Positions 1-64,000 of a stretch of DNA of 64,000 nucleotides are shown one piece after another. The position numbers and the translations under genes were made by a program. Every line of letters begins with the position of its first letter. Within the stretch, counting starts at the first letter, position 1. The notes below the pieces were generated by a model that saw nothing but the letters and a program-made list of their open reading frames with translations, did not search any database and was not told the origin of the DNA. This DNA is from Sphingomonadaceae bacterium (GTDB taxonomy: Bacteria; Pseudomonadota; Alphaproteobacteria; Sphingomonadales; Sphingomonadaceae): NCBI GenBank assembly GCA_030147805.1, contig JASBUR010000051.1, positions 1 to 64,000 of the forward strand, given 5' to 3'.

Positions 1-291
1 AGCGCCGCGATCGGCAGCATGGACCAGTCGACGCAGGAAAATGCCGCAATGGTCGAACAGACCTCGGCCGCAGCGCGCAACCTGACCTCCGAGGTCGCGG
101 CGCTCGCCGAGCAGGCCGCCGCCTTCAAGGTCGACGACGCCACCTCGCGCACCAGGCCCGCCGCAATCGTCCTCCAGCCCAAGACCGCGCCCAAGCCCGC
201 GCGCGGCTATGTCTCGCCGGTCAAGGCGCTCCCCGCCAAGTCGAAACCCAAAGCCAACGGCCACGACGGCGACAATTGGTCGGCCTTCTAG
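1..291 (+). CDS. Methyl-accepting chemotaxis protein, C-terminal end (5' truncated)
   Basis: The reading frame is open from the first base of the window, so this is the tail of a gene that begins upstream. The residues around MDQSTQENAAMVEQTSAAA are the familiar end of the MCP cytoplasmic signalling hairpin, where I..MDQ.TQQNA and VEQ are conserved. It is followed by a basic, Pro/Ala/Lys-rich linker and a short C-terminal segment ending in NWSAF. Receptors of this family signal to CheA/CheW at the inner membrane. The sensory domain and membrane segments are not in the window, so the ligand cannot be guessed. The ORF track starts it at an internal Met (base 19), which is only the first ATG after the window edge. 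Confidence 0.85.
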   Translation, partial: SAAIGSMDQSTQENAAMVEQTSAAARNLTSEVAALAEQAAAFKVDDATSRTRPAAIVLQPKTAPKPARGYVSPVKALPAKSKPKANGHDGDNWSAF

Positions 292-526
292 CGCGCCCTC
301 CCTCGCGCAAACCGGCCGGCGCCTGCCTTCGACAGGCCCACCGAACCGGCGGGGCCTCGCGCCCTGCTCTTGCGGCTTCATCTTCTCGACTGGCGGGGGC
401 GTCGCCGTCGCGCCACGGCAAACATGCTTCTGCGCGACCCGTGCCAATCATCGCTCGCGCAGGCCACTCACGTCGCGGCCCCGCCTATCATCCTATAATA
501 ATTCTGAAGCATTCCAGGAGATGTTC

Positions 527-1933
527 GTGACCCCCTCGTCAATCGTCGCGCGATCGCCCGCCCGCATCGCCGTCGCCCTGCTGATCGGTTCGTTCACGCT
601 TGGCCTGCCATCTGCGGCAGCGGCCGAGGTCAATCCCCTGCTTGCGGCGGTCGGCGCGCCCTCGGGTCTCGTGCTGCGCGGCAGTCTGCGCGCCCGGGTC
701 GAGTCGATCGGCGGCCAGTTTCGGCCAAGCGCTCCCGACTCCGACAGCCTGCTGTCGACGCGCCTCATCCTGTTCGGCGAATATGACCTCGGCCCGATCC
801 GCTTCGGCGGCGAACTGCGCGACGCACGCGGCTACGGCCAGAAGCATGCATCGACGGCCGGCGTGGGCGAGGTCAATGCGCTCGAGCCGCTGCAGGCCTA
901 TGCCCGGCTCGATCTCGATGGCGCCGCCGGGGAGGGCTCGACCGGCGGCCTGACGGCGGGTCGCTTCACGATGGAGGTCGGGTCGGGGCGGCTCGTCGGG
1001 CGCCCCGACTTTTCGAACAGCGTCAACAGCTACACCGGCGCACGTCTGGACCTGAAGTCCGCCGCCAAGGACCAGCTGACCGCCTTCTGGACAAAGCCGA
1101 GCCTGCGCGCGCCTGCCGACGCGGCCGGTATCCGCGACAACAAGGTCGAATGGGACGGCATCCAGCACAATATCGCGTTCTTCGGCGCGAGCGGCGTCAA
1201 GTCGGTCGGCGCCGGCGTCAGCCTCGAGGGATTCGGCTACCGCCTGGCCGAGCGCGACCGGGCCGATCAGCCGACGCGCGACCGGCGGCTGACGACGCTC
1301 GGCGCACGCTTGCTCCGCCCGGCGGCGGACGGCCGCATCGATTTCGACCTCGAGGGCGCGCGTCAGAGCGGCAGCATCCGCCTGTCGACGGCGCCGACCG
1401 ATTTGCGCGCCGTGACGGTACGGGCGCACCTGATCCATGCCGAGGTCGGGCGCAAATTTGCGACCGCCTGGTCGCCGCGCCTCTCGCTCCATCTCGATCG
1501 GGCGACCGGCGACGACAGCGATCCCGATCGTTACGGTCGCTTCGATGCGCTGTACGGGTCGACGCGATCCGATTTCGGCCCGACGGGGCTCTATGGCGCG
1601 CTCACCCGCTCGAACCTCGACTCGGTCGGCCTGCGCGTCGAAGCCGCGCCTTCGAAGCGGCTCGACGGCTTCGTGATGACACGCGCGCTGTGGCTGGAGG
1701 ACCGCACCGACAGCTTCGCCAAGACCGGGGTGCGCGACAAGGCCGCGCGGTCGGGCCGCTACGCGGGCACCCAGCTCGAAGGCCGCGTGCGCTACTGGCT
1801 GGTCCCCAAGCGGCTGCGGATCGAGACAGGCGCGGCCTTCCTCGCGAAAGGTCGCTTCCTCGAGACGGCGCCGAACGCTCCCGCGACGGGTGATACCGCC
1901 TATGGCTATCTCGACATCGCGACCGAGTTCTGA
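527..1933 (+). CDS. Alginate-export/porin family outer-membrane protein
   Basis: The protein of about 468 residues has an N-terminal signal peptide (hydrophobic stretch ending AAAAEV) followed by alternating beta-strand-like sequence rich in Arg, Asp, Gly and aromatic residues. It ends in Phe (ATEF), typical of outer-membrane barrels. Segments such as LRARVESIGGQFRP, RLILFGEYDLGP and the phrase SFGRFTMEVGSGRL-like GRFTMEVGSGRL resemble the alginate_exp porin family. The ORF track extends it to base 209, but that upstream part overlaps the MCP gene and is not porin-like. A GGAG at 517-520 sits 6 bases before GTG 527 and directly abuts ATG 521, so GTG 527 is preferred. Substrate is unknown. The gene stands alone. 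Confidence 0.7.
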   Translation: MTPSSIVARSPARIAVALLIGSFTLGLPSAAAAEVNPLLAAVGAPSGLVLRGSLRARVESIGGQFRPSAPDSDSLLSTRLILFGEYDLGPIRFGGELRDARGYGQKHASTAGVGEVNALEPLQAYARLDLDGAAGEGSTGGLTAGRFTMEVGSGRLVGRPDFSNSVNSYTGARLDLKSAAKDQLTAFWTKPSLRAPADAAGIRDNKVEWDGIQHNIAFFGASGVKSVGAGVSLEGFGYRLAERDRADQPTRDRRLTTLGARLLRPAADGRIDFDLEGARQSGSIRLSTAPTDLRAVTVRAHLIHAEVGRKFATAWSPRLSLHLDRATGDDSDPDRYGRFDALYGSTRSDFGPTGLYGALTRSNLDSVGLRVEAAPSKRLDGFVMTRALWLEDRTDSFAKTGVRDKAARSGRYAGTQLEGRVRYWLVPKRLRIETGAAFLAKGRFLETAPNAPATGDTAYGYLDIATEF

Positions 1934-1981
1934 TCCCCGTGCTCGGTGACCGGCCTCGCTGCGGCACGCCCGTGGCGGGGC

Positions 1982-3709
1982 CTAACCGAACAGCTTCTTC
2001 AGCTCGTTCTTCATGATCTTGCCGTTGGCGTTGCGCGGCAGCGTCTCGCGCTGGATGATCACCTTCACCGGTACCTTGAACGCCGCCAGATGCTCGGCGA
2101 CATGCGCGCGCAGCTCCGCCTCGGTCGCCTGCGTGCTTGGCTTGAGCGTCACCACCGCGCCGGGCTCCTCGCCGAGCGTCTTGTGCGGGATGCCGACGAT
2201 CGCCGCGTCCATCACCGCGGGATGGTCGTAGAGGCAGTTCTCGACCTCGATGCAGTAGATGTTCTCACCGCCGCGGATCAGCATGTCCTTGGCGCGGTCG
2301 ATGATGAAGCAGAAGCCCTCCGCGTCGATCCGCGCGAGGTCACCGGTCCTGACCCAGCCGTCGACGAAGGTCTGCGCCGTCGCCTCGGGCTTGTTCCAAT
2401 AGCCCTTCACCACGTTGGGCCCCTTGCCCCACAGCTCGCCGACCTGGTCGGGACCGAGTTCGGCGCCGGTCGCTACATCGACGATCTTCATGTCGCAGAC
2501 CGGTACCGCGGGGCCGCAGCTGTCGGGGCGCGCCAGATAGTCCTCGGCCATATGGTGCGTGAAGGTGGCGCTGGTCTCGGTCATGCCCCAGCCGTTGCCC
2601 GGCTGCGACTTGGGCCAGGTCTCCTTGATCTTGCGCACCAGCTCGGGAGCCGAAGGCGCGCCGCCGTAGGACACCGTCTCGAGGCTCGACAGGTCATAGT
2701 TGTGGCGCTCGGGATGTTCGAGCAGCTGCCAGGCGATCGTCGGGACGCCGCCGGCGCTGGTGATGCGTTCGCGCTCGATCAGCTTCATCGCCGCCTCGGC
2801 CTCGAACTTGCGCATCAGGCACAGCTTGGCGCCCGCCGCGAGCGACGGCCCCAGCACCGCGAAGCAGCCGGTGGCGTGGAAGAAGGGCACCGACAGCAAG
2901 GTCGCCTTCTGCGGGCCGTCGGGATCGGGAAGCGGCGGCGTCTCGCCGCGGCGCAGGTAGGAGCGCGCCCCCGACAGGCCGCTCGCCATGATGTTCGACA
3001 CGATGTTGCGATGCGTGGCGAGCGCGCCCTTGGGTTTGCCGGTGGTGCCCGAGGTATAGAAGATCGTCGCGTCGTTGTCGGGATCCAGCGCGACGTCGGG
3101 CAGCGGCAGCTCGGCGAGCGCCGCCCAGTCGTTGACCGGTCCGATCACATCCTCGAGGCAGAAGACCGCCGGATGCGCGCTCTCTTCGCTGAAGCGCGTG
3201 ACATAGACACGCTGCAGGTCGGGGCAGGCGTGGAGATGCTCCTCGATCCGCGCCAGCCGTTCGGCGTCGACGAACGCCAGCCTGGCGCCCGAATCGGTCA
3301 GCCCATATTCGAGCTCGGGCCCGGTCCACCAGGCGTTGAGCGGGGTGACGATCGCGCCGACGAGCGCGGCAGCGAAATAGGCGACCGGCCATTCGGGAAG
3401 GTTGCGCATGATGATCGCGACGCGGTCGCCCTTGCCGACGCCGTCGGCCTGCAGCTGTTTCGCCAGCGTCAGCGTGGCGCGCGCGAAGGCCTCGAAGCTG
3501 GCACGGTCCTCCTCATAGGTCAGAAAGATGCGGTCGCCGTGGCCGCGGCCGAGGAGGAAGACCTCGCGCAAGGTCGGCGGCGCGTTCTTCCACACCCGCG
3601 TCGGCACGCCGCGGATGCTCCGCTCCTCCATTTCGAACGGCATGCCGGGCGCGGTCAGCGCGGCGTGCGCCTGCGCGATCGACATGGCGGGCCAGGGCTT
3701 CTCGGTCAT
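1982..3709 (-). CDS. Acyl-CoA synthetase (AMP-dependent ligase family)
   Basis: A 575-residue adenylate-forming enzyme that should activate a carboxylic acid, probably a fatty or aromatic acid, to its CoA thioester via an acyl-adenylate. The family signatures are all present: the P-loop-like TSGTTGKPKG near residue 219, WGMTET near 374, the motif GWVRTGDL near 450, the hinge region DRAKDMLIRGGENIY, and the C-terminal catalytic lysine in NANGKIMK. The ATG at 3709 has GGGGA just upstream; the longer ORF in the track reads into the MFS gene and is rejected. It lies 25 bases downstream of the MFS transporter gene on the same strand, so the two probably form an operon for uptake and activation of the same substrate. 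The chain length or aromatic specificity cannot be read from the sequence. Confidence 0.9.
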   Translation of the reverse strand: MTEKPWPAMSIAQAHAALTAPGMPFEMEERSIRGVPTRVWKNAPPTLREVFLLGRGHGDRIFLTYEEDRASFEAFARATLTLAKQLQADGVGKGDRVAIIMRNLPEWPVAYFAAALVGAIVTPLNAWWTGPELEYGLTDSGARLAFVDAERLARIEEHLHACPDLQRVYVTRFSEESAHPAVFCLEDVIGPVNDWAALAELPLPDVALDPDNDATIFYTSGTTGKPKGALATHRNIVSNIMASGLSGARSYLRRGETPPLPDPDGPQKATLLSVPFFHATGCFAVLGPSLAAGAKLCLMRKFEAEAAMKLIERERITSAGGVPTIAWQLLEHPERHNYDLSSLETVSYGGAPSAPELVRKIKETWPKSQPGNGWGMTETSATFTHHMAEDYLARPDSCGPAVPVCDMKIVDVATGAELGPDQVGELWGKGPNVVKGYWNKPEATAQTFVDGWVRTGDLARIDAEGFCFIIDRAKDMLIRGGENIYCIEVENCLYDHPAVMDAAIVGIPHKTLGEEPGAVVTLKPSTQATEAELRAHVAEHLAAFKVPVKVIIQRETLPRNANGKIMKNELKKLFG

Positions 3710-3734
3710 CGCATCCCCAAAGACATTTGATTCT

Positions 3735-5054
3735 TCAGTGGACGTTGTCCGGCCCCTGCTCGGCCGTCGCAACCTCCCAATTCCGATGCAGCGTGCGGTT
3801 GAACCAGGCATAGGCGAACAGCGCCGCCGCGCCCGCCGCGCCGAGCAGATAGGGCACCGGCGGGTTGAGCTCGTAGAGGCCGATGCCGATCGCCGGCGCG
3901 AAGATGAAGCAGGAACCGTTGACCGCGGTGATCGCGCCAGCGACCGATCCCTGCTCGCCGTCGCCGACCATCAGCGACGCGCCGGCGGTGAAGCCCGGTC
4001 GCGCGAAGCCGAAGCCGAGGCTCGCCAGCGCATAGGCGAGGACGAGCGAGTGGAAGCTCGGCGCCAGCGCGATGCCGAGAACGCCGGCGGCGACCAGCGC
4101 GGCGCCCCAGCGCATCAGCGTTCCGGGCGTCAGGTGCAGCATGCGGATCAGCCCCCATTGCGCCAGCAGCGTTGCCGCCGCCCCCGCCATGAAGGTGATG
4201 CTGATCAGCGGCTGCGCGTCGGCCGGCGACTGGCTCAGCCGATCGATGATGAAGAAGCCGAGCGCCTGGCCCGTCGCCGCCTGGATCGAGCCGATGAAGA
4301 AGCCGTAGACCATGAACGGCCGGACGCGCGGGTCCTTCCACGACAGCTGCTTGCCGCGCCCGCGGTCGGCGGCGGTGACGTGTGCGCCGACGTTGGTGCT
4401 GCCGATCGACGGCATCGAGGCGGCGGCGCCGGTGCCGCTGCGTTCGGCCGGCGAGTCGTTGGGGAGCAGCCGGCTGATCGCGACGAACACGATCAGCGAG
4501 ATCAGGGCAAAGGCGAAGAGCGGCCCCGAGAAACCCACCCACGGCAGGATGAACAGCGGCGCGACTGCCGGGCCGAGGATGGTGCCCAGGCCGAAGGCCG
4601 AGGACAGCGTCGCGAGACCGGTGGTGCGGTCGGCCTCGCTGGTGCGGCTGGCGACATAGGCCTGCGCTGCCGGGTTCGACGCCGATCCGAAGATGCCGAA
4701 CAGACTGCGCGCGACGGCGAACAGCGCAAAGGTCGCGACCGGCACCAGCAGCCCCTTCAGGCCGGCGAGGATGACCAGCGCGCACAGCAGCGTCGACACG
4801 GCGAACCCGGCCATGCCGACCTGCATCAGCTGCTTGCGCCCGCGAACGTCGGACTGCCGCGCCCAGAAGGGCGCCGACACCGTCCACAGCACTGCCGAGA
4901 AGCTGAAGATGATCGCGATCAGCATGTCGGGGATGTCGAGCGCCCGCCCGATCGCCGGCAGCACCGATTGCAGTGCGGTGTTGCCCGCCGCGACCACCAG
5001 CAGCACCGCGAACAGGAGGCCGAAGTCGCGGCGCGGGAGCTGGGGAACGGTCAT
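3735..5054 (-). CDS. MFS transporter
   Basis: A 439-residue polytopic membrane protein with about 12 hydrophobic helices. The motif-A region between helices 2 and 3 reads FWARQSDVRGRKQLMQVG, the standard major facilitator signature (GxxxDRxGRR type), and a second-half counterpart is visible before helix 9. Start chosen at ATG 5054 (MTVPQLPRRDFG), which gives a normal short cytoplasmic N-terminus before helix 1. A GGGGGA directly precedes this ATG, closer than usual, so an upstream start at about 5141 is not excluded. It is the first gene of a likely two-gene operon with the acyl-CoA synthetase. The substrate is unknown; drug efflux or uptake of an organic acid are both possible. Confidence 0.85.
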   Translation of the reverse strand: MTVPQLPRRDFGLLFAVLLVVAAGNTALQSVLPAIGRALDIPDMLIAIIFSFSAVLWTVSAPFWARQSDVRGRKQLMQVGMAGFAVSTLLCALVILAGLKGLLVPVATFALFAVARSLFGIFGSASNPAAQAYVASRTSEADRTTGLATLSSAFGLGTILGPAVAPLFILPWVGFSGPLFAFALISLIVFVAISRLLPNDSPAERSGTGAAASMPSIGSTNVGAHVTAADRGRGKQLSWKDPRVRPFMVYGFFIGSIQAATGQALGFFIIDRLSQSPADAQPLISITFMAGAAATLLAQWGLIRMLHLTPGTLMRWGAALVAAGVLGIALAPSFHSLVLAYALASLGFGFARPGFTAGASLMVGDGEQGSVAGAITAVNGSCFIFAPAIGIGLYELNPPVPYLLGAAGAAALFAYAWFNRTLHRNWEVATAEQGPDNVH

Positions 5055-5232
5055 TCCCCCTGATGGCGCGCGCCGGCCGATTTGTGAAGCCGCGCAAGGC
5101 GAGGGGAGCTCGGGCACCGGCGCAGCGCGCGGTGCGGTCATTCGGTCGCGCACGTGGCACCAACGCCGCGCTTGAATGTTCAACCCATTCCAGTCATGCG
5201 GCTGACATAGTTGCGAACGGGGAACGAGGCGG

Positions 5233-5850
5233 ATGATGGACCCAGCAGTTGCGATGGACGGCGGGCGCATGCTCGAACGAATGCCGTCGAAGCGCGAGCA
5301 ACTGCTGCTCTTTGCCAAGAACTTCGTCAAACACCCCAAGATGCTCGGCTCGGTGATCCCCAGCTCGCGCTTTCTCATCGACAAGCTGCTCGCGCCGGTC
5401 GATTGGCAGAAGGCCCGGCTGTTCGTCGAATATGGCCCCGGCATCGGCAACATTTCGGCCGAGGTACTGAAGCGCATGCACCCCGACGCGCGGCTGGTGC
5501 TCTTCGAACTCAACGACGACTTCGCCGACTTCCTGCGTACCGGCTTTCGCGATCCGCGGCTCATCGTGCTGCATCGCTCGGCGGCCGACGTCGGCAGGGT
5601 TCTGGCCGACCAGGGCCTCGGCCAGGCCGACTATATCATCTCGGGAATCCCCTTCTCGACGATGCCCGAAGCGGTCCGCAACGAGATCGCCGACGCCACC
5701 TATGCCGCACTCGCGCCGGGTGGCCAGTTCCTCGTCTATCAATTTTCGCCGAAGATCCTCGAGGTGCTGACGCCGCGCTTTTCGCGCATCGATCGCGACT
5801 TCGAGCCGATCAACGTCCCGCCGGCGCAGCTTTATTTCGCGCACCGCTAG
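5233..5850 (+). CDS. SAM-dependent methyltransferase, phospholipid N-methyltransferase-like
   Basis: A 205-residue class I methyltransferase. The SAM-binding motif I is VEYGPGIGNIS at about residues 65-75, followed by the acidic strand-2 residue in LVLFELN. The N-terminal segment FAKNFVKHPKMLGSVIPSSRFL, with the PSS motif, is characteristic of the Rhodobacter-type PmtA/rRNA-dimethylase-like group that methylates phosphatidylethanolamine. That substrate is an inference from family resemblance. A purine-rich GGAACGAGG precedes the tandem ATG codons at 5233 and 5236; either may be used. It is divergent from the MFS operon and ends 9 bases before the convergent EamA gene. Confidence 0.7.
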   Translation: MMDPAVAMDGGRMLERMPSKREQLLLFAKNFVKHPKMLGSVIPSSRFLIDKLLAPVDWQKARLFVEYGPGIGNISAEVLKRMHPDARLVLFELNDDFADFLRTGFRDPRLIVLHRSAADVGRVLADQGLGQADYIISGIPFSTMPEAVRNEIADATYAALAPGGQFLVYQFSPKILEVLTPRFSRIDRDFEPINVPPAQLYFAHR

Positions 5851-5859
5851 CGCCGGCGC

Positions 5860-6762
5860 TCACAGCGACGGCAATGGCCGGCTGCGGCGCTCGTCCCACG
5901 CCGCAAACAGGCACGCGGCCATGATGACGGCGGCGCCGAGCCAGATTTCGAGGCGCGGCACCTCGGCGAAGATCAGCCATCCGAGCAGCGCGGCCCAGCC
6001 GAGCGCGGTGAACTCGATCGGCGCGAGCACCTGCGCTTCGGCGCGCGCATAGGCGCGGGTCAACGTCCAGACGCCGGCGACGGTGAGCGCGCCGGCCAGC
6101 AGCAGCCAGCCCATCGCGTCCGCCGACGGCAGGTCGCCGATCGCCACGGCGGCGGGCGCCAGCAGCAGCGCCGGGACCAGCCCGCCCATCAGCACGACGA
6201 TCGCGGGCCCGTCGCGGCTGGCGCGACCGCGCAGCAGCACCAGCGACGCCGCCCAGGCGACCGCGGCGAGCAGCATCAGGACGATGCCGAGCGTGCGTTC
6301 GGGGGTGTCGGCGCTCGCGGGGGCGCCCTGCGTCGTCAGCACCACGCCGGCAAAGCCGATGAGGCCGGCGCTGACGCTGGTGAGCCGCGGCTTCTCGCGC
6401 AGCAGCGCCCAGGCGATGAACGGGATGATCAGCGGCGCGACGAACGACAGCGTCACCGCTTCGGCGAGCGGCAGCACGGTCAGCGCCCAGAAGAAGGCAG
6501 CGGCGGAGAAGGCCATGACGGCGCCGCGTATCGCATGCGCGCCGAGGACGTTGCGCGACAGCGCCGGCCGGCCGGCGGCCAGCCAGAGGGGGATGGCGAA
6601 GGGCAGGCAGAGCAGGCTGCGCGCGAACGTGGCCGTGACCGGATGGACGCTCGCGACGACATGCTTCATCACCGCATCCATGCCGCACAGGAAGGCGACG
6701 CCGCAGACCGCGATCAGGACCGGCGATGCGCCGGGAATAAGGGGAGGATCGGCGCGCGACAC
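5860..6762 (-). CDS. EamA/DMT family transporter
   Basis: A membrane protein of about 300 residues with ten hydrophobic segments arranged as two repeats of five, the drug/metabolite transporter (EamA) architecture. Features include RSLLCLPFAIPLWL in the first repeat and LAPIEFTALGWAALLGWLIFAEVP in the second, the latter containing the usual E-F/Y-T-A-L motif. The ORF track fuses it to a 400-codon shadow of the phospholipase gene. A GTG at 6762 gives a protein that includes all of helix 1, whereas ATG 6681 would cut helix 1, so GTG is preferred. The gene is 32 bases downstream of the phospholipase D family gene on the same strand. Substrate unknown. Confidence 0.8.
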   Translation of the reverse strand: MSRADPPLIPGASPVLIAVCGVAFLCGMDAVMKHVVASVHPVTATFARSLLCLPFAIPLWLAAGRPALSRNVLGAHAIRGAVMAFSAAAFFWALTVLPLAEAVTLSFVAPLIIPFIAWALLREKPRLTSVSAGLIGFAGVVLTTQGAPASADTPERTLGIVLMLLAAVAWAASLVLLRGRASRDGPAIVVLMGGLVPALLLAPAAVAIGDLPSADAMGWLLLAGALTVAGVWTLTRAYARAEAQVLAPIEFTALGWAALLGWLIFAEVPRLEIWLGAAVIMAACLFAAWDERRSRPLPSL

Positions 6763-6794
6763 GCCTGTCTTGCTGGCGGCGGCCGCCGCTGCTG

Positions 6795-7964
6795 TCAACG
6801 ACTGGTGAGCGATCGCGACATCGCGAAGTCGGCAGTCACGAACAGCCAGTAGGACAGGCGCCAGGTCAGCCGGTTGAACCAGGTCGCCATGCGCGCATAG
6901 GCTTCGGGGCGGATCGGCTGGCTGCGCGCCAGCTCGCGCTCGAACAGCGCCCGCGCGCGGGTGGCGAAGGCCGCGTCGTCGATCCGCAGCATGACCTCGA
7001 GATTGAGGTAGAGACTGCGCATGTCGAAATTGCCCGAGCCGATGTAGACGATGTCGTCCATGATGATCAGCTTCGCATGGAGCGCGCGCGGCCGATATTC
7101 GGCGATGTGGACGCGGCGGCGCAGCAGCGAGCCATAGGTCGCCCAGGCCGCGAGCCGGGCCAGCGGCACGTCGCTCTTGCCGGCGGTGATCAGGCTGGCG
7201 CCGCCGCGGTGCGCGATCCCGCCGATCAGCCGCAGCCAGCGCCGGCTCGGCGCGAAATAGGCCATGATCATCTGCAGGCGTTGGGCGCGGCGCATGTCGG
7301 CGCGAAGCTCGCGCGCATAGGGGCTGATCTTGCGCGACGGCCCGCCGAAGATCCAGCGTGTCGCGCCTTCGGTCTGCGTGAGCGTCGAGAGGATGCGGCG
7401 GAGCGAGCGCAGCGAAGCGCGCTTGCTGTTGATCCACTCGAGCAGCCGCTCGTGGTAGACCGCAAGATAGTCGGCGGCGGGCCCCTCGATGCGCAGGCCC
7501 AGGTCGCGAAAACTGTCTTCGTGGTGAGGGTCGAAATAGATGTCGGCGATATTGAATCCGCCGATAATCGCGATGCGCCGGTCGGCGATCGCCATCTTCT
7601 GGTGGTTGCGCAGCAGGTAGCGCCGGCCCCAGCGTGGATGGAAGCGACAGAAGCCGCAGCCGGCGTCGATCAGCGGCTGGAAGAAGTCGGCATCGGTGCC
7701 GCTGCTGCCGAAATCGTCGACGGCGAGCTGAACGTCGACGCCGCGGCGGGCCGCGGCGACGAGCGCGTCGCGCACCTCGGTGCCGGTCCGGTCGCCTTCG
7801 AAGATATAGAAGAGCAGGCGCAACTCGCGCTCGGCACCGTCGATCAAGGCCATCAGCGCCGGCTTCACCTGCGGACCGTCGGGCAGCAGCAGCAAGCGGT
7901 CGCCGCCGACCGTCATCGCCGCATCGCCGGGCTGGATGTCGTCCTGTTCCGCCGCGCTTGCCAT
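6795..7964 (-). CDS. Phospholipase D family protein, cardiolipin synthase-like
   Basis: A 389-residue protein with two HxKxxxxD phospholipase D motifs: HQKMAIAD at about residue 120 and HAKLIIMD at about residue 297, each followed by the expected Gly/Asn-rich GGFN or GSGN. This two-motif layout is that of bacterial cardiolipin synthases, which join phosphatidylglycerol with another lipid head group. There is no N-terminal membrane hairpin as in ClsA, so it is closer to the ClsB/ClsC type. ATG 7964 (MASAAEQDD) has AGGG 6 bases upstream. It sits upstream of an EamA permease and near a PmtA-like enzyme, so this corner may be concerned with membrane lipids. A different phosphodiesterase activity is possible. 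Confidence 0.8.
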   Translation of the reverse strand: MASAAEQDDIQPGDAAMTVGGDRLLLLPDGPQVKPALMALIDGAERELRLLFYIFEGDRTGTEVRDALVAAARRGVDVQLAVDDFGSSGTDADFFQPLIDAGCGFCRFHPRWGRRYLLRNHQKMAIADRRIAIIGGFNIADIYFDPHHEDSFRDLGLRIEGPAADYLAVYHERLLEWINSKRASLRSLRRILSTLTQTEGATRWIFGGPSRKISPYARELRADMRRAQRLQMIMAYFAPSRRWLRLIGGIAHRGGASLITAGKSDVPLARLAAWATYGSLLRRRVHIAEYRPRALHAKLIIMDDIVYIGSGNFDMRSLYLNLEVMLRIDDAAFATRARALFERELARSQPIRPEAYARMATWFNRLTWRLSYWLFVTADFAMSRSLTSR

Positions 7965-8035
7965 CGTTGCCCTGCGCCCACAATCATCCGGCGGGCCGGA
8001 TGCTCCAGAAGGAAACGCGGCCAGGGGGAGGATGG

Positions 8036-8380
8036 ATGCGCGACATTCCATTGCTGACGCCGCTGACCCGGCTCGCCGACGCGGTGCTGCTGCTGCTCCG
8101 CCTCGTGACCGCCAGTCACCTCATCTACCAGAGTCATGACAATATCATCAGCGCCGCGCACCTGTAGCTGTTCCCGATCTCCGCCACCAGGCCGACGCCG
8201 CTCCGCAGGCGCTGGTGCGGGCTGATCACCTTCGTCGACTGCGTCGTTGCCTGCGTGTTCGGGCACCAAGCGCAGATTTCCGGGCGGTGGCCGGCGTTCG
8301 TGCAGCTGTCCCCGGTCTCAATTCGGCCACGCGCGGTGCCGGTGGCTTCGCGAACGATAATGTCGTCGGAGCGCGTCTCA
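8036..8380 (+). pseudogene. Decayed DoxX-like membrane protein gene
   Basis: ATG 8036 has a strong AGGGGGAGG upstream and opens a frame that reads like the N-terminus of DoxX-family proteins (LARLADAVLLLLR-type, here LTRLADAVLLLLRLVTASHL). It hits TAG at 8165-8167 after 43 codons. In the same frame after the stop, the segment GLITFVDCVVACVFGHQAQ followed by WPAFVQL matches the later helices of the same family, but the middle helices are missing and the end is scrambled. I read this as a gene broken by a deletion and a stop codon. The remaining 43-residue ORF could still be translated. The assignment rests on remembered family sequence and needs an alignment. Confidence 0.55.
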
Positions 8381-8384
8381 GGGT

Positions 8385-8413
8385 GTGACAAGCCGCCGCG
8401 GGGTGGCTATGAT
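8385..8413 (+). promoter_or_regulatory. Probable sigma-70-type promoter
   Basis: GTGACA (8385-8390) and TATGAT (8408-8413) each match the -35 and -10 consensus at five of six positions and are exactly 17 bases apart. Transcription would begin around 8420, about 25 bases before the start codon of the urate-oxidase-N-domain gene. Confidence 0.5.
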
Positions 8414-8445
8414 GTATAAGAAAGAAATCTACTGGGAGGGGCGCA

Positions 8446-9021
8446 ATGGCCAAATTACTCGAGAATTTTCATCTGGCGCTGATCACCGGCGTCGTCCTGA
8501 TGCTGGTGCTGCTGTTCGGCGTGCACGGCGACTCGCTGAGCGCGCTCGAAGTGCCGGTGCTGCAATATATCCATACCTTCTTCGGCATCCTGTGGATCGG
8601 GCTGCTCTATTATTTCAACTTCGTTCAGATCCCGACGATGCCCAAGGTCCCCGCCGAGCTGAAGCCGGGCATCAGCAAGTATATCGCCCCGGCGGCGCTG
8701 TTCTGGTTCCGCTGGGCGGCGCTCGCGACGATCATCCTCGGCCTGATCCTGTCGATGCGCTCGGGCTACCTCGCCGAGGCGCTGACGCTGCAGGAAGGCT
8801 ATCGCCTGATCGGCATCGGCATGTGGCTCGGTCTGATCATGGCCGCGAACGTGTGGTTCATCATCTGGCCGAACCAGAAGCGGGCGCTCGGCATCGTCGA
8901 GGCGGACGATGCGACCAAGGCGAAGTCGGCGCGGGTGGCGATGCTCGGCAGCCGCACCAACCTCGTGCTGTCGATCCCGATGCTTTACGCGATGACGACG
9001 TTCACGCCGCTGCCGGCCTGA
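8446..9021 (+). CDS. Membrane protein with urate oxidase N-terminal (PuuD-type) domain
   Basis: A 191-residue protein with about five hydrophobic helices. The segments YIHTFFGILWIGLLYYFNFVQ and NVWFIIWPNQKRAL are typical of the integral-membrane domain found at the N-terminus of PuuD, a membrane urate hydroxylase. In full-length PuuD this domain is followed by a cytochrome c domain; here the protein stops after the membrane part. Short stand-alone versions are often annotated as PuuD, but no purine genes are nearby, so urate oxidation is doubtful. The histidine in the first quoted segment could ligate haem. ATG 8446 is preceded by GGGAGGGG. It is probably transcribed from the promoter at 8385-8413 and ends at a strong hairpin. 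Confidence 0.7.
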   Translation: MAKLLENFHLALITGVVLMLVLLFGVHGDSLSALEVPVLQYIHTFFGILWIGLLYYFNFVQIPTMPKVPAELKPGISKYIAPAALFWFRWAALATIILGLILSMRSGYLAEALTLQEGYRLIGIGMWLGLIMAANVWFIIWPNQKRALGIVEADDATKAKSARVAMLGSRTNLVLSIPMLYAMTTFTPLPA

Positions 9022-9039
9022 CCGTCTTGCGCTAAAGGG

Positions 9040-9072
9040 AAGGGGCGGGGCGCGTCGAGCGCCCCGCCCCTT
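9040..9072 (+). terminator. Strong GC hairpin between two genes
   Basis: AAGGGGCGGGGCGC (9040-9053) and GCGCCCCGCCCCTT (9059-9072) form a perfect 14-bp stem with a 5-base loop. Only a weak T stretch (CGTCGTTT) follows. It would end the upstream membrane-protein transcript. It finishes 20 bases before the start codon of the aldehyde dehydrogenase gene, so it may also damp read-through into that gene. Confidence 0.6.
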
Positions 9073-9092
9073 CGTCGTTTCAGGATGCCGCC

Positions 9093-10580
9093 ATGCCGAT
9101 CGCCGACCTCTTCGCCCGCCTCGACCTGCCGATGCCGACTGAGGGCGCCGGCCTCATCGCGCGCTCGCCGATCGACGGCGCCACGCTGGCGCGCCTGCCG
9201 CAGCATTCGCCGACGCAGATCGACGCGACGATCGCCGCGGCGGCCGCCGCCTTTCCGGCGTGGCGCGACACGCCGGCGCCGATCCGCGGCGAGTTGGTCC
9301 GGCTGCTCGGAGAGGAATTGCGCACCCACAAGACGGCGCTGGCCGAGCTCGTCACGCTCGAAGCGGGCAAGGTGACCTCCGAGGCGCTGGGCGAGGTTCA
9401 GGAGATGATCGATATCGCCGACTTTGCCGTCGGCCTGTCGCGCCAGCTCCACGGCCTCACGATCGCCTCCGAGCGGCCGGGGCACCACATGCGCGAGACT
9501 TGGCATCCGCTCGGCGTCGTCGGCGTCATCAGCGCCTTCAATTTTCCGGTAGCGGTCTGGGCATGGAACGCGGCGCTGGCGCTGGTCTGCGGCGCTCCGG
9601 TGGTATGGAAGCCGAGCGAGAAAACCCCGCTGACCGCCGTCGCGACGATCGGGCTGCTCGATCGCGTGCTCGCGCGCTTCGGCCGCGCTCCGGCAGGCCT
9701 CGCCGGGCTGGTGCTCGGCGGCGCGGCGGCGGGCGCGCGGCTCGTCGACGACGCGCGCGTCGCGCTGGTGAGCGCGACCGGCTCGACCGCGATGGGCCGT
9801 CAGGTCGGCACCGCGCTCGCCGGACGCTTCGGCCGCGCGCTCCTCGAGCTCGGCGGCAACAATGCCGCGATCGTCGCGCCTTCGGCCGATCTCGAGCTGG
9901 CGCGCCGCGCCATGCTGTTTTCGGCGGTCGGCACCGCCGGCCAGCGCTGCACGACGCTGCGCCGCGCCTTCGTCCACACCGGCCGCTACGACGAACTGGT
10001 TGCGAGCCTGAAGGTGGGCTACGCCACCCTGCCGGTCGGTGATCCCCGCGATCCCGGCACGCTCGTCGGCCCGCTGATCGACGGCGCCGCCTTCACGGCG
10101 ATGCAGACGGCGCTCGACGTGGCGCGCAGCGAAGGTGGGGTCGTGCATGGCGGCGAGCGTATCGGCGCCGGCGAGGCCTTCTACGTGCGCCCGGCGCTCG
10201 TCGAAATGCCGCTTCAGGCCGGAATCATGCTGCGCGAGACCTTTGCCCCGATCCTTTACGTCACGCGCTACGAGACGCTGGCACAGGCAATCGCGATGCA
10301 GAATGCGGCCAGCCACGGCCTGTCCTCATGCCTCTTCACCACCGACCTGCGCGAGGCGGAGGCCTTCGTCGCCGCGGCCGGCAGCGACTGCGGCATCGCC
10401 AACGTCAACATCGGCCCGTCGGGCGCCGAGATCGGCGGCGCGTTCGGTGGCGAGAAGGAGACGGGCGGCGGCCGCGAGTCGGGCTCTGACAGCTGGCGCG
10501 CCTACATGCGCCGGCAGACCAGCACGGTGAATTATTCAAGCGAGCTGCCGCTCGCGCAGGGCGTCAGGTTCGACCTGTAA
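9093..10580 (+). CDS. ALDH7-type aldehyde dehydrogenase (probable aminoadipate-semialdehyde dehydrogenase)
   Basis: A 495-residue NAD(P)-dependent aldehyde dehydrogenase. The catalytic cysteine is about C286 in GQRCTTLRR, and the general-base glutamate lies in LELGGNN. The cofactor-side sequence SAFNFPVAVWAWN and the motif around QRCTTLRR are characteristic of the ALDH7 (antiquitin) subgroup. That subgroup oxidises 2-aminoadipate 6-semialdehyde, in equilibrium with piperideine-6-carboxylate, in lysine breakdown (AmaB). Specificity is inferred from subgroup resemblance only. ATG 9093 has a weak AGGA upstream. No other lysine-degradation gene is nearby. The transcript should end at the terminator at 10725-10762. 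Confidence 0.82.
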   Translation: MPIADLFARLDLPMPTEGAGLIARSPIDGATLARLPQHSPTQIDATIAAAAAAFPAWRDTPAPIRGELVRLLGEELRTHKTALAELVTLEAGKVTSEALGEVQEMIDIADFAVGLSRQLHGLTIASERPGHHMRETWHPLGVVGVISAFNFPVAVWAWNAALALVCGAPVVWKPSEKTPLTAVATIGLLDRVLARFGRAPAGLAGLVLGGAAAGARLVDDARVALVSATGSTAMGRQVGTALAGRFGRALLELGGNNAAIVAPSADLELARRAMLFSAVGTAGQRCTTLRRAFVHTGRYDELVASLKVGYATLPVGDPRDPGTLVGPLIDGAAFTAMQTALDVARSEGGVVHGGERIGAGEAFYVRPALVEMPLQAGIMLRETFAPILYVTRYETLAQAIAMQNAASHGLSSCLFTTDLREAEAFVAAAGSDCGIANVNIGPSGAEIGGAFGGEKETGGGRESGSDSWRAYMRRQTSTVNYSSELPLAQGVRFDL

Positions 10581-10724
10581 CCGGGCGGCGTGGCGCGGTG
10601 GAACCAGCCCCGCCACGCGCCGTTGATGCCATACCTTCAGCTACCGGCGAAGGTCGCTTGGCACCCGCGAACGCCAAGAGGATCCATGCGGCTGGATACG
10701 CCCTTGTTTCCCGCCGCATGGGGG

Positions 10725-10762
10725 ACGCCCGCCCTGCTGCTTCACGCGCGGGCGGGCGTTTT
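10725..10762 (+). terminator. Rho-independent terminator
   Basis: ACGCCCGCCC (10725-10734) pairs with GGGCGGGCGT (10750-10759) and is followed by TTTT. It is oriented to end the aldehyde dehydrogenase transcript and lies just before the end of the convergent LuxR-type gene. Confidence 0.75.
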
Positions 10763-10764
10763 CG

Positions 10765-11535
10765 CTAGTTGGCGAGACCGAGGTAGCCGAGCTGCGCCGC
10801 CTTGAAGATCGTCTGGCTGCGGTTGACGGCGTTCATCTTTTCGCCGGCGTTCTGGATGTGGAAGCGCACCGTCGCATGGCTGCGCGCCAGAATCAGGCTG
10901 ATTTCCTTGTCGGTCTTGCCGACCGCGGCCCAGCGCAGGCATTCGATCTCGCGCTTGGTGAGCTGGCAATCGGTCGGCAGCCACTGGCGCGTCCGCGTCA
11001 CCTGCGCATAGCCGCCGATGAAGCGGTGCGCGAGGACCATCAGCGTGTCGGCATGCGCCTCGAATTCGGCCGACAGGTCGGTCTTGTCGGGATCGCGCGT
11101 GCCGAACGCGGCCATGCCGATCTGACCGAACGGCAGGTGCACCGGGACGGTGATCACCGCGCGGACCAGCGCGCGCTTCTCGAAATTGGCGAGGTCGAGC
11201 GCGTCGAGATAGCGGTTGGGGTGGCGCGTGCGGAAGCCCTCGGCGTTCGCCCAGAAGGGCTCGCTCTCGTAACGGCAGGCGCGCGCGATCGGCGAGTTGA
11301 GCGCCAGCCGGGTGTCCATCCACCACAGCTGGTTGGGCCCGGTATGACCGAACACCGCCGCCGCCAGGACATTGCCTTCGGCGTCCACCATCGGCTGCTT
11401 CGACGCGATATTGTCGGCGGCGACGACCCAGTAGGATCCCATCTCGGTCGCGATATCGCGGAGCGCTTCGGCGGCCCGGCGGATGTCCGATGCGTCACGA
11501 ATGGAGACGACGCTCGTATCCACGTTCACTGCCAT
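10765..11535 (-). CDS. LuxR-type transcriptional regulator (autoinducer-binding fold)
   Basis: A 256-residue regulator. Residues 1-185 resemble the autoinducer-binding domain of LuxR proteins, for example WWMDTRLAL and the region around PVHLPFGQIGMAAF. Residues about 190-250 are a clear LuxR/GerE helix-turn-helix: LTKREIECLRWAAVGKTDKE, then HATVRFHIQN. ATG 11535 has GGGAGG upstream; the longer ORF runs through the intergenic gap. No acyl-homoserine-lactone synthase is in the window, so this is a LuxR solo, responding to an outside signal or to a non-AHL ligand. It lies 96 bases downstream of the HPr gene on the same strand and may be partly cotranscribed with the PTS genes. Confidence 0.8.
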   Translation of the reverse strand: MAVNVDTSVVSIRDASDIRRAAEALRDIATEMGSYWVVAADNIASKQPMVDAEGNVLAAAVFGHTGPNQLWWMDTRLALNSPIARACRYESEPFWANAEGFRTRHPNRYLDALDLANFEKRALVRAVITVPVHLPFGQIGMAAFGTRDPDKTDLSAEFEAHADTLMVLAHRFIGGYAQVTRTRQWLPTDCQLTKREIECLRWAAVGKTDKEISLILARSHATVRFHIQNAGEKMNAVNRSQTIFKAAQLGYLGLAN

Positions 11536-11631
11536 CGATAACCTCCCAAGGTCGCAAGAATGTCGCGTGCGGCTTTGCCGTTCACGCCCGTCCGACACCC
11601 TAGCAGCTTCGTTAGTGATTCCAAGTGGCAC

Positions 11632-11907
11632 TCAGTCTTCGCCGAATTTATCCTCGACGAGCTGGACGAGCGCGATCACCGCCTGCTCGGCGCCCGAGCC
11701 GGAGCTGCTGATCACGATGTCGTCGCCGGGCGCGGCGGCGAGCATCATCAGCCCCATGATCGAGGTCCCGCAGACGCTCGAGCCGTCCTTGCTGACCTCG
11801 ACCGCGGCGTCGAAGCCGCTGGCCAGCGTGACGAACTTGGCGCTGGCGCGGGCATGCAGCCCGCGCTTGTTGCGGATGGTGACGGTGCGGGTGATCGTGC
11901 CGCTCAA
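11632..11907 (-). CDS. ptsH: HPr phosphocarrier protein
   Basis: A 91-residue HPr. The active-site histidine is H18 in GLHARAS, and the regulatory serine is S49 in GTSIMGLMM (equivalent to Ser46 of classical HPr). HPr accepts phosphate from enzyme I and passes it to EIIA; HPr kinase phosphorylates the serine. It overlaps the EIIA gene by 4 bases (ATGA). No sugar-specific EIIB/EIIC genes are present in the operon, so this HPr is probably part of a regulatory phosphorelay. It could equally be named NPr (ptsO). Confidence 0.93.
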   Translation of the reverse strand: MSGTITRTVTIRNKRGLHARASAKFVTLASGFDAAVEVSKDGSSVCGTSIMGLMMLAAAPGDDIVISSSGSGAEQAVIALVQLVEDKFGED

Positions 11908-12308
11908 GCCACTTCGCCCAGAATCTTGGAGGCGACCGAGATATATTTGCGTCCGGCCTCCTGCGCGGCATCGACCGCGGCGGCGACGCCCATGTCCTTG
12001 CGGACGCTGGCGAGCCGGATGAGCATCGGCAGATTGATGCCGGCGATCACCTCGACATTCTCGCGACCCATCAGCGAGATCGCGAGGTTCGAGGGGGTGC
12101 CGCCGAACATGTCGGTCAGCAGGATCACGCCCTTGCCCACATCGACCCGCGCGGCGGCGGCGGCGATATCGGCGCGGCGCACCTCCATGTCGTCGTCGGC
12201 GTCGATGCAGATCGCCTCCACCCCGATCTGGGGGCCGACGACATGTTCCATCGCCGATATGAATTCGGCCGCGAGGCGGCCGTGGGTCACCAACACCAAC
12301 CCGATCAT
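11904..12308 (-). CDS. PTS system mannose-type EIIA component
   Basis: A 134-residue EIIA of the mannose family. The phosphorylated histidine is H9 in LVLVTHGRLA, and the family motif DMFGGTPSN is present near residue 68. It accepts phosphate from HPr. In alphaproteobacteria this protein (often named EIIA-Man or ManX) occurs without a cognate transporter and acts as a signalling component. It overlaps rapZ upstream and HPr downstream by 4 bases each, so the three are translationally coupled. Confidence 0.92.
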   Translation of the reverse strand: MIGLVLVTHGRLAAEFISAMEHVVGPQIGVEAICIDADDDMEVRRADIAAAAARVDVGKGVILLTDMFGGTPSNLAISLMGRENVEVIAGINLPMLIRLASVRKDMGVAAAVDAAQEAGRKYISVASKILGEVA

Positions 12309-13273
12309 GCTTGCTTGCTTTCCCCCGGTTCGTCGCGGCCCCCTGGCCCGGCCAACTCGTCCACGTCTTCGCCTTGTCCCTTGATGTCGCGATGCAGGAC
12401 GTTCGGCGCGTAGCCGGCGTCGCGCAAGGCCTTCGCCATCGTCTCGGTCACGAACACCGACCGATGCCGCCCGCCCGTACAGCCGAAGGCGGCGGTGAGA
12501 TAGGTCTTCCCCTCATGATGATAGCGCGGGATCAACGTGAGGATGAGATCGGCGATCTTCGCCAACGCCGTGTCGAACGCCGGATCCTTGGCGATGAACG
12601 CTCCCACCGGCGCATCGAGTCCGGTCAGCGGGCGCAACGCGCCTTCCCAGTGCGGGTTGGCGAGGAAACGCATGTCGAAGACCAGGTCGGCGTCGCGCGG
12701 CAGCCCGCGCGCGAAGCCGAACGACATGCAGGTGATCGTCAGCCTGTCGCTATCGTGCCGGCCGAATTTCTCGCGGATGATCCGCCGCGTGTCGTGCGGC
12801 GAATAGTCGGTGGTGTCGATGACGATGTCCGCCCACCGCCGCAGCGGCGCCAGCAGCTCGCGCTCGCGCGCGATGCCATCGGCCGCCGGCCGGTCGAGCG
12901 CCAGCGGATGGCGGCGGCGCGTTTCCGAGAAGCGGCGCGTCAGCTCCCCGCCGGCGCAATCGAGGAACAGCACGCGGACGTCGAGGCTCTGGTCGCGCTT
13001 CAGCTCCTTCAGACGCTGGACGATGTCTTCGGCGTCGAAGGCACGCGTCCGCGTATCGATGCCGACGGCCAGCGGCCGGTCGACCGCATGTTCGCTGGTG
13101 TCCTCGACGCCGATCAGCCGGCGCAGCAGCCGCAGCGGCATATTGTCGACCGCTTCGTACCCGATGTCCTCGAGCGCCTTGAGCGCGGTCGACTTGCCCG
13201 CACCGGACATGCCGGTGACGAGCAGCACCCGGTTGGGTGCGGACGAAGGGGTCGTGAGCCGGTGGACGGTCAT
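12305..13273 (-). CDS. rapZ: RapZ/YvcJ family nucleotide-binding protein
   Basis: A 322-residue P-loop protein. Walker A is GMSGAGKST (residues 21-29). The C-terminal domain contains the family signature FGCTGGRHRSV. In E. coli RapZ guides RNase E to the small RNA GlmZ; in other bacteria the role is less clear and nucleotide binding and hydrolysis are the only shared activity. The gene order hprK-rapZ-EIIA-HPr is typical for alphaproteobacteria and suggests a link to PTS phosphorylation state. A few residues at the N-terminus before the P-loop are variable, so the start could be slightly downstream. The C-terminal tail is acidic and Gly-rich. Confidence 0.93.
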   Translation of the reverse strand: MTVHRLTTPSSAPNRVLLVTGMSGAGKSTALKALEDIGYEAVDNMPLRLLRRLIGVEDTSEHAVDRPLAVGIDTRTRAFDAEDIVQRLKELKRDQSLDVRVLFLDCAGGELTRRFSETRRRHPLALDRPAADGIARERELLAPLRRWADIVIDTTDYSPHDTRRIIREKFGRHDSDRLTITCMSFGFARGLPRDADLVFDMRFLANPHWEGALRPLTGLDAPVGAFIAKDPAFDTALAKIADLILTLIPRYHHEGKTYLTAAFGCTGGRHRSVFVTETMAKALRDAGYAPNVLHRDIKGQGEDVDELAGPGGRDEPGESKQA

Positions 13274-13704
13274 GAAGGCGCCTCTTCTAGCGGCAAGCCA
13301 AGGCGCTTCAAAGCGAGTTCGACCTTGATCGGCGCCGATGCGGCGAATGGCGCAAGCGCAATCAGCGGCAACTCGACGCCGTGGAGCCGGATCGTCTCGG
13401 GCCCGGGCATCCGTTCCGGGAGGCGGTCGATGTCGACCGCGAGCGCCAGCGTCGCGCGCGTGGCGTCGACGTCGACGATGCCGATTCCCCGCACCTCGAT
13501 CCGGCCGTGGAGGATGGCGAGCGCGCAGGCATGGAGGCGGCCGGCGCGGGGGGTGAGTTCGACCTGATCGTCAGCGATCAGCGTTGCGCCGCGGTCGATC
13601 AGCCGAAGCGCGAGGTCGGACTTGCCGCTGCCCGACGCGCCGAGGATCAGCACGCCGCGGCCGCCGATCGCCACCGCACTGCCATGGACGCGGCCCCCGA
13701 TCAT
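13270..13704 (-). CDS. hprK: HPr kinase/phosphorylase, short alphaproteobacterial form
   Basis: A 144-residue protein corresponding to the catalytic half of HprK. Walker A is GASGSGKSD (residues 22-30), followed by the conserved LIADDQV. Gram-positive HprK is about 310 residues with an N-terminal domain that is absent here. The short form is the rule in alphaproteobacteria. It should phosphorylate S49 of the HPr encoded two genes downstream. It overlaps chvG upstream and rapZ downstream by 4 bases each. Confidence 0.92.
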   Translation of the reverse strand: MIGGRVHGSAVAIGGRGVLILGASGSGKSDLALRLIDRGATLIADDQVELTPRAGRLHACALAILHGRIEVRGIGIVDVDATRATLALAVDIDRLPERMPGPETIRLHGVELPLIALAPFAASAPIKVELALKRLGLPLEEAPS

Positions 13705-15308
13705 CCGTCGGGCGCTTCCGCGGCCGGCAGCGTCATGACGAAGCGTGCGCCGGCGACGGCGCCACCCTGTTCGCGGTTGATCGCGCGAATCGTTCCGTCA
13801 TGCGCCTCGACGATGGCCCGCGCGATGGCGAGCCCGAGCCCCGAATGCTTGCCAAAGCTCTCGCTCTCGGGGCGCTCCGAATAGAAGCGCTTGAAGATCT
13901 CGTCGTGCATGCCGGCAGGGATGCCGGGACCGTCGTCGTCGACGCGCAGCATGATCCGCGCGCCGGCGCGCATCACCGTCATCCGGACGACGCCGTCGTC
14001 GGGCGAGAAGGACACCGCGTTGTCGAGCAGGTTGCGGATCACCTGTCCAAGCCGCGATTCGTCGCCGACCGCGATTGCGGTGCCCGGCTCGGGGCGGGCA
14101 TAGGCGATCCGGACGCCGCGCGGCAGGCCGCCGCGTTCGACCAGCCGGACGAGCGTCGCTGCCATCTGCCCGAGGTCGACGGCTTCGAAGCGCGTGCGCG
14201 CGAGTTCGGCGTCGAGCCGCGACACGTCGGCGATGTCGGTGATCAGCCGGTCGACTCGATTGACGTCGTCGCGGATGAGTTCGAGCAGCTGCGCCTGCAG
14301 CCCGGGATCCTTGACGCTCTCGAACGTTTCGACCGCGCTGCGCAGCGAGGCGAGCGGGTTCTTGATCTCGTGCGCGACGTCGGCCGCGAAGCTCTCGGTC
14401 GCATCCATGCGGTGGCGCAGCGCCTGCGTCATGTCGGAGATCGCCCGCGCCAGGGTGCCGATCTCGTCGCGGCGCCGGGCGAAGCGGGGCACCGTCACCT
14501 CGCGGGCGCGCCCCAGCCGCACCCGCTGCGCGGCGATCGACAGCCGGCGCAGCGGTCGCACGATGGTGCGCGCGAGAAACGACGACACCAGCAGCGACAG
14601 CGCCAGCACGCCGAGGAAGACGAGGAACGAGGTCAGCCGCTCCTCGCGGACGACGCGGGTGATGTCGCGGGTATCGAGCGTCACCATCAGCACGTCGCCG
14701 GTCCCGACCAGCGGCGCGGCCGCATTGACGATCACGGTGCGATCGGGTGCGCGGCGCAGCGCCACAAAGGCGGTGTGCGGGCCGGCCGATGCGGCGGCCT
14801 CGGCCTCGCGCCAGGTGCGGCGGTGGTCGATGCGCGGTTCGACATAGTCGTCGAAGGTCGGCGCCGACCCGACGAATTCGATCATCCGGTCGAGGAAGCG
14901 CGCGGCGTCCTTGCGCCATGGCTCGAGCGCCGGGTCGCGCAGCCGGAACGTCGGCCCGGTCAGCCGCCAGCTGTCGACGATGAGCCGGCCGTCGGGCGCA
15001 TAGATCCGCAGGCGGGCGCTCGTCGTCTCGCCGAGGCGTCCGGCGAGCGCCTGGAAGGCCGGCGGCCCGCCGTGGCGCGCCGCGACCGACAGCGCGTCGG
15101 CCATCAGCACGGCGCCGACGCGCGCCTGCGCCTGCCGTTGCTCGAGCAGACGGTCGCGGAACGAGTCGAGATAGAAGACGCTGCCCGCGAGCATGATCAG
15201 CGCGAACAGATTGACCGCGAGGATGCGCTGCGTGAGCGAGAACCGCTTCGACCAGGTCAGCCGGTCGGGCTCGGCGCTATTCCTCGGAGAAGCGATAGCC
15301 GACGCCAT
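13701..15308 (-). CDS. chvG: Sensor histidine kinase ChvG (ExoS)
   Basis: A 535-residue membrane sensor kinase. There is one hydrophobic helix near residues 30-50 ([19 protein letters not shown]), a periplasmic sensing region of about 220 residues, a second helix ([18 protein letters not shown]), a HAMP segment, then the H-box [12 protein letters not shown] with H313 as phosphorylation site. The ATPase motifs [18 protein letters not shown] and [10 protein letters not shown] follow. The start ATG at 15308 overlaps the end of chvI by 32 bases. ChvG senses acid and envelope conditions in rhizobia and Agrobacterium. Position directly upstream of hprK and close to pckA is the conserved alphaproteobacterial arrangement. 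Confidence 0.9.
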
Positions 15309-15981
15309 AGAGCGTCTCGATCCCCGTGAACTCCGGATCCACCGCCCGGAATTTCTTGCGCAGCCGCTTGATGTGGCTGTCGATCGTGCGGTCGTCGACG
15401 TAGACGTCGTCCTGGTAGGCGGCGTCCATCAGCTGGTCGCGCGACTTCACGAAGCCGGGCCGCTGCGCCAGCGCCTCGAGGATGAGGAATTCGGTGACGG
15501 TCAGCTGGACCTCGCCGCCGCCCCAGGTCACGCGGTGCCGCGCCGGGTCCATCACCAGCCGGCCGCGGATGATCGCTTCCGCCTTGCTCGCCTCGACGTC
15601 GGGCGACTCGCGGCGGTTGGCGGCGCGGCGCAGCACCGCGCGGATGCGCTCGATCAGCAGCCGCTGGCTGAACGGCTTGCCGATATAGTCGTCGGCGCCC
15701 ATCGCGAGGCCGAGCGCCTGGTCGATCTCGTCGTCCTTCGAGGTCAGGAAGATCACCGGCAGGTCGCTCTTCTCGCGCAGCCGGCGGAGCAGCTCCATGC
15801 CGTCCATGCGCGGCATCTTGATGTCGAGCACCGCGAGGTCGGGCGGATTGTCGGTCAGCGACTTCAGCGCGGCGACGCCGTCCGAATAGACGCGCACGGT
15901 GAAGCCTTCGGCCTGAAGCGCGATCGACACCGAGGTCAGGATGTTGCGGTCGTCGTCGACCAGCGCGATCGTGGCGGACAT
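15277..15981 (-). CDS. chvI: Response regulator ChvI
   Basis: A 234-residue OmpR-type regulator. The acidic pocket is in ALVDDDRN, the phosphorylated aspartate is D53 in [11 protein letters not shown], and the conserved Lys and Thr regions are FLTSKDD. The winged-helix DNA-binding domain at about residues 135-230 contains [10 protein letters not shown] and [16 protein letters not shown] 15981 has GGAACGC upstream; the longer ORF in the track is rejected. It heads the operon chvI-chvG-hprK-rapZ-EIIA-HPr. Divergent pckA starts 218 bases away, and ChvI is known to bind promoters of metabolic and envelope genes in rhizobia, so regulation of pckA by ChvI is plausible but not shown here. Confidence 0.93.
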
Positions 15982-16198
15982 GCGTTCCTTGTCCCGTCGG
16001 CCGGCAGGGCCTCGCCGAGGGGTTAGCCGATGCATCGGCCGCACGCTAGTCCGTGCCGGCGACTCGCGGTGATGCGGGGGTGACGCTGCGACGCCCTCGC
16101 AGTTTTGACGTTGCGGTCCGCTTTCGTGTATGCGCGCCGCCAAAGCGGGTGCGTGTCTGGCCTCCGCGCTATTTTCGATTTTCCAAGGAGATCACCGC

Positions 16199-17803
<1,605 letters not shown>

Positions 17804-17822
17804 ACCGACCGGAAAGCTTGCC

Positions 17823-17860
17823 CGAAAGGGCGCGTCGGCTCCGGCCGGCGCGCCCTTTCG
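17823..17860 (+). terminator. Terminator hairpin after pckA
   Basis: CGAAAGGGCGCG (17823-17834) and CGCGCCCTTTCG (17849-17860) form a perfect 12-bp stem 20 bases after the pckA stop. There is no T run, so efficiency is uncertain. Confidence 0.6.
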
Positions 17861-17879
17861 CCATGTTGGGGACTGGAAG

Positions 17880-18365
17880 ATGATCGACGATTCACCGCGC
17901 CTGTTCGCGACCGACGCCGAGGTTCGGCGAGTCGGCGAAGGGCTGCTCGATCGCAGCCTGCCGCGTGCCGACTGGACGCACGAGGCGCATCTCGCCGCCT
18001 GCCTGTGGCTCCACCGCGAGCGGTGCGACATCGATCTCGCCGCCGAGCTGCCGGCGATCATCGCCGGGTACAACGAGGCGGTGGGCGGCCGGAACAGCGA
18101 CAGCGAGGGCTATCACGAGACGATCACCCAGGCCTATGTCGTCCTCGTCGGCGCCTTCCTCGCCGCGCATGATCGCGGCCAGCCGCTCGTCGAACTGGTC
18201 AATGCGCTGCTGCGCTCGCCGCTCGGCCATCGCGACGCGTTGCTCGCCCATTACAGCCGCGACCGATTATTCTCGGTTGCCGCCCGAAAATCCTGGGTCG
18301 AGCCCGATCTTGCCGCCTTTACGCCGTACCGTGCTGGCGCCGACGCGAACGGGGCCCTAGGTTAG
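17880..18365 (+). CDS. Conserved hypothetical protein
   Basis: A 161-residue soluble protein that I do not recognise by name. It is acidic and helix-rich, with WTHEAHLAACLWL and GYHETITQAYVV as the most striking segments; the spaced His/Glu residues (HEAH, YHET) could bind metal. ATG 17880 is preceded by GGAAG, which abuts the codon. The upstream part of the ORF track entry overlaps pckA and its terminator and is not part of the gene. The next gene, a J-domain protein, begins 4 bases after its stop codon, so they are probably cotranscribed. Confidence 0.7.
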   Translation: MIDDSPRLFATDAEVRRVGEGLLDRSLPRADWTHEAHLAACLWLHRERCDIDLAAELPAIIAGYNEAVGGRNSDSEGYHETITQAYVVLVGAFLAAHDRGQPLVELVNALLRSPLGHRDALLAHYSRDRLFSVAARKSWVEPDLAAFTPYRAGADANGALG

Positions 18366-18369
18366 GCGC

Positions 18370-18906
18370 ATGGCGCGATATTCCACCCGAAACGACGACT
18401 GGGGCTTTCCCCGCTGGCGCCCCTATGGCTCGGAGCGCGCGGCGGCGCAGGTGCGGCTGTGCGACCGCGAGGGCTGTACCGCGGCGGGCGACCGGCCGGC
18501 GCCCAAGTCGCCCAACAGCCCCGAACGCTGGTATTTCTGCGAGACGCACGCCGGCGAGTACAACAAGCGCTGGGACTATTTCCAGGGGCTCACCGCCGAG
18601 GAAGCCGAAGCGCGCGAGAAGGCCGAATCGGGCGAGCGTCGCTACCGCCGCGCCGATCACTGGGCCTGGGGCGAGGGGGACGGCAGCCGCAGCCGCGCCG
18701 AGATGGATGCGCTGCGCGTGCTCGATCTCGAGACCGATGCCGACGACGTCGCGGTCAAGGCGGCGCATCGCCGGCTGGTCAAGCTGCATCACCCCGACCG
18801 CAACGCCGGTGACGCCGACGCCGCGGCGAAATTCCAGGCGATCCAGGCCGCCTACGAGGTGCTCAACCGCGCTGCCGAGCGGCGGGCGGCGGAAGGCCCG
18901 CGCTAG
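18370..18906 (+). CDS. J-domain (DnaJ-like) protein
   Basis: A 178-residue protein whose last 65 residues form a J domain: VLDLETDADDVAVKAAHRRL, then the invariant HPD in LHHPDRN at about residues 140-145, then FQAIQAAYEVLN. J domains stimulate the ATPase of DnaK. The N-terminal 110 residues contain two possible metal-binding pairs (C..EGC and FCETH) and no glycine/zinc-finger region, so this is a class III J protein with a specialised client or location. The same layout is common in sphingomonads. It converges on a thioesterase gene, with 4 bases of overlap at the stop codons. Confidence 0.88.
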   Translation: MARYSTRNDDWGFPRWRPYGSERAAAQVRLCDREGCTAAGDRPAPKSPNSPERWYFCETHAGEYNKRWDYFQGLTAEEAEAREKAESGERRYRRADHWAWGEGDGSRSRAEMDALRVLDLETDADDVAVKAAHRRLVKLHHPDRNAGDADAAAKFQAIQAAYEVLNRAAERRAAEGPR

Positions 18907-19346
18907 TCGCGATCGAGCATGATGTTCATGTGCGCGGCGGCGATCGGCCGGTCGCGATCCTCCTGCCAGGCGATCACCGACAGATTGGCGATGCGTCGCC
19001 CGAGCCGGTTGACGTGCGCCGCGGCGAAAGTGTCCTGCGGCTGGCCGGCGCGCAGATAGTCGACCGTCACCGTGACCGGCTTGACCTGCGGCAGCGGCTC
19101 GTCGCGCGGCAGACGCAGCAGCAGCGTCGCCGTCGCGGTGATCTCGAGCAACCCGGCGACCGTGCCGCCGTGCAGCCGCGGCGGGAAGGGCTGGCCGACG
19201 AGGCTCTCGGCGAACGGCATGCTGAGCACCAGCTCGCGGCCATGCACCGCATAATGGAGACCGAGATAGGCGGCGTAGGGCAGCGCCGCCAGCGTGCCGC
19301 TCGACGGGCCGTTGCGCAGTTCCTCGGCGAGCGACGCGAAGCTCAT
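18903..19346 (-). CDS. PaaI family (hotdog) thioesterase
   Basis: A 147-residue single hotdog-domain protein. The segment LHGGTVAGLLEITATATLLL matches the active-site helix of PaaI-type acyl-CoA thioesterases (HGG then an acidic residue several positions later), and PVTVTVDYLRAGQPQDTF is the following central strand. Substrate unknown. It overlaps by 4 bases with a second hotdog gene upstream, so the two may form a heteromer or have arisen by duplication, although their sequences are clearly different. It is the last gene of a sufE-hotdog-hotdog string. Confidence 0.82.
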   Translation of the reverse strand: MSFASLAEELRNGPSSGTLAALPYAAYLGLHYAVHGRELVLSMPFAESLVGQPFPPRLHGGTVAGLLEITATATLLLRLPRDEPLPQVKPVTVTVDYLRAGQPQDTFAAAHVNRLGRRIANLSVIAWQEDRDRPIAAAHMNIMLDRD

Positions 19347-19807
19347 TGCGCGGCTCCCGCGGTGAACATGAACGTGCCGGTCATATGCGCGATCGGTCGA
19401 GCCGGGTCGCCGTTGTGCGCGACGCCGCGCACGAAGGCGACGCTGCGCGTCAGCTTGTGCACCTCCGACCGCCCGATGACCGATTCGCCGGGCGTCGCGG
19501 GGCGGAGGTAGTCGAGCCGCAGGTCGAGCGTCGCCAGCGGCTGCAGCTTGTTGGCCCCCGTCATCACCGAGAAGCCGCCGACCGAATCCATCAGCGTCAG
19601 CACCGCGCCGCTCGCGACGATGCCGCCGTCGGGATGCGCGGCATCGGGATAGGCGACGAGATGATCGGCATAGGGAAGCTCGAGTTCGGCCCAGCCGCGG
19701 CCATGGCCGCGATAGCGGATGCCGAGCGCCTTGATATGCGGGATGCCGAGCAGGAACGAGTCGACGAAGCGGCGCAGCTTCTCGTCGGCGGCGACGGGCC
19801 CGGTCAT
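19343..19807 (-). CDS. PaaI family (hotdog) thioesterase
   Basis: A 154-residue hotdog thioesterase. The active-site region reads HPDGGIVASGAVLTLMDSVG, with the acidic residue in the helix, and LDLRLDYLRPATPGE is the typical central strand. ATG 19807 overlaps the sufE stop codon by 4 bases; the ORF track start at 20074 lies within sufE and is rejected. Paired with the downstream hotdog gene by another 4-base overlap. The acyl-CoA substrate cannot be inferred. Confidence 0.82.
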   Translation of the reverse strand: MTGPVAADEKLRRFVDSFLLGIPHIKALGIRYRGHGRGWAELELPYADHLVAYPDAAHPDGGIVASGAVLTLMDSVGGFSVMTGANKLQPLATLDLRLDYLRPATPGESVIGRSEVHKLTRSVAFVRGVAHNGDPARPIAHMTGTFMFTAGAAQ

Positions 19808-20220
19808 GCCGCCAGCCGTGCCGCCGTCGCGCGGATCAGCTCGATCATGTTGGGGATGCCCTGCGTACGGTTGGAGCTGAGCTGGCCGGCGAGGTCGAAC
19901 GGCGCGAGCCGCTCGCGGATGTCGAGCGCGAGAATGTCGGCGGCGGGGCGGTCCTGCACCAGCGCCAGGATCAGCGCGACGATCCCCTTGGTGATATGCG
20001 CGTCGCTGTCGGCGAGGAAGTGCAGCCGGCCGTCGGGCTGCGGCACCGGATAGACCCAGACCTGCGCCGAGCAACCGCGGACCTTGGTCGCGTCGGTCTT
20101 GAGCGCCTCGGGCATCGGCTCGAGCGCGCGGCCGAGCTCGATCAGCAGGCGGTAGCGGTCCTCGCGGTCGAGGAACTCGAATTCGTCCCGGATGTCGTCG
20201 AAGCTCTGCGGCGCACTCAT
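19804..20220 (-). CDS. sufE: SufE family cysteine desulfurase activator
   Basis: A 138-residue SufE. The sulfur-accepting cysteine is C50 in VRGCSAQVWV, and the region FLADSDAHITKGIVALIL is the usual continuation. SufE takes persulfide sulfur from the desulfurase SufS for iron-sulfur cluster assembly. No other suf genes are in the window, so it acts in trans. ATG 20220 was chosen from the family N-terminus (FDDIRDEFEFL close to the start); the ORF track extends it antisense-like into the psp region. Downstream it is coupled to two hotdog thioesterase genes by 4-base overlaps. Confidence 0.9.
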   Translation of the reverse strand: MSAPQSFDDIRDEFEFLDREDRYRLLIELGRALEPMPEALKTDATKVRGCSAQVWVYPVPQPDGRLHFLADSDAHITKGIVALILALVQDRPAADILALDIRERLAPFDLAGQLSSNRTQGIPNMIELIRATAARLAA

Positions 20221-20256
20221 GTCCGGGGAATGGTCGAAGCCGCCCGGCCGGTCAAC

Positions 20257-20280
20257 TGCCTCTCCCCGCGGGGAGAGGCA
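20257..20280 (-). terminator. 24-base perfect palindrome at the end of the psp operon
   Basis: TGCCTCTCCC and GGGAGAGGCA flank CGCG, giving a fully self-complementary 24-mer. It lies 5 bases past the last psp-operon stop codon and 37 bases before the sufE start on the same strand. It probably ends or stabilises the psp transcript; no T run follows. Confidence 0.5.
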
Positions 20281-20285
20281 TCCAC

Positions 20286-20531
20286 CTACATGTCGACGCC
20301 GGCGGCGATCGCTTCGAGCTTCTTCACCCGTTCGCGCAGGTCGGCGAGTTCGATGCGGCTGCCGACCTGCGGCGGCGGCATCAACTCGTCGCCATGGGCC
20401 GCGCCGGTGCCGAGCTGCTGGCGCTTCAGTTCGAGCCAGCCCTTCCAGCTCCAGGCCCAGACCAGCCCCAGCATCGCCAGCGCCACGATCGAGCTGGCGC
20501 TCATCACCACGAGATTGGTTGTCTCCAGCAT
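20286..20531 (-). CDS. Small membrane/coiled-coil protein of the psp operon (most distal)
   Basis: An 81-residue protein with one membrane helix (residues 10-28, ending LVWAWSWKGW), a linker rich in Gly and Pro, and a short C-terminal heptad segment LADLRERVKKLEAIA. The last part is a shortened version of the LERIA motif found at the end of the neighbouring psp proteins. I do not recognise a named family. ATG 20531 has GGGAGA upstream. It is the last of eight or nine same-strand genes that begin with the sigma-54 promoter at 23385-23400, 26 bases after its neighbour. Predicted role: a PspB-like inner-membrane partner, by inference. Confidence 0.75.
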   Translation of the reverse strand: MLETTNLVVMSASSIVALAMLGLVWAWSWKGWLELKRQQLGTGAAHGDELMPPPQVGSRIELADLRERVKKLEAIAAGVDM

Positions 20532-20557
20532 GGGATCTCTCCCTTCTTCGGTTGGCT

Positions 20558-20791
20558 CTAGTCGCGGCCCAGCGCGTCGATCTCGTCGGCGAGGCGGCTG
20601 CGCTTGTCGATGGCGATCCGCTCCAGCGTGACGACGCGGTCCTTGAGCTGCTGAACTTCATTGCGCAGGCGGGCATTTTCCGCCGCCGCGGCGGCGTCGT
20701 CCTGCGGGCTGCGGTTGCGATAGCGGTTGGCGAAGATCCGGCCGATCACCACGATCGCCACGATCAGCACCACCATCTCGAAAGGGTTCAT
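20558..20791 (-). CDS. PspB-like small membrane/coiled-coil protein
   Basis: A 77-residue protein with one N-terminal membrane helix (MVVLIVAIVVIGRIF) and a C-terminal coiled coil ending in VVTLERIAIDKRSRLADEID. The size, single helix and the ending are those of PspB, whose E. coli version ends in a similar arginine-rich coil with LESIL. ATG 20791 is used because GGGAG lies 7 bases upstream; the longer ORF-track start is a TTG that overlaps this ribosome-binding site. It lies 25 bases after its upstream neighbour in the psp operon. Function inferred from context only. Confidence 0.78.
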   Translation of the reverse strand: MNPFEMVVLIVAIVVIGRIFANRYRNRSPQDDAAAAAENARLRNEVQQLKDRVVTLERIAIDKRSRLADEIDALGRD

Positions 20792-20816
20792 CTCGATACT
20801 CCCCAAAAACTGTTGG

Positions 20817-21083
20817 TCAGTTGACGCGTTCGTCGCGCAGCGCGTCGATCTCGCCGGCGAGCGTGCTGCCGCGATCGGTGGCGATGCGTTCGAGCACGCG
20901 GACGCGCGCCTCGAGCCGTTCGACGACCGCCGTTTGCTGCATCGCGCGCTCGGCAGCGCCGGAGGCGAGCAGGTCGAGCTGCTTTTCCTTCAGCTTCATC
21001 CACCGCTTGAGCATGTCGGCGGCGATGCCGAGCGTCATGGGCAGGCCGATGACGACGACGAAGAACAAGACCCAGCTCGGCAT
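20817..21083 (-). CDS. PspB-like small membrane/coiled-coil protein
   Basis: An 88-residue protein: membrane helix at residues 3-22 (WVLFFVVVIGLPMTLGIAA), a basic patch (RWMKLKEKQ), then a coiled coil with VRVLERIATDRGSTLAGEID near the end. The C-terminus is nearly the same as those of its two upstream neighbours, showing common ancestry or strong shared constraint. The amphipathic KRWMKLKEKQLDLL after the helix could lie on the membrane surface. ATG 21083 has GAGGGG upstream. Part of the psp operon, 11 bases after the 107-residue paralogue. Confidence 0.78.
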   Translation of the reverse strand: MPSWVLFFVVVIGLPMTLGIAADMLKRWMKLKEKQLDLLASGAAERAMQQTAVVERLEARVRVLERIATDRGSTLAGEIDALRDERVN

Positions 21084-21094
21084 CTCGCAGCCCC

Positions 21095-21418
21095 TCAGTT
21101 GATCTTGCTGTCGCGCAGGCTCTCGATCTGGCGATCGAGTTGCGCGGTCTGGTCGGTGGCGATGCGCTCGAGGACGGCGGTGCGGTCCTTGAGGCTCGAC
21201 AGTTCGGCGCGCAGCTGGGCGTTTTCGGTGGCCAGCATGCGCAGGCGCTCGGTCGTCTCGGTCGACGCGACCGGGTGGACGGCCTTCCCCCAGCTGTTTT
21301 CGAGCGGGTAGCCATGCTTCACGCGCAGCCAGGTGGTGAACACCCAGCCGGCGATCGCGGCGAAGCCGACGAGCGCGAACACGGGCGCCATGGTCTCGAA
21401 GAAGGCGAGCTTGTCCAT
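21095..21418 (-). CDS. PspB-like membrane/coiled-coil protein, HGYP subtype
   Basis: A 107-residue protein with a membrane helix (residues 11-30), then WLRVKHGYPLENSWG, a Thr/Glu linker and a coiled coil with AVLERIATDQTAQLDRQIE. It shares the W-R-HGYP-E-WG segment with the 98-residue protein upstream, so the two are tandem duplicates. ATG 21418 has GGGGA upstream; the ORF track start at 21625 lies inside the neighbour. Function unknown; operon membership and the shared ending point to the Psp envelope-stress response. Confidence 0.8.
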   Translation of the reverse strand: MDKLAFFETMAPVFALVGFAAIAGWVFTTWLRVKHGYPLENSWGKAVHPVASTETTERLRMLATENAQLRAELSSLKDRTAVLERIATDQTAQLDRQIESLRDSKIN

Positions 21419-21444
21419 TTTCTGTCCCCTTTGCGTGCGCGCGC

Positions 21445-21741
21445 TCAGCGCAGCGCGTCGATTTCCCTGGCGACCCGGTCGGCCGGGTCGGTGGCGATCC
21501 GTTCGAGCACCGCGAGCCGCTCCTCGAGCCGCGTGACCTGGCCCTTGAGCCGATCGTTCTCGCTGGTCAGCAGCTCCATCTTGCGGCTCGTGCCGAGATC
21601 TTCCCGACTGTGCGTGCCGCCCCATTCGCCCTCTACCGGGTAGCCGTGACGGGCGCGGATCCAGTTGTTGATGAGCCAGCCGGCGGTCGAGATCGCGACG
21701 ATCGCGATGACGAAGAACGGTCCACCGAAATTGAATTCCAT
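21445..21741 (-). CDS. PspB-like membrane/coiled-coil protein, HGYP subtype
   Basis: A 98-residue protein: membrane helix at residues 8-24, then NWIRARHGYPVEGEWGG, a linker, and a coiled coil with LAVLERIATDPADRVAREID, ending IDALR. It is the clear paralogue of the next gene (107 residues) and shares the terminal motif with four others in the operon. ATG 21741 has GGGAGG 7 bases upstream. It follows pspC by 22 bases. Confidence 0.8.
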   Translation of the reverse strand: MEFNFGGPFFVIAIVAISTAGWLINNWIRARHGYPVEGEWGGTHSREDLGTSRKMELLTSENDRLKGQVTRLEERLAVLERIATDPADRVAREIDALR

Positions 21742-21763
21742 GACGATCCTCCCTCGGCGCCGA

Positions 21764-22144
21764 TCAGCGCAGGTTGTCGATCTCGCTCGCCAGGCGGCGG
21801 TTCGACGAGGTTACATAGCCTTCGATGTCACGCAGCCGGCGGTCGACGTCGCGGAAGCTCGAGTTGACGTCGCGGATGGTGCGCTGCGGCGCGATCCGGG
21901 CGTTCTGCCAGAACTTCTTGGTATCGGCGTCCTCGTCGTAGAGCGCGTAGGGCTTCTTCTCGGCGATCCAGGCGGCGATGAAGTAGCCGATCAGCAGGCT
22001 GCCGCCGCTGAACCAGATGCCGACCGCGGTCAGGATGCGGACGATGGTGACGTCGACCCCGGTGTAGTCGGCGATGCCGGCGCACACGCCCAGGAACTTG
22101 GAGTTGCGCTTGTCGAGGTAGAAGCTAGTGCGACGCGCGGACAT
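21764..22144 (-). CDS. pspC: PspC envelope stress membrane protein
   Basis: A 126-residue PspC. The PspC domain occupies residues 8-66, with KFLGVCAGIADYTGVD and one or two membrane helices (ILTAVGIWFSGGSLLIGYFI). The C-terminal half is a coiled coil finishing RRLRDIEGYVTSSNRRLASE and IDNLR, which matches the ending of the downstream small paralogues. PspC works with PspB to sense membrane stress and to sequester PspA away from PspF. ATG 22144 overlaps the end of pspB by 20 bases and has GGAG 7 bases upstream. Confidence 0.92.
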   Translation of the reverse strand: MSARRTSFYLDKRNSKFLGVCAGIADYTGVDVTIVRILTAVGIWFSGGSLLIGYFIAAWIAEKKPYALYDEDADTKKFWQNARIAPQRTIRDVNSSFRDVDRRLRDIEGYVTSSNRRLASEIDNLR

Positions 22145-22406
22145 GGGGCAGCTCCTTGATGTCAGCTGAGTGGTCCTGGATGCTGGCTTCGCGCCAGCGG
22201 GGGTTCTCGGCGGTCATGATGCGTTCGATCGAATGCAGCCGATCGTCGAGCCGGCGGGCGGTCTCGTGGAGGTTGTCGAGCAGCTGCTCGTCCTCCATCG
22301 ACAGGCCCCGCGAGCGCTTCCACTGCGTGGTGTAGTGGAAGATCAGCCACGGCAGTCCGATGAACAGCATGCCGCAGATGGCGATGGGGACGAGGACGTC
22401 TTCCAT
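22125..22406 (-). CDS. pspB: PspB envelope stress membrane protein
   Basis: A 93-residue PspB: an N-terminal membrane helix (LVPIAICGMLFIGLPWLIFHY) followed by a coiled coil with RRLDDRLHSIERIMTAENPR and W, the family ending. It is about 20 residues longer than E. coli PspB. The start codon overlaps the pspA stop by one base (TAATG), so the two are translationally coupled. With PspC it forms the membrane arm of the Psp response. Confidence 0.92.
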   Translation of the reverse strand: MEDVLVPIAICGMLFIGLPWLIFHYTTQWKRSRGLSMEDEQLLDNLHETARRLDDRLHSIERIMTAENPRWREASIQDHSADIKELPHVRASH

Positions 22407-23080
22407 TACTCGGCTGCCTTCTGCTGGGCGACGCGGTTCTTGAGCTCCTCGAACTCGGCGTCGACGGCGTCGCCGGTGCGCAGCTCGGCGAACTCATCCT
22501 CGAGCGTACGGGTCTTGCCCAGCTCGAACACCTCGGCGCGGCCCTCGGCGAGATCGACGCGGCGTTCGAGGATCTCGAACTTGGCGAAGGCCTCGTCGAC
22601 GCGCGGACCGGCGTAGATGTTGCGCATCTTGGCGCGGTTGGTCGCGGTCTCGAGCCGCGACAGCACCGCGTTCTGGCGGCCGCGCGCCTCGCGCAGCTTT
22701 GCCTCGAGCTTCTGGATGTCGGCTTCGTGATGCATCAGCGCTTCGTCGAGCGCGCTGATCTCGCCCTGCATCTGCTGCGCCATCGAGCCGAGCTTGGCCT
22801 TCTCGACGAGCGCCGCCTTGGCGAGATCCTCGCGGCCCTTCGACAGCGCCAGCTCGGCCTTCTCGGCCCAGTTCGCCTGCGCGACTTCGATCTTGGCGAT
22901 CGTGCGGCGCATTTCCTTCTGGTCGGCGATGGTGCGGGCGGCCGAGGCGCGAACCTCTACCAGCGTCTCTTCCATCTCCATGATGATCATGCGGATCATC
23001 TTCGCCGGGTCCTCGGCGCGATCGAGCAGATCGGTGACGTTGGCGGCGATGATGTCTCGGGTACGCGAGAAAATGCCCAT
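22406..23080 (-). CDS. pspA: Phage shock protein A (PspA/IM30 family)
   Basis: A 224-residue, almost wholly alpha-helical protein of the PspA/IM30 (ESCRT-III-like) family. It starts GIFSRTRDIIAANVTDLLD, the membrane-binding amphipathic helix, followed by DPAKMIRMIIMEMEETLVEV, the second family signature. It binds damaged inner membrane and, in unstressed cells, holds PspF inactive. ATG 23080 has AAGGAG upstream. It is the second gene of the operon, 71 bases after a 54-residue ORF, with a hairpin in the gap. Confidence 0.96.
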   Translation of the reverse strand: MGIFSRTRDIIAANVTDLLDRAEDPAKMIRMIIMEMEETLVEVRASAARTIADQKEMRRTIAKIEVAQANWAEKAELALSKGREDLAKAALVEKAKLGSMAQQMQGEISALDEALMHHEADIQKLEAKLREARGRQNAVLSRLETATNRAKMRNIYAGPRVDEAFAKFEILERRVDLAEGRAEVFELGKTRTLEDEFAELRTGDAVDAEFEELKNRVAQQKAAE

Positions 23081-23108
23081 GTGACGAATACTCCTTGGAA
23101 AAAGGGGT

Positions 23109-23141
23109 GGCCCGGGCGGGGGAGGGGGATCCGCCCGGGCC
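23109..23141 (-). terminator. Terminator-like hairpin between the leader ORF and pspA
   Basis: On the minus strand GGCCCGGGCGG and CCGCCCGGGCC form a perfect 11-bp stem, followed by ACCCCTTTTT and then the pspA ribosome-binding site. The layout resembles an intrinsic terminator placed inside the operon, so it may attenuate transcription, or protect the 3' end of the short first message. Confidence 0.6.
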
Positions 23142-23151
23142 TGTGGCCGGC

Positions 23152-23316
23152 TTAGGACTGGAGGGGTGAAGCCGGCTGTTCGTTCGAGGCCGTCTGGACC
23201 GGGTCGGGCGAGGGGGCCGGACCGGCAGCGGCGAGCAGGCAGGTGATGCCGAACAATGCCGCGCCGAGACCGCCCACGACAATCCGCTTCAGGTCTTCAT
23301 TCGAGTGCGCGAACAT
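23152..23316 (-). CDS. 54-residue membrane peptide, first gene of the psp operon
   Basis: A 54-residue ORF with charged N-terminus (MFAHSNEDLKR), one hydrophobic helix (IVVGGLGAALFGITCLLAAA) and a Pro/Ser-rich tail. ATG 23316 has GGGAG 7 bases upstream and lies about 55 bases downstream of the predicted sigma-54 transcription start. The ORF track joins it to a 400-codon frame antisense to pspF, which is a shadow. I do not recognise the family. The position ahead of pspA suggests it is the most strongly translated product of the transcript and acts in the membrane during stress. Confidence 0.7.
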   Translation of the reverse strand: MFAHSNEDLKRIVVGGLGAALFGITCLLAAAGPAPSPDPVQTASNEQPASPLQS

Positions 23317-23384
23317 TTCGTGTCTCCCGTACTGCGCTTCGTTTTCTTGGCGGCGGGACCTTCCCGCTGCCACGCCAACAGCTT

Positions 23385-23400
23385 TGCAACCGGCGTGCCA
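23385..23400 (-). promoter_or_regulatory. Sigma-54 (-24/-12) promoter of the psp operon
   Basis: On the minus strand the sequence is TGGCACG-CCGG-TTGCA, a complete match to the sigma-54 consensus TGGCACG-N4-TTGCW. It is 68 bases upstream of the 54-residue ORF and faces the psp operon. Divergent pspF supplies the required activator. Confidence 0.9.
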
Positions 23401-23497
23401 AATTCCACGAGATGCATAATATCTAAGTATATCAAATGGATGTCCTTCCATCGAGAGGCTCGGCGGTGAACGCGGTATGAATGACAATTGCCAAGGG

Positions 23498-23516
23498 TTG
23501 GTGAAATCCGCTAATT
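23498..23516. promoter_or_regulatory. Candidate PspF upstream activating sequence
   Basis: TTGGTGAAATCCGCTAATT resembles the enterobacterial PspF site as I recall it (close to TTAGTGTAATTCGCTAA). It is about 100 bases upstream of the sigma-54 promoter, a normal enhancer distance, and ends 7 bases before the pspF start codon, so binding there would also repress pspF. An AT-rich stretch (23410-23445) lies between site and promoter and could be bent by IHF. Confidence 0.5.
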
Positions 23517-23523
23517 CTTGGCG

Positions 23524-24579
<1,056 letters not shown>

Positions 24580-24672
24580 CCGGGGCGGGACGACCGCGCG
24601 TCTCGGCGAGCCGCGCGACCATTCGCCGGCTGACGCGTTTGCCTGGGTGAACCCTCAATTCAGGAGATCCCC

Positions 24673-25296
24673 ATGGCCGTTACCCTGCCACCGCTCCCTT
24701 TCGCCTATGACGCGCTCGCGCCGCACATGTCGGCGCGGACGCTCGAATTCCATCATGACAAGCACCACAAGGCCTATGTCGACAAGACCAACAAGCTGAT
24801 CGCCGGCACCGACCTCGAGCAGGCCGATCTCGCGACGATCGTGCGGCGCGCCAAGGAGCGCGGCGATCAGAAGCTCTTCAATCAGGCCGGCCAGGCCTGG
24901 AACCATGACTTCCTCTGGCAGTCGCTGCGCCCCGCGGGCGGCGCCGGGCCGTCGGGCGACCTCGCCGAGCGCCTCGAGCGCGATTTCGACGGCGTCGACG
25001 GTTTTGCCGACGCCTTCAAGAAGGAGGCGGTCGGGCATTTCGCCAGCGGCTGGGCCTGGCTCGTGCTCGGCGACGACCGGCTCGAGGTCATCTCGACGCA
25101 CGACGCCGACAGCGCGCTCGTCCACGCCGGCAAGACGCCGCTGCTCGTGCTCGATCTTTGGGAGCACGCCTATTATCTCGACTATCAGAACGAGCGGCCG
25201 AAGTTCGTCGACGCGTATCTCGCCGACCTGATCAACTGGGAATTCGCGGCGGCAAACCTCACTGCGGCGCGCGAAGGCAAGCGTCAGGCAGCCTAG
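24673..25296 (+). CDS. sodB: Superoxide dismutase, Fe/Mn family (probably Fe)
   Basis: A 207-residue superoxide dismutase. Metal ligands are in LEFHHDKHHKAYVDK (His27 region), NQAGQAWNHDFLW, and DLWEHAYYLDYQ (Asp and His), the family signature. The sequence FNQAGQAWNHDFLW with Gln before WNH is usual for iron enzymes. No signal peptide is visible, so it is cytoplasmic. ATG 24673 has CAGGAG 7 bases upstream. It follows pspF by 93 bases on the same strand but is probably separately transcribed. Confidence 0.95.
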   Translation: MAVTLPPLPFAYDALAPHMSARTLEFHHDKHHKAYVDKTNKLIAGTDLEQADLATIVRRAKERGDQKLFNQAGQAWNHDFLWQSLRPAGGAGPSGDLAERLERDFDGVDGFADAFKKEAVGHFASGWAWLVLGDDRLEVISTHDADSALVHAGKTPLLVLDLWEHAYYLDYQNERPKFVDAYLADLINWEFAAANLTAAREGKRQAA

Positions 25297-25367
25297 CCCA
25301 TTGCCTCTTGCCGCAAGATGACGGGGCGCTAGTCATAGCGGATCAGCAGACGCTATCCGGAGACATG

Positions 25368-26873
25368 ATGCGCCCCCTCTTTCTGGCGATGCTTGCCGGC
25401 CTCGCCGCCACGCCCGCCGCTGCCGCCGTCCTGCCTGCCACCGTCGCGGCGCTGGCCCCCGCCTCCGGCACGCTGGTGCTGCCGCTGTCGAAGGCCGGCG
25501 ATCTCGCCGCGGTCGGCGCGTCGCTCGACCCCGCCGCGCGCGACGCGGTCGCGCGGGCGCTCGCCGCCGCTGCATTCGACTACAAGGCCCGGAGCAGCCT
25601 CTCGCTGCGCGGCATCGGTCCCTACGACCGGCTGCTCGTCATCGGGCTCGGCGCCACGGCGCCGACCGCCGTCGACCTGCGGACGCTTGGCGGCATCGCC
25701 GCGCGCGAAGCCGGCAAGGACAAGGCGGTCGCGCTCGTGGCGACCCAATTGCCCGCCGGTGCCGCCGCCGACGTCGCCCTCGGCTATCGCCTCGGCAGCT
25801 ACAGCTTCGACGTCTACAAGAAGCCCGAAAGGCCGGTGACGCGCGCGCCGCTGACCGTCGTCGGCGGCGGCGATCCGGACGCGGCCGCGGCGCTCGCCGA
25901 TGCCGTCGTCTTCGCGCGCGACCTCGTCGCCGAGCCCGCCAACATCGTCTACCCCGAGAGCTTCGTCGACCGCACCCGCGCCGCCTTCGCCGGGGTCGCC
26001 GGGGTGCGCATCGAGGTGCTCGACGTGGCGGCGATGGAGAAACTCGGCATGGGGGCGATCCTCAGCGTCGGCAAGGGCAGCGTCCACCCGCCGCGCCTGC
26101 TGGTCGTCGAATATAAGGGCGCCGGCGCGCCGGCGAGACCGATCGTGCTGCCGGGCAAGGGCATCACCTTCGATTCGGGCGGCATTTCGCTCAAGGGCGG
26201 CAACGGCATGTGGCGGATGAAGAACGACATGGCGGGTGCCGCCGCGGTCGTCGGCAGCGTGCTGGCGCTCGCGAGGGGGCGTGCGCCGGTCAACGTCGTC
26301 GCCATCGCCGCGCTGGCCGAGAACATGCCCGACGGCGGCGCGTCGCGCCCCGGCGACGTGGTACGCGCGATGAACGGCAAGACGATCGAGATCATCAGCA
26401 CCGACGCCGAGGGGCGCCTCGTCCTCGCCGACGCGCTCGCCTATGCCGAGAAGCGCTACGACCCGGCAGCGATCGTCGACGTGGCGACGCTGACCGGCGC
26501 CGTCGGCGGCGCGCTCGGCAACGAATATGCCGGGCTGTTCAGCCGCCACGACGCGCTCGCCGAGCAGCTGCTCGCCGCCGGCAGGGCGACGGGCGAGGAG
26601 CTGTGGCGCCTGCCGCTGCATGCCAATCATCTCGAGGACATCAAGTCGGACTATGCGGACATCCGCAATTCGACCGAGGGCAACCAGCCCGGCGCCAGCC
26701 ACGGGGCCGCCTTCATCGGCCATTTCGCCGATGCCGCGACGCCGTGGGCGCATCTCGACATCGCCGCCACGGCGCTGTCGTCCGAGGCGACGCCCACCGT
26801 GCCGAAGGGCGCGGTGGGCTACGGCGTGCAGCTGCTCGACCGGTTCGTCCGCGATTTCAAGGCGGTGAACTGA
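25368..26873 (+). CDS. Exported leucyl aminopeptidase (M17 family)
   Basis: A 501-residue M17 peptidase with a signal peptide (LFLAMLAGLAATPAAAA). The catalytic domain has GKGITFDSGGISLK near residue 262, DMAGAAAVVGS, and STDAEGRLVLADAL near residue 344, the metal-binding signature (usually NTDAEGR; Asn is Ser here). It is a two-zinc or Mn aminopeptidase that frees N-terminal residues from peptides. Export is unusual relative to cytoplasmic PepA of E. coli but common among sphingomonads. GGAG at 25359-25362 fits ATG 25368 (or the adjacent 25365); the ORF-track start overlaps sodB. Confidence 0.88.
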   Translation: MRPLFLAMLAGLAATPAAAAVLPATVAALAPASGTLVLPLSKAGDLAAVGASLDPAARDAVARALAAAAFDYKARSSLSLRGIGPYDRLLVIGLGATAPTAVDLRTLGGIAAREAGKDKAVALVATQLPAGAAADVALGYRLGSYSFDVYKKPERPVTRAPLTVVGGGDPDAAAALADAVVFARDLVAEPANIVYPESFVDRTRAAFAGVAGVRIEVLDVAAMEKLGMGAILSVGKGSVHPPRLLVVEYKGAGAPARPIVLPGKGITFDSGGISLKGGNGMWRMKNDMAGAAAVVGSVLALARGRAPVNVVAIAALAENMPDGGASRPGDVVRAMNGKTIEIISTDAEGRLVLADALAYAEKRYDPAAIVDVATLTGAVGGALGNEYAGLFSRHDALAEQLLAAGRATGEELWRLPLHANHLEDIKSDYADIRNSTEGNQPGASHGAAFIGHFADAATPWAHLDIAATALSSEATPTVPKGAVGYGVQLLDRFVRDFKAVN

Positions 26874-26916
26874 CGGCGCTTGCGCGAGCTCGACAGGCAT
26901 TGGCGGCAATCAGGGC

Positions 26917-26944
26917 GTGACATGACGCGGCCGGCGTGTATTAT
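26917..26944 (+). promoter_or_regulatory. Probable sigma-70-type promoter
   Basis: GTGACA (26917-26922) and TATTAT (26939-26944) with a 16-base spacer lie about 30 bases before the next start codon. TGTAT and ATACA around the -10 form a small inverted repeat that might be an operator. Confidence 0.4.
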
Positions 26945-26972
26945 GTCTATACAACAGTTACGGAAACGAACG

Positions 26973-27746
26973 ATGCGCCTCGCCCTGTTGACTGCCGCTT
27001 TCGCGCCCGCGCTTGCCGCCGCTCCCGCCCATGCCGACGCGCTGCTCGACCAGGCGCTGGCGAACGGCGGCGCCTACAACAGTGCCGATTGGGCCTATGT
27101 ATCGACGATGCAGGTCTGGGCGGGCGGCTCGACGGTGGTCGGCGACGCGATCGACCGCGCCAAGACTGGCCAGCGCGCACGACCGCCGCTGCGCGAGCAG
27201 AAGGTCACCAGCGTCGACCCGTCGAAGCCGGCCGGGCAGCGCGAGCAGGTGGTCTACCAGAAGGACAGCAAACAGGTCGTCGTCGACACCGACGAGGACG
27301 ACGATCTACCGGCCTATGGCGAGATGAGCCAGCTGATCCAGGGGACTCCTGCCAAGGTCGGCGAGACCGTCGCGACCGCCACCTACCGCTTCAACGTCGA
27401 TCCCAAGCAGGTCCGCAAGATCGGCGGCGCCGACCTCGACATCGATTCGAGCGATCCGCTGCCGCCGCTCGCCGGCACCGCGATCGTCCAGAAGACCGGC
27501 GCGGGCGCCCCCTATGTCCGCAGCATCGTGGTCGCGCTGCCGACGCACGACGGCAAGGGCCGCGGCAACGCCGCCGGCAAGGTCAAGCAGCTGTCCTTCG
27601 GCTTCCGCTTCGCCCCCGAGCCGACGAAGGGCGTGAAGCTGCTGCAGGCGTTCGGCATGGACTCGAGCCTGCAGGGGCTCGGGCTGGTCACCGTCGACTT
27701 CTCGGTGCTCAACAAGGTGAGCGGCTACCGCTTCGTCGGCAAATAG
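26973..27746 (+). CDS. Exported protein of unknown function
   Basis: A 257-residue protein with a signal peptide (LALLTAAFAPALAAAPAHA) cleaved before DALLDQALANGG. The mature part is predicted to be beta-rich and contains an acidic patch DTDEDDDLP and repeated PPLAG/VGETVATATYRF-like strands. I do not recognise the family. ATG 26973 has GGAAACG upstream and a promoter-like sequence 30 bases further up; the ORF-track start at 26880 lies before the promoter. The gene stands alone between the aminopeptidase and the F420 locus. Confidence 0.75.
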   Translation: MRLALLTAAFAPALAAAPAHADALLDQALANGGAYNSADWAYVSTMQVWAGGSTVVGDAIDRAKTGQRARPPLREQKVTSVDPSKPAGQREQVVYQKDSKQVVVDTDEDDDLPAYGEMSQLIQGTPAKVGETVATATYRFNVDPKQVRKIGGADLDIDSSDPLPPLAGTAIVQKTGAGAPYVRSIVVALPTHDGKGRGNAAGKVKQLSFGFRFAPEPTKGVKLLQAFGMDSSLQGLGLVTVDFSVLNKVSGYRFVGK

Positions 27747-27975
27747 CCGCTCCGGCCCGGGAGGAGAAGCGCCAGGCAGCGCCGCCCTTTTCGGCCGTGG
27801 CGATCGAATCGCCGTCGTGGCGGCCGCGTTCGTGAAACGTCCGGTCCCATCCAGCTTGTTTTAGCATTGATTGTTGTTTTATGAAGGATGGAGGCGGAGC
27901 GGCTCCCTCGAGAGAGCCGCCTGCCCGCGTCGGTGCGCCCGGGATCGTGCCGCCAATCGTCCTGGGGAGACGTCA

Positions 27976-28881
27976 ATGCCGTTGCTTTCGATCTTCATGT
28001 CGCACCTCGACCATGTCCTTGAGGGACGCAACGCGCGCCTGATCGAGATCGCGCGCATTGCCGAAGCAGCGGGCGCCGACCAGGCGGTGTTCAGCGAGCA
28101 TGTCGCTTTGGCCAAGGTGATCGCCGGCGAAGGCGAAGCGGCGATTTTTCCCTTTCCCAGCGACGAGAATTATCCCGAGCCGATGGTGTCGCTCGCGGCG
28201 ATCGCCGGGGCCACGACGCGGCTGCGCCTCGCGACGGGCATTCTCATCGCACCGCTACGCCCGGCGATCCTGCTCGCCAAGCAGGTGGCGACGCTCGACA
28301 ATATCAGCGACGGCCGGCTCGACCTCGGCATCGGCGCCGGCTGGCACGTCCCCGAGTTGAGCGCGGTCGGAATCGATCCCGAGAGGAAGCTCGCGGTGAT
28401 GGAGGAAATCCTCGTCGCCTGCCGGCAACTGTGGACCGGCGAGCCGGCGAGCTTCCACGGGGCGCATGTCAATTTCGACAACCTCATGTGCGTGCCGACG
28501 CCGCTGTCGGGCGCGGCGCTGCCGGTGTGGCTCGCCGGCCCGCCGACCGCCAAGAGCGCCGACCGCATCGCCCGCATGGGCAATGGCTGGCTGCCGTTCG
28601 GCAACGTCGGCCCCGACGACCTGAAGCGCGGCGGCGATCATCTGCGCGAGGCGGAGCGGCGCCATGGTTTGCCAACGGGCTCGCTTGGCATTCGCGCCGA
28701 ACTGCAGACGCACGAAGGCGCGACGCTCGGGGCGAAGCTCGACTCCGCCTTCACGTTCGTGCCGTCGATTCTCGCGGCCGGCGTCACGCATCTGCAGCTG
28801 CCGATCTGGCGCTATGTGAAGCGCCTCGATGACGTCGGCCCGCTCGTCGAGACCGTGCGCCAGCGGCTCGACGCGCTGTGA
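27976..28881 (+). CDS. F420-dependent LLM class oxidoreductase
   Basis: A 301-residue luciferase-like monooxygenase fold enzyme. The segments GADQAVFSEHV, TRLRLATGILIAPLR, LLAKQVATLDNISDGRLDLG and GAGWHVPE are typical of the F420-dependent branch (TIGR03619-like). The substrate is unknown. ATG 27976 has GGGGAGA upstream. The stop codon overlaps the GTG start of npdG, and fbiC follows, so the enzyme is physically tied to cofactor biosynthesis. That supports use of F420 rather than FMN. An AT-rich stretch (27855-27890) upstream may hold the promoter of this operon. Confidence 0.85.
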   Translation: MPLLSIFMSHLDHVLEGRNARLIEIARIAEAAGADQAVFSEHVALAKVIAGEGEAAIFPFPSDENYPEPMVSLAAIAGATTRLRLATGILIAPLRPAILLAKQVATLDNISDGRLDLGIGAGWHVPELSAVGIDPERKLAVMEEILVACRQLWTGEPASFHGAHVNFDNLMCVPTPLSGAALPVWLAGPPTAKSADRIARMGNGWLPFGNVGPDDLKRGGDHLREAERRHGLPTGSLGIRAELQTHEGATLGAKLDSAFTFVPSILAAGVTHLQLPIWRYVKRLDDVGPLVETVRQRLDAL

Positions 28882-29558
28882 GCGCGCGGCCGACGCTCGC
28901 CATCGTCGGCGGCACCGGCGCGCTCGGATCGGGGCTGGCGCTGCGCTGGGCGGCGGCGGGCTACCGCGTCGTCATCGGCTCGCGCGACACGGCGAAGGGC
29001 GCCGCGGTGAGCGCCGAGCTCGAGGCGACGCTGGCGGCGCGCGGCAGCGATGCCCGCCTCGAGGCGCTCGACAATCGGGCGGCGGCGGCGGCCGGCGACA
29101 TCGTCGTCCTCGCCGTCGCCTTCAGCCATCAGCGCGCGACGCTCGAGGCGATCCGCGCCGAACTGGTCGGCAAGATCCTCGTCGACGTCACCGTGCCGCT
29201 GGTGCCGCCCAAGGTGATGCGCGTGCAGCTGCCGCCCGAAGGCTCGGCCGGGCAGATCGCGCAGGCGCTGCTCGGCGAGCCGACGCGGGTCGTTTCGGCC
29301 TTCCAGAACGTCGCCGCGACGCACCTACAGGGCGAGGGGCCGGTGCCCTGCGACGTGCTGGTCTGCGGCGACGATCGCGACGCGCGGCAACAGGTGATCG
29401 GGCTCGTCGAGGCGGCCGGCGCGCGCGGCCTGCACGGCGGCGGCATCGCCAACGCCGCCGCGGCGGAGGCGATGACCTCGGTGCTGATCTTCCTCAACAA
29501 ACATTATGGTGGCCATTCGGGGATCCGTATCAGCGGGCTCGACGACGCTCATGACTGA
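28878..29558 (+). CDS. npdG: NADPH-dependent F420 reductase
   Basis: A 226-residue Rossmann protein. The NADP-binding motif is VGGTGALGSGLALRW near residues 10-24, with IGSRDTAKG after strand 2. FSHQRATLE and the phrase DVTVPLVPPKV fit the F420:NADP+ oxidoreductase family (Fno/NpdG). It passes hydride between NADPH and F420. GTG 28878 overlaps the LLM stop (GTGA) and the gene overlaps fbiC by 8 bases, so the three are translationally coupled. Confidence 0.88.
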   Translation: MSARPTLAIVGGTGALGSGLALRWAAAGYRVVIGSRDTAKGAAVSAELEATLAARGSDARLEALDNRAAAAAGDIVVLAVAFSHQRATLEAIRAELVGKILVDVTVPLVPPKVMRVQLPPEGSAGQIAQALLGEPTRVVSAFQNVAATHLQGEGPVPCDVLVCGDDRDARQQVIGLVEAAGARGLHGGGIANAAAAEAMTSVLIFLNKHYGGHSGIRISGLDDAHD

Positions 29559-31893
29559 GCGTCGGCTGAGCGACGCCGAGGCGCTGCGGCTCGCCGACGC
29601 CACCGACGTCGACGCGCTGATGCGGCAGGCGGCGGCTTTGCGCGATGCCGCGTACGGGCCGATCGTCACCTATTCGCGCAAGGTGTTCGTGCCGCTGACC
29701 CATCTGTGCCGCGACGTCTGCCATTATTGTACCTTCGCCAGGGCGCCGCGCGACGTCGCGGCTGCCTACATGAGCGTCGCCGAGGCGGTCGCGCTGTGCC
29801 GCGACGGCGCGCGGCTCGGCTGCCGCGAAGCGCTGCTGACGCTCGGCGATCGGCCCGAGGCGCGCTATCCGGCGGCGCGGCGCGCGCTCGACGCGATGGG
29901 GTTCGCCAGCACGCTTGACTATGTCGCGCATGTCGCCGCCGCGATCGCCGCCGAAACCGGGCTGCTGCCGCACATCAACGCTGGCGTGATGTCGCCGGCG
30001 GAGATCGCGCGGCTGCGGCCGGTGTCGGCGTCGATGGGCCTCATGCTCGAAACGGTGGCGGATCGGCTCGGCGATCGCGACGTCCCGCACCATGGCTCGC
30101 CTGACAAGGCGCCGGCGGTGCGGCTGGCGACGATCGACGCGGCGGGTGCGGCGCAGGTGCCCTTCACCTCGGGGCTGCTCATCGGCATCGGCGAGACGCG
30201 GCGCGAGCGGATCGAAGCGCTGCTGGCGCTGCGCGCGCTCCATGACCGCCACGGCCATCTGCAGGAAGTCATCATCCAGAACTTCCGCGCCAAGCCCGGC
30301 ACGCGGATGGCCGCCGCGCCCGAGCCGCCGCTCGACGAGCTGCTGTGGACGATCGCGGTGGCGCGGCTGGTTATGGGCGGCGCGATGAGCCTGCAGGCGC
30401 CGCCCAACCTCAGCGCCGACGCGCTGCCCGCGCTGATCGCCGCCGGCATCAACGACTTCGGCGGCGTGTCGCCGCTCACCCCCGACCACGTCAATCCCGA
30501 GGCGCCCTGGCCGCAGCTCGACCGCCTCGCCGCTACGACGGCAGGCACCGGCAAATGGCTGCAGCAGCGGCTGACGATCTATCCGGCCTATGCGCGCGAC
30601 GCCGAGCGCTGGCTCGACCCCGCAATGCGCCCGCGCGTGCTGGCGCTGTCGGATGCCGAGGGCTTCGCGCGCGAGGACGGCTGGCGCGCCGGCGGTGCGG
30701 AGCCCTTGCCGCCCCGCGATCTCGCGCTGATCGGCTGCTCCCCGGCGCCGGTAGTACCTGAGCTGGATTCGATCCTTGCCCGGGCCGAGCGCGGCCACGC
30801 GCTCGACGAAGCCGAGATCGTGCGGCTGTTCGCTGCGCGCGGTCCCGAAGTCTCGGCGGTCTGCGCCGCCGCCGACCGGCTGCGCGGCGCGGTCAACGGC
30901 GACCGCGTCAGTTACGTCGTCAACCGCAACATCAACTACACCAACATCTGCGGCTACCGCTGCCAGTTCTGTGCTTTCTCCAAGGGGCGGACCAGCGAAA
31001 ATCTGCGCGGCAAGCCCTATATGCTCGACACCGCCGAGGTGGCCTTACGCGCCGTCGAGGCGGCCGCGCGCAGCGCGACCGAGGTCTGCCTGCAGGGCGG
31101 CATCCATCCCGACTACAGCGGCGAGACCTATCTTGGCATCTGCCGCGCGATCCGCGCCGCGGCGCCCGGCCTCCATATCCACGCCTTCTCGCCGCTGGAA
31201 ATCTTCCAGGGCGCGGCAACGCTCGGCATCGCCGTGCCCGACTTCCTTCGGCGGCTGAAGGCCGAGGGGCTCGACACGCTGCCCGGCACCGCGGCCGAAA
31301 TCCTCGACGACGAGGTGCGACAGGTCATCTGTCCCGACAAGATCACCACCGAGCAGTGGCTCGACGTCGTGGCGGCGGCGCACGAGGCCGGCATCCGCAC
31401 CACCGCGACGATCATGTTCGGCCATGTCGACCGTCCGCGGCACTGGGCGCGCCACCTGATCCGCATCCGCGAGCTGCAGCGGCGAACCGGCGGCTTCACC
31501 GAATTCGTGCCGCTGCCCTTCGTCGCCGAAGAAGCGCCGTTGCATCGCAAGGGGCGGGCGCGGCCGGGGCCGACCTTTCGTGAGGCGCTGCTGATGCATG
31601 CGGTGGCGCGGCTGACGCTGCACGGGCTGATCGACAATATCCAGGCGTCGTGGGTGAAGCTCGGGCTCGACGGCGTCGTCGCGATGCTGGCGGCGGGGGC
31701 GAACGACGCTGGCGGCACGCTGATGAACGAGTCGATCACTCGTGCGGCGGGGGCGGTCCACGGCGAGGAAATGACGCGCGACCGGCTCGAAGCGGCGATC
31801 CGCGGCGCCGGGCGTGTCCCGGCCGAACGCACGACGCTCTACGGCCCACCGCCGCGTTGCGAGGCGGCCGAGGCGGCGCTCGAACTAGCCTGA
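29551..31893 (+). CDS. fbiC: FO synthase, fused CofG-CofH (FbiC)
   Basis: A 780-residue fusion of two radical-SAM enzymes that together make FO (7,8-didemethyl-8-hydroxy-5-deazariboflavin) from tyrosine and the ribityl-diaminouracil intermediate of riboflavin synthesis. The CofG half has CRDVCHYC (C53, C57, C60); the CofH half has CGYRCQFC (C467, C471, C474). Both are CX3CX2C iron-sulfur motifs. The region GINDFGGVSPLTPDHVNPE is typical of CofG and NDAGGTLMNESI of CofH. Fused FbiC is the form of actinobacteria and some proteobacteria. ATG 29551 overlaps npdG; the ORF-track start is inside npdG. The 3' end overlaps convergent cofC by 9 bases. Confidence 0.95.
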   Translation: MTERRLSDAEALRLADATDVDALMRQAAALRDAAYGPIVTYSRKVFVPLTHLCRDVCHYCTFARAPRDVAAAYMSVAEAVALCRDGARLGCREALLTLGDRPEARYPAARRALDAMGFASTLDYVAHVAAAIAAETGLLPHINAGVMSPAEIARLRPVSASMGLMLETVADRLGDRDVPHHGSPDKAPAVRLATIDAAGAAQVPFTSGLLIGIGETRRERIEALLALRALHDRHGHLQEVIIQNFRAKPGTRMAAAPEPPLDELLWTIAVARLVMGGAMSLQAPPNLSADALPALIAAGINDFGGVSPLTPDHVNPEAPWPQLDRLAATTAGTGKWLQQRLTIYPAYARDAERWLDPAMRPRVLALSDAEGFAREDGWRAGGAEPLPPRDLALIGCSPAPVVPELDSILARAERGHALDEAEIVRLFAARGPEVSAVCAAADRLRGAVNGDRVSYVVNRNINYTNICGYRCQFCAFSKGRTSENLRGKPYMLDTAEVALRAVEAAARSATEVCLQGGIHPDYSGETYLGICRAIRAAAPGLHIHAFSPLEIFQGAATLGIAVPDFLRRLKAEGLDTLPGTAAEILDDEVRQVICPDKITTEQWLDVVAAAHEAGIRTTATIMFGHVDRPRHWARHLIRIRELQRRTGGFTEFVPLPFVAEEAPLHRKGRARPGPTFREALLMHAVARLTLHGLIDNIQASWVKLGLDGVVAMLAAGANDAGGTLMNESITRAAGAVHGEEMTRDRLEAAIRGAGRVPAERTTLYGPPPRCEAAEAALELA

Positions 31894-32496
31894 GGCTTTG
31901 GCGTGCGCGGCGCCGGCGCGGATCAGCGCGGTGCGACGTGCGGCAGGAAGGCGGCACAGGCCGGCGCGATCGTCGACGTCGAACGCCAGCCCCGGCCGCT
32001 CGATGATGGCATGCCCCGGGCCAGCGAGCGCGACGTGGCGCGCCCGGCTACCCGCACCGAACGCGAAGCCGATCGACGCGGGCGGCCGGAAGCCCAGCGC
32101 ATTGGTGCCGTCGCCGCGATGATCGGGCGCAATCGCGATGCCGTGCGCGGCAGTCGCGGCGAGCAGCGCCTCGATGTCGGCCGGTGCGAGATCGGGCAGG
32201 TCGGCGGCCAGGACGAGCCAGAGGCGAGTGTCGTCGAGCCGGGCCACGGCCTGCGCCAGATCTTCATTCAGCCCTTCGCCGCCGTCGGTCATCGCCCGGA
32301 TTCCGGCGACGCGCGGTCCGTCGGCCGGCCCGAGCAGGACGATCTCGTCGATACCGTCGGCGCGCTTCAACGTGTCGAGGACATGGATGAGCATGCCGAG
32401 CACCAGCCAGCGGCGCTGCCGCGGCGGCAGTTCACCGGCGAGGCGACTCTTGGCCTGGTCGAGCGCCTTGATCGGAACGAGCGCGCGGACCGTCAC
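31885..32496 (-). CDS. cofC: 2-phospho-L-lactate (or analogue) guanylyltransferase
   Basis: A 203-residue nucleotidyltransferase of the CofC/FbiD family. The N-terminus ALVPIKALDQAKSRLAGEL is the family signature, followed by LGMLIHVLDTL and, in the core, LAADLPDLAPADIEALL. It joins GTP to a three-carbon phosphate: 2-phospholactate in archaea, PEP in mycobacteria, 3-phosphoglycerate in a Burkholderia relative. Which is used here cannot be read off. It overlaps cofD by 4 bases and converges with fbiC. Confidence 0.9.
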   Translation of the reverse strand: MTVRALVPIKALDQAKSRLAGELPPRQRRWLVLGMLIHVLDTLKRADGIDEIVLLGPADGPRVAGIRAMTDGGEGLNEDLAQAVARLDDTRLWLVLAADLPDLAPADIEALLAATAAHGIAIAPDHRGDGTNALGFRPPASIGFAFGAGSRARHVALAGPGHAIIERPGLAFDVDDRAGLCRLPAARRTALIRAGAAHAKASG

Positions 32497-33431
32497 CGGC
32501 GCAGCCGCGCGGCCAGTGCCAGCGCCGTCGTCGCGACGCGGGCGCGATCCCCGGCGCTGCGCATCAGCGTATCGCTGCTCGTCACGCCAAGCCCCGGCGG
32601 CAGCGTCGCGGCATCGTCCTTGTCGTCGATCACGATGCCGTCGATCACGCCCCGATAATGCTGCGCGATCGTCGCGGTTTCCACGCCGAGCCCGAGTTCG
32701 CGCATGATCTTGGCGGTCGGGCCCTTCACCGCCTCGCCGCCCGGGACGGGCGTCACCGCGACCACCGGCGCCCGCCCTCGCAGCGCCGCGGCGAGCCCGG
32801 GGACGGCAAGGATCGGGTCGATGCTGAGATAAGGGTTCGACGGCGCGACGATGATCGCCGCCAGATCGGGATCGGCGAGCGCCGCCAGCGCGCCCGGCGC
32901 CGGGCGCGCGGCGTCGGCGCCGGCGAAGCGTACCGACTGCAGCCGCGGCTCGCAGCGGCGCGCCACGAAATAGCGCTGGAACGGCAGTTCGCCTTCGTCG
33001 GTCAGCACCATCGTCGCCACCGGATCGTCGCTCATCGGCACGATGCGCGTCGCGATGCCCAGCCGCGCGGCGAAATCGGCGATGATCGCGCTCAGGCGCT
33101 CGCCGGCCAGCCGGTGCGTGCGCTCGACGTGCAGCGCCAGGTCGGCGTCGCCGAGCTGGAACCAGTCCGCGCCGCCGATCTGGCGGAGCGCCGCCATGAA
33201 GTTCCAGCTCTCGCCGGCCCGGCCCCAGCCGCGTTCCTCGTCGGACAGCCCCGACAGGCTGTAGAGCAGCGTGTCGATGTCGGGGCTGATGCGCAGCCCG
33301 AGATGGGTGAAATCGTCGCCGGTGTTGACGACCATCGTCAGCTGTTCGGGCGCGAGCACGGCCGCGAGCCCGCGCGCCAGCTTGGCGCCGCCCACGCCGC
33401 CGGTCAGCAGCACGACTTTCCCGTCGATCAT
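32493..33431 (-). CDS. cofD: F420 phosphotransferase CofD (FbiA)
   Basis: A 312-residue CofD. The N-terminus VVLLTGGVGGAKLARGLAA is diagnostic, followed by VVNTGDDFTHLGLRISPDID, another family block, and APSNPYLSIDPIL. It moves the phospho-acid moiety from the GDP-activated intermediate made by CofC to FO, giving F420-0 or its dehydro/glyceryl analogue. ATG 33431 overlaps the cofE stop by 4 bases; the long ORF in the track runs through cofE in another frame and is rejected. Confidence 0.94.
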   Translation of the reverse strand: MIDGKVVLLTGGVGGAKLARGLAAVLAPEQLTMVVNTGDDFTHLGLRISPDIDTLLYSLSGLSDEERGWGRAGESWNFMAALRQIGGADWFQLGDADLALHVERTHRLAGERLSAIIADFAARLGIATRIVPMSDDPVATMVLTDEGELPFQRYFVARRCEPRLQSVRFAGADAARPAPGALAALADPDLAAIIVAPSNPYLSIDPILAVPGLAAALRGRAPVVAVTPVPGGEAVKGPTAKIMRELGLGVETATIAQHYRGVIDGIVIDDKDDAATLPPGLGVTSSDTLMRSAGDRARVATTALALAARLRR

Positions 33432-34177
33432 CGGAACAGGTCCTGACCTGCGGCGCGCAACAGCATGGCGCTGCCCGCGTCGCTCTCCTGCCAGCCGAGG
33501 CCGCGCATATGGACGACCGGCAGCCCCTCGGCGCCTTCGCCCATGACGAGCCCGGCGGCGGCAGCGACGGCGTCGGCCAGCGCCACCTCGGTCGCTTCGA
33601 GCCGCCGGCCGTAGCGGTCGGGCTCGCCGCGCCGGTCGACGAGCGCCGGCAGCCCGGCGACGCCGATCGCGACGTTGACGCTGCCCAGCCGCCACGGGCG
33701 GCCGAAGCTGTCGGAGATCACCACCGCCGGCGCGACCCCGGTCGCCGCGCGCAGCCCGTTGCGGATCGCGCGGGCGCTGGCGTCGGGATCGACGGGCAGC
33801 AGCAGCACCGGCTCGCCGGGCGTGTCGCGCGACAGGTTCGACTGGTCGATGCCGGCATTCGCCATGACCAGCCCGAGCCGGTGGCGGACGATGAGCACCC
33901 CCGGCACCGCGCGCACCACCTCGCTCGCTTCGCCGAGGATCAGCTCGACGAGCCGCGCGTCCTTGCCGGTGGTCCGCGCCAGATCGAGTGCGGCGGGCGA
34001 AGGGGTGACGCCGGCGAGGTCGACGCGCCGCCCCTCCGCCTTCGAAACGATCTTCTGCGCGACGACCACGACATCCTGTGCCGCCAGGCGGATCGCGCCG
34101 AGCGACGCGGCAATGATCTGTGCGATGTCGTCGCCGGCGACGACGTCGCCGATCCCGTCGAGGGCGGTCAGCTGCAT
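33428..34177 (-). CDS. cofE: F420-0:gamma-glutamyl ligase CofE
   Basis: A 249-residue CofE that adds gamma-linked glutamates to F420-0. Recognisable blocks are DVVVVAQKIVSKAEGR, GLVMANAGIDQSN and VISDSFGRPWRLG. Unlike mycobacterial FbiB it has no C-terminal nitroreductase-like domain; it ends 249 residues in, at DLFR. That domain reduces dehydro-F420, so its absence bears on the precursor used. ATG 34177 with GGA 7 bases upstream was chosen; the track start at 34708 is a shadow of the TIM-barrel gene. Confidence 0.93.
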   Translation of the reverse strand: MQLTALDGIGDVVAGDDIAQIIAASLGAIRLAAQDVVVVAQKIVSKAEGRRVDLAGVTPSPAALDLARTTGKDARLVELILGEASEVVRAVPGVLIVRHRLGLVMANAGIDQSNLSRDTPGEPVLLLPVDPDASARAIRNGLRAATGVAPAVVISDSFGRPWRLGSVNVAIGVAGLPALVDRRGEPDRYGRRLEATEVALADAVAAAAGLVMGEGAEGLPVVHMRGLGWQESDAGSAMLLRAAGQDLFR

Positions 34178-34233
34178 CGACGATCCATGGGATAGAAGCG
34201 CCCGTGCAGGCAAGCGCCAAGCGCCGTCGGCCG

Positions 34234-35022
34234 TTAGCCGAGCAGGCGCTTCGCCGCCGTCAGCCCCGCCTCGGCGCGAACGAGGCCCGATAGCGGCGAC
34301 TGCATCGGCCCCTCGACGCTCACCGGCAGGTCGGGCGGCAGCAGCGCGAAGATTTCGCCCAGCGGCAGCTCGCCCTCGCCGGCATTGCGGCGTAGCTGGC
34401 GCGCCTCGGCCATCAGGTCGTCGGGGAGCGGCGCGACCAGCGGCGCATCGCAGATCTGCGCATAGCGGACCTTGCCGACAAGCGGGCGCAGCGCCTCGAC
34501 CGAGCCGCCCGAGCGGAACAGGTGGAGGCAGTCGAGCATGATGCCGGCGTTCGCCGCCGCGGCGGCGTCGACCAGTGCCGCGGCGTCGTCGATCGAGCAC
34601 AGCGCGCTCCACGGCAGGAACTCGACGCTGGCGTCGAGCCCGCGCCGCGCCGCGCGTTCGCAGATGTCGGCATAGCGCTCGGCACGCCGCGTTTCGTCCG
34701 TATCCCACACCGTCAGCATGATCCCCGCCGCGCCGAGCCGCGCTGCGGTATCGAGCAGCGGTTCGTAACTGGCGACGTCGGTGTCCGCGCGCAGCGCCAC
34801 GCCGACCGCATCGTAGAGCGTCACGCCTTCGTCCTTCAGCCGCGCCTCGGTCTCGGCGAGCAGCGCGGGGTCGAGCGGTGCGAAATCGGGCTGGCCCTCG
34901 CGCCCCGCGGCGTTGAGCGGCAGGCCGACCGCGTCATAGCCCGCCTGCGCCGCGATCGAGACCATCTCGGGCAGCGTCGCCGGAAGCACCGTGGCGGGGG
35001 CGAGCGCGAACAGGCGGGTCAT
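34234..35022 (-). CDS. Sugar phosphate isomerase/epimerase-like TIM barrel protein
   Basis: A 262-residue protein of the xylose-isomerase-like (AP endonuclease 2) TIM barrel superfamily. Features are GYDAVGLPLN near residue 29, SVEFLPWSAL, IMLDCLHLFRSGG and the C-terminal LPVSVEGPM with its metal-ligand Glu. Metal-dependent isomerases and dehydratases share this fold, and the substrate is not evident. It lies 27 bases after yciB and 56 bases before cofE on the same strand, inside the F420 half-operon. No known F420 step needs it, so it may act in a pathway served by F420. Confidence 0.75.
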   Translation of the reverse strand: MTRLFALAPATVLPATLPEMVSIAAQAGYDAVGLPLNAAGREGQPDFAPLDPALLAETEARLKDEGVTLYDAVGVALRADTDVASYEPLLDTAARLGAAGIMLTVWDTDETRRAERYADICERAARRGLDASVEFLPWSALCSIDDAAALVDAAAAANAGIMLDCLHLFRSGGSVEALRPLVGKVRYAQICDAPLVAPLPDDLMAEARQLRRNAGEGELPLGEIFALLPPDLPVSVEGPMQSPLSGLVRAEAGLTAAKRLLG

Positions 35023-35049
35023 GGCGGCTCCGGGTTCGGGAGGGCGGGC

Positions 35050-35655
35050 TCAGCCCTGCGGCGGGATCGGCGGTTCCTGAGGCTCGTCGCTGTGCTTCAT
35101 CAGCATCGGCAGCTGGGTGAACATGAACGCGAACGACAACGCCGAGACCCCCCACACCTTGAAGGTCACCCAGCTGTCGAAGCTCAGCATCTGGCGGGCG
35201 ACTTCGTTGATCGCCACCATCGCGAGGAAGAACCAGGCGAAGTTGCGCGTCAGCTTGTGCCAGCCCTCGGGCCTGAGGGCCGGAAAGCCCGATTCGAGCA
35301 CGGTGCGCAGCAGCGGCCGGCCGGTCAGCAGCCCGAAGAACAGCGTCCCCGACAGCACCGCATAGACGATCGACGGCTTGATCTGGATGAAGCGCTGATC
35401 GTGCAGGTAGATCGTCAATCCGCCGAACACCGCGACGACGACGCCGGTCACCCACAGCATCGTCGAAATGCGGCCGGTCTTCAGCTTCGACACCAGCATC
35501 GCCGCAGCGGTCGCCACCATGAACGCGGCGGTCGCCGCGACCGCCTGGTCGATGTCTGATCCCGGCGCCAGCGCGTTCACGCCGAAGAACACCAGCAGGG
35601 GGCCATAGTCGACCGCGAGTTTCAGACCCGTCGACAGTTCACGCTTCTCGGTCAC
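35050..35655 (-). CDS. yciB: Inner membrane septation protein YciB (IspZ/IspA)
   Basis: A 201-residue membrane protein with five or six helices. The blocks DYGPLLVFFGVNAL, KPSIVYAVLSGTLFFGLLTG and KLTRNFAWFFLAMVAINEV are those of the YciB family, linked to cell envelope and septum formation. The GTG start overlaps the ftsY stop by one base (TAGTG). A Pro-rich tail ends the protein. It separates the housekeeping genes from the F420 genes on this strand. Confidence 0.93.
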   Translation of the reverse strand: MTEKRELSTGLKLAVDYGPLLVFFGVNALAPGSDIDQAVAATAAFMVATAAAMLVSKLKTGRISTMLWVTGVVVAVFGGLTIYLHDQRFIQIKPSIVYAVLSGTLFFGLLTGRPLLRTVLESGFPALRPEGWHKLTRNFAWFFLAMVAINEVARQMLSFDSWVTFKVWGVSALSFAFMFTQLPMLMKHSDEPQEPPIPPQG

Positions 35656-36587
35656 TATTCTTGCACTCCGGCCAGGGCTCGGGCGAACGCCCTCGGGTCG
35701 AACGGCCGCAGGTCGTCGATGGTTTCGCCGACGCCGACCGCATGGATCGGCAGCTTGAAGCGCTCGGCGGCCGCGACGAGCACGCCGCCGCGCGCGGTGC
35801 CGTCGAGCTTGGTCATCACCAGCCCGGTGACGCCCGCGACTTCCTTGAACACCTCGATCTGGTTGAGCGCGTTCTGGCCGGTCGTCGCGTCGAGCACCAG
35901 CACGACGTCGTGCGGCGCCGACAGCATCAGCTTGGAGAGGACGCGCTTCACCTTGGCGAGCTCGTCCATCAGCCCCTGCTTGTTCTGCAGCCGCCCGGCG
36001 GTGTCGATGATCAGCGCATCGTATCCGCCGGCACGCGCCTTTTCGAGCGATTCATAGGCAAGGCCCGCGGCGTCGGCGCCGACCTTGCCCGAGATCACCG
36101 GCGCGCCGATGCGGCCGCCCCAGACCTGCAACTGCTCGATGGCGGCGGCGCGGAAGGTGTCGCCTGCCGCGAGCATGACGCGATAATCCTGTTCCTGGAA
36201 CAGATGCGCCAGCTTGGCGATCGTCGTCGTCTTGCCAGAGCCGTTGACGCCGACGACGAGGATGGTCTGCGGCCGCGGGAAGGCGACGACCTCGAGCGGC
36301 CGCGCCACCGGCGCCAGCACGCGCTCGATCTCGTCGGCGACGACCTGGCGCACCTCGGCCTCGCTGACCGCCTTGTCGTACTTCTCGGCGGAGAGCTTGG
36401 CGCAGACGCGTGCCGCCATTGCCGGGCCGAGGTCCGACGCGATCAGCGCCTCCTCGATCTCCTCGAGCATCGCGTCGTCGAGCTTCGACTTGGTGAATAC
36501 CGACGACAGGCTGTCGCCGAGCTTGTCCGACGATCGCGACAGCCCGGCGCGCAGCTTGGCAAACCAGCTCTGCGGTTCTTCAGACAC
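35655..36587 (-). CDS. ftsY: Signal recognition particle receptor FtsY
   Basis: A 310-residue SRP GTPase receptor. G1 is GVNGSGKTTT near residue 112, G3 DTAGRLQNK, G4 TKLDGTARGG. The N-terminal acidic domain of E. coli FtsY is short here, as usual for alphaproteobacteria. It docks Ffh-ribosome complexes at the membrane; ffh is 3 kb away on the other strand. GTG start at 36587 overlaps the mtaB stop by one base. Confidence 0.96.
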   Translation of the reverse strand: MSEEPQSWFAKLRAGLSRSSDKLGDSLSSVFTKSKLDDAMLEEIEEALIASDLGPAMAARVCAKLSAEKYDKAVSEAEVRQVVADEIERVLAPVARPLEVVAFPRPQTILVVGVNGSGKTTTIAKLAHLFQEQDYRVMLAAGDTFRAAAIEQLQVWGGRIGAPVISGKVGADAAGLAYESLEKARAGGYDALIIDTAGRLQNKQGLMDELAKVKRVLSKLMLSAPHDVVLVLDATTGQNALNQIEVFKEVAGVTGLVMTKLDGTARGGVLVAAAERFKLPIHAVGVGETIDDLRPFDPRAFARALAGVQE

Positions 36588-37858
36588 TAAGCGGCCTCCA
36601 ACATGCCGTCGTTCAATTGATGTGCGGTGGCGCGGACGAGCTGCCCGCGTTTCGCGCCGGCGACGCGCACCGGCGCGAAGGCCGCGCTGTGCCCGCTGCC
36701 GTCATGGCCCTCGATGAGCACGTCGAGCGGCCGGCCGATCTGCCCGCGAAGATAGGTGTCGAGCCGCATGGCCGAGGCCTGGCGCAACCGCGCCGCGCGC
36801 TCCTTGCGCAGCGGCACGGGAACCTGCGGCATCCGCGCCGCCGGCGTACCGCTGCGCGCCGAATAGGGAAAGATATGGCCATAGACGATGTCGCACTCGT
36901 CGATCATCGCCAGCGTATTCTCGAACATCGCGTCGGTCTCGGTCGGGAAGCCGGCGATGATGTCGGCGCCGAAACTCACCTCGGGCCGGCGCGCGCGCAC
37001 CTCGGCGCAGAAGCGGACAGCGTCCTCGCGGCTATGACGGCGCTTCATGCGCTTCAGCACCATGTCGTCGCCTGCCTGCAGACTGAGGTGCAGGTGCGGC
37101 ATCAGCCGCGCGTCGCCGGTGATCGCGTCGAGCAGCGGCATATCGATCTCGACCGAATCGATCGACGACAGCCGCAGCCGCGGCAGGTCGGGGACGAGCG
37201 TTAGGATCTGCTGGACGAGGCGGCCGAGCGTCCGGCTCCCCGGCAGATCGGCGCCGTAGGACGTCACGTCGACCCCGGTCAGCACCACCTCATGATAGCC
37301 TTCCTCGCGCACCAGCCGCTTGATGCGGTCGACGATCAGGCCGGCGGGTACCGACCGCGAATTGCCGCGGCCGAAAGGGATGATGCAGAAGGTACAGCGG
37401 TGGTCGCAGCCGTTCTGCACCTCGACGAAGGCGCGCGCCCGGTGACCGAGCGCATCGACCAGATGCGCCGCGGTCTCGCGCACCGCCATGATGTCGTTGA
37501 CGCGGACGGCGGGCAGGTCGTCGTCGAAGCGGAAACTCGCCGCCTGCAATTTCTCGATATTGCCGAGCACGCGCGCCACTTCGGGCATCGCCGCGAAGGT
37601 CTGCGGCTCGGTCTGCGCGGCGCAGCCGGTGACGATGATGCGCGCCTGCGGGCGCTCGCGCTTCATCCGGCGGATCTGCTGCCGCGCCTGCCGCACCGCC
37701 TCGCCGGTGACGGCGCAGGTGTTGACGACGATCATGTCGTGCTCGCCGCTCGCCGCGGCATGGGCGCGCATCACCTCGGACTCATAGGCGTTGAGCCGGC
37801 AGCCGAAGGTCACGATCTCGGGCGCCGCGGCGACGGCGGCATCAGGGAGTGTGGCCAT
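36587..37858 (-). CDS. mtaB: tRNA-t6A37 methylthiotransferase MtaB
   Basis: A 423-residue radical-SAM methylthiotransferase. The N-terminal domain has C20 in TFGCRLNAYE, then VNTCAVT and TGCAAQ as the other cluster cysteines. The radical-SAM motif is CDHRCTFC near residues 150-157. A TRAM domain is at the C-terminus. It converts t6A37 to ms2t6A37 in tRNAs reading ANN codons. ATG 37858 overlaps the dapF stop by one base (TGATG). Note that tsaE, needed for t6A itself, is also in the window. Confidence 0.95.
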   Translation of the reverse strand: MATLPDAAVAAAPEIVTFGCRLNAYESEVMRAHAAASGEHDMIVVNTCAVTGEAVRQARQQIRRMKRERPQARIIVTGCAAQTEPQTFAAMPEVARVLGNIEKLQAASFRFDDDLPAVRVNDIMAVRETAAHLVDALGHRARAFVEVQNGCDHRCTFCIIPFGRGNSRSVPAGLIVDRIKRLVREEGYHEVVLTGVDVTSYGADLPGSRTLGRLVQQILTLVPDLPRLRLSSIDSVEIDMPLLDAITGDARLMPHLHLSLQAGDDMVLKRMKRRHSREDAVRFCAEVRARRPEVSFGADIIAGFPTETDAMFENTLAMIDECDIVYGHIFPYSARSGTPAARMPQVPVPLRKERAARLRQASAMRLDTYLRGQIGRPLDVLIEGHDGSGHSAAFAPVRVAGAKRGQLVRATAHQLNDGMLEAA

Positions 37859-38667
37859 CAGGCGTAGTCGTCCAGATCGATTTCGCCGCGGAACGACGTC
37901 GCCGCGGGTCCGGTCATCGCGATATGATCGTCGGCGCGCCATTCGATGTCGAGCGTGCCGCCGGGCAGCGCGACGCGGACCCGGCGGCCGGTCAGCCCGC
38001 GCCGCATCGCCGCGACCGCGGTGGCGCAGGCGCCGGTGCCGCAGGCGCGCGTCAGCCCGGCGCCGCGCTCCCACACCCTGAGGCGGAGATGGTCGGGGCC
38101 GATCAGCTGCGCGACATTGACGTTCACCCGCTCGGGAAACAGCGCGTCATGCTCGATCTGCGGACCGAGCGTGCCGATCGGCACCGCGTCGAGATCGTCG
38201 ACGAAGAAGATGACGTGCGGATTGCCGACGTTGACCGCGCTCGGCTTGTCGAGCCCGTCCCAGCCGACCGGCATCTCGCGGGTGTCCATCGCATAGGCGA
38301 GCGGGATCGCATCCCAGTCGAAGCGCGGCCGGCCCATGTCGACGGTGGCGCCGTCGCCTTGCGGCGCGACCTCGATCAGGCCGCCGGCGGTCTCGACGGT
38401 CGCGGGTCCGAGCAGCTGCGCGACGCAGCGCGAGGCGTTGCCGCAGGCTTCGACCTCGCCGCCGTCGCTGTTGAAGATCAGCATGCGCGCATCGCCGCCG
38501 GCGCGCGGCTTCTCGATGACGATCAGCTGGTCGCAGCCGATGCCGGTATGCCGGTCGGCGATCCGCGCCGCGAGGCCGTTGCCCATCGCCGGGATCGCCT
38601 GCGCGCGCGCGTCGAACACGACGAAGTCGTTGCCGAGCCCATGCATCTTGACGAACGGCGTTGCCAT
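37858..38667 (-). CDS. dapF: Diaminopimelate epimerase
   Basis: A 269-residue DapF that converts LL- to meso-diaminopimelate for lysine and peptidoglycan. The two catalytic cysteines are C75 in VEACGNASR and about C209 in RACGTGAC. The start FVKMHGLGNDFVV is the family N-terminus. ATG 38667 has no clear ribosome-binding site. It heads the operon dapF-mtaB-ftsY-yciB-TIM-cofE-cofD-cofC. Confidence 0.96.
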   Translation of the reverse strand: MATPFVKMHGLGNDFVVFDARAQAIPAMGNGLAARIADRHTGIGCDQLIVIEKPRAGGDARMLIFNSDGGEVEACGNASRCVAQLLGPATVETAGGLIEVAPQGDGATVDMGRPRFDWDAIPLAYAMDTREMPVGWDGLDKPSAVNVGNPHVIFFVDDLDAVPIGTLGPQIEHDALFPERVNVNVAQLIGPDHLRLRVWERGAGLTRACGTGACATAVAAMRRGLTGRRVRVALPGGTLDIEWRADDHIAMTGPAATSFRGEIDLDDYA

Positions 38668-38755
38668 AGGCGCGCGATGTAGGCGCGAGGCGTGCAGAAG
38701 TCCACGCCGCGGGCGGTCGCGCGCAACCCTCGGCGTCGGCCGGCGTTGCCCCATC

Positions 38756-39304
38756 ATGCTCAGTAAAGATGCCGCCGATGTCCTCGCCTTCTGGTTCGAC
38801 GAGCTGGCGCCCGAGCAGCGTTTCGCGAAGGACGACGCGGTCGACGCCGCGATCCGCGATCGCTTCGGCGACCTGCACACCCGGCTGTCGCAGCACGTTC
38901 CCGAGGCGTGGATTGCCGACCCGCAATCGCTGCTCGCCGCGGTGATCGTGCTGGACCAATTTTCGCGCAATCTGTACCGCGACGATCCGCGCGCCTTCGC
39001 CAACGATGCCGTCGCGCTCGACCTCGCGCGCCTCGCGCTGAAGCGCGGCGACGATGCGCCGATGGACGCCGCGCAGCGCCAGTTCCTCTACATGCCCTTC
39101 ATGCACAGCGAGGATTCCGACGATCAGGACCGCTGCGTCGCGCTGATGCGGGAGACGGGCAACGCCGAGGCGATCGACTATGCCAAGCAGCACCAGGCGA
39201 TCATTGACCGCTTCGGCCGCTTCCCGCATCGGAACGAGACGCTGGGGCGGGAAACCACTCCGGCAGAGGCGGCGTTCCTGACGGAGCCCGGCTCGAGCTT
39301 CTGA
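38756..39304 (+). CDS. DUF924 family protein
   Basis: A 182-residue helical protein of the DUF924 family. Typical blocks are VLAFWFDELAPEQRF, LAAVIVLDQFSRNLYRDDP, RQFLYMPFMHSED, and FGRFPHRNETLGR. Function unknown; the fold is tetratricopeptide-like. ATG 38756 lies 88 bases from the divergent dapF start. The ORF-track start lies inside dapF. Confidence 0.88.
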   Translation: MLSKDAADVLAFWFDELAPEQRFAKDDAVDAAIRDRFGDLHTRLSQHVPEAWIADPQSLLAAVIVLDQFSRNLYRDDPRAFANDAVALDLARLALKRGDDAPMDAAQRQFLYMPFMHSEDSDDQDRCVALMRETGNAEAIDYAKQHQAIIDRFGRFPHRNETLGRETTPAEAAFLTEPGSSF

Positions 39305-39448
39305 GCTGCCGACATTGACTTCCGCCCCCCGCGGCGCTACCTCGCACCCGCTTTTCCATCCGGAACTGCCAGTATTGAACGCGTCCACGGATGCACGCCG
39401 GTCAGCGAGGTTTCGCCCACCGGCGCGAAACCGTTTGGGGTGAGCTTG

Positions 39449-40888
39449 ATGTTCGAGAGCCTATCAGACCGCCTTTCGGGCGTCTTCGACAAGCTCCGCG
39501 GCCGTGGCGCGCTGACGGAGGCCGACGTGCGCGCGGCGATGCGCGAGGTGCGCGTCGCGCTGCTCGAGGCCGATGTCGCGCTCCCCGTCGTCAAGAGCTT
39601 CGTCGACAAGGCGACCGAGCGCGCGATCGGCGCCGAGGTCATCCGTTCGATCACCCCCGGCCAGATGGTCGTCAAGATCGTCCATGACGCGCTGATCGAG
39701 ATGCTCGGCGGCGACAGCGAGGGGCTGAACCTCGACGTCACCCCGCCGGCGGTCATCATGATGGTCGGCCTCCAGGGCTCGGGCAAGACCACCACCACTG
39801 CCAAGATCGCCAAGCGCCTTTCGGAGAAAGAGCGCAAGAAGGTCATGATGGCGTCGCTCGACGTCAACCGTCCGGCGGCGCAGGACCAGCTGCGCATCCT
39901 CGGCGAGCAGATCAGCGTCGCGACCTTGCCGATCATCGCCGGGCAGCAGCCGGTCGACATCGCGCGCCGTGCCATGCAGGCGGCGAAGCTGCAGGGCTTC
40001 GACGTGCTGCTGCTCGACACCGCCGGCCGGCTCCACGTCGACCAGGCGCTGATGGCCGAGATGCAGGCGGTCGCCGGCGCGTCCGACCCCGCCGAAATCC
40101 TGCTCGTCGTCGACTCGCTGACCGGCCAGGACGCGGTCAACGTCGCGCAGTCGTTCGCCGGCCAGGTCGATCTGACCGGCGTCGTGCTGACGCGGATGGA
40201 CGGCGATGCGCGCGGCGGTGCCGCGCTGTCGATGCGCGCGGTCACGCAGAAGCCGATCAAGTTCGCCGGCACCGGCGAGAAGCTCGACGCGCTCGATGCC
40301 TTCGATCCGCAGCGCGTCGCCGGCCGCATCCTCGGCATGGGCGACGTCGTCAGCCTCGTCGAGCGCGCGTCGGAGACGATCCAGCAGGACGAGGCGGAGA
40401 AGCTCGCGGCCAAGATGGCCAAGGGTCAGTTCGACATGAACGACCTGCGCGCGCAGCTCAACCAGATGCAGCGCATGGGCGGCATGGGCGCGCTGATGGG
40501 CATGCTGCCCGGCATGGGCAAGATGCAGAAGCAGGCCGAGGCGTCGGGCGTCAACGACAAGACGCTGTCGCGCATGGAGGCGGTCATCCTGTCGATGACC
40601 CCCAAGGAGCGCGCCAAGCCCGAGATCATCGCGGCGAAGCGCAAGATCCGCATCGCCAAGGGCGCGGGCACGACGGTGCAGGAGGTGAACAAGCTCCTGA
40701 AGATGCACCAGGAAATGGCCAACGCCATGAAGAAGATCAAGAAGATGGGCGGCATGGGCGGCCTGATGAAGATGATGGGCAAGATGCCCGGCGGCATGGC
40801 CGGGATGCTCGGCGGCGGCGCCGGTGGCGGTGCCCCGCAGCTCCCCGGCGGCATGCCGCCCGGCTTCGACAAATTACTGAAACGCTAA
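39449..40888 (+). CDS. ffh: Signal recognition particle protein Ffh
   Basis: A 479-residue Ffh. The N domain starts MFESLSDRLSGVFDKLRGRG; the G domain has GLQGSGKTTT near residue 107, DTAGRL, and TRMDGDARGG; the C-terminal M domain is Met/Gly-rich (GGMGALMGMLPGMG). It binds SRP RNA and signal sequences. GTG 39440 is in frame but ATG 39449, with GGGGTGAG upstream, gives the family N-terminus. A weak promoter-like TTGACT at 39315 lies upstream. It is the first gene of ffh-rpsP-rimM-vapB-vapC-trmD-rplS. Confidence 0.97.
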   Translation: MFESLSDRLSGVFDKLRGRGALTEADVRAAMREVRVALLEADVALPVVKSFVDKATERAIGAEVIRSITPGQMVVKIVHDALIEMLGGDSEGLNLDVTPPAVIMMVGLQGSGKTTTTAKIAKRLSEKERKKVMMASLDVNRPAAQDQLRILGEQISVATLPIIAGQQPVDIARRAMQAAKLQGFDVLLLDTAGRLHVDQALMAEMQAVAGASDPAEILLVVDSLTGQDAVNVAQSFAGQVDLTGVVLTRMDGDARGGAALSMRAVTQKPIKFAGTGEKLDALDAFDPQRVAGRILGMGDVVSLVERASETIQQDEAEKLAAKMAKGQFDMNDLRAQLNQMQRMGGMGALMGMLPGMGKMQKQAEASGVNDKTLSRMEAVILSMTPKERAKPEIIAAKRKIRIAKGAGTTVQEVNKLLKMHQEMANAMKKIKKMGGMGGLMKMMGKMPGGMAGMLGGGAGGGAPQLPGGMPPGFDKLLKR

Positions 40889-40916
40889 ATCGAAATTACT
40901 GAGGAAGGACTAGACT

Positions 40917-41456
40917 ATGGCTCTTGCAATCCGGCTCGCCCGCGGCGGCGCGAAGAAGCGGCCCTATTACCGCATCGTCGTCACCGACTCGCGCAACGCG
41001 CGCGACGGCCGCTTCATCGAGAAGATCGGCACCTACAACCCGCTGCTGGCGAAGGATTCGGGCGAGCGCGTGAAGCTCGACACCGAGCGCGCCGCGCACT
41101 GGCTCGGCGTCGGCGCGCAGCCGTCGGACCGCGTTGCGCGCTTCCTCGATGCCGCCGGTGTCCGCACCCGCGCCGCGAAGAACAACCCGAAGAAGGGCGA
41201 GCCGGGCGAGAAGGCCAAGGAGCGCAGCGAGACGCGCGCCACCAAGACGGCCGAGCGTGAGGCTGCTGCTGCCGAGGCCGCCGCGCAGCCGGCGGCCGCG
41301 GCTGAAGAGGCCGAGACCGAGGCGGTCGTCGCCGCGGCGATCGAGTCGACCGAAGCCGGCATCGCCGGCGATGCCGTCGAGGCGGAAGCCGAGGCCCCGG
41401 CCGAAGCCGCTGCCGAGGCGCCCGCCGAGGACGAGAAGAAGGCCGACGAGGCCTAA
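40917..41456 (+). CDS. rpsP: 30S ribosomal protein S16 with long acidic tail
   Basis: A 179-residue S16. The first 85 residues are the normal S16 core ([20 protein letters not shown], then [14 protein letters not shown]). The remaining 95 residues are an Ala/Glu/Lys tail of low complexity. Extensions are common in alphaproteobacterial S16 but this is at the long end. ATG 40917 has GAGGAAGG upstream. rimM follows after 3 bases. Confidence 0.96.
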
Positions 41457-41459
41457 GCC

Positions 41460-41948
41460 TTGTCGGGCGGGGCCCGGGTCACGCTTGCCGCCGTCGCCGG
41501 TGCTCATGGCATCGGCGGCGAGGTGAGGCTCAAGCTGTTCGCCGAGAGCCTGGACTCGCTTCGCCGCCACAAGAGCTTCGAGGTTGCCGGGCGAACGCTG
41601 ACGCTGAAGTCGCTGAAGCCCGGCAAGCCCGACGCGACCGCGCGGTTCGCCGAGATCGGCTCGCGCGACGAGGCGGAGGCGCTGCGCGGCACGCTGCTGA
41701 CCGTCGACCGCGCCGAACTGCCGCCGCTCGCCGAGGGCGAGTTCTATCACAGCGACCTGATCGGCCTGTCCGCCGTCACACCTGACGGTGCGACGGTCGG
41801 CACCGTCGTCGCCGTCGAGAATTTCGGCGCCGGCGACATCCTTGAGATCGAGAAGCCCGACGGCAAGCGCTTCATGCTGCCGTTCCGCCCCGAGGCGGTG
41901 CCCGTGGTCGGCGAGCGTGTGGTGATTGAACCGGCATTCGTTGCGTAG
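41460..41948 (+). CDS. rimM: Ribosome maturation factor RimM
   Basis: A 162-residue RimM with the N-terminal block VAGAHGIGGEVRLK and the PRC-barrel part beginning EGEFYHSDLIGLSAV. It binds S19 and helps 30S head maturation. The only reasonable start is TTG 41460, 3 bases after the rpsP stop; no in-frame ATG precedes the conserved block. Its stop codon overlaps by one base the inverted repeat of the vapBC module. Confidence 0.94.
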   Translation: MSGGARVTLAAVAGAHGIGGEVRLKLFAESLDSLRRHKSFEVAGRTLTLKSLKPGKPDATARFAEIGSRDEAEALRGTLLTVDRAELPPLAEGEFYHSDLIGLSAVTPDGATVGTVVAVENFGAGDILEIEKPDGKRFMLPFRPEAVPVVGERVVIEPAFVA

Positions 41949-41968
41949 TATATACGATCCGTATATAC
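41948..41968. promoter_or_regulatory. Palindromic operator of the vapBC module
   Basis: GTATATACG (41948-41956) and CGTATATAC (41960-41968) form a perfect 9-bp inverted repeat with spacer ATC. It begins on the last base of the rimM stop and ends just before the vapB ribosome-binding site GGAGG. It is the natural site for VapB autoregulation, and its TATATAC repeats may also serve as a -10 element. Confidence 0.7.
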
Positions 41969-41978
41969 GGAGGCCGTG

Positions 41979-42242
41979 ATGGCGCGCCAGTGGCGGACCA
42001 AGACATTCAAATCGGGTAATTCTGTTGCGGTACGGCTGCCGAAGTCGGCCGGTCTGACTGAGGGTGACGACGTCGTTCTCGTGCCGCACGATGACGGAAG
42101 CTTCAGCTTCTGGCGCGAGCAGGATGGGGCGAAGGTCCTGGACGGTTTGTTCGGCGCCTTCTCCGCCGGGTTCATGTCCGAAGGACGCGGCGACATCGAG
42201 CAGGCCGAACGCGACTGGAATGGGCAGCACCGCGCGGCCTGA
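41979..42242 (+). CDS. vapB: VapB-type antitoxin (AbrB/SpoVT fold)
   Basis: An 87-residue protein. The N-terminal 45 residues are a swapped-hairpin AbrB domain: TKTFKSGNSVAVRLPKSAGL is the signature of VapB antitoxins. The C-terminal part, with GLFGAFSAGFMSEGR, is the toxin-binding arm. GGAGG is 5 bases before ATG 41979 (GTG 41976 is in frame but too close). Two bases separate it from vapC. The pair lies between rimM and trmD, which are adjacent in most bacteria. Confidence 0.9.
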   Translation: MARQWRTKTFKSGNSVAVRLPKSAGLTEGDDVVLVPHDDGSFSFWREQDGAKVLDGLFGAFSAGFMSEGRGDIEQAERDWNGQHRAA

Positions 42243-42244
42243 CG

Positions 42245-42634
42245 ATGTTCATGCTCGACACCAATGTCTGCATCGATTTCGCGCTAGGCCGCAGTGATGT
42301 CCTGCGCGCCCGCGTGCGCCGCTTCTACAACAGCGGCCTCGCCATTTCCGCGATCACGCTCGCCGAACTCAGGGTCGGTGCGCGTCATCCTGACGCCGAT
42401 CCTGAAGATCAGCGGCGGCTCGACGTGCTGATCGGGACGCTCAATCTGCACGATTTCGATGGGCGTGCTGCGGACGACTACGGCTCGCTTGCGCGCGAAG
42501 TCGGGGTGAAGCGTGCGAGCTTCGACCGTCTGATTGCGGCCCATGCACGCTCGCTCGATCTAACCCTCGTCACAAACAATCCTCGTGACTTTGCCGACGT
42601 CAAAGGTCTGCGTGTCGAGAATTGGTGCGCATGA
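42245..42634 (+). CDS. vapC: VapC-type PIN-domain toxin
   Basis: A 129-residue PIN-domain ribonuclease. The acidic triad region is intact: D5 in [10 protein letters not shown], the Glu in [10 protein letters not shown], and the Asp pair around [11 protein letters not shown] with [11 protein letters not shown] at the end. VapC toxins cut initiator tRNA or rRNA. The sequence [16 protein letters not shown] and [12 protein letters not shown] are like VapC of the enteric/MvpT type. Its stop codon overlaps the trmD start (ATGA). Confidence 0.92.
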
Positions 42635-43377
42635 CCTGGCTTGCCACCGTGCTTACGCTCTACCCGGAGATGTTCCCCGGTCCGCTCGGGCAGAGCCTCG
42701 CCGGCCGCGCGTTGACCGATGGCAGCTGGTCGCTCGACGCCGTGAACATCCGCGACTTCGCCACCGACAAGCATCGCTCGGTCGACGATACGCCGGCGGG
42801 CGGCGGACCGGGCATGGTGCTGCGCGTCGATGTGCTCTCGCGCGCGATCGACGCCGTTCGCGATCGGCAGCCGGCAGCGCCGGTGCTGGCGATGTCGCCG
42901 CGCGGGCGCCCGCTGACGCAGGCGCGCGTGCGCGAGCTGGCAGCTGGCCCCGGCGTCACGCTGCTCTGCGGCCGTTTCGAGGGCTTTGACGAGCGCTTGT
43001 TCGACGGCCGCGATGTCGAGCCGGTATCGATTGGCGACTATATCCTGTCGGGCGGCGAGCCCGCCGCGCTCGTGCTCCTCGATGCTTGCGTGCGCCTGCT
43101 CCCCGGTGTAATGGGCGCGGCTTCGAGCGGAGAGCAGGAAAGCTTCGAAAGCGGACTGCTCGAATATCCGCACTATACCCGACCACCCGAGTGGGAGGGG
43201 CGCACGATCCCCGAAGTGCTGCGATCGGGGGATCATGCGCGGATCGACGCCTGGCGACTGGCCCAGGCCGAGACCGATACACGGCTAAGGCGGCCGGACC
43301 TTTGGGAACGCTACGACAGCGTTCGGGTCAGGTCGCCCTCTGGCGCGCGGCGAACGAACAAGGACGAAAAGGCATGA
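42631..43377 (+). CDS. trmD: tRNA (guanine-N1-)-methyltransferase TrmD
   Basis: A 248-residue TrmD (m1G37 in tRNA). Blocks: [20 protein letters not shown] at the start, [14 protein letters not shown], the trefoil-knot SAM site [12 protein letters not shown] and [16 protein letters not shown], and [13 protein letters not shown] 42631 overlaps the vapC stop; no good ribosome-binding site is visible in the end of vapC, so trmD translation probably depends on coupling. The usual upstream partner rimM is displaced by the vapBC module. It overlaps rplS downstream. Confidence 0.96.
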
Positions 43378-43763
43378 ACCTTATCCAGCAGATCGAGGCC
43401 GAACAGGTCGCGAAATTTGCCGCCAACAAGAAGATCCCCGAGTTCCGCGCCGGCGACACGCTGCGCGTCGGCGTCAAGGTGATCGAAGGCGAGCGCAGCC
43501 GTATCCAGTTCTTCGAAGGCGTGTGCATCGCGCGCGCCAACAAGGGCATCAACAGCAATTTCACCGTTCGCAAGGTGAGCTTCGGCGAGGGCGTCGAGCG
43601 CGTCTTCCCGCTCTACTCGCCGAACGTCGACACGATCGATCTGGTTCGCCGCGGCGTGGTGCGTCGCGCCAAGCTCTATTATCTGCGCGGCCGCTCGGGC
43701 AAGTCGGCCCGCATCGTGGAACGCCGCGAGGCCCGGCCCGAGAAGACCGCGCCGGCGGCGTAA
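43374..43763 (+). CDS. rplS: 50S ribosomal protein L19
   Basis: A 129-residue L19 with the usual blocks [31 protein letters not shown], and [23 protein letters not shown] 43374 overlaps the trmD stop (ATGA) and has AAGGACGAAAAGG upstream. It ends the operon at a strong hairpin. Confidence 0.97.
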
Positions 43764-43784
43764 GCGCCGCCACTTGCGCGACGC

Positions 43785-43820
43785 CGAAACGGCCGTCGGA
43801 GCGATCCGGCGGCCGTTTCG
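43785..43820. terminator. Hairpin terminator between rplS and a convergent gene
   Basis: CGAAACGGCCG (43785-43795) and CGGCCGTTTCG (43810-43820) form an 11-bp stem. It ends one base before the stop codon of the convergent gene and can serve transcripts from both sides. Confidence 0.65.
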
Positions 43821-44237
43821 CTATTTGGCGCGGACGCGCGCGACGGCGGCTGTGGCGCGCGCGTTGATATGCCGGCGCAGGGCCTCGACAGCGATATCGG
43901 TCTGCGCCGCGACCTGCGCTTCGGAGCTTCCGTACATCATCTCGCGCAGCGACTGCGCCAGCACCGGTCGCACCTGCGTTTCGAAATAGGCGCATTTGCG
44001 CACGACGTTGGCGGTCGATCGCTTCGGACCGAGCGTGCTGTAGGCGAGGAACTGGGCCGACAGGTCGATGCACGTCTCCCAGTTGCCGAGGATCACGGCC
44101 GCCTGCTGCGCCGGGGTGAGCGGCGGCACCATGGGTGCCGGGGTCGTGGCGGGCGGCGGCGCCGGAGTCTGCGCCGCGACGGGCAATGCCAGAAGGGCGG
44201 CGACCGCCAACAGACAGGCTCCGTGCCGACCCCGCAT
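43821..44237 (-). CDS. Small exported protein of unknown function
   Basis: A 138-residue protein with a signal peptide ([17 protein letters not shown]) and a Pro/Thr/Ala linker, then a helical domain with two cysteines (NWETCIDLS and VRKCAYFE) that could form a disulfide in the periplasm. I do not recognise the family. ATG 44237 has GAGGG upstream; the track start is an upstream TTG. It is convergent with rplS and divergent from leuC. Confidence 0.7.
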
Positions 44238-44377
44238 CCGACCCTCGCTCAAGACGCACGAATCGGCGCCGTTGCCCCCTTGGTGCTATGAACACCCCCC
44301 ATGGTGCAAGCGTCCTCGGCGCGACGGCGCAACAGATGATTGACCCGTCGCCGTCAGGCAGGCAAAGGCGACATATT

Positions 44378-45793
44378 ATGTCGCAGCAGCCCCGAACCCT
44401 GTACGAAAAAGTCTGGCACGATCATGTCGTCTCGCGCCGCGACGACGGTACCAGTCTGATCTGGATCGACCGTCACCTCATCCACGAGGTCACGACACCG
44501 CAGGCGTTCGAGGGACTCCGCATTGCCGGGCGGCGGTTGCGCCGGCCCGACCTCACGCTGGCTGTTCCCGACCACAATGTTCCGACCAGGGACCGGCGGC
44601 TGCCCAACCCGGACCCCGAATCGACGACGCAGCTGGCGATGCTCGAAAGCAATTGCGCCGAGTTCGGCGTCGAACTGATCGACATTCATGCTGCCGAACA
44701 GGGCATCGTCCACGTCATCGGTCCCGAACAGGGATTCACGCTTCCCGGGCTTACCATCGTCTGCGGCGACAGCCATACCGCGACGCACGGCGCGTTCGGC
44801 GCGCTCGCCTTCGGCATCGGCACCTCGGAGATCGAGCATGTCTTCGCGACGCAGACGTTGCTGCTCAGGCAGGCGAAGACGATGGAGGTGCGCGTCACCG
44901 GCACGCTCGGCTTTTCGGTGACCGCCAAGGATGTCGCGCTGGCGATCATCGGCCGACTCGGCACCGCCGGGGGGACCGGCTACGTCGTCGAATATACCGG
45001 CGAGGTCATTCGCGACCTGTCGATCGAGGGCCGCATGACCGTCTGCAACATGGCGATCGAGGGCGGTGCGCGGTCGGGGATGGTCGCCCCCGACGAGAAG
45101 ACCTTTGCCTATCTCAGGGGTCGCCCGCGCGCCCCGACCGGCGCGCGGTGGGATGCTGCGGTCGCCTACTGGCGGACGCTGCCGAGCGACGCCGGCGCAG
45201 CCTATGACGCGACGCTGACCATCGACGGCAGCGAGATCGCGCCGCAGGTGACCTGGGGGACTTCGCCCGAGGACGTCGTGCCGATCACCGGCCGCGTGCC
45301 GGCGCCCGACAGCTTCGCCGACGCCGGCAAGCGCGACGCCGCCCTGCGGTCGCTCGCCTACATGGATCTGGCGCCGGGGACCCGTCTGCAGGACGTGGCG
45401 GTCGAGAATGTCTTCATCGGCAGCTGCACCAACAGCCGCATCGAGGATCTGCGGGCTGCGGCGGCGGTCGCCAAGGGGCGACATATCGCTTCGAATATCC
45501 GCCAGGCGCTGGTCGTGCCGGGCTCGGGGCTGGTCAAGCGGCAGGCGGAGGCCGAAGGCCTCGATCGCATCTTCACCGAGGCGGGCTTCGACTGGCGCGA
45601 GCCGGGCTGCTCGATGTGCCTCAGCATGAACCCCGACCGGGTCCCGGCGGGCGAACGCTGCGCCTCGACCTCCAACCGCAACTTCGTCGGCCGGCAGGGG
45701 CCGGGCGCGCGTACGCACCTCCTGTCGCCGGCGATGGCGGCGGCGGCGGCGGTTACCGGTCGCCTGACCGACGTTCGCGAACTGATGGGCTGA
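44378..45793 (+). CDS. leuC: 3-isopropylmalate dehydratase large subunit
   Basis: A 471-residue aconitase-family protein for leucine synthesis. The 4Fe-4S cysteines are in [13 protein letters not shown] and [10 protein letters not shown]; other blocks are [14 protein letters not shown] and [15 protein letters not shown]-like [10 protein letters not shown] near the start. ATG 44378 ([13 protein letters not shown]) is the family N-terminus with AAAGG upstream; the track start runs into the neighbouring gene. First gene of leuC-leuD-leuB. Confidence 0.96.
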
Positions 45794-45795
45794 TC

Positions 45796-46377
45796 ATGCA
45801 GGCATTCGACACGCTCACCGGCATTGCGGTGCCCTTCGGCGCCGCCAACGTCGACACCGATGCGATTATCCCGGCGCGCTTCCTCAAGACGGTGACGCGT
45901 ACCGGCCTGGGCAGGGGGGCGTTCGCGGCGCTGCGCGAAAATCCCGACAATCTGTTCGACAGCCCGCGCAACGCCGGCGCGCCGATCCTGATCGCCGGCG
46001 ACAATTTCGGCTGCGGCTCGAGCCGCGAGCATGCGCCCTGGGCGCTCGCCGACCTCGGCTTTCGCACGGTGATCGCGCCGAGCTTCGCCGACATCTTCGC
46101 CGGCAATGCCTTCAAGAACGGCCTGCTCCTCGTCGTGCTGCCGCAGGCGCAGATCGACCGGCTGATGGCGATCGCCGGCGAGCATGAGATCACCGTCGAC
46201 CTCGAAAACCAGGTCGTCACCACGCCCTTCCAGGACCGCTTTGCGTTCGAGATCGACCCGTTTCGCAAGGCCTGCCTGCTGGGCGGACTCGACGAGATCG
46301 GCCTGACGACGCAGATGGAGGGCGAGATCGCCGCCTATGAGGCGCGGCTGCAGCGCGAAAGGCCGTGGGCGGCATGA
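45796..46377 (+). CDS. leuD: 3-isopropylmalate dehydratase small subunit
   Basis: A 193-residue LeuD. Blocks: [14 protein letters not shown] near residue 18, [17 protein letters not shown], and [20 protein letters not shown]. It pairs with LeuC. ATG 45796 is 2 bases after the leuC stop; the gene overlaps leuB by 4 bases. Confidence 0.96.
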
Positions 46378-47444
46378 CGAAGACGCTTCTCCTTCTTCCT
46401 GGCGACGGCATCGGCCCCGAGGTGACCGCCGAAAGCCGCCGTGTCGTCGAGCGGCTGAACGCCGCGGCCGGCCTCGGGGTCGAGGTCGAGGAGGCGCTGT
46501 TCGGCGGTGCGGCGATCGATGCGACGGGCGACCCGATCGAGGCGGCGACGATCGCCCGCGCGAAAGCGGTCGATGCGGTGCTGATGGGCGCCGTCGGCGG
46601 CCCGAAGTGGGCGAACCAGCCGTTCGACACGCGTCCCGAGGCGGGCCTGCTCAAGCTGCGTGCGGCGATGCAGGTGTTCGCCAATCTCCGCCCGGCGCTA
46701 TGCTTTCCGGCGCTCGCCGATGCCTCGACCTTGAAGCGCGAACATGTTGAAGGGCTGAACATCCTGTTCGTGCGCGAGCTGACCGGCGGCGTCTATTTCG
46801 GCGAGCCGCGCGGTATCGAGGACCTGGGTGGCGGCGAGCGTCGTGGCGTCAACACGCAGGTCTATACCAGCACCGAGATCCGCCGCGTGGCGCGCGTCGC
46901 CTTCGAGCTGGCGAAAGGGCGTAGCGGCAAGGTCTGCTCGGCCGAGAAGTCGAACGTCATGGAATCGGGCCTGCTGTGGAAGCAGGAGGTGCAGAAGCTG
47001 CGCGACGCGGAATATCCGCACGTCGAGCTGTCGCATATGCTCGCCGACAATGCCGCGATGCAGCTCGTCAAGGCGCCCAAGCAGTTCGACATCATCCTGA
47101 CCGACAATCTGTTCGGCGACATTCTCTCGGACGAGGCGGCGATGCTGACCGGGTCGCTCGGCATGCTGCCGTCGGCGGCGATCGGCGAGGCGGGCAAGCC
47201 CGGCCTCTACGAGCCGATCCACGGCTCGGCGCCCGACATCGCCGGGCAGGGCGCGGCCAACCCCTGCGCCTCGATCCTCAGCCTGGCGATGGGGCTGCGC
47301 TACAGCCTCGGTCGTCCCGATCTCGCCGACCGGGTCGAGGCGGCCGTATCGGCGGCGCTCGACGCCGGCGTGCGCACGCGCGACCTGGGCGGTACCGCCA
47401 CGACGCGCGACATGGGCGAGGCGATCCTCGCGCAGCTGGCGTGA
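46374..47444 (+). CDS. leuB: 3-isopropylmalate dehydrogenase
   Basis: A 356-residue LeuB. Blocks: [15 protein letters not shown] at the start, [20 protein letters not shown], the substrate-binding arginines in [17 protein letters not shown], and [19 protein letters not shown]. Oxidises and decarboxylates 3-isopropylmalate with NAD. ATG 46374 overlaps leuD; GTG of the DUF502 gene overlaps its stop. Confidence 0.96.
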
Positions 47445-48103
47445 AGTCCTTCGCGACGCGGGCGTTCGCGGCCTTCGTCACCGGGCTGCTGTTCCTCGCG
47501 CCGATCATCGTCACCATTGTGGTGCTCGACTGGCTGGCCGGCTACGCCGCCGCCGCAGTCGGGCCCGACAGCTTCATCGGCCGGGCGATCAGCAGCGGCG
47601 GATCGGTCGTGGTCGGCGGGCAGGGCGCCGCCTTCGCCTTTTGGGTCGGGCTGCTGCTGGTGCTGCTGCTCATCGCGCTGCTCGGCCTGCTCGTGCAGAC
47701 GCGGCTGCGGCGGCGGCTCGAGGAAGGCTTCGACCGCTTCATCGATCGCGTGCCGGTGCTGCGGTCGATCTACCGGCCGATCGCACAGCTCGTCCGACTG
47801 ATCGGGCCGCAGTCGAACGCCGGCAACCTCGAGAGCATGCGCGTCGTCGCGGTCCGATTCGGCGACGCGACCGAGACGCTGGCGCTGCTCGTCACGCCCG
47901 AGCTGTTCGACGTCGGCGGCCAGCCGCGCCAGCTGGTGCTGCTGACCACCGCGCCGGTTCCCGTCGGCGGCGCGCTGCTGTTCGTCGAGCCCGACAGCGT
48001 CGTCGCGGTCGAGGGACTGAGCGTCGAGGATTTCATCAAATTCTTCGTATCGGTCGGCACCGTCAGGCCAGCCGGTCTCAAGCCCTATACGCCGCTCAAA
48101 TAG
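47441..48103 (+). CDS. DUF502 family membrane protein
   Basis: A 220-residue protein with two N-terminal membrane helices ([18 protein letters not shown] and [18 protein letters not shown]) and a cytoplasmic domain with [17 protein letters not shown] and the later [19 protein letters not shown]. These match DUF502, a family of unknown function in which plant homologues are COV proteins. GTG 47441 overlaps the leuB stop. Its cotranscription with leucine genes looks positional rather than functional. Confidence 0.88.
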
Positions 48104-48169
48104 ATTTACTGTCTTGTCACCAGGCGGCGTGCAGCCGATATCCGCGACCGTTCATCAGGAGGAAACAAC

Positions 48170-49213
48170 ATGGCCTACCGCGTCGTCGTGGTCGGCGCGA
48201 CCGGGAACGTCGGTCGCGAGATGCTCAATATCCTGGCCGAGCGCCAGTTCCCGATCGCCGAGATCGCGGCCGTCGCGAGCCCGCGCTCGACCGGCGACAT
48301 CATCGACTTCGGTGACAGCGGCCGCGAGCTCAAGGTCAAGAACATCGAGCATTTCGACTTCGCGGGCTGGGACATCGCGCTGTTCGCCGCCGGCTCGGGC
48401 CCGGCGAAGGAATATGCGCCCAAGGCGGCGGCGGCGGGCTGCATCGTCATCGATAATTCGTCGCTGTATCGCTACGACGCCGACGTGCCGCTGATCGTGC
48501 CCGAGGTGAACCCCGAGGCGATCGACGGCTATAGCAAGCGCAACATCATCGCCAACCCCAACTGCTCGACCGCTCAGATGGTCGTGGCGCTCAAGCCGCT
48601 GCACGATGCCGCCGGCATCCGGCGCATCGTCGTCTCGACCTACCAGTCGGTGTCGGGCGCGGGCAAGGAGGGCATGGACGAGCTGTTCGAGCAGACCCGC
48701 GCGGTGTTCGTCGGCGATCAGAAGACGCACAGGAAGTTCACCAAGCAGATCGCCTTCAACGTCATTCCGCACATCGACGTGTTCCTCGGCTCCGACAGCG
48801 ACTATGACGGCTACACCAAGGAAGAATGGAAGATGGCGGCCGAGACGGTGAAGATCCTCGACCCCGACGTCCTCGTCACCGCGACCTGCGTTCGCGTGCC
48901 GGTGTTCGTCGGCCATGCCGAGGCGATCAACATCGAGCTCGACCGTCCGCTGTCGGTCGCCGAGGCGCAGCGCATCCTGCGCGAGGCGCCCGGCGTCATG
49001 CTCGTCGACAAGCGCGAGGACGGCGGCTACGTCACGCCGATCGAGTGCGTCGGCGAATATGCCACCTACGTCAGCCGCGTCCGCAAGGACCCGACGATCG
49101 ACAACGGCCTCGTCCTCTGGTGCGTCAGCGACAATCTGCGCAAGGGCGCGGCGCTCAACGCGGTGCAGATCGCCGAACTGCTGGGGCGGCGTCATTTGAA
49201 GAAGGCCGCCTAG
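48170..49213 (+). CDS. asd: Aspartate-semialdehyde dehydrogenase
   Basis: A 347-residue Asd. NADP motif VVGATGNVGREML near the start, catalytic C132 in NPNCSTAQMV, and YQSVSGAGKEGMDEL. It makes aspartate semialdehyde for lysine/DAP, threonine and methionine. AGGAGG precedes ATG 48170. Two small genes (GFA-like and hydrolase) follow closely. Confidence 0.96.
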   Translation: MAYRVVVVGATGNVGREMLNILAERQFPIAEIAAVASPRSTGDIIDFGDSGRELKVKNIEHFDFAGWDIALFAAGSGPAKEYAPKAAAAGCIVIDNSSLYRYDADVPLIVPEVNPEAIDGYSKRNIIANPNCSTAQMVVALKPLHDAAGIRRIVVSTYQSVSGAGKEGMDELFEQTRAVFVGDQKTHRKFTKQIAFNVIPHIDVFLGSDSDYDGYTKEEWKMAAETVKILDPDVLVTATCVRVPVFVGHAEAINIELDRPLSVAEAQRILREAPGVMLVDKREDGGYVTPIECVGEYATYVSRVRKDPTIDNGLVLWCVSDNLRKGAALNAVQIAELLGRRHLKKAA

Positions 49214-49216
49214 ATC

Positions 49217-49654
49217 ATGGACGCGACCGGCGGGTGCATGTGCGGCAAGGTCCGCTATGTGGCCGCGGTTGCAACCGACGACGCCTATCTCTGCCATTGC
49301 CGCATGTGCCAGCGCGCCAGCGGCAACGTCTCGTTGGCGATGAAGAATGTGAAGAAGGCCGACGTGCGCTGGGAGCGCGAGCCCGACTATTATGCCTCGT
49401 CGCCGATCGCCCGCCGCGGCTTCTGCGCCGCTTGCGGCACCTCGCTGACCTTCGAATATCACGATAGCGACCAGCTCGACCTGATCGTCGGCAGCTTCGA
49501 CGATCCGTCGCGCTTCGTGCCGAAGCATCATTTCGGCGCCGAGAACCTCCACCGCGCCTGGATCGACACGTCGGGGCTGCCCGAGTACCGCGTCGATCAA
49601 TATCAACCGATCGTCGATCGCTGGCTGAAGAGCACGGGAAAGCTGCCAGAGTGA
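49217..49654 (+). CDS. GFA/CENP-V family zinc-binding protein
   Basis: A 145-residue protein of the glutathione-dependent formaldehyde-activating (Gfa) fold. The zinc cysteines are in GCMCGKVRY, CHCRMCQRASG and CAACGTSL. True formaldehyde activation is not implied by membership. ATG 49217 follows the asd stop by 3 bases; the gene overlaps the hydrolase gene by 4 bases. Confidence 0.88.
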   Translation: MDATGGCMCGKVRYVAAVATDDAYLCHCRMCQRASGNVSLAMKNVKKADVRWEREPDYYASSPIARRGFCAACGTSLTFEYHDSDQLDLIVGSFDDPSRFVPKHHFGAENLHRAWIDTSGLPEYRVDQYQPIVDRWLKSTGKLPE

Positions 49655-50406
49655 ACAGCGTCTCCGAACATCATTTCGCGTCCTTCGATGGCGAGCGGAT
49701 TGCCTGGCGCGAGCTGGGCGAAGGTCGCGCCGTGATCCTGTTGCATGGGCTGTTCAGCCATGCCGAGATGAACTGGCTGCGCTGGAAGACCGCGCCGGTG
49801 ATCGCCGCGGCGGGCTTCCGCGTGATCATGCCCGATTTTCGGGCGCACGGCCTCAGCGCCGCGCCGCATGACGCCGCTGCCTATCCGCTCGATGTGCTGG
49901 CGCAGGACATCGAGGCGCTGGTCGCGCATCTCGGCCTGACCGACTTCGACCTCGGCGGCTATTCGCTCGGCGCGCGCACGACGGTGCGGCTGCTGGTGCG
50001 CGGGCTGCGGCCGCGCCGCGCCGTGCTCGCCGGCATGGGGCTTAACGGCATCGTCGGGTCGAAACTGCGCAGCGACTTCTTCCTCGACGCGATCGCCAAC
50101 CGCGACAGCGTCGAACAGGGCACGCCGGCGTGGATGGCGGTGCAGTTCATGAAGACCACCGGTACCGATCCCGAGGCGGTCGCGCACGTGCTGCGCGTTC
50201 AGCAGACCACCGAGGCGGCGGCGCTCGCCCGCATCGACATGCCGGTGCTGGTCGTCTGCGGCGTCGACGACGACGACAATGGCTCCGCCCCCGATCTGGC
50301 CGCGGCGCTGCCCGACGGCCGCTACGTCGGGATCCCCGGCAACCATATGAGCTCGGTCACCCGGCCCGAGCTCGGCACCGCGATCCGCGACTTCCTCGTC
50401 GCTTGA
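49651..50406 (+). CDS. Alpha/beta hydrolase
   Basis: A 251-residue alpha/beta-hydrolase fold enzyme. Oxyanion-hole motif VILLHGLFSHAEMNW, nucleophile serine in GGYSLGART, later Asp in VVCGVDDDD and His in IPGNHMSSV. Substrate unknown. GTG 49651 overlaps the GFA gene stop. Third gene of the asd string. Confidence 0.88.
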   Translation: MNSVSEHHFASFDGERIAWRELGEGRAVILLHGLFSHAEMNWLRWKTAPVIAAAGFRVIMPDFRAHGLSAAPHDAAAYPLDVLAQDIEALVAHLGLTDFDLGGYSLGARTTVRLLVRGLRPRRAVLAGMGLNGIVGSKLRSDFFLDAIANRDSVEQGTPAWMAVQFMKTTGTDPEAVAHVLRVQQTTEAAALARIDMPVLVVCGVDDDDNGSAPDLAAALPDGRYVGIPGNHMSSVTRPELGTAIRDFLVA

Positions 50407-50468
50407 CGCCCCGGCGGCGATGGCGTTTGTGACGCGCCATCACAAGAATCCGTAAGGGGAGTCGACCT

Positions 50469-52319
50469 ATGCGTCTCATTGCCTCCACGCTGGCCATCGC
50501 CGTCGCGCTTGCCGGCTGCACCGCCAAGACCGACAGCGCCGTCGCGCCCGCCGAGGCCGCACCCGCGCCGCAGGCGGCGCCCACCGCCGCCGAGGCCGAC
50601 GCCTTCGTCGCCGCCGCCGAGAAGGAGGGCATGGCCTTCTCCGAATATGGCGCGCGTGTCGCCTGGGTAAACGCCACCTACATCACCGACGATACCGACT
50701 GGCTCGCCGCAAAGGTCGGCGCCGAGGGCACCGAGCTGGCGGTGAAATATGCCAAGGGCGCGGCGCGCTTCGACAAGGTCGACGGGCTGTCGGCCGACAC
50801 CCGCCGCAAGCTCGACATCCTCAAGCAGGGGATCGTGCTGCCGGCGCCCTCGGCCGACGGTGCCGCGCAGGAGCTGTCGACGATCGCGACCCGGCTGCAG
50901 TCGACCTACGGCAAGGGCCGCGGCACGCTCAACGGCAAGGAGATGTCGGGCAACGACCTCGAGGCGCTGATGGGGACGGTGCGCGATCCCGAAGACCTCA
51001 AGGAAATGTGGGTCAGTTGGCACGCCGTCGGCAAGCCGATGCGCCAGGACTATGTCCGCATGGTCGAAATCGCCAACCAGGGGGCTACCGAGCTCGGCTT
51101 CAGCGACCTCGGCGCGATGTGGCGGTCGAACTACGACATGTCGCCCGACGAGTTCGCGGCGCTGACCGACAAGCTGTGGGGCGAGGTCAAGCCGCTCTAT
51201 GACGAGCTCCATTGCTTCACGCGTGCCAAGCTCAACGCCAAATATGGCGATGCCGTGCAGCCGAAGACCGGCCCGATCCGTGCCGACCTGCTCGGCAACA
51301 TGTGGGCGCAGGAATGGGGCAGCATCTACGACGTCGTGGCGCCCAAGGGGGCCGGTGACGTCGGCTACGACCTGACCGAGCTGCTCGAGAAGAAGAAGTA
51401 CACGCCGCTCAAGATCGTCGAGACCGGCGAGGGCTTTTTCTCGTCATTGGGCTTCGCGCCGCTGCCCGAGACCTTCTGGCGCCGCTCGATGATCACCAAG
51501 CCTGCCGACCGCGAAGTCGTCTGTCACGCCTCGGCGTGGGACGTCGACAACAAGGATGATCTGCGCATCAAGATGTGCACCAAGGTCAACGGCAACGACT
51601 TCGTGACCGTCCACCACGAGCTCGGGCACAATTATTACCAGCGCGCCTACAACCAGCAGCCGTTCCTGTACCTCAACAGCGCCAATGACGGTTTCCACGA
51701 GGCGATCGGCGACATGATCGCGCTGTCGGTGACGCCCGAATATCTCGTCCAGATCGGGCTGCTCAACAAGAACCAGGTGCCCGACGCCTCGAAGGACACC
51801 GGGCTGCTGCTCAAGCAGGCGATGGACAAGGTGGCGTTCCTGCCGTTCGGCCTGCTCGTCGATCGCTGGCGCTGGGGCGTGTTCAGCGGCGAGACCTCGC
51901 CCGCCGAGTATAACCAGGCGTGGAACGACCTGCGGCTGCAATATCAGGGCATCGTGCCGCCGGTCGCGCGCACCGAGGCCGACTTCGATCCCGGCGCCAA
52001 ATATCATGTGCCGGGCAACACGCCCTACACGCGCTACTTCCTGGCGCGGCTGCTGCAGTTCCAGTTCTACGAGGCGGCGTGCAAGCAGGCCGGCTGGACC
52101 GGGCCGCTCCACCGCTGCAGCTTCTACGGCAACAAGGAAGTCGGCCAGAAGCTCAACGCCATGCTCGAAATGGGCGCCTCGAAGCCCTGGCCCGACGCGC
52201 TCGAGGCGTTCACCGGCAGCCGCGAGATGAGCGGCAAGTCGATGATCGCCTATTTCCAGCCGCTGATGGGCTGGCTCAAGGAGCAGAACAAGGGGCAGCA
52301 GTGCGGGTGGCAGGGCTGA
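50469..52319 (+). CDS. M2 family dipeptidyl carboxypeptidase (ACE-like), lipoprotein
   Basis: A 616-residue zinc peptidase of the angiotensin-converting-enzyme family. The zinc motif is HHELGHNYYQ (H383 region) with the third ligand in FHEAIGDMI. The N-terminus IAVALAGCTAKTDS has a lipobox (LAGC), so it is a lipoprotein facing the periplasm. It removes C-terminal dipeptides from peptides. ATG 50469 has GGGGAG upstream. M2 peptidases are frequent in sphingomonads and xanthomonads and rare elsewhere in bacteria. Confidence 0.92.
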   Translation: MRLIASTLAIAVALAGCTAKTDSAVAPAEAAPAPQAAPTAAEADAFVAAAEKEGMAFSEYGARVAWVNATYITDDTDWLAAKVGAEGTELAVKYAKGAARFDKVDGLSADTRRKLDILKQGIVLPAPSADGAAQELSTIATRLQSTYGKGRGTLNGKEMSGNDLEALMGTVRDPEDLKEMWVSWHAVGKPMRQDYVRMVEIANQGATELGFSDLGAMWRSNYDMSPDEFAALTDKLWGEVKPLYDELHCFTRAKLNAKYGDAVQPKTGPIRADLLGNMWAQEWGSIYDVVAPKGAGDVGYDLTELLEKKKYTPLKIVETGEGFFSSLGFAPLPETFWRRSMITKPADREVVCHASAWDVDNKDDLRIKMCTKVNGNDFVTVHHELGHNYYQRAYNQQPFLYLNSANDGFHEAIGDMIALSVTPEYLVQIGLLNKNQVPDASKDTGLLLKQAMDKVAFLPFGLLVDRWRWGVFSGETSPAEYNQAWNDLRLQYQGIVPPVARTEADFDPGAKYHVPGNTPYTRYFLARLLQFQFYEAACKQAGWTGPLHRCSFYGNKEVGQKLNAMLEMGASKPWPDALEAFTGSREMSGKSMIAYFQPLMGWLKEQNKGQQCGWQG

Positions 52320-52361
52320 TCTGACTCAGCTCCCCTTCTTGTCCGCATCCAGCGCTCATGC

Positions 52362-52426
52362 TGAGCTTGTCGAAGCAGGATTGGCGCGCCGGGACGCCCC
52401 GGCAGGCTCGCCCTTCGACAAGCTCA
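52362..52426. repeat. Inverted repeat of sphingomonad intergenic (REP-like) type
   Basis: TGAGCTTGTCGAAG (52362-52375) and CTTCGACAAGCTCA (52413-52426) are perfect inverted copies around a 37-base GC-rich loop. The CTTCGACAAGCTCA unit is a common extragenic palindrome arm in sphingomonad genomes, to my recollection. It lies in the gap after the M2 peptidase. Confidence 0.7.
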
Positions 52427-52481
52427 GGGTGAGCGCGGAGGATGGGAGCTGCGGTTAGAGGCAAGCGTTACCCGCAACGAA

Positions 52482-52509
52482 AAAGGGCGAGCCTCGCGGC
52501 TCGCCCTTT
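52482..52509 (-). terminator. Rho-independent terminator of the peroxiredoxin gene
   Basis: AAAGGGCGAGCC and GGCTCGCCCTTT form a 12-bp stem with a TCGC loop. On the minus strand it is followed by TTCG after a T run (CCCTTTTTCG), 27 bases after the peroxiredoxin stop. Confidence 0.8.
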
Positions 52510-52536
52510 CTCAATAAGCGTAACGCTGACCGGCGC

Positions 52537-53022
52537 TTAGCCGAGCTGCTCGATCATATGCTCGGCGCTCGACACCTTGAACGCGCCGGGCTCCTCGATG
52601 TTGAGCTGCTCGACGCGACCGTCGCGCACCAGCATCGAAAAGCGTTGGCCGCGCGTGCCCATGCCGAACTTCGACCCGTCCATCGTCAGGCCGAGCGCCT
52701 TGACGAAATCGGCGTTGCCGTCGGCGAGCATGGTGATCTTGTCCCCGACGTTCGCCGACTTGCCCCAGGCGCCCATCACGAAGGCGTCGTTGACCGAGAT
52801 GCAGACGATCTCGTCGATGCCGCGCGCGCGGATCTCGTCGGCATTCTCGACGAAGCCCGGCAGATGCTTGGCCGAGCAGGTCGGCGTGAACGCGCCTGGC
52901 ACCGAGAACAGCGCCACGGTGCGGCCGCCGAACAGCTCCTCGGTGGTGACCGGGCGCGGGCCCTCCTCGGTCATCTTGATGAGCGTGGCGGACGGAATGC
53001 TGTCGCCGACTTTGATCGTCAT
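52537..53022 (-). CDS. Peroxiredoxin (Prx5 type)
   Basis: A 161-residue Prx5-like peroxiredoxin. The peroxidatic cysteine is in VPGAFTPTCSAKHLPGF. Other blocks are ISVNDAFVMGAW and GTRGQRFSMLV. It reduces H2O2 and alkyl peroxides with thiol electrons. ATG 53022 has GGAGAG upstream. It is divergent from the AlgH gene with 88 bases between; the ORF-track start lies too close to that gene. Confidence 0.93.
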   Translation of the reverse strand: MTIKVGDSIPSATLIKMTEEGPRPVTTEELFGGRTVALFSVPGAFTPTCSAKHLPGFVENADEIRARGIDEIVCISVNDAFVMGAWGKSANVGDKITMLADGNADFVKALGLTMDGSKFGMGTRGQRFSMLVRDGRVEQLNIEEPGAFKVSSAEHMIEQLG

Positions 53023-53110
53023 GGGGCTCTCCTCAGGGTGGGGGTGGCTTTTGACCGCATTAGGCCGCGGGGCCCTAGCCGTCCAGCGCCCGAGCTTCCA
53101 TATTCGCGGC

Positions 53111-53674
53111 ATGAGTCACCCGCGTTACCTCGTCGGCCAGCTGCTGCTGGCAATGCCCGGCATGGGCGATCCGCGCTTCGACCACGCGGCGATCGCGATG
53201 TGCGTCCACGACGAGGGCGGCGCGCTCGGCCTGGTCGTCAACCACATTTACGACGGGCTGACGGTGCGCCAGGTGATGGAGCAGCTCGAGGTCGATCCGC
53301 TCGACCTCGCCGAGGATCTGCCGGTCTATGCCGGCGGCCCCGTCGAGCCGGCGCGCGGCTTCGTGCTGCATTCGCTCGACTATGGCGGCCAGGCCACCTT
53401 GCAGGTGTCGAACATCTGGGGGCTGACCGCGACGCTCGACATCCTCAAGGACATCGCGGCCGGCAAGGGGCCGTCGAAATGGCTGCTGGCGCTCGGCTAT
53501 ACCGGCTGGGGCGAGGGGCAGCTCGACGAGGAGCTCACCCGCCACGGCTGGCTCAACGCGCCGGCCCCGCCCGAACTTGTCTTCGACACGCCGATCGAGG
53601 AACGCTGGCCGCAGGCCTTCGCCGCGCTCGGGGTCGACGTCGGGCAGCTGTCCGCGGTGTCGGGGCGCGCCTGA
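53111..53674 (+). CDS. YqgE/AlgH family protein
   Basis: A 187-residue protein with the family blocks YLVGQLLLAMPGMGDPRF, GALGLVVNHI, VYAGGPVEPARGFVLH and the later GYTGWGEGQLDEEL. Function unclear; the name AlgH comes from an alginate locus in Pseudomonas. ATG 53111 gives the family N-terminus. Divergent from the peroxiredoxin gene. Confidence 0.93.
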   Translation: MSHPRYLVGQLLLAMPGMGDPRFDHAAIAMCVHDEGGALGLVVNHIYDGLTVRQVMEQLEVDPLDLAEDLPVYAGGPVEPARGFVLHSLDYGGQATLQVSNIWGLTATLDILKDIAAGKGPSKWLLALGYTGWGEGQLDEELTRHGWLNAPAPPELVFDTPIEERWPQAFAALGVDVGQLSAVSGRA

Positions 53675-53750
53675 TTAACCGTAACCGCTAAGCCTTTCTT
53701 CACGCCGCCGCGCGATGCTCCCGGTCAGCGCCGTTGCGCGGGAGAGTGGC

Positions 53751-53858
53751 ATGACTCGCAGCATCAACTGGATCGTCGCCGCCAGCGCATTCGCGCTGGC
53801 GCTGGCAATGGCCGCGGTTCCGGCTGCGGCAGCGCCGATGGTGGGGTTGGCGTTCTAG
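53751..53858 (+). CDS. Possible 35-residue exported peptide
   Basis: ATG 53751 with GGAGAG 5 bases upstream opens a 35-codon frame: a short N-terminus (MTRSINW), one hydrophobic segment (ASAFALALAMAAVPAAA) and only a few residues after the likely cleavage site. It looks like a signal peptide with almost no mature product. It is too short for the ORF track. It may be a real small protein or a remnant. No family recognised. Confidence 0.4.
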   Translation: MTRSINWIVAASAFALALAMAAVPAAAAPMVGLAF

Positions 53859-54177
53859 CGGCGCGCAGGGCGGCGGGGGTGGGTCGAGCATGTAGCTGCC
53901 GCCCCGGTGAATAGCGCGATGGCGAAGGTGCGACACCGGGCCGGAAGCGGACGGACCGTTTCCGGGCGCAGCGGGCAGCAAGCCGCCGATCGTCCTCTAC
54001 TTTTCGGTCGATCGCATCCTCCTGGCTGCCAACAGTGCACTGATAGGCATCCGTCTATGTGAAATTTCAGGGCACCGCGATCGACGGCGCATGGCGCACA
54101 ATCCGCATTGAATAGACGGCCGCTGATATTCTTGGGCTAAGACAGACTCTGCTCGGGACGGGTCTGAGGGGTGCCTC
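53859..54177. other. 319-base intergenic stretch, nothing recognised
   Basis: No convincing ORF, hairpin with T run, tRNA or repeat was seen. It must hold the promoter of the deacylase gene; no good -35/-10 pair is evident. The 3' end contains GAGGGG before the TTG start. Confidence 0.5.
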
Positions 54178-55725
54178 TTGTACGACAAGCTCACGCGGCG
54201 ACAACTGATCGCCGGCGCGTTCGCCAGCGGCGGGCTGGCGAGCCTGGCGACGCCCGCCAGCGCCCAGGCTAAGAGATCCACGCTGTTCCGCGAGGTCTCG
54301 CTTGTCGACGGCACCGGTGCCCCGCCCCGACCCGCCGACGTGCTGGTCACCGGCGATCGGATCGCGCGCGTGATGGCGCCGTCGCGCGAGCGCGTGCCTT
54401 CCGCAATCCGCGTCGTCGAAGGCGGCGGCCGGGCCCTCACGCCCGGCTTCATCGATCTCCACAGCCACGGCGATCCGCTCCGGAGCCCCTATGACGGCTT
54501 CCTCGCCATGGGCGTGACGTCGATCACCCTGGGCGTGGACGGCGGCGGACCGGGCCTGAGCGAGGATCTTGACACCGCCAGCTGGCGCCGGGCCGTCGAG
54601 CGCGCACCGCTCGACACCAATGTCGCCTTGCTGGTCGGCCACGGCACGATCCGACGCGCGGCGGAGATCCCGGATTCGGTCCGCCGGCCCGATCCGGCGC
54701 AACTGCAGCGGCTGGCGGCGCACCTGGAGGCCGAATTCCGGGCGGGGATATTCGGCCTCTCCTACGGCCTCGAATATGTGCCGGGCATCTATTCGGGAGC
54801 CGCGGAGCACCGCGTGCTCGGCGAGGTCGTCGCCCGATATGGCGGCGTCGTCATGAGCCACATGCGCTCGGAGAATGACGACGCGGTCGAAGCGTCGATA
54901 GAGGAGCTCATCGCCTCGGCCGGCCAAGCCCGCGCCCATATCTCGCACCTCAAGGTCGTGTTCGGCCGCGGCGAGGCGCGCGCCCGCGCCCTGCTCGAAT
55001 TCCTCGCCGCCAAGCGCCGCCAGCGCATCGACCTCACCGCCGACGAATATCCCTATGAGGCCGGCTTCACCGGCATCGCCATCCTGTTCCCGGAATGGGC
55101 ACTGCCGCCGACCGATTATGCCGCGATGGTCAGGGAGCGCCGGCCGGAGCTTTACGACTATCTCGAGCGCCGCATGACTCGCCGCGGCGGCCCGGGCGCG
55201 CTGTTGCTCGGAACGGGATCCCACGCCGGCAAGACGCTCGCCCAGGTTGCCCAGGAAGCGGGCCGCCACTTTGTCGACGTCCTCATCGACCTCGGGCCCG
55301 AAGGGGGCGCGGGCGCTCATTTCACCATGGATAAGGCGCTGCAGGACGCGCTGCTGGTCGATCCCCACGTCGCCTTCTCCACCGACGGCGGCCCCGGCCA
55401 GCGCCACCCGCGCGGCGCCGGAACCTATGCCAAGCTGATCGAAGAATATGTCGTCCGCGACCGCAAGCTCGCGCTCCAGGAAATGGTCCGCAAGGCGACC
55501 TCCTACCCGGCCCAGATTCTCCGCCTGCGCGATCGCGGCACTATCCGCCCGGGCGCAAAGGCCGACCTGCTCCTGTTCGACCCGGCCAGGGTGCGGGCAC
55601 GCGCAACCTACGTCGATCCGTTCGCCAAGGCGGACGGGTTCGATCTGGTGATGGTGAATGGACGGGCGGCTTATGTTGAAGGGAGCAAGGTCGGCAGATC
55701 GGGGGCCTTGCTTCGCGCCTGTTGA
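54178..55725 (+). CDS. Exported N-acyl-D-amino-acid deacylase-like amidohydrolase
   Basis: A 515-residue amidohydrolase. The N-terminus LTRRQLIAGAFASGG followed by LATPASAQA is a twin-arginine signal. Metal-site blocks are GFIDLHSHGDPL, MSHMRSEND, ISHLKVVFG and FSTDGGPGQRHPR, which fit the D-aminoacylase/N-acyl-D-amino-acid deacylase branch. It would cleave N-acyl groups from D-amino acids, here in the periplasm. TTG 54178 is the only start that includes the Tat motif and has GAGGGG 5 bases upstream. The gene stands alone. Its exact substrate is unsure; D-hydantoinase-like relatives exist. Confidence 0.8.
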   Translation: MYDKLTRRQLIAGAFASGGLASLATPASAQAKRSTLFREVSLVDGTGAPPRPADVLVTGDRIARVMAPSRERVPSAIRVVEGGGRALTPGFIDLHSHGDPLRSPYDGFLAMGVTSITLGVDGGGPGLSEDLDTASWRRAVERAPLDTNVALLVGHGTIRRAAEIPDSVRRPDPAQLQRLAAHLEAEFRAGIFGLSYGLEYVPGIYSGAAEHRVLGEVVARYGGVVMSHMRSENDDAVEASIEELIASAGQARAHISHLKVVFGRGEARARALLEFLAAKRRQRIDLTADEYPYEAGFTGIAILFPEWALPPTDYAAMVRERRPELYDYLERRMTRRGGPGALLLGTGSHAGKTLAQVAQEAGRHFVDVLIDLGPEGGAGAHFTMDKALQDALLVDPHVAFSTDGGPGQRHPRGAGTYAKLIEEYVVRDRKLALQEMVRKATSYPAQILRLRDRGTIRPGAKADLLLFDPARVRARATYVDPFAKADGFDLVMVNGRAAYVEGSKVGRSGALLRAC

Positions 55726-55846
55726 CGCTGAGGTTTCAAATGACGGGCGGCGGCTATCACGATCAGGGCGCATGTGCGCGAATGGCGGTGATGACGGCGC
55801 GAACCGGACGCCCACCAGCCTCCTCCCACGCAATAGAGTTGCGCAT

Positions 55847-55862
55847 ATAAAGATATCTTTAT
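55847..55862. promoter_or_regulatory. 16-base palindromic operator upstream of ahcY
   Basis: ATAAAGATATCTTTAT is a perfect palindrome 66 bases before the ahcY start. It looks like an ArsR-family operator, and palindromes of this kind are known before methionine-cycle genes (SahR-type control) in proteobacteria as far as I recall. No regulator gene is next to it. Confidence 0.55.
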
Positions 55863-55928
55863 GCTTGCCTGTCGGACCTCGCGCGGCTATTTCCGCGCCA
55901 TCCAAATTCCCTACGACAGGAGCCTGAT

Positions 55929-57335
<1,407 letters not shown>

Positions 57336-57377
57336 GGCGATCCAGCCGGCCCGCGCCGACCCACCATACCCGTCCGG

Positions 57378-57761
57378 TCAGCGGATGAGCTGAACCTCGA
57401 CCCCGACCGCGCCGGCGATTCTAAGCCAGGCGCGGTCGGCGGTCAGGGCGGGACAGCCGAGCCGCCTGGCGAGCGTGAGGCAGAAGCGATCACCCAGCGA
57501 CAGGCCGGCGCTGCGCGTAGCCGGTTCGAGCAGTCCGGCCGCGATGGCGAGTTCGCGGTCGGCCGCGATGACGAGCGGCAGCGCCGCGTCGAGGCTGGCC
57601 TTGACCAGCGCATCGTCGGCACCACGGGCCAGCCTGGCCGCCACTTCGCTTACATTGACGGCGCTGATCGTTGCGTCGCCGATGACCGACGCAACGATGT
57701 CGCTGCCGGGTTCATCGAGCAATGCCGCCAGCATCGCCGAGGCGTCGAGCACCACCGTCAT
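57378..57761 (-). CDS. PIN-domain (VapC-like) toxin
   Basis: A 127-residue PIN protein. Acidic residues are in VVLDASAMLAALLDEPG (D6), the Glu in VNVSEVAARL, and the later LSLGDRFCLTLARR, LTADRAW. This matches the VapC family, RNA-cleaving toxins. ATG 57761 overlaps the stop of the upstream gene by 4 bases (ATGA), the typical toxin position in a TA operon. Convergent with ahcY. Confidence 0.85.
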   Translation of the reverse strand: MTVVLDASAMLAALLDEPGSDIVASVIGDATISAVNVSEVAARLARGADDALVKASLDAALPLVIAADRELAIAAGLLEPATRSAGLSLGDRFCLTLARRLGCPALTADRAWLRIAGAVGVEVQLIR

Positions 57762-58201
57762 TCGTCGCCCCACAGGGCCCGACGATCTGCCAGGAAGGCG
57801 TCGACGGTCCCGATCTGCGGCGCGGCCTCACGCAGCAGCGCCTGCGCCCGCGCCAATCCGTTTGCGGTCGAGCCGCCCACCGTCTCCGCGGCCGCAGTTC
57901 GCGCGCGAACGACGGGTGCGTAGACCGCCCCGGAGACAAAGCTTCGGCCCGCGGACAGCCGCTTCTTGGCGACGGGACGCCAGCCGCGCTGGGCGAGGAT
58001 GTCGCGAACCCATCGGCCGACCTGCTGGCGTTCGACGTCGTCCAGATGGCCGACCTGATCAGCCACGGCCTCATCCAGCGCCTCGACGGCCGGCGCCCCT
58101 CGTCGCGACAGCGCCTCCATTGCCGCCACCACTGCAGGGTCGGCGAACAAGGGCGCCAATGTCACTCCCTTGGCCGATCTCTTGAACTCGTCATATGTCA
58201 T
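57758..58201 (-). CDS. Putative antitoxin partner of the PIN toxin, unfamiliar type
   Basis: A 147-residue protein starting MTYDEFKRSAKGVTLAP. It has no AbrB, PHD, RHH or HTH motif that I can see. The middle (VERQQVGRWVRDILAQRGWR) is basic and helical, and the end (GRSFVSGAVYAP) resembles endings of some proteins annotated as VapC partners. Position directly upstream of a PIN gene with ATGA overlap supports an antitoxin role. A 12-base direct repeat lies just before its start. ATG 58201 has AGGTG close upstream. Confidence 0.6.
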   Translation of the reverse strand: MTYDEFKRSAKGVTLAPLFADPAVVAAMEALSRRGAPAVEALDEAVADQVGHLDDVERQQVGRWVRDILAQRGWRPVAKKRLSAGRSFVSGAVYAPVVRARTAAAETVGGSTANGLARAQALLREAAPQIGTVDAFLADRRALWGDE

Positions 58202-58203
58202 CG

Positions 58204-58233
58204 CGCACCTATATAGATGTTCGCACCTATATA
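58204..58233. repeat. 12-base direct repeat before the PIN module
   Basis: CGCACCTATATA occurs at 58204-58215 and 58222-58233 with a period of 18 bases. It lies 3 bases upstream of the putative antitoxin start (minus strand) and includes TATATA elements usable as -10. Likely operator/promoter of the module. Confidence 0.55.
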
Positions 58234-58311
58234 TGCAGCTATGCAGTCGCCGCCAAGCCGGCTGCCGATTCAGATCCGACGTTCGCTTGCGGGGCGACTC
58301 GCGGGGGCGCT

Positions 58312-60786
58312 ATGCTTGCGCTTGTGGGCGTAGGGCGCTTTCTCATCGTGATGATCGCCGGCTGCGTTTGGCCAGCGCGGCTGGTTGCGCTCGACTTCGA
58401 CCTGACCGACCGCGAGATCGGCGTGTCGACGACGGCGATCATCGCCGCTGCCTGGCTGGCCTTCGCGGTCTGGGCGATCATCCGCGGCGCGCGCTCGGGC
58501 GTCCAGGCGCGGATCGCGCAGACCTGGGGCATGCGGCTGCGCGGGCTGCTCAGCACGGCGCCCGGCGCCTATCTCGTCGTCGGCGCCGACGGCAGCGGAT
58601 TCTGCTCGGACGCGCTGCGCGGCTGGCTCGACATCAACCACAAGGTGGGGGCGCTCGACGATCTGGCGCCCACCCCGACCAGCGGCATCGTCGCCGAGGA
58701 TTTCGAGCTTCTGCGCGCCGATATCGCGGCGCTCGCCATGGCGGGCAGCGACTTCACCCGACTGGTCCGGGCGCAGGGTTCGGCGCGCGTGCTGATTGCG
58801 CGCGGGCGCACCGCCCCCGAAGCGGTGGCCGGCGAACATGGCGTCGTCGTCTGGTTTCGCGACGCCACCGACACGCAGGCCGAGGTCGAAACCTTGCGTC
58901 GCGAGACGCAGGAACTCGCCGCCGAGCTCCAGGCGGCGGCGGCGCTGCTCGAGGCGGCGCCCTATCCGATCTGGCGCCGCGGCGCCGACCTGAAGCTGCG
59001 CCACGTCAACGCCGCCTATGTCGAGGCGGTCCAGGCGGCGAGCGCCGAGGCGGCGGTCGCCGAGGGCGCCGAACTGGTCCAGAATCCGCTGTCGCTGTCG
59101 CCCGACCCGGTGGCACGCCGTGCGCTCGAGCTCGGCCAACCGCAGCGGCGCGAACAGCCGGTGACCATTGCCGAGCAGCGCCGGCTGCTGCAGATCGTCG
59201 ACGTGCCGCTCGGTGAAGATGGCGTCGGCGGCTATGCGATCGATGTCACCGATCGCGCCGCGGCGCGGCACGAGCGCGACCGGCTCGAACTGGCGCAGCG
59301 CGAGACGTTCGACCGCTTGTCGGCGGGTGTCGCGCGCTTCGCCGCCGACCAGAGCCTCGTCTTCCACAACAAGGCGTTCGGCGACCTGTTCAGGCTCGAG
59401 CATGCCTGGCTCGAGGAACGGCCCGAGTTCGTGCGCGTGCTCGAACGGATGCGCGAGACGCGCCGGCTTCCGGAACAGAGCGATTTCCCGTCGTGGCGGC
59501 GCGCCCGGCGCGCCTGGTTCACCGATGCGGTCGAGGCGGTCGAGGAAACCTGGGCGCTTCCCGATTCGAGCGTCATCCGCGTGATCGCGCAGCCGCATCC
59601 CGATGGCGGGCTGCTGATGGTGTTCGAGGACCGCACCGAGCAGCTGAAGCTCGCCTCGTCGCGCGACACGCTGGTGCGCGTCCAGCAGGCGACGCTCGAC
59701 AATCTGCACGAGGCGGTGGCGGTGTTCGGCGCCGACGGGCGGTTGCAGCTCGCCAACAAGCGTTTCGCCGAGCTGTGGGCGCTCGACGGCGCGCTGCTCG
59801 TCGGCAAGCCGCACATCGACGAGCTGCTGTCGGAGACCGAGCACCTGGTCGGCGACCCGGGGCGCAACGCCCGCGTCCGCGAACTCATTCACCTGACCAC
59901 CGCCTCGGACCGGCGCGAAGCGCACTTCGACCGCGTCGACCTGCGCGATGGCCGCGCGCTGGATTTCGCCGCCGTGCCGCTGCCCGACGGCAATGCGCTC
60001 TTCACCTATCTCGACGTCACCGACAGCCAGCGCATCGAAACCGCGCTGCGCGACCGCAACGAGGCGCTCGAAGCCGCCGACCGCCTCAAGTCGGCGTTCG
60101 TCGCCAACATCTCCTATGAACTGCGCACCCCCCTTACCGCGATCAGCGGCTTCGGCGAGATGCTCGCCGCGGGCTATGCCGGCGAGCTCAATCCGCGCCA
60201 GGCCGAATATGTCGGATCGATCGTCACCTCGTCCGACCGGCTGCAGCTGCTCATCGACGACATCCTCGACCTCGCGATCACCGAGGCCGGCCAGCTGGCG
60301 CTCGATATGGGAAATGTCGGCATCGAGCCGCTCGCGCGATCGGTGGCGGCGATGGCGGCCGATGCGGCGCAGACGCGCGGCCTGACGCTCGACGTCGCAG
60401 TCGACGACTCGGCCGGCGCGGTCGAGGGCGACGAGCGGCGGCTGAAGCAGGCGCTGTTCAACCTCGTCGGCAACGCCATCCGCTTCACCCCGGCGGGGGG
60501 CCATGTCGAGCTGACCGCCACCGGCAACGCCCGTGGCGTCACCATCCGCGTCGTCGACAACGGCGTCGGCATCCCCGATGCCGAGCAGGAGCTGGTGTTC
60601 GACCGCTTCCGCAAGGGCTCGAACGCCGGCCCGCAGGGCGTCGGGCTCGGCCTCGCGCTGGTCCGCCAGTTCGTCGAACTGCACGGCGGCATGGTCGAGC
60701 TCACGTCGCGCATCGGCGGCGGCACCACGATGACCGTACGGCTGCCGCGCAAGCAGTCGATCGCGCATGCGACGGGGGTGGAATGA
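58312..60786 (+). CDS. divL: DivL-like sensor kinase with Tyr in place of the phosphorylated His
   Basis: An 824-residue membrane kinase: one or two N-terminal helices (FLIVMIAGCVWPA and TTAIIAAAWLAFAVWAII), several PAS-like domains (about 90-580), then a dimerisation domain and an HATPase domain. The H-box reads ANISYELRTPLTAISGF, with Y602 where histidine kinases have His. Caulobacter DivL has the same exchange. ATPase motifs are VGNAIRFTPAGG, VDNGVGIPD and GVGLGLALVRQF. DivL controls CckA through binding of DivK in the cell-cycle network. ATG 58312 has GGGGG upstream; the longer ORF overlaps the PIN module promoter. tsaE overlaps its stop. Confidence 0.85.
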   Translation: MLALVGVGRFLIVMIAGCVWPARLVALDFDLTDREIGVSTTAIIAAAWLAFAVWAIIRGARSGVQARIAQTWGMRLRGLLSTAPGAYLVVGADGSGFCSDALRGWLDINHKVGALDDLAPTPTSGIVAEDFELLRADIAALAMAGSDFTRLVRAQGSARVLIARGRTAPEAVAGEHGVVVWFRDATDTQAEVETLRRETQELAAELQAAAALLEAAPYPIWRRGADLKLRHVNAAYVEAVQAASAEAAVAEGAELVQNPLSLSPDPVARRALELGQPQRREQPVTIAEQRRLLQIVDVPLGEDGVGGYAIDVTDRAAARHERDRLELAQRETFDRLSAGVARFAADQSLVFHNKAFGDLFRLEHAWLEERPEFVRVLERMRETRRLPEQSDFPSWRRARRAWFTDAVEAVEETWALPDSSVIRVIAQPHPDGGLLMVFEDRTEQLKLASSRDTLVRVQQATLDNLHEAVAVFGADGRLQLANKRFAELWALDGALLVGKPHIDELLSETEHLVGDPGRNARVRELIHLTTASDRREAHFDRVDLRDGRALDFAAVPLPDGNALFTYLDVTDSQRIETALRDRNEALEAADRLKSAFVANISYELRTPLTAISGFGEMLAAGYAGELNPRQAEYVGSIVTSSDRLQLLIDDILDLAITEAGQLALDMGNVGIEPLARSVAAMAADAAQTRGLTLDVAVDDSAGAVEGDERRLKQALFNLVGNAIRFTPAGGHVELTATGNARGVTIRVVDNGVGIPDAEQELVFDRFRKGSNAGPQGVGLGLALVRQFVELHGGMVELTSRIGGGTTMTVRLPRKQSIAHATGVE

Positions 60787-61229
60787 CGAGGCACTTCGAG
60801 TCGGCGGAAGCGCTCGAAGCCTTTGGCGTCCGTCTCGCCGCGGTAGCGCGCGCGGGCGATGTCATCGCGCTCTACGGCGATCTCGGCGCCGGAAAGACGA
60901 CGCTGGCGCGTGGGCTGCTGCGCGGGCTCGGGCTCGCCGGCGAGGCGCCGAGCCCGACCTTCACGCTGGTACAGACCTATGACCCACCCGAGGTCCGCGT
61001 GCCGGTCTGGCATTGCGACCTCTACCGCCTCGACGATCCCGAGGACGCGATCGAACTGGGGCTCGACGAGGCGTTCGACACCGCGCTCGTGCTGATCGAA
61101 TGGCCCGAGCGGCTGGGCGACTTTCTCCCGCGCGACGCGCTCCGGCTGCGGCTCGATGGCGCCGGCGAAACGCAACGACGCTTGACAGCCGAGGTGCCGC
61201 CGGGTTGGGAGGCGCGATGGCCGTCGTGA
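60783..61229 (+). CDS. tsaE: tRNA t6A threonylcarbamoyl transferase ATPase TsaE
   Basis: A 148-residue P-loop protein. Walker A is GDLGAGKTT (32-40), followed by the family block SPTFTLVQTY and the Walker B-like LVLIEWPERL. It supports TsaB/TsaD in making t6A37. ATG 60783 overlaps the divL stop; it overlaps amgK by 13 bases. Confidence 0.95.
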   Translation: MTRHFESAEALEAFGVRLAAVARAGDVIALYGDLGAGKTTLARGLLRGLGLAGEAPSPTFTLVQTYDPPEVRVPVWHCDLYRLDDPEDAIELGLDEAFDTALVLIEWPERLGDFLPRDALRLRLDGAGETQRRLTAEVPPGWEARWPS

Positions 61230-62221
61230 TGGTACCTCCCGCGTCGGCGCCCGATTTCCTGGCCGCGAACGGCTGGGGCGGCGCCGCGATCGTTCCGCTT
61301 GCCGGGGACGCCTCGTTCCGCCGCTATTTCCGCGTCGTCGGCGACCGTGGACAAGCGGTGTTGATGGATGCGCCGCCCGACAAGGAGGACAGCCGTCCGT
61401 TCCTCGACATCGCCGCGCACCTCGTGTCGCTCGGCTTCGCCGCGCCGCGCGCGCTGGCGGTCGATCTGTCGCAGGGACTGATCCTTCTCGAGGATTTCGG
61501 CGACAAGCGCGTCGCGCCGCTGCTCGCCGCCGATCCCACCCCCGAGCGCGAGATCTACGAGATCGCGATCGATATCCTCGCCGCCCTGCACGATCACGCG
61601 CCGCCGCCGGTCGCGCCCTATCATCGCGGCGAGTTGCTGCGCGAGGTCAATATCTTCGGCGAATGGTATCTGCCGATCGTCGGTGCCGCGGGCGACGTGG
61701 CGGCCTATGAGGCGGCGTGGGATGCGGTATGGGGTGACGTCGTCGCCGAAACCGCAGCGCATCCGGTACTGGTGCTGCGCGACTATCACGCCGACAATCT
61801 GATGGTGCTCGACGACCGTAGCGGACTCCAGCGGCTCGGGCTGCTCGACTTCCAGGACGGCCTGGCCGGTCATCCCGCCTATGATCTCGTCTCGTTCCTG
61901 CAGGACGCGCGCCGCGACGTCGATCCGCGGCTCGAGACGGCGATGCTCGACCGCTACATGGCGGCGCGCGGCATCGCCGATCGCGCGGCGTTCCGCGCCG
62001 GCTACGAGGTGCTCGGCGCGCAGCGCAACGTCAAGATCCTCGGGGTGTTCTCGCGACTGTGGAAGCGCGACGGCAAGCCCGGATACCGGCAGTTCCAGCC
62101 GCGCGTCTGGACCTATCTCGAACGCAATCTGAGGCATCCGGCGCTCGAGCCGGTCCGCGGCTGGTTCGAGACCCATCTCGGCGTCGACCAGCGCGCCGAC
62201 GCCTGGAGGGATGCGGCATGA
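61217..62221 (+). CDS. amgK: Anomeric MurNAc/GlcNAc kinase AmgK
   Basis: A 334-residue aminoglycoside-phosphotransferase-fold kinase. Catalytic loop LVLRDYHADNLMVL with the Asp base, and the metal site LLDFQDGLAGHPAYDLVSFLQD. Next to a murU gene it is best read as AmgK, which phosphorylates C1 of N-acetylmuramic acid for the recycling route that bypasses MurA. GGGAGG precedes ATG 61217. Overlaps murU by 4 bases. Confidence 0.85.
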   Translation: MAVVMVPPASAPDFLAANGWGGAAIVPLAGDASFRRYFRVVGDRGQAVLMDAPPDKEDSRPFLDIAAHLVSLGFAAPRALAVDLSQGLILLEDFGDKRVAPLLAADPTPEREIYEIAIDILAALHDHAPPPVAPYHRGELLREVNIFGEWYLPIVGAAGDVAAYEAAWDAVWGDVVAETAAHPVLVLRDYHADNLMVLDDRSGLQRLGLLDFQDGLAGHPAYDLVSFLQDARRDVDPRLETAMLDRYMAARGIADRAAFRAGYEVLGAQRNVKILGVFSRLWKRDGKPGYRQFQPRVWTYLERNLRHPALEPVRGWFETHLGVDQRADAWRDAA

Positions 62222-62979
62222 CGCGCTTCCGCGCGCCGCTGGCGCTGCGTCCGCATCCCGACGTCGCCATGCCCGACACCGCGATGGTGATGGCGGCGGG
62301 GCTGGGCAAGCGCATGCGGCCGCTCACCGCGACACGGCCCAAGCCGCTGGTGTCGGTCGCCGGTCGCACCTTGCTCGACCGCACGCTCGACCATCTGCGC
62401 GAGGCAGGCGTCGCGCGCGCCGTCGTCAACGTCCATTATCTCGCCGACGCGATCGAGGCGCATCTCGGCGCGCGCGGCCAGGGCCTCGAGATCCTGATCT
62501 CCGACGAACGCGACGCGCTGCTGGAAACCGGCGGCGGCGTGGCGAAGGCGCTGCCGCTGATCGATCGCGACACCTTCTTCATCGTCAATTCGGACAATCT
62601 CTGGGTCGACGGCGCGGTCGACACGCTCAAGCTGATCGCCGACCGCTGGGACGATTCGGCGATGGACGCGCTGCTGCTGCTCGTCCCCTGCGCCCGCGCG
62701 ACCTGCCATGCCGGGCAGGGCGACTTCCACATGGATACCGTCGGCCGGCTCCGCCGCCGCGCGCACGGCCGCGTCGCCCCCTTCGTCTACACCGGCGTCC
62801 AGCTGGTCTCGAAGCGGCTGATCGTCGATCCGCCCGCCGGCGCCTTTTCGACCAACATCTTTTGGGATCGCGCCATCGCCGCGGGGCGGCTGTACGGCGT
62901 CGTCCACCCCGGCCTGTGGTTCGACGTCGGCACGCCGCAGGCGGTCAAGCGCACCGAGGCGCTGCTGCAGCAGGAATGA
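62218..62979 (+). CDS. murU: MurNAc-1-phosphate uridylyltransferase MurU
   Basis: A 253-residue nucleotidyltransferase. Signature MVMAAGLGKRMRPLTATRPK at residues 23-42, VNVHYLAD, LLETGGGVAKALPLI and FFIVNSDNLWV. It turns MurNAc-1-P into UDP-MurNAc. ATG 62218 overlaps amgK (ATGA). The first 20 residues precede the conserved start, so ATG 62284 or a nearby codon could also be used. Confidence 0.88.
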   Translation: MTRFRAPLALRPHPDVAMPDTAMVMAAGLGKRMRPLTATRPKPLVSVAGRTLLDRTLDHLREAGVARAVVNVHYLADAIEAHLGARGQGLEILISDERDALLETGGGVAKALPLIDRDTFFIVNSDNLWVDGAVDTLKLIADRWDDSAMDALLLLVPCARATCHAGQGDFHMDTVGRLRRRAHGRVAPFVYTGVQLVSKRLIVDPPAGAFSTNIFWDRAIAAGRLYGVVHPGLWFDVGTPQAVKRTEALLQQE

Positions 62980-63015
62980 TCGCGGTTTCGCCGCGATGAT
63001 CTTTGCGGGATAGTG

Positions 63016-64000
63016 GTGCCAGTGTCCGCCGACCGCCCCTCCGTCTTCACCATCCCGCCGCACGTCGCCTTCGTCGACGCGCTGGCGACGGGCTTGCTCG
63101 ACCGCACGCGCGGCGATCCGATGCGGCTGGCGCGCGCAACGGTGCTGCTGCCCAACCGCCGCGCCGTCCGCGCGCTGACCGACGCCTTCGTGCGGCTGTC
63201 CGACGAGGGCGGACTGCTGCTGCCGCGGATGACGCCGATCGGCGATGTCGACGAGGACGAGGCGCTGGGCGTATTCGCCGACGATCTGGGGGCGGGCGCC
63301 GAGCTGCCGCCGGCGGTCGACGACTGCAAGCAGCGGCTGATCCTGACCAAGCTCGTCAAACCCTATCTCGAAAGCGGCGGCGAGCGCGCGACCGCGGTCG
63401 AGGCGCTGCGCCTCGCCGATGACCTGCGCGTCACGCTGCGCCAGCTGCTGTTCGACGATGTCGCGCCGTCGCGGCTGCGCGATGTCGACGCCGGCGACCT
63501 TGCCAGCCATTGGGAGCGCACGCTCGCCTATCTGGCGATCGTCGTCGACGCCTGGCCGGCGATCCTTGCCGAGGAAGGCGAGGTCGACGGTGCGATCCGC
63601 CGGAACGAGCTGATGCGCGGCTGGATCGACCGGCTGGCCGCCGACCCGCCGTCGGACCTGATCGTCGCCGCGGGCATGGTCGCCACCTCGCCCGTCGTCG
63701 GGCGACTGCTCCACCGCATCGCCCGCCTGCCCGGCGGGCTGGTGGTGCTTCCGGGCCTCGACGTCGAGATGGACGACGAAGAGTGGCAGGAGATTCGCTG
63801 CCACCTCGCCGATCCAGAGCGCTCGCCGGCGCACGACAGCGAGGGGCACCCGCAGTTCGCCTTCCGCTGCCTGCTCGAACGGATGAAGGTCGGCCGCGGC
63901 GAGATCGCGGTCTGGCCCTACACGACGCCCTATGACGGGCCGCCAGCGCGCACCGCGGTGCTGGCACGCGCGATGGCGCCGGCACGCTTCACCGATGCGT
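63016..64000 (+). CDS. addB: Double-strand break repair protein AddB, N-terminal part (3' cut by window)
   Basis: An open frame of 328 codons that runs off the window, so it is absent from the ORF track. The start VFTIPPHVAFVDALATGLLD, then RATVLLPNRRAVRALTDAF and RMTPIGDVDEDEA, is the alphaproteobacterial AddB N-terminus. AddB with AddA forms a helicase-nuclease for recombination. Start choices are GTG 63013, 63016 or 63022; GGGA at 63007-63010 favours 63016. 36 bases after murU. Confidence 0.9.
   Translation, partial: MPVSADRPSVFTIPPHVAFVDALATGLLDRTRGDPMRLARATVLLPNRRAVRALTDAFVRLSDEGGLLLPRMTPIGDVDEDEALGVFADDLGAGAELPPAVDDCKQRLILTKLVKPYLESGGERATAVEALRLADDLRVTLRQLLFDDVAPSRLRDVDAGDLASHWERTLAYLAIVVDAWPAILAEEGEVDGAIRRNELMRGWIDRLAADPPSDLIVAAGMVATSPVVGRLLHRIARLPGGLVVLPGLDVEMDDEEWQEIRCHLADPERSPAHDSEGHPQFAFRCLLERMKVGRGEIAVWPYTTPYDGPPARTAVLARAMAPARFTDA

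Follow-up and report, generated by a model that had tools for sequence, protein, structure and literature searches.

A VapBC-like gene pair in a Sphingomonadaceae genome whose putative antitoxin joins an AbrB-type tail to a head domain of no assigned family

Results

Within the 64-kb stretch of DNA that was analyzed (the window), two overlapping genes on the minus strand encode a PIN-domain (VapC-like) protein of 127 aa (57378..57761) and, directly upstream of it, a proposed antitoxin of 147 aa (57758..58201), which we call the partner. The limits of the partner gene follow from its ORF and from orthologous pairs with the same start region: it starts at the ATG at position 58201, with a Shine-Dalgarno-like sequence, AGGTG, about 6 nt upstream, and stops at 57758. 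The PIN gene runs from the ATG at 57761, three bases ahead of the coordinate that the overlap by itself would give, to 57378. The two frames share the start-stop overlap ATGA (57758..57761, minus strand), as a preliminary description of this DNA had reported, and a four-base overlap occurs at all four intact junctions, being ATGA in the window and TTGA at the three others. The gene pair is real and is conserved as a unit.

The PIN protein matched PF01850 with an E-value of 5e-13, above the Pfam cut-off, and its acidic residues D6, E39, D91, and D109, and also E17, are conserved in 30–31 of the 31 sister PINs, i.e., PINs from the same family, which are approximately 40–55% identical to the window PIN. 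In a sequence search of the PDB, the closest solved PIN was VapC30, at an E-value of only 0.2. The pair shares with VapBC a PIN domain with conserved acidic residues in the proposed toxin and, directly upstream and coupled to it, the proposed antitoxin gene, whose product of 147 aa exceeds the usual antitoxin size.

Eight PIN genes were detected in the genome by profile, seven of which were over the Pfam cut-off. The partners of the other seven PINs match Pfam models of the AbrB/MazE, RHH/FitA-like, or Phd type, in some cases under the curated cut-off, and the window PIN at 57378..57761 is the only one of the eight whose partner has no such match at its head. The window also contains a second module, with a PIN gene at 42251-42607 on the plus strand and an AbrB/MazE-type partner (PF04014, E = 1e-4, slightly short of the cut-off); both of the vapC-like modules that had been noted in these 64 kb are therefore real.

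The same pair occurs at the ahcY/tsaE site, as in the window, in genomes G039 (locus L002) and G104 (L007), and the L007 proteins are the same in sequence as those of a Polymorphobacter MAG (L023). A fourth intact pair was found in Sphingomonas changbaiensis (L025, with the same proteins as L008), where it is flanked by eno and an ftsB-like gene. The intact pairs represent four lineages at the level of genera and occupy two genomic sites, and their partners are 37–44% identical to the window protein. Where relatives lack the pair, ahcY is directly followed by the next gene (in L065, tsaE is 52 bp downstream; in several others, a histidine-kinase-like gene is close after ahcY), so the pair is an accessory insertion. 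It is also rare across the sampled genomes: in the family search, the partner profile matched in 10 of 401 genomes, and a PIN pair was present in only 5 of these 10, one of the five being broken. The class, order, and phylum samples yielded no additional PIN pair, a tblastn search of plasmids and phages gave no match, and no relative was found in viral contigs. Matches at L003 and L092 were discarded because these frames lie within other genes or on the strand opposite to them.

In Sphingomonas horti (L026/L014), both genes are broken at the eno/ftsB site that the intact pair of S. changbaiensis occupies: the partner sequence is spread over two frames and includes a TGA, and the PIN match likewise falls in two frames. 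This broken copy would suit the view that the toxin–antitoxin module has ceased to be active in the window genome and is a relic kept by chance. However, both frames are open in the window, the catalytic acids and the tail arginines are retained, and the pair is conserved over divergent genomes, which makes a relic very unlikely.

The partner gene is separated by a 110-bp intergenic region (58202..58311) from a divergent histidine-kinase-like gene with a likely start near 58312; the mechanical start of this ORF (58195-60786, plus strand) overlaps the partner gene. The region contains a 12-base direct repeat with a period of 18 bases (58204..58233; copies at 58204-58215 and 58222-58233), which is a candidate operator or promoter element. 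The repeat, CGCACCTATATA, is exact in both copies, and no direct repeat of that length arose in 1000 dinucleotide shuffles of the 110-bp stretch; the rest of the 64 kb has about eight non-triplet 12-mer repeats within 60 bp. The repeat and its period had been described correctly, and the repeat exceeds chance. The preliminary description had further deduced from it a mode of DNA binding unlike that of AbrB or RHH antitoxins, and this deduction is not supported. First, the core of the repeat, TATATA, is self-complementary, and the site can also be read as TATATAG-N10-CTATATA, a reading that is not significant alone (p = 0.165). Second, the proximal copy includes the likely Shine-Dalgarno sequence, AGGTG, before the partner start codon, so ribosome binding may account for some of its conservation. 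Third, the repeat has no counterpart in the relatives, in whose upstream regions direct repeats were not significant (p = 0.07–0.19, uncorrected over several patterns), and two of these regions have 8+8 inverted repeats: L002 (p = 0.024, uncorrected over several patterns tried) and L008 (p = 0.01, uncorrected, with the 10-base spacing of the window site). The region upstream of L007 had neither a significant direct nor a significant inverted repeat, no operator motif was common to all four members, and a promoter and terminator scan of the window's intergenic region found none. From these sequences, a binding mode cannot be read from the repeat.

The kinship of the partner to known antitoxins lies in its C-terminal part. 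Of the 28 loci examined, 27 encode an AbrB-like antitoxin just upstream of the sister PIN (recognized by eye; 25 of the 27 have an unambiguous ORF in the list, and the others are known by their tails). All 10 of the sister antitoxins sampled match PF04014, 8 of them over the curated cut-off. G039 and G104 each have, besides the new-headed pair, a second locus with a sister PIN and an AbrB antitoxin. A tail profile of 37 positions was built from 26 AbrB antitoxins cut after the AbrB core, with no partner sequence included. The window partner scored 34.0 bits against this profile (E = 1.9e-9 among 1,580 ORFs, taken from the window and the loci), over residues 115–142 (GLARAQALLREAAPQIGTVDAFLADRRA; 57776..57859, minus strand), the predicted toxin-binding tail. 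The scores of the other partners were 21.4 bits for L002, 20.6 for L007, and 17.4 for L008, the last being a weak match of the eno-site member. All four partners outscored every unrelated ORF: once AbrB antitoxins and partners are set aside, the best of the 1,580 scored 11.2 bits (E = 0.025), and the top score of 20,000 shuffled partner sequences was 13.7 bits. The comparison was conceived after the resemblance had been seen, with a profile that itself excluded the partners, so its weight is carried by the shuffles and the ORF background. All 26 AbrB tails have the first Arg of the RR motif, as do three of the four partners; the fourth partner has Lys instead. Judged from this comparison, residues 115–142 are homologous to the C-terminal tails of the AbrB/MazE antitoxins beside the sister PINs.

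Some antitoxin folds neutralize through a globular domain (PMC10440598), and one could imagine that the head of the partner itself neutralizes the toxin, with the tail as a minor or vestigial contact. This is highly improbable, because the tail is kept in all four intact members, is shared with the AbrB antitoxins of the sister PINs, which have unrelated heads, and is exactly the part missing from a PIN-less form in Brevundimonas.

We also considered how often the head was exchanged. In the PIN tree, the three toxins of the ahcY site form a group that lacks strong support, and the toxin from the eno site is placed elsewhere. The four new-headed PINs do not form one clade in the best tree, yet a single clade was not rejected by the AU test (p = 0.148), so the new-headed pairs may have arisen by one head exchange or by two.

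The structure of the partner was predicted with AlphaFold2 on a four-sequence alignment. Residues 1–97, which form the N-terminal head domain (57911..58201, minus strand), were modeled with high confidence; the linker (residues 98–111; 57869..57910, minus strand) had low confidence and was disordered at residues 100–110 (pLDDT < 50); and two C-terminal helices, at residues 112–129 and 133–145, had moderate confidence. Residues 1–100 modeled alone gave a pLDDT of 93.8 and a pTM of 0.85. The head consists of five helices and then a beta hairpin, in the order helix, helix, helix, one-residue bridge, helix, helix, strand, strand, an arrangement that is winged-helix-like.

The partner matched no family in Pfam, NCBIfam, or PHROGs; no RHH or Phd/YefM domain was found in Pfam at E-values up to 5, and no PDB sequence matched below an E-value of 0.15. 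There was no PF04014 match, and the head, with its predicted helices and hairpin, lacks the swapped-hairpin N-terminal domain of the AbrB/MazE type. Foldseek gave no significant match for the full model in the PDB and viral models, and nothing significant in the PDB for the model of residues 1–100 (best E = 0.41). A single, weak PADLOC match to the C-terminal part of a CARF-HEPN model (E = 0.019) was read as chance. Because Foldseek found no significant match in the PDB or viral models, a DNA-binding role of the head is something that we infer from its position and from its winged-helix-like order of elements in the model. In the preliminary description, the partner was called unfamiliar, an HMM and structure search of the 147-residue protein was proposed, and a match to a known antitoxin was named as refuting the idea. 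That search gave a divided answer. For residues 1–97, which match no Pfam, NCBIfam, or PHROGs family and no PDB fold, the term holds; the tail matches the AbrB-antitoxin tail profile and is thus of a known antitoxin type, which partly refutes "unfamiliar" on that reader's own terms and strengthens "antitoxin."

Outside these pairs, the head matched a family of proteins of 184–192 aa (hhalign probability 96, E = 3e-9), found at L004 (1192-1746, minus strand), L005 (1450-2013, plus), L011 (1255-1833, minus), and L028 (1258-1818, minus). The genes at L004 and L005 adjoin a DUF6088/AbiEi-like gene, and that at L004 also adjoins an HNH_5 gene. Two proteins of 268 aa, at L029 (1027-1833, minus) and L094 (1492-2298, plus), have the head domain at the N-terminus and a remainder without assignment; one of these two comes from another class. 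In Brevundimonas halotolerans (L024, 3995-4312, plus), the head occurs alone as a protein of 105 aa, with no tail or PIN neighbor, near an hsdM-like gene. At L012 (1258-2100, plus), a head-like stretch is present in a 193-aa protein, immediately followed by an 86-aa ORF of unassigned kind.

Since the head also occurs without a PIN neighbor (L024, L029, and L094), its function need not be toxin regulation. The module may be a real toxin–antitoxin system in which the head is a sensor or protein-binding domain that frees or activates the toxin on a trigger, e.g., phage infection. Such a role would suit a domain that has no confident match to a DNA-binding fold and whose relatives adjoin DUF6088/AbiEi-like and HNH genes, and sensor roles have been proposed for other antitoxin domains (Panacea; PMC10440598). 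However, the order of helix, bridge, helix, helix, and beta hairpin is that of a winged helix, the AbrB head at the same position in the sister antitoxins is DNA-binding, and inverted repeats lie upstream of two members. On balance, we consider the sensor role rather unlikely.

Discussion

The best explanation of these observations, to which we assign a probability of about 0.78, is that the pair is a chromosomal type II VapBC-like module with a chimeric antitoxin, in which a known neutralizing tail is carried on a new head. The PIN protein would be the toxin, presumably a metal-dependent RNase, and the partner, made first and translationally coupled to it via the ATGA overlap, would be the antitoxin. 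The C-terminal tail (approximately residues 112–147) may wrap the PIN protein and place R140/R141 at the acidic active site, like the tails of AbrB-type VapB. The AbrB DNA-binding domain would be replaced by the N-terminal head, which probably binds the promoter located between 58202 and 58311; the complex may in this way repress its own operon. More tentatively, the head could be the founding member of a regulatory domain not described before, which in defense or toxin–antitoxin loci of alphaproteobacteria has been joined to PIN-neutralizing tails and other C-terminal halves and which possibly acts as a sensor rather than solely as a repressor.

If this chimeric module is as described, it is a clean natural case of a known neutralizing tail on a different head with the toxin still recognizably the same, and it illustrates on a small scale the way in which bacteria rebuild their antitoxins out of interchangeable parts. 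AbrB-headed sisters exist in the same genomes, and the model of modular antitoxins is therefore directly testable by head and tail swaps between loci. The analysis also names an uncharacterized domain that recurs beside defense-like genes.

Several known systems can be compared with the window module. In the VapBC of Shigella, the C-terminal region of VapB inhibits VapC, and its Arg64 replaces a metal ion (PMC3384007). Like the AbrB/MazE-type VapBC (PF04014; Shigella flexneri, PMC3384007), the window module has a PIN toxin and an antitoxin gene that comes first with a short overlap, and its antitoxin tail is homologous to the AbrB tails of sister PINs. In contrast to AbrB-type VapB, the N-terminal AbrB domain is absent and a helical and hairpin domain of approximately 97 residues is present instead, and the new-headed antitoxins have 143–153 aa, compared with about 80 for AbrB-type VapB. 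Makarova et al. (2009) listed RHH, AbrB, Phd, COG2442/DUF433, COG2880, COG1753, and MerR-like proteins as PIN partners (PMC2701414). The window pair shares with these the combination of a PIN toxin and a putative DNA-binding antitoxin, whereas its head, compared here by Pfam models, matches that of no such family. The 184–192 aa alphaproteobacterial proteins beside DUF6088 (L004, L005, L011, and L028) have the N-terminal domain in common with the window partner but differ in the C-terminal half and have no PIN neighbor in the ORF lists. In Panacea fused to Phd-C (PMC10440598), as here, a separable neutralizing tail is found on a different globular domain, although the head, toxin, and tail are all different, and the exchange described here is known from sequence comparison alone. 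That antitoxins are modular, with exchangeable linear neutralizing elements, is an accepted model (PMC10440598), and the window module, with a tail of known type on a separate head, fits this model with a new head.
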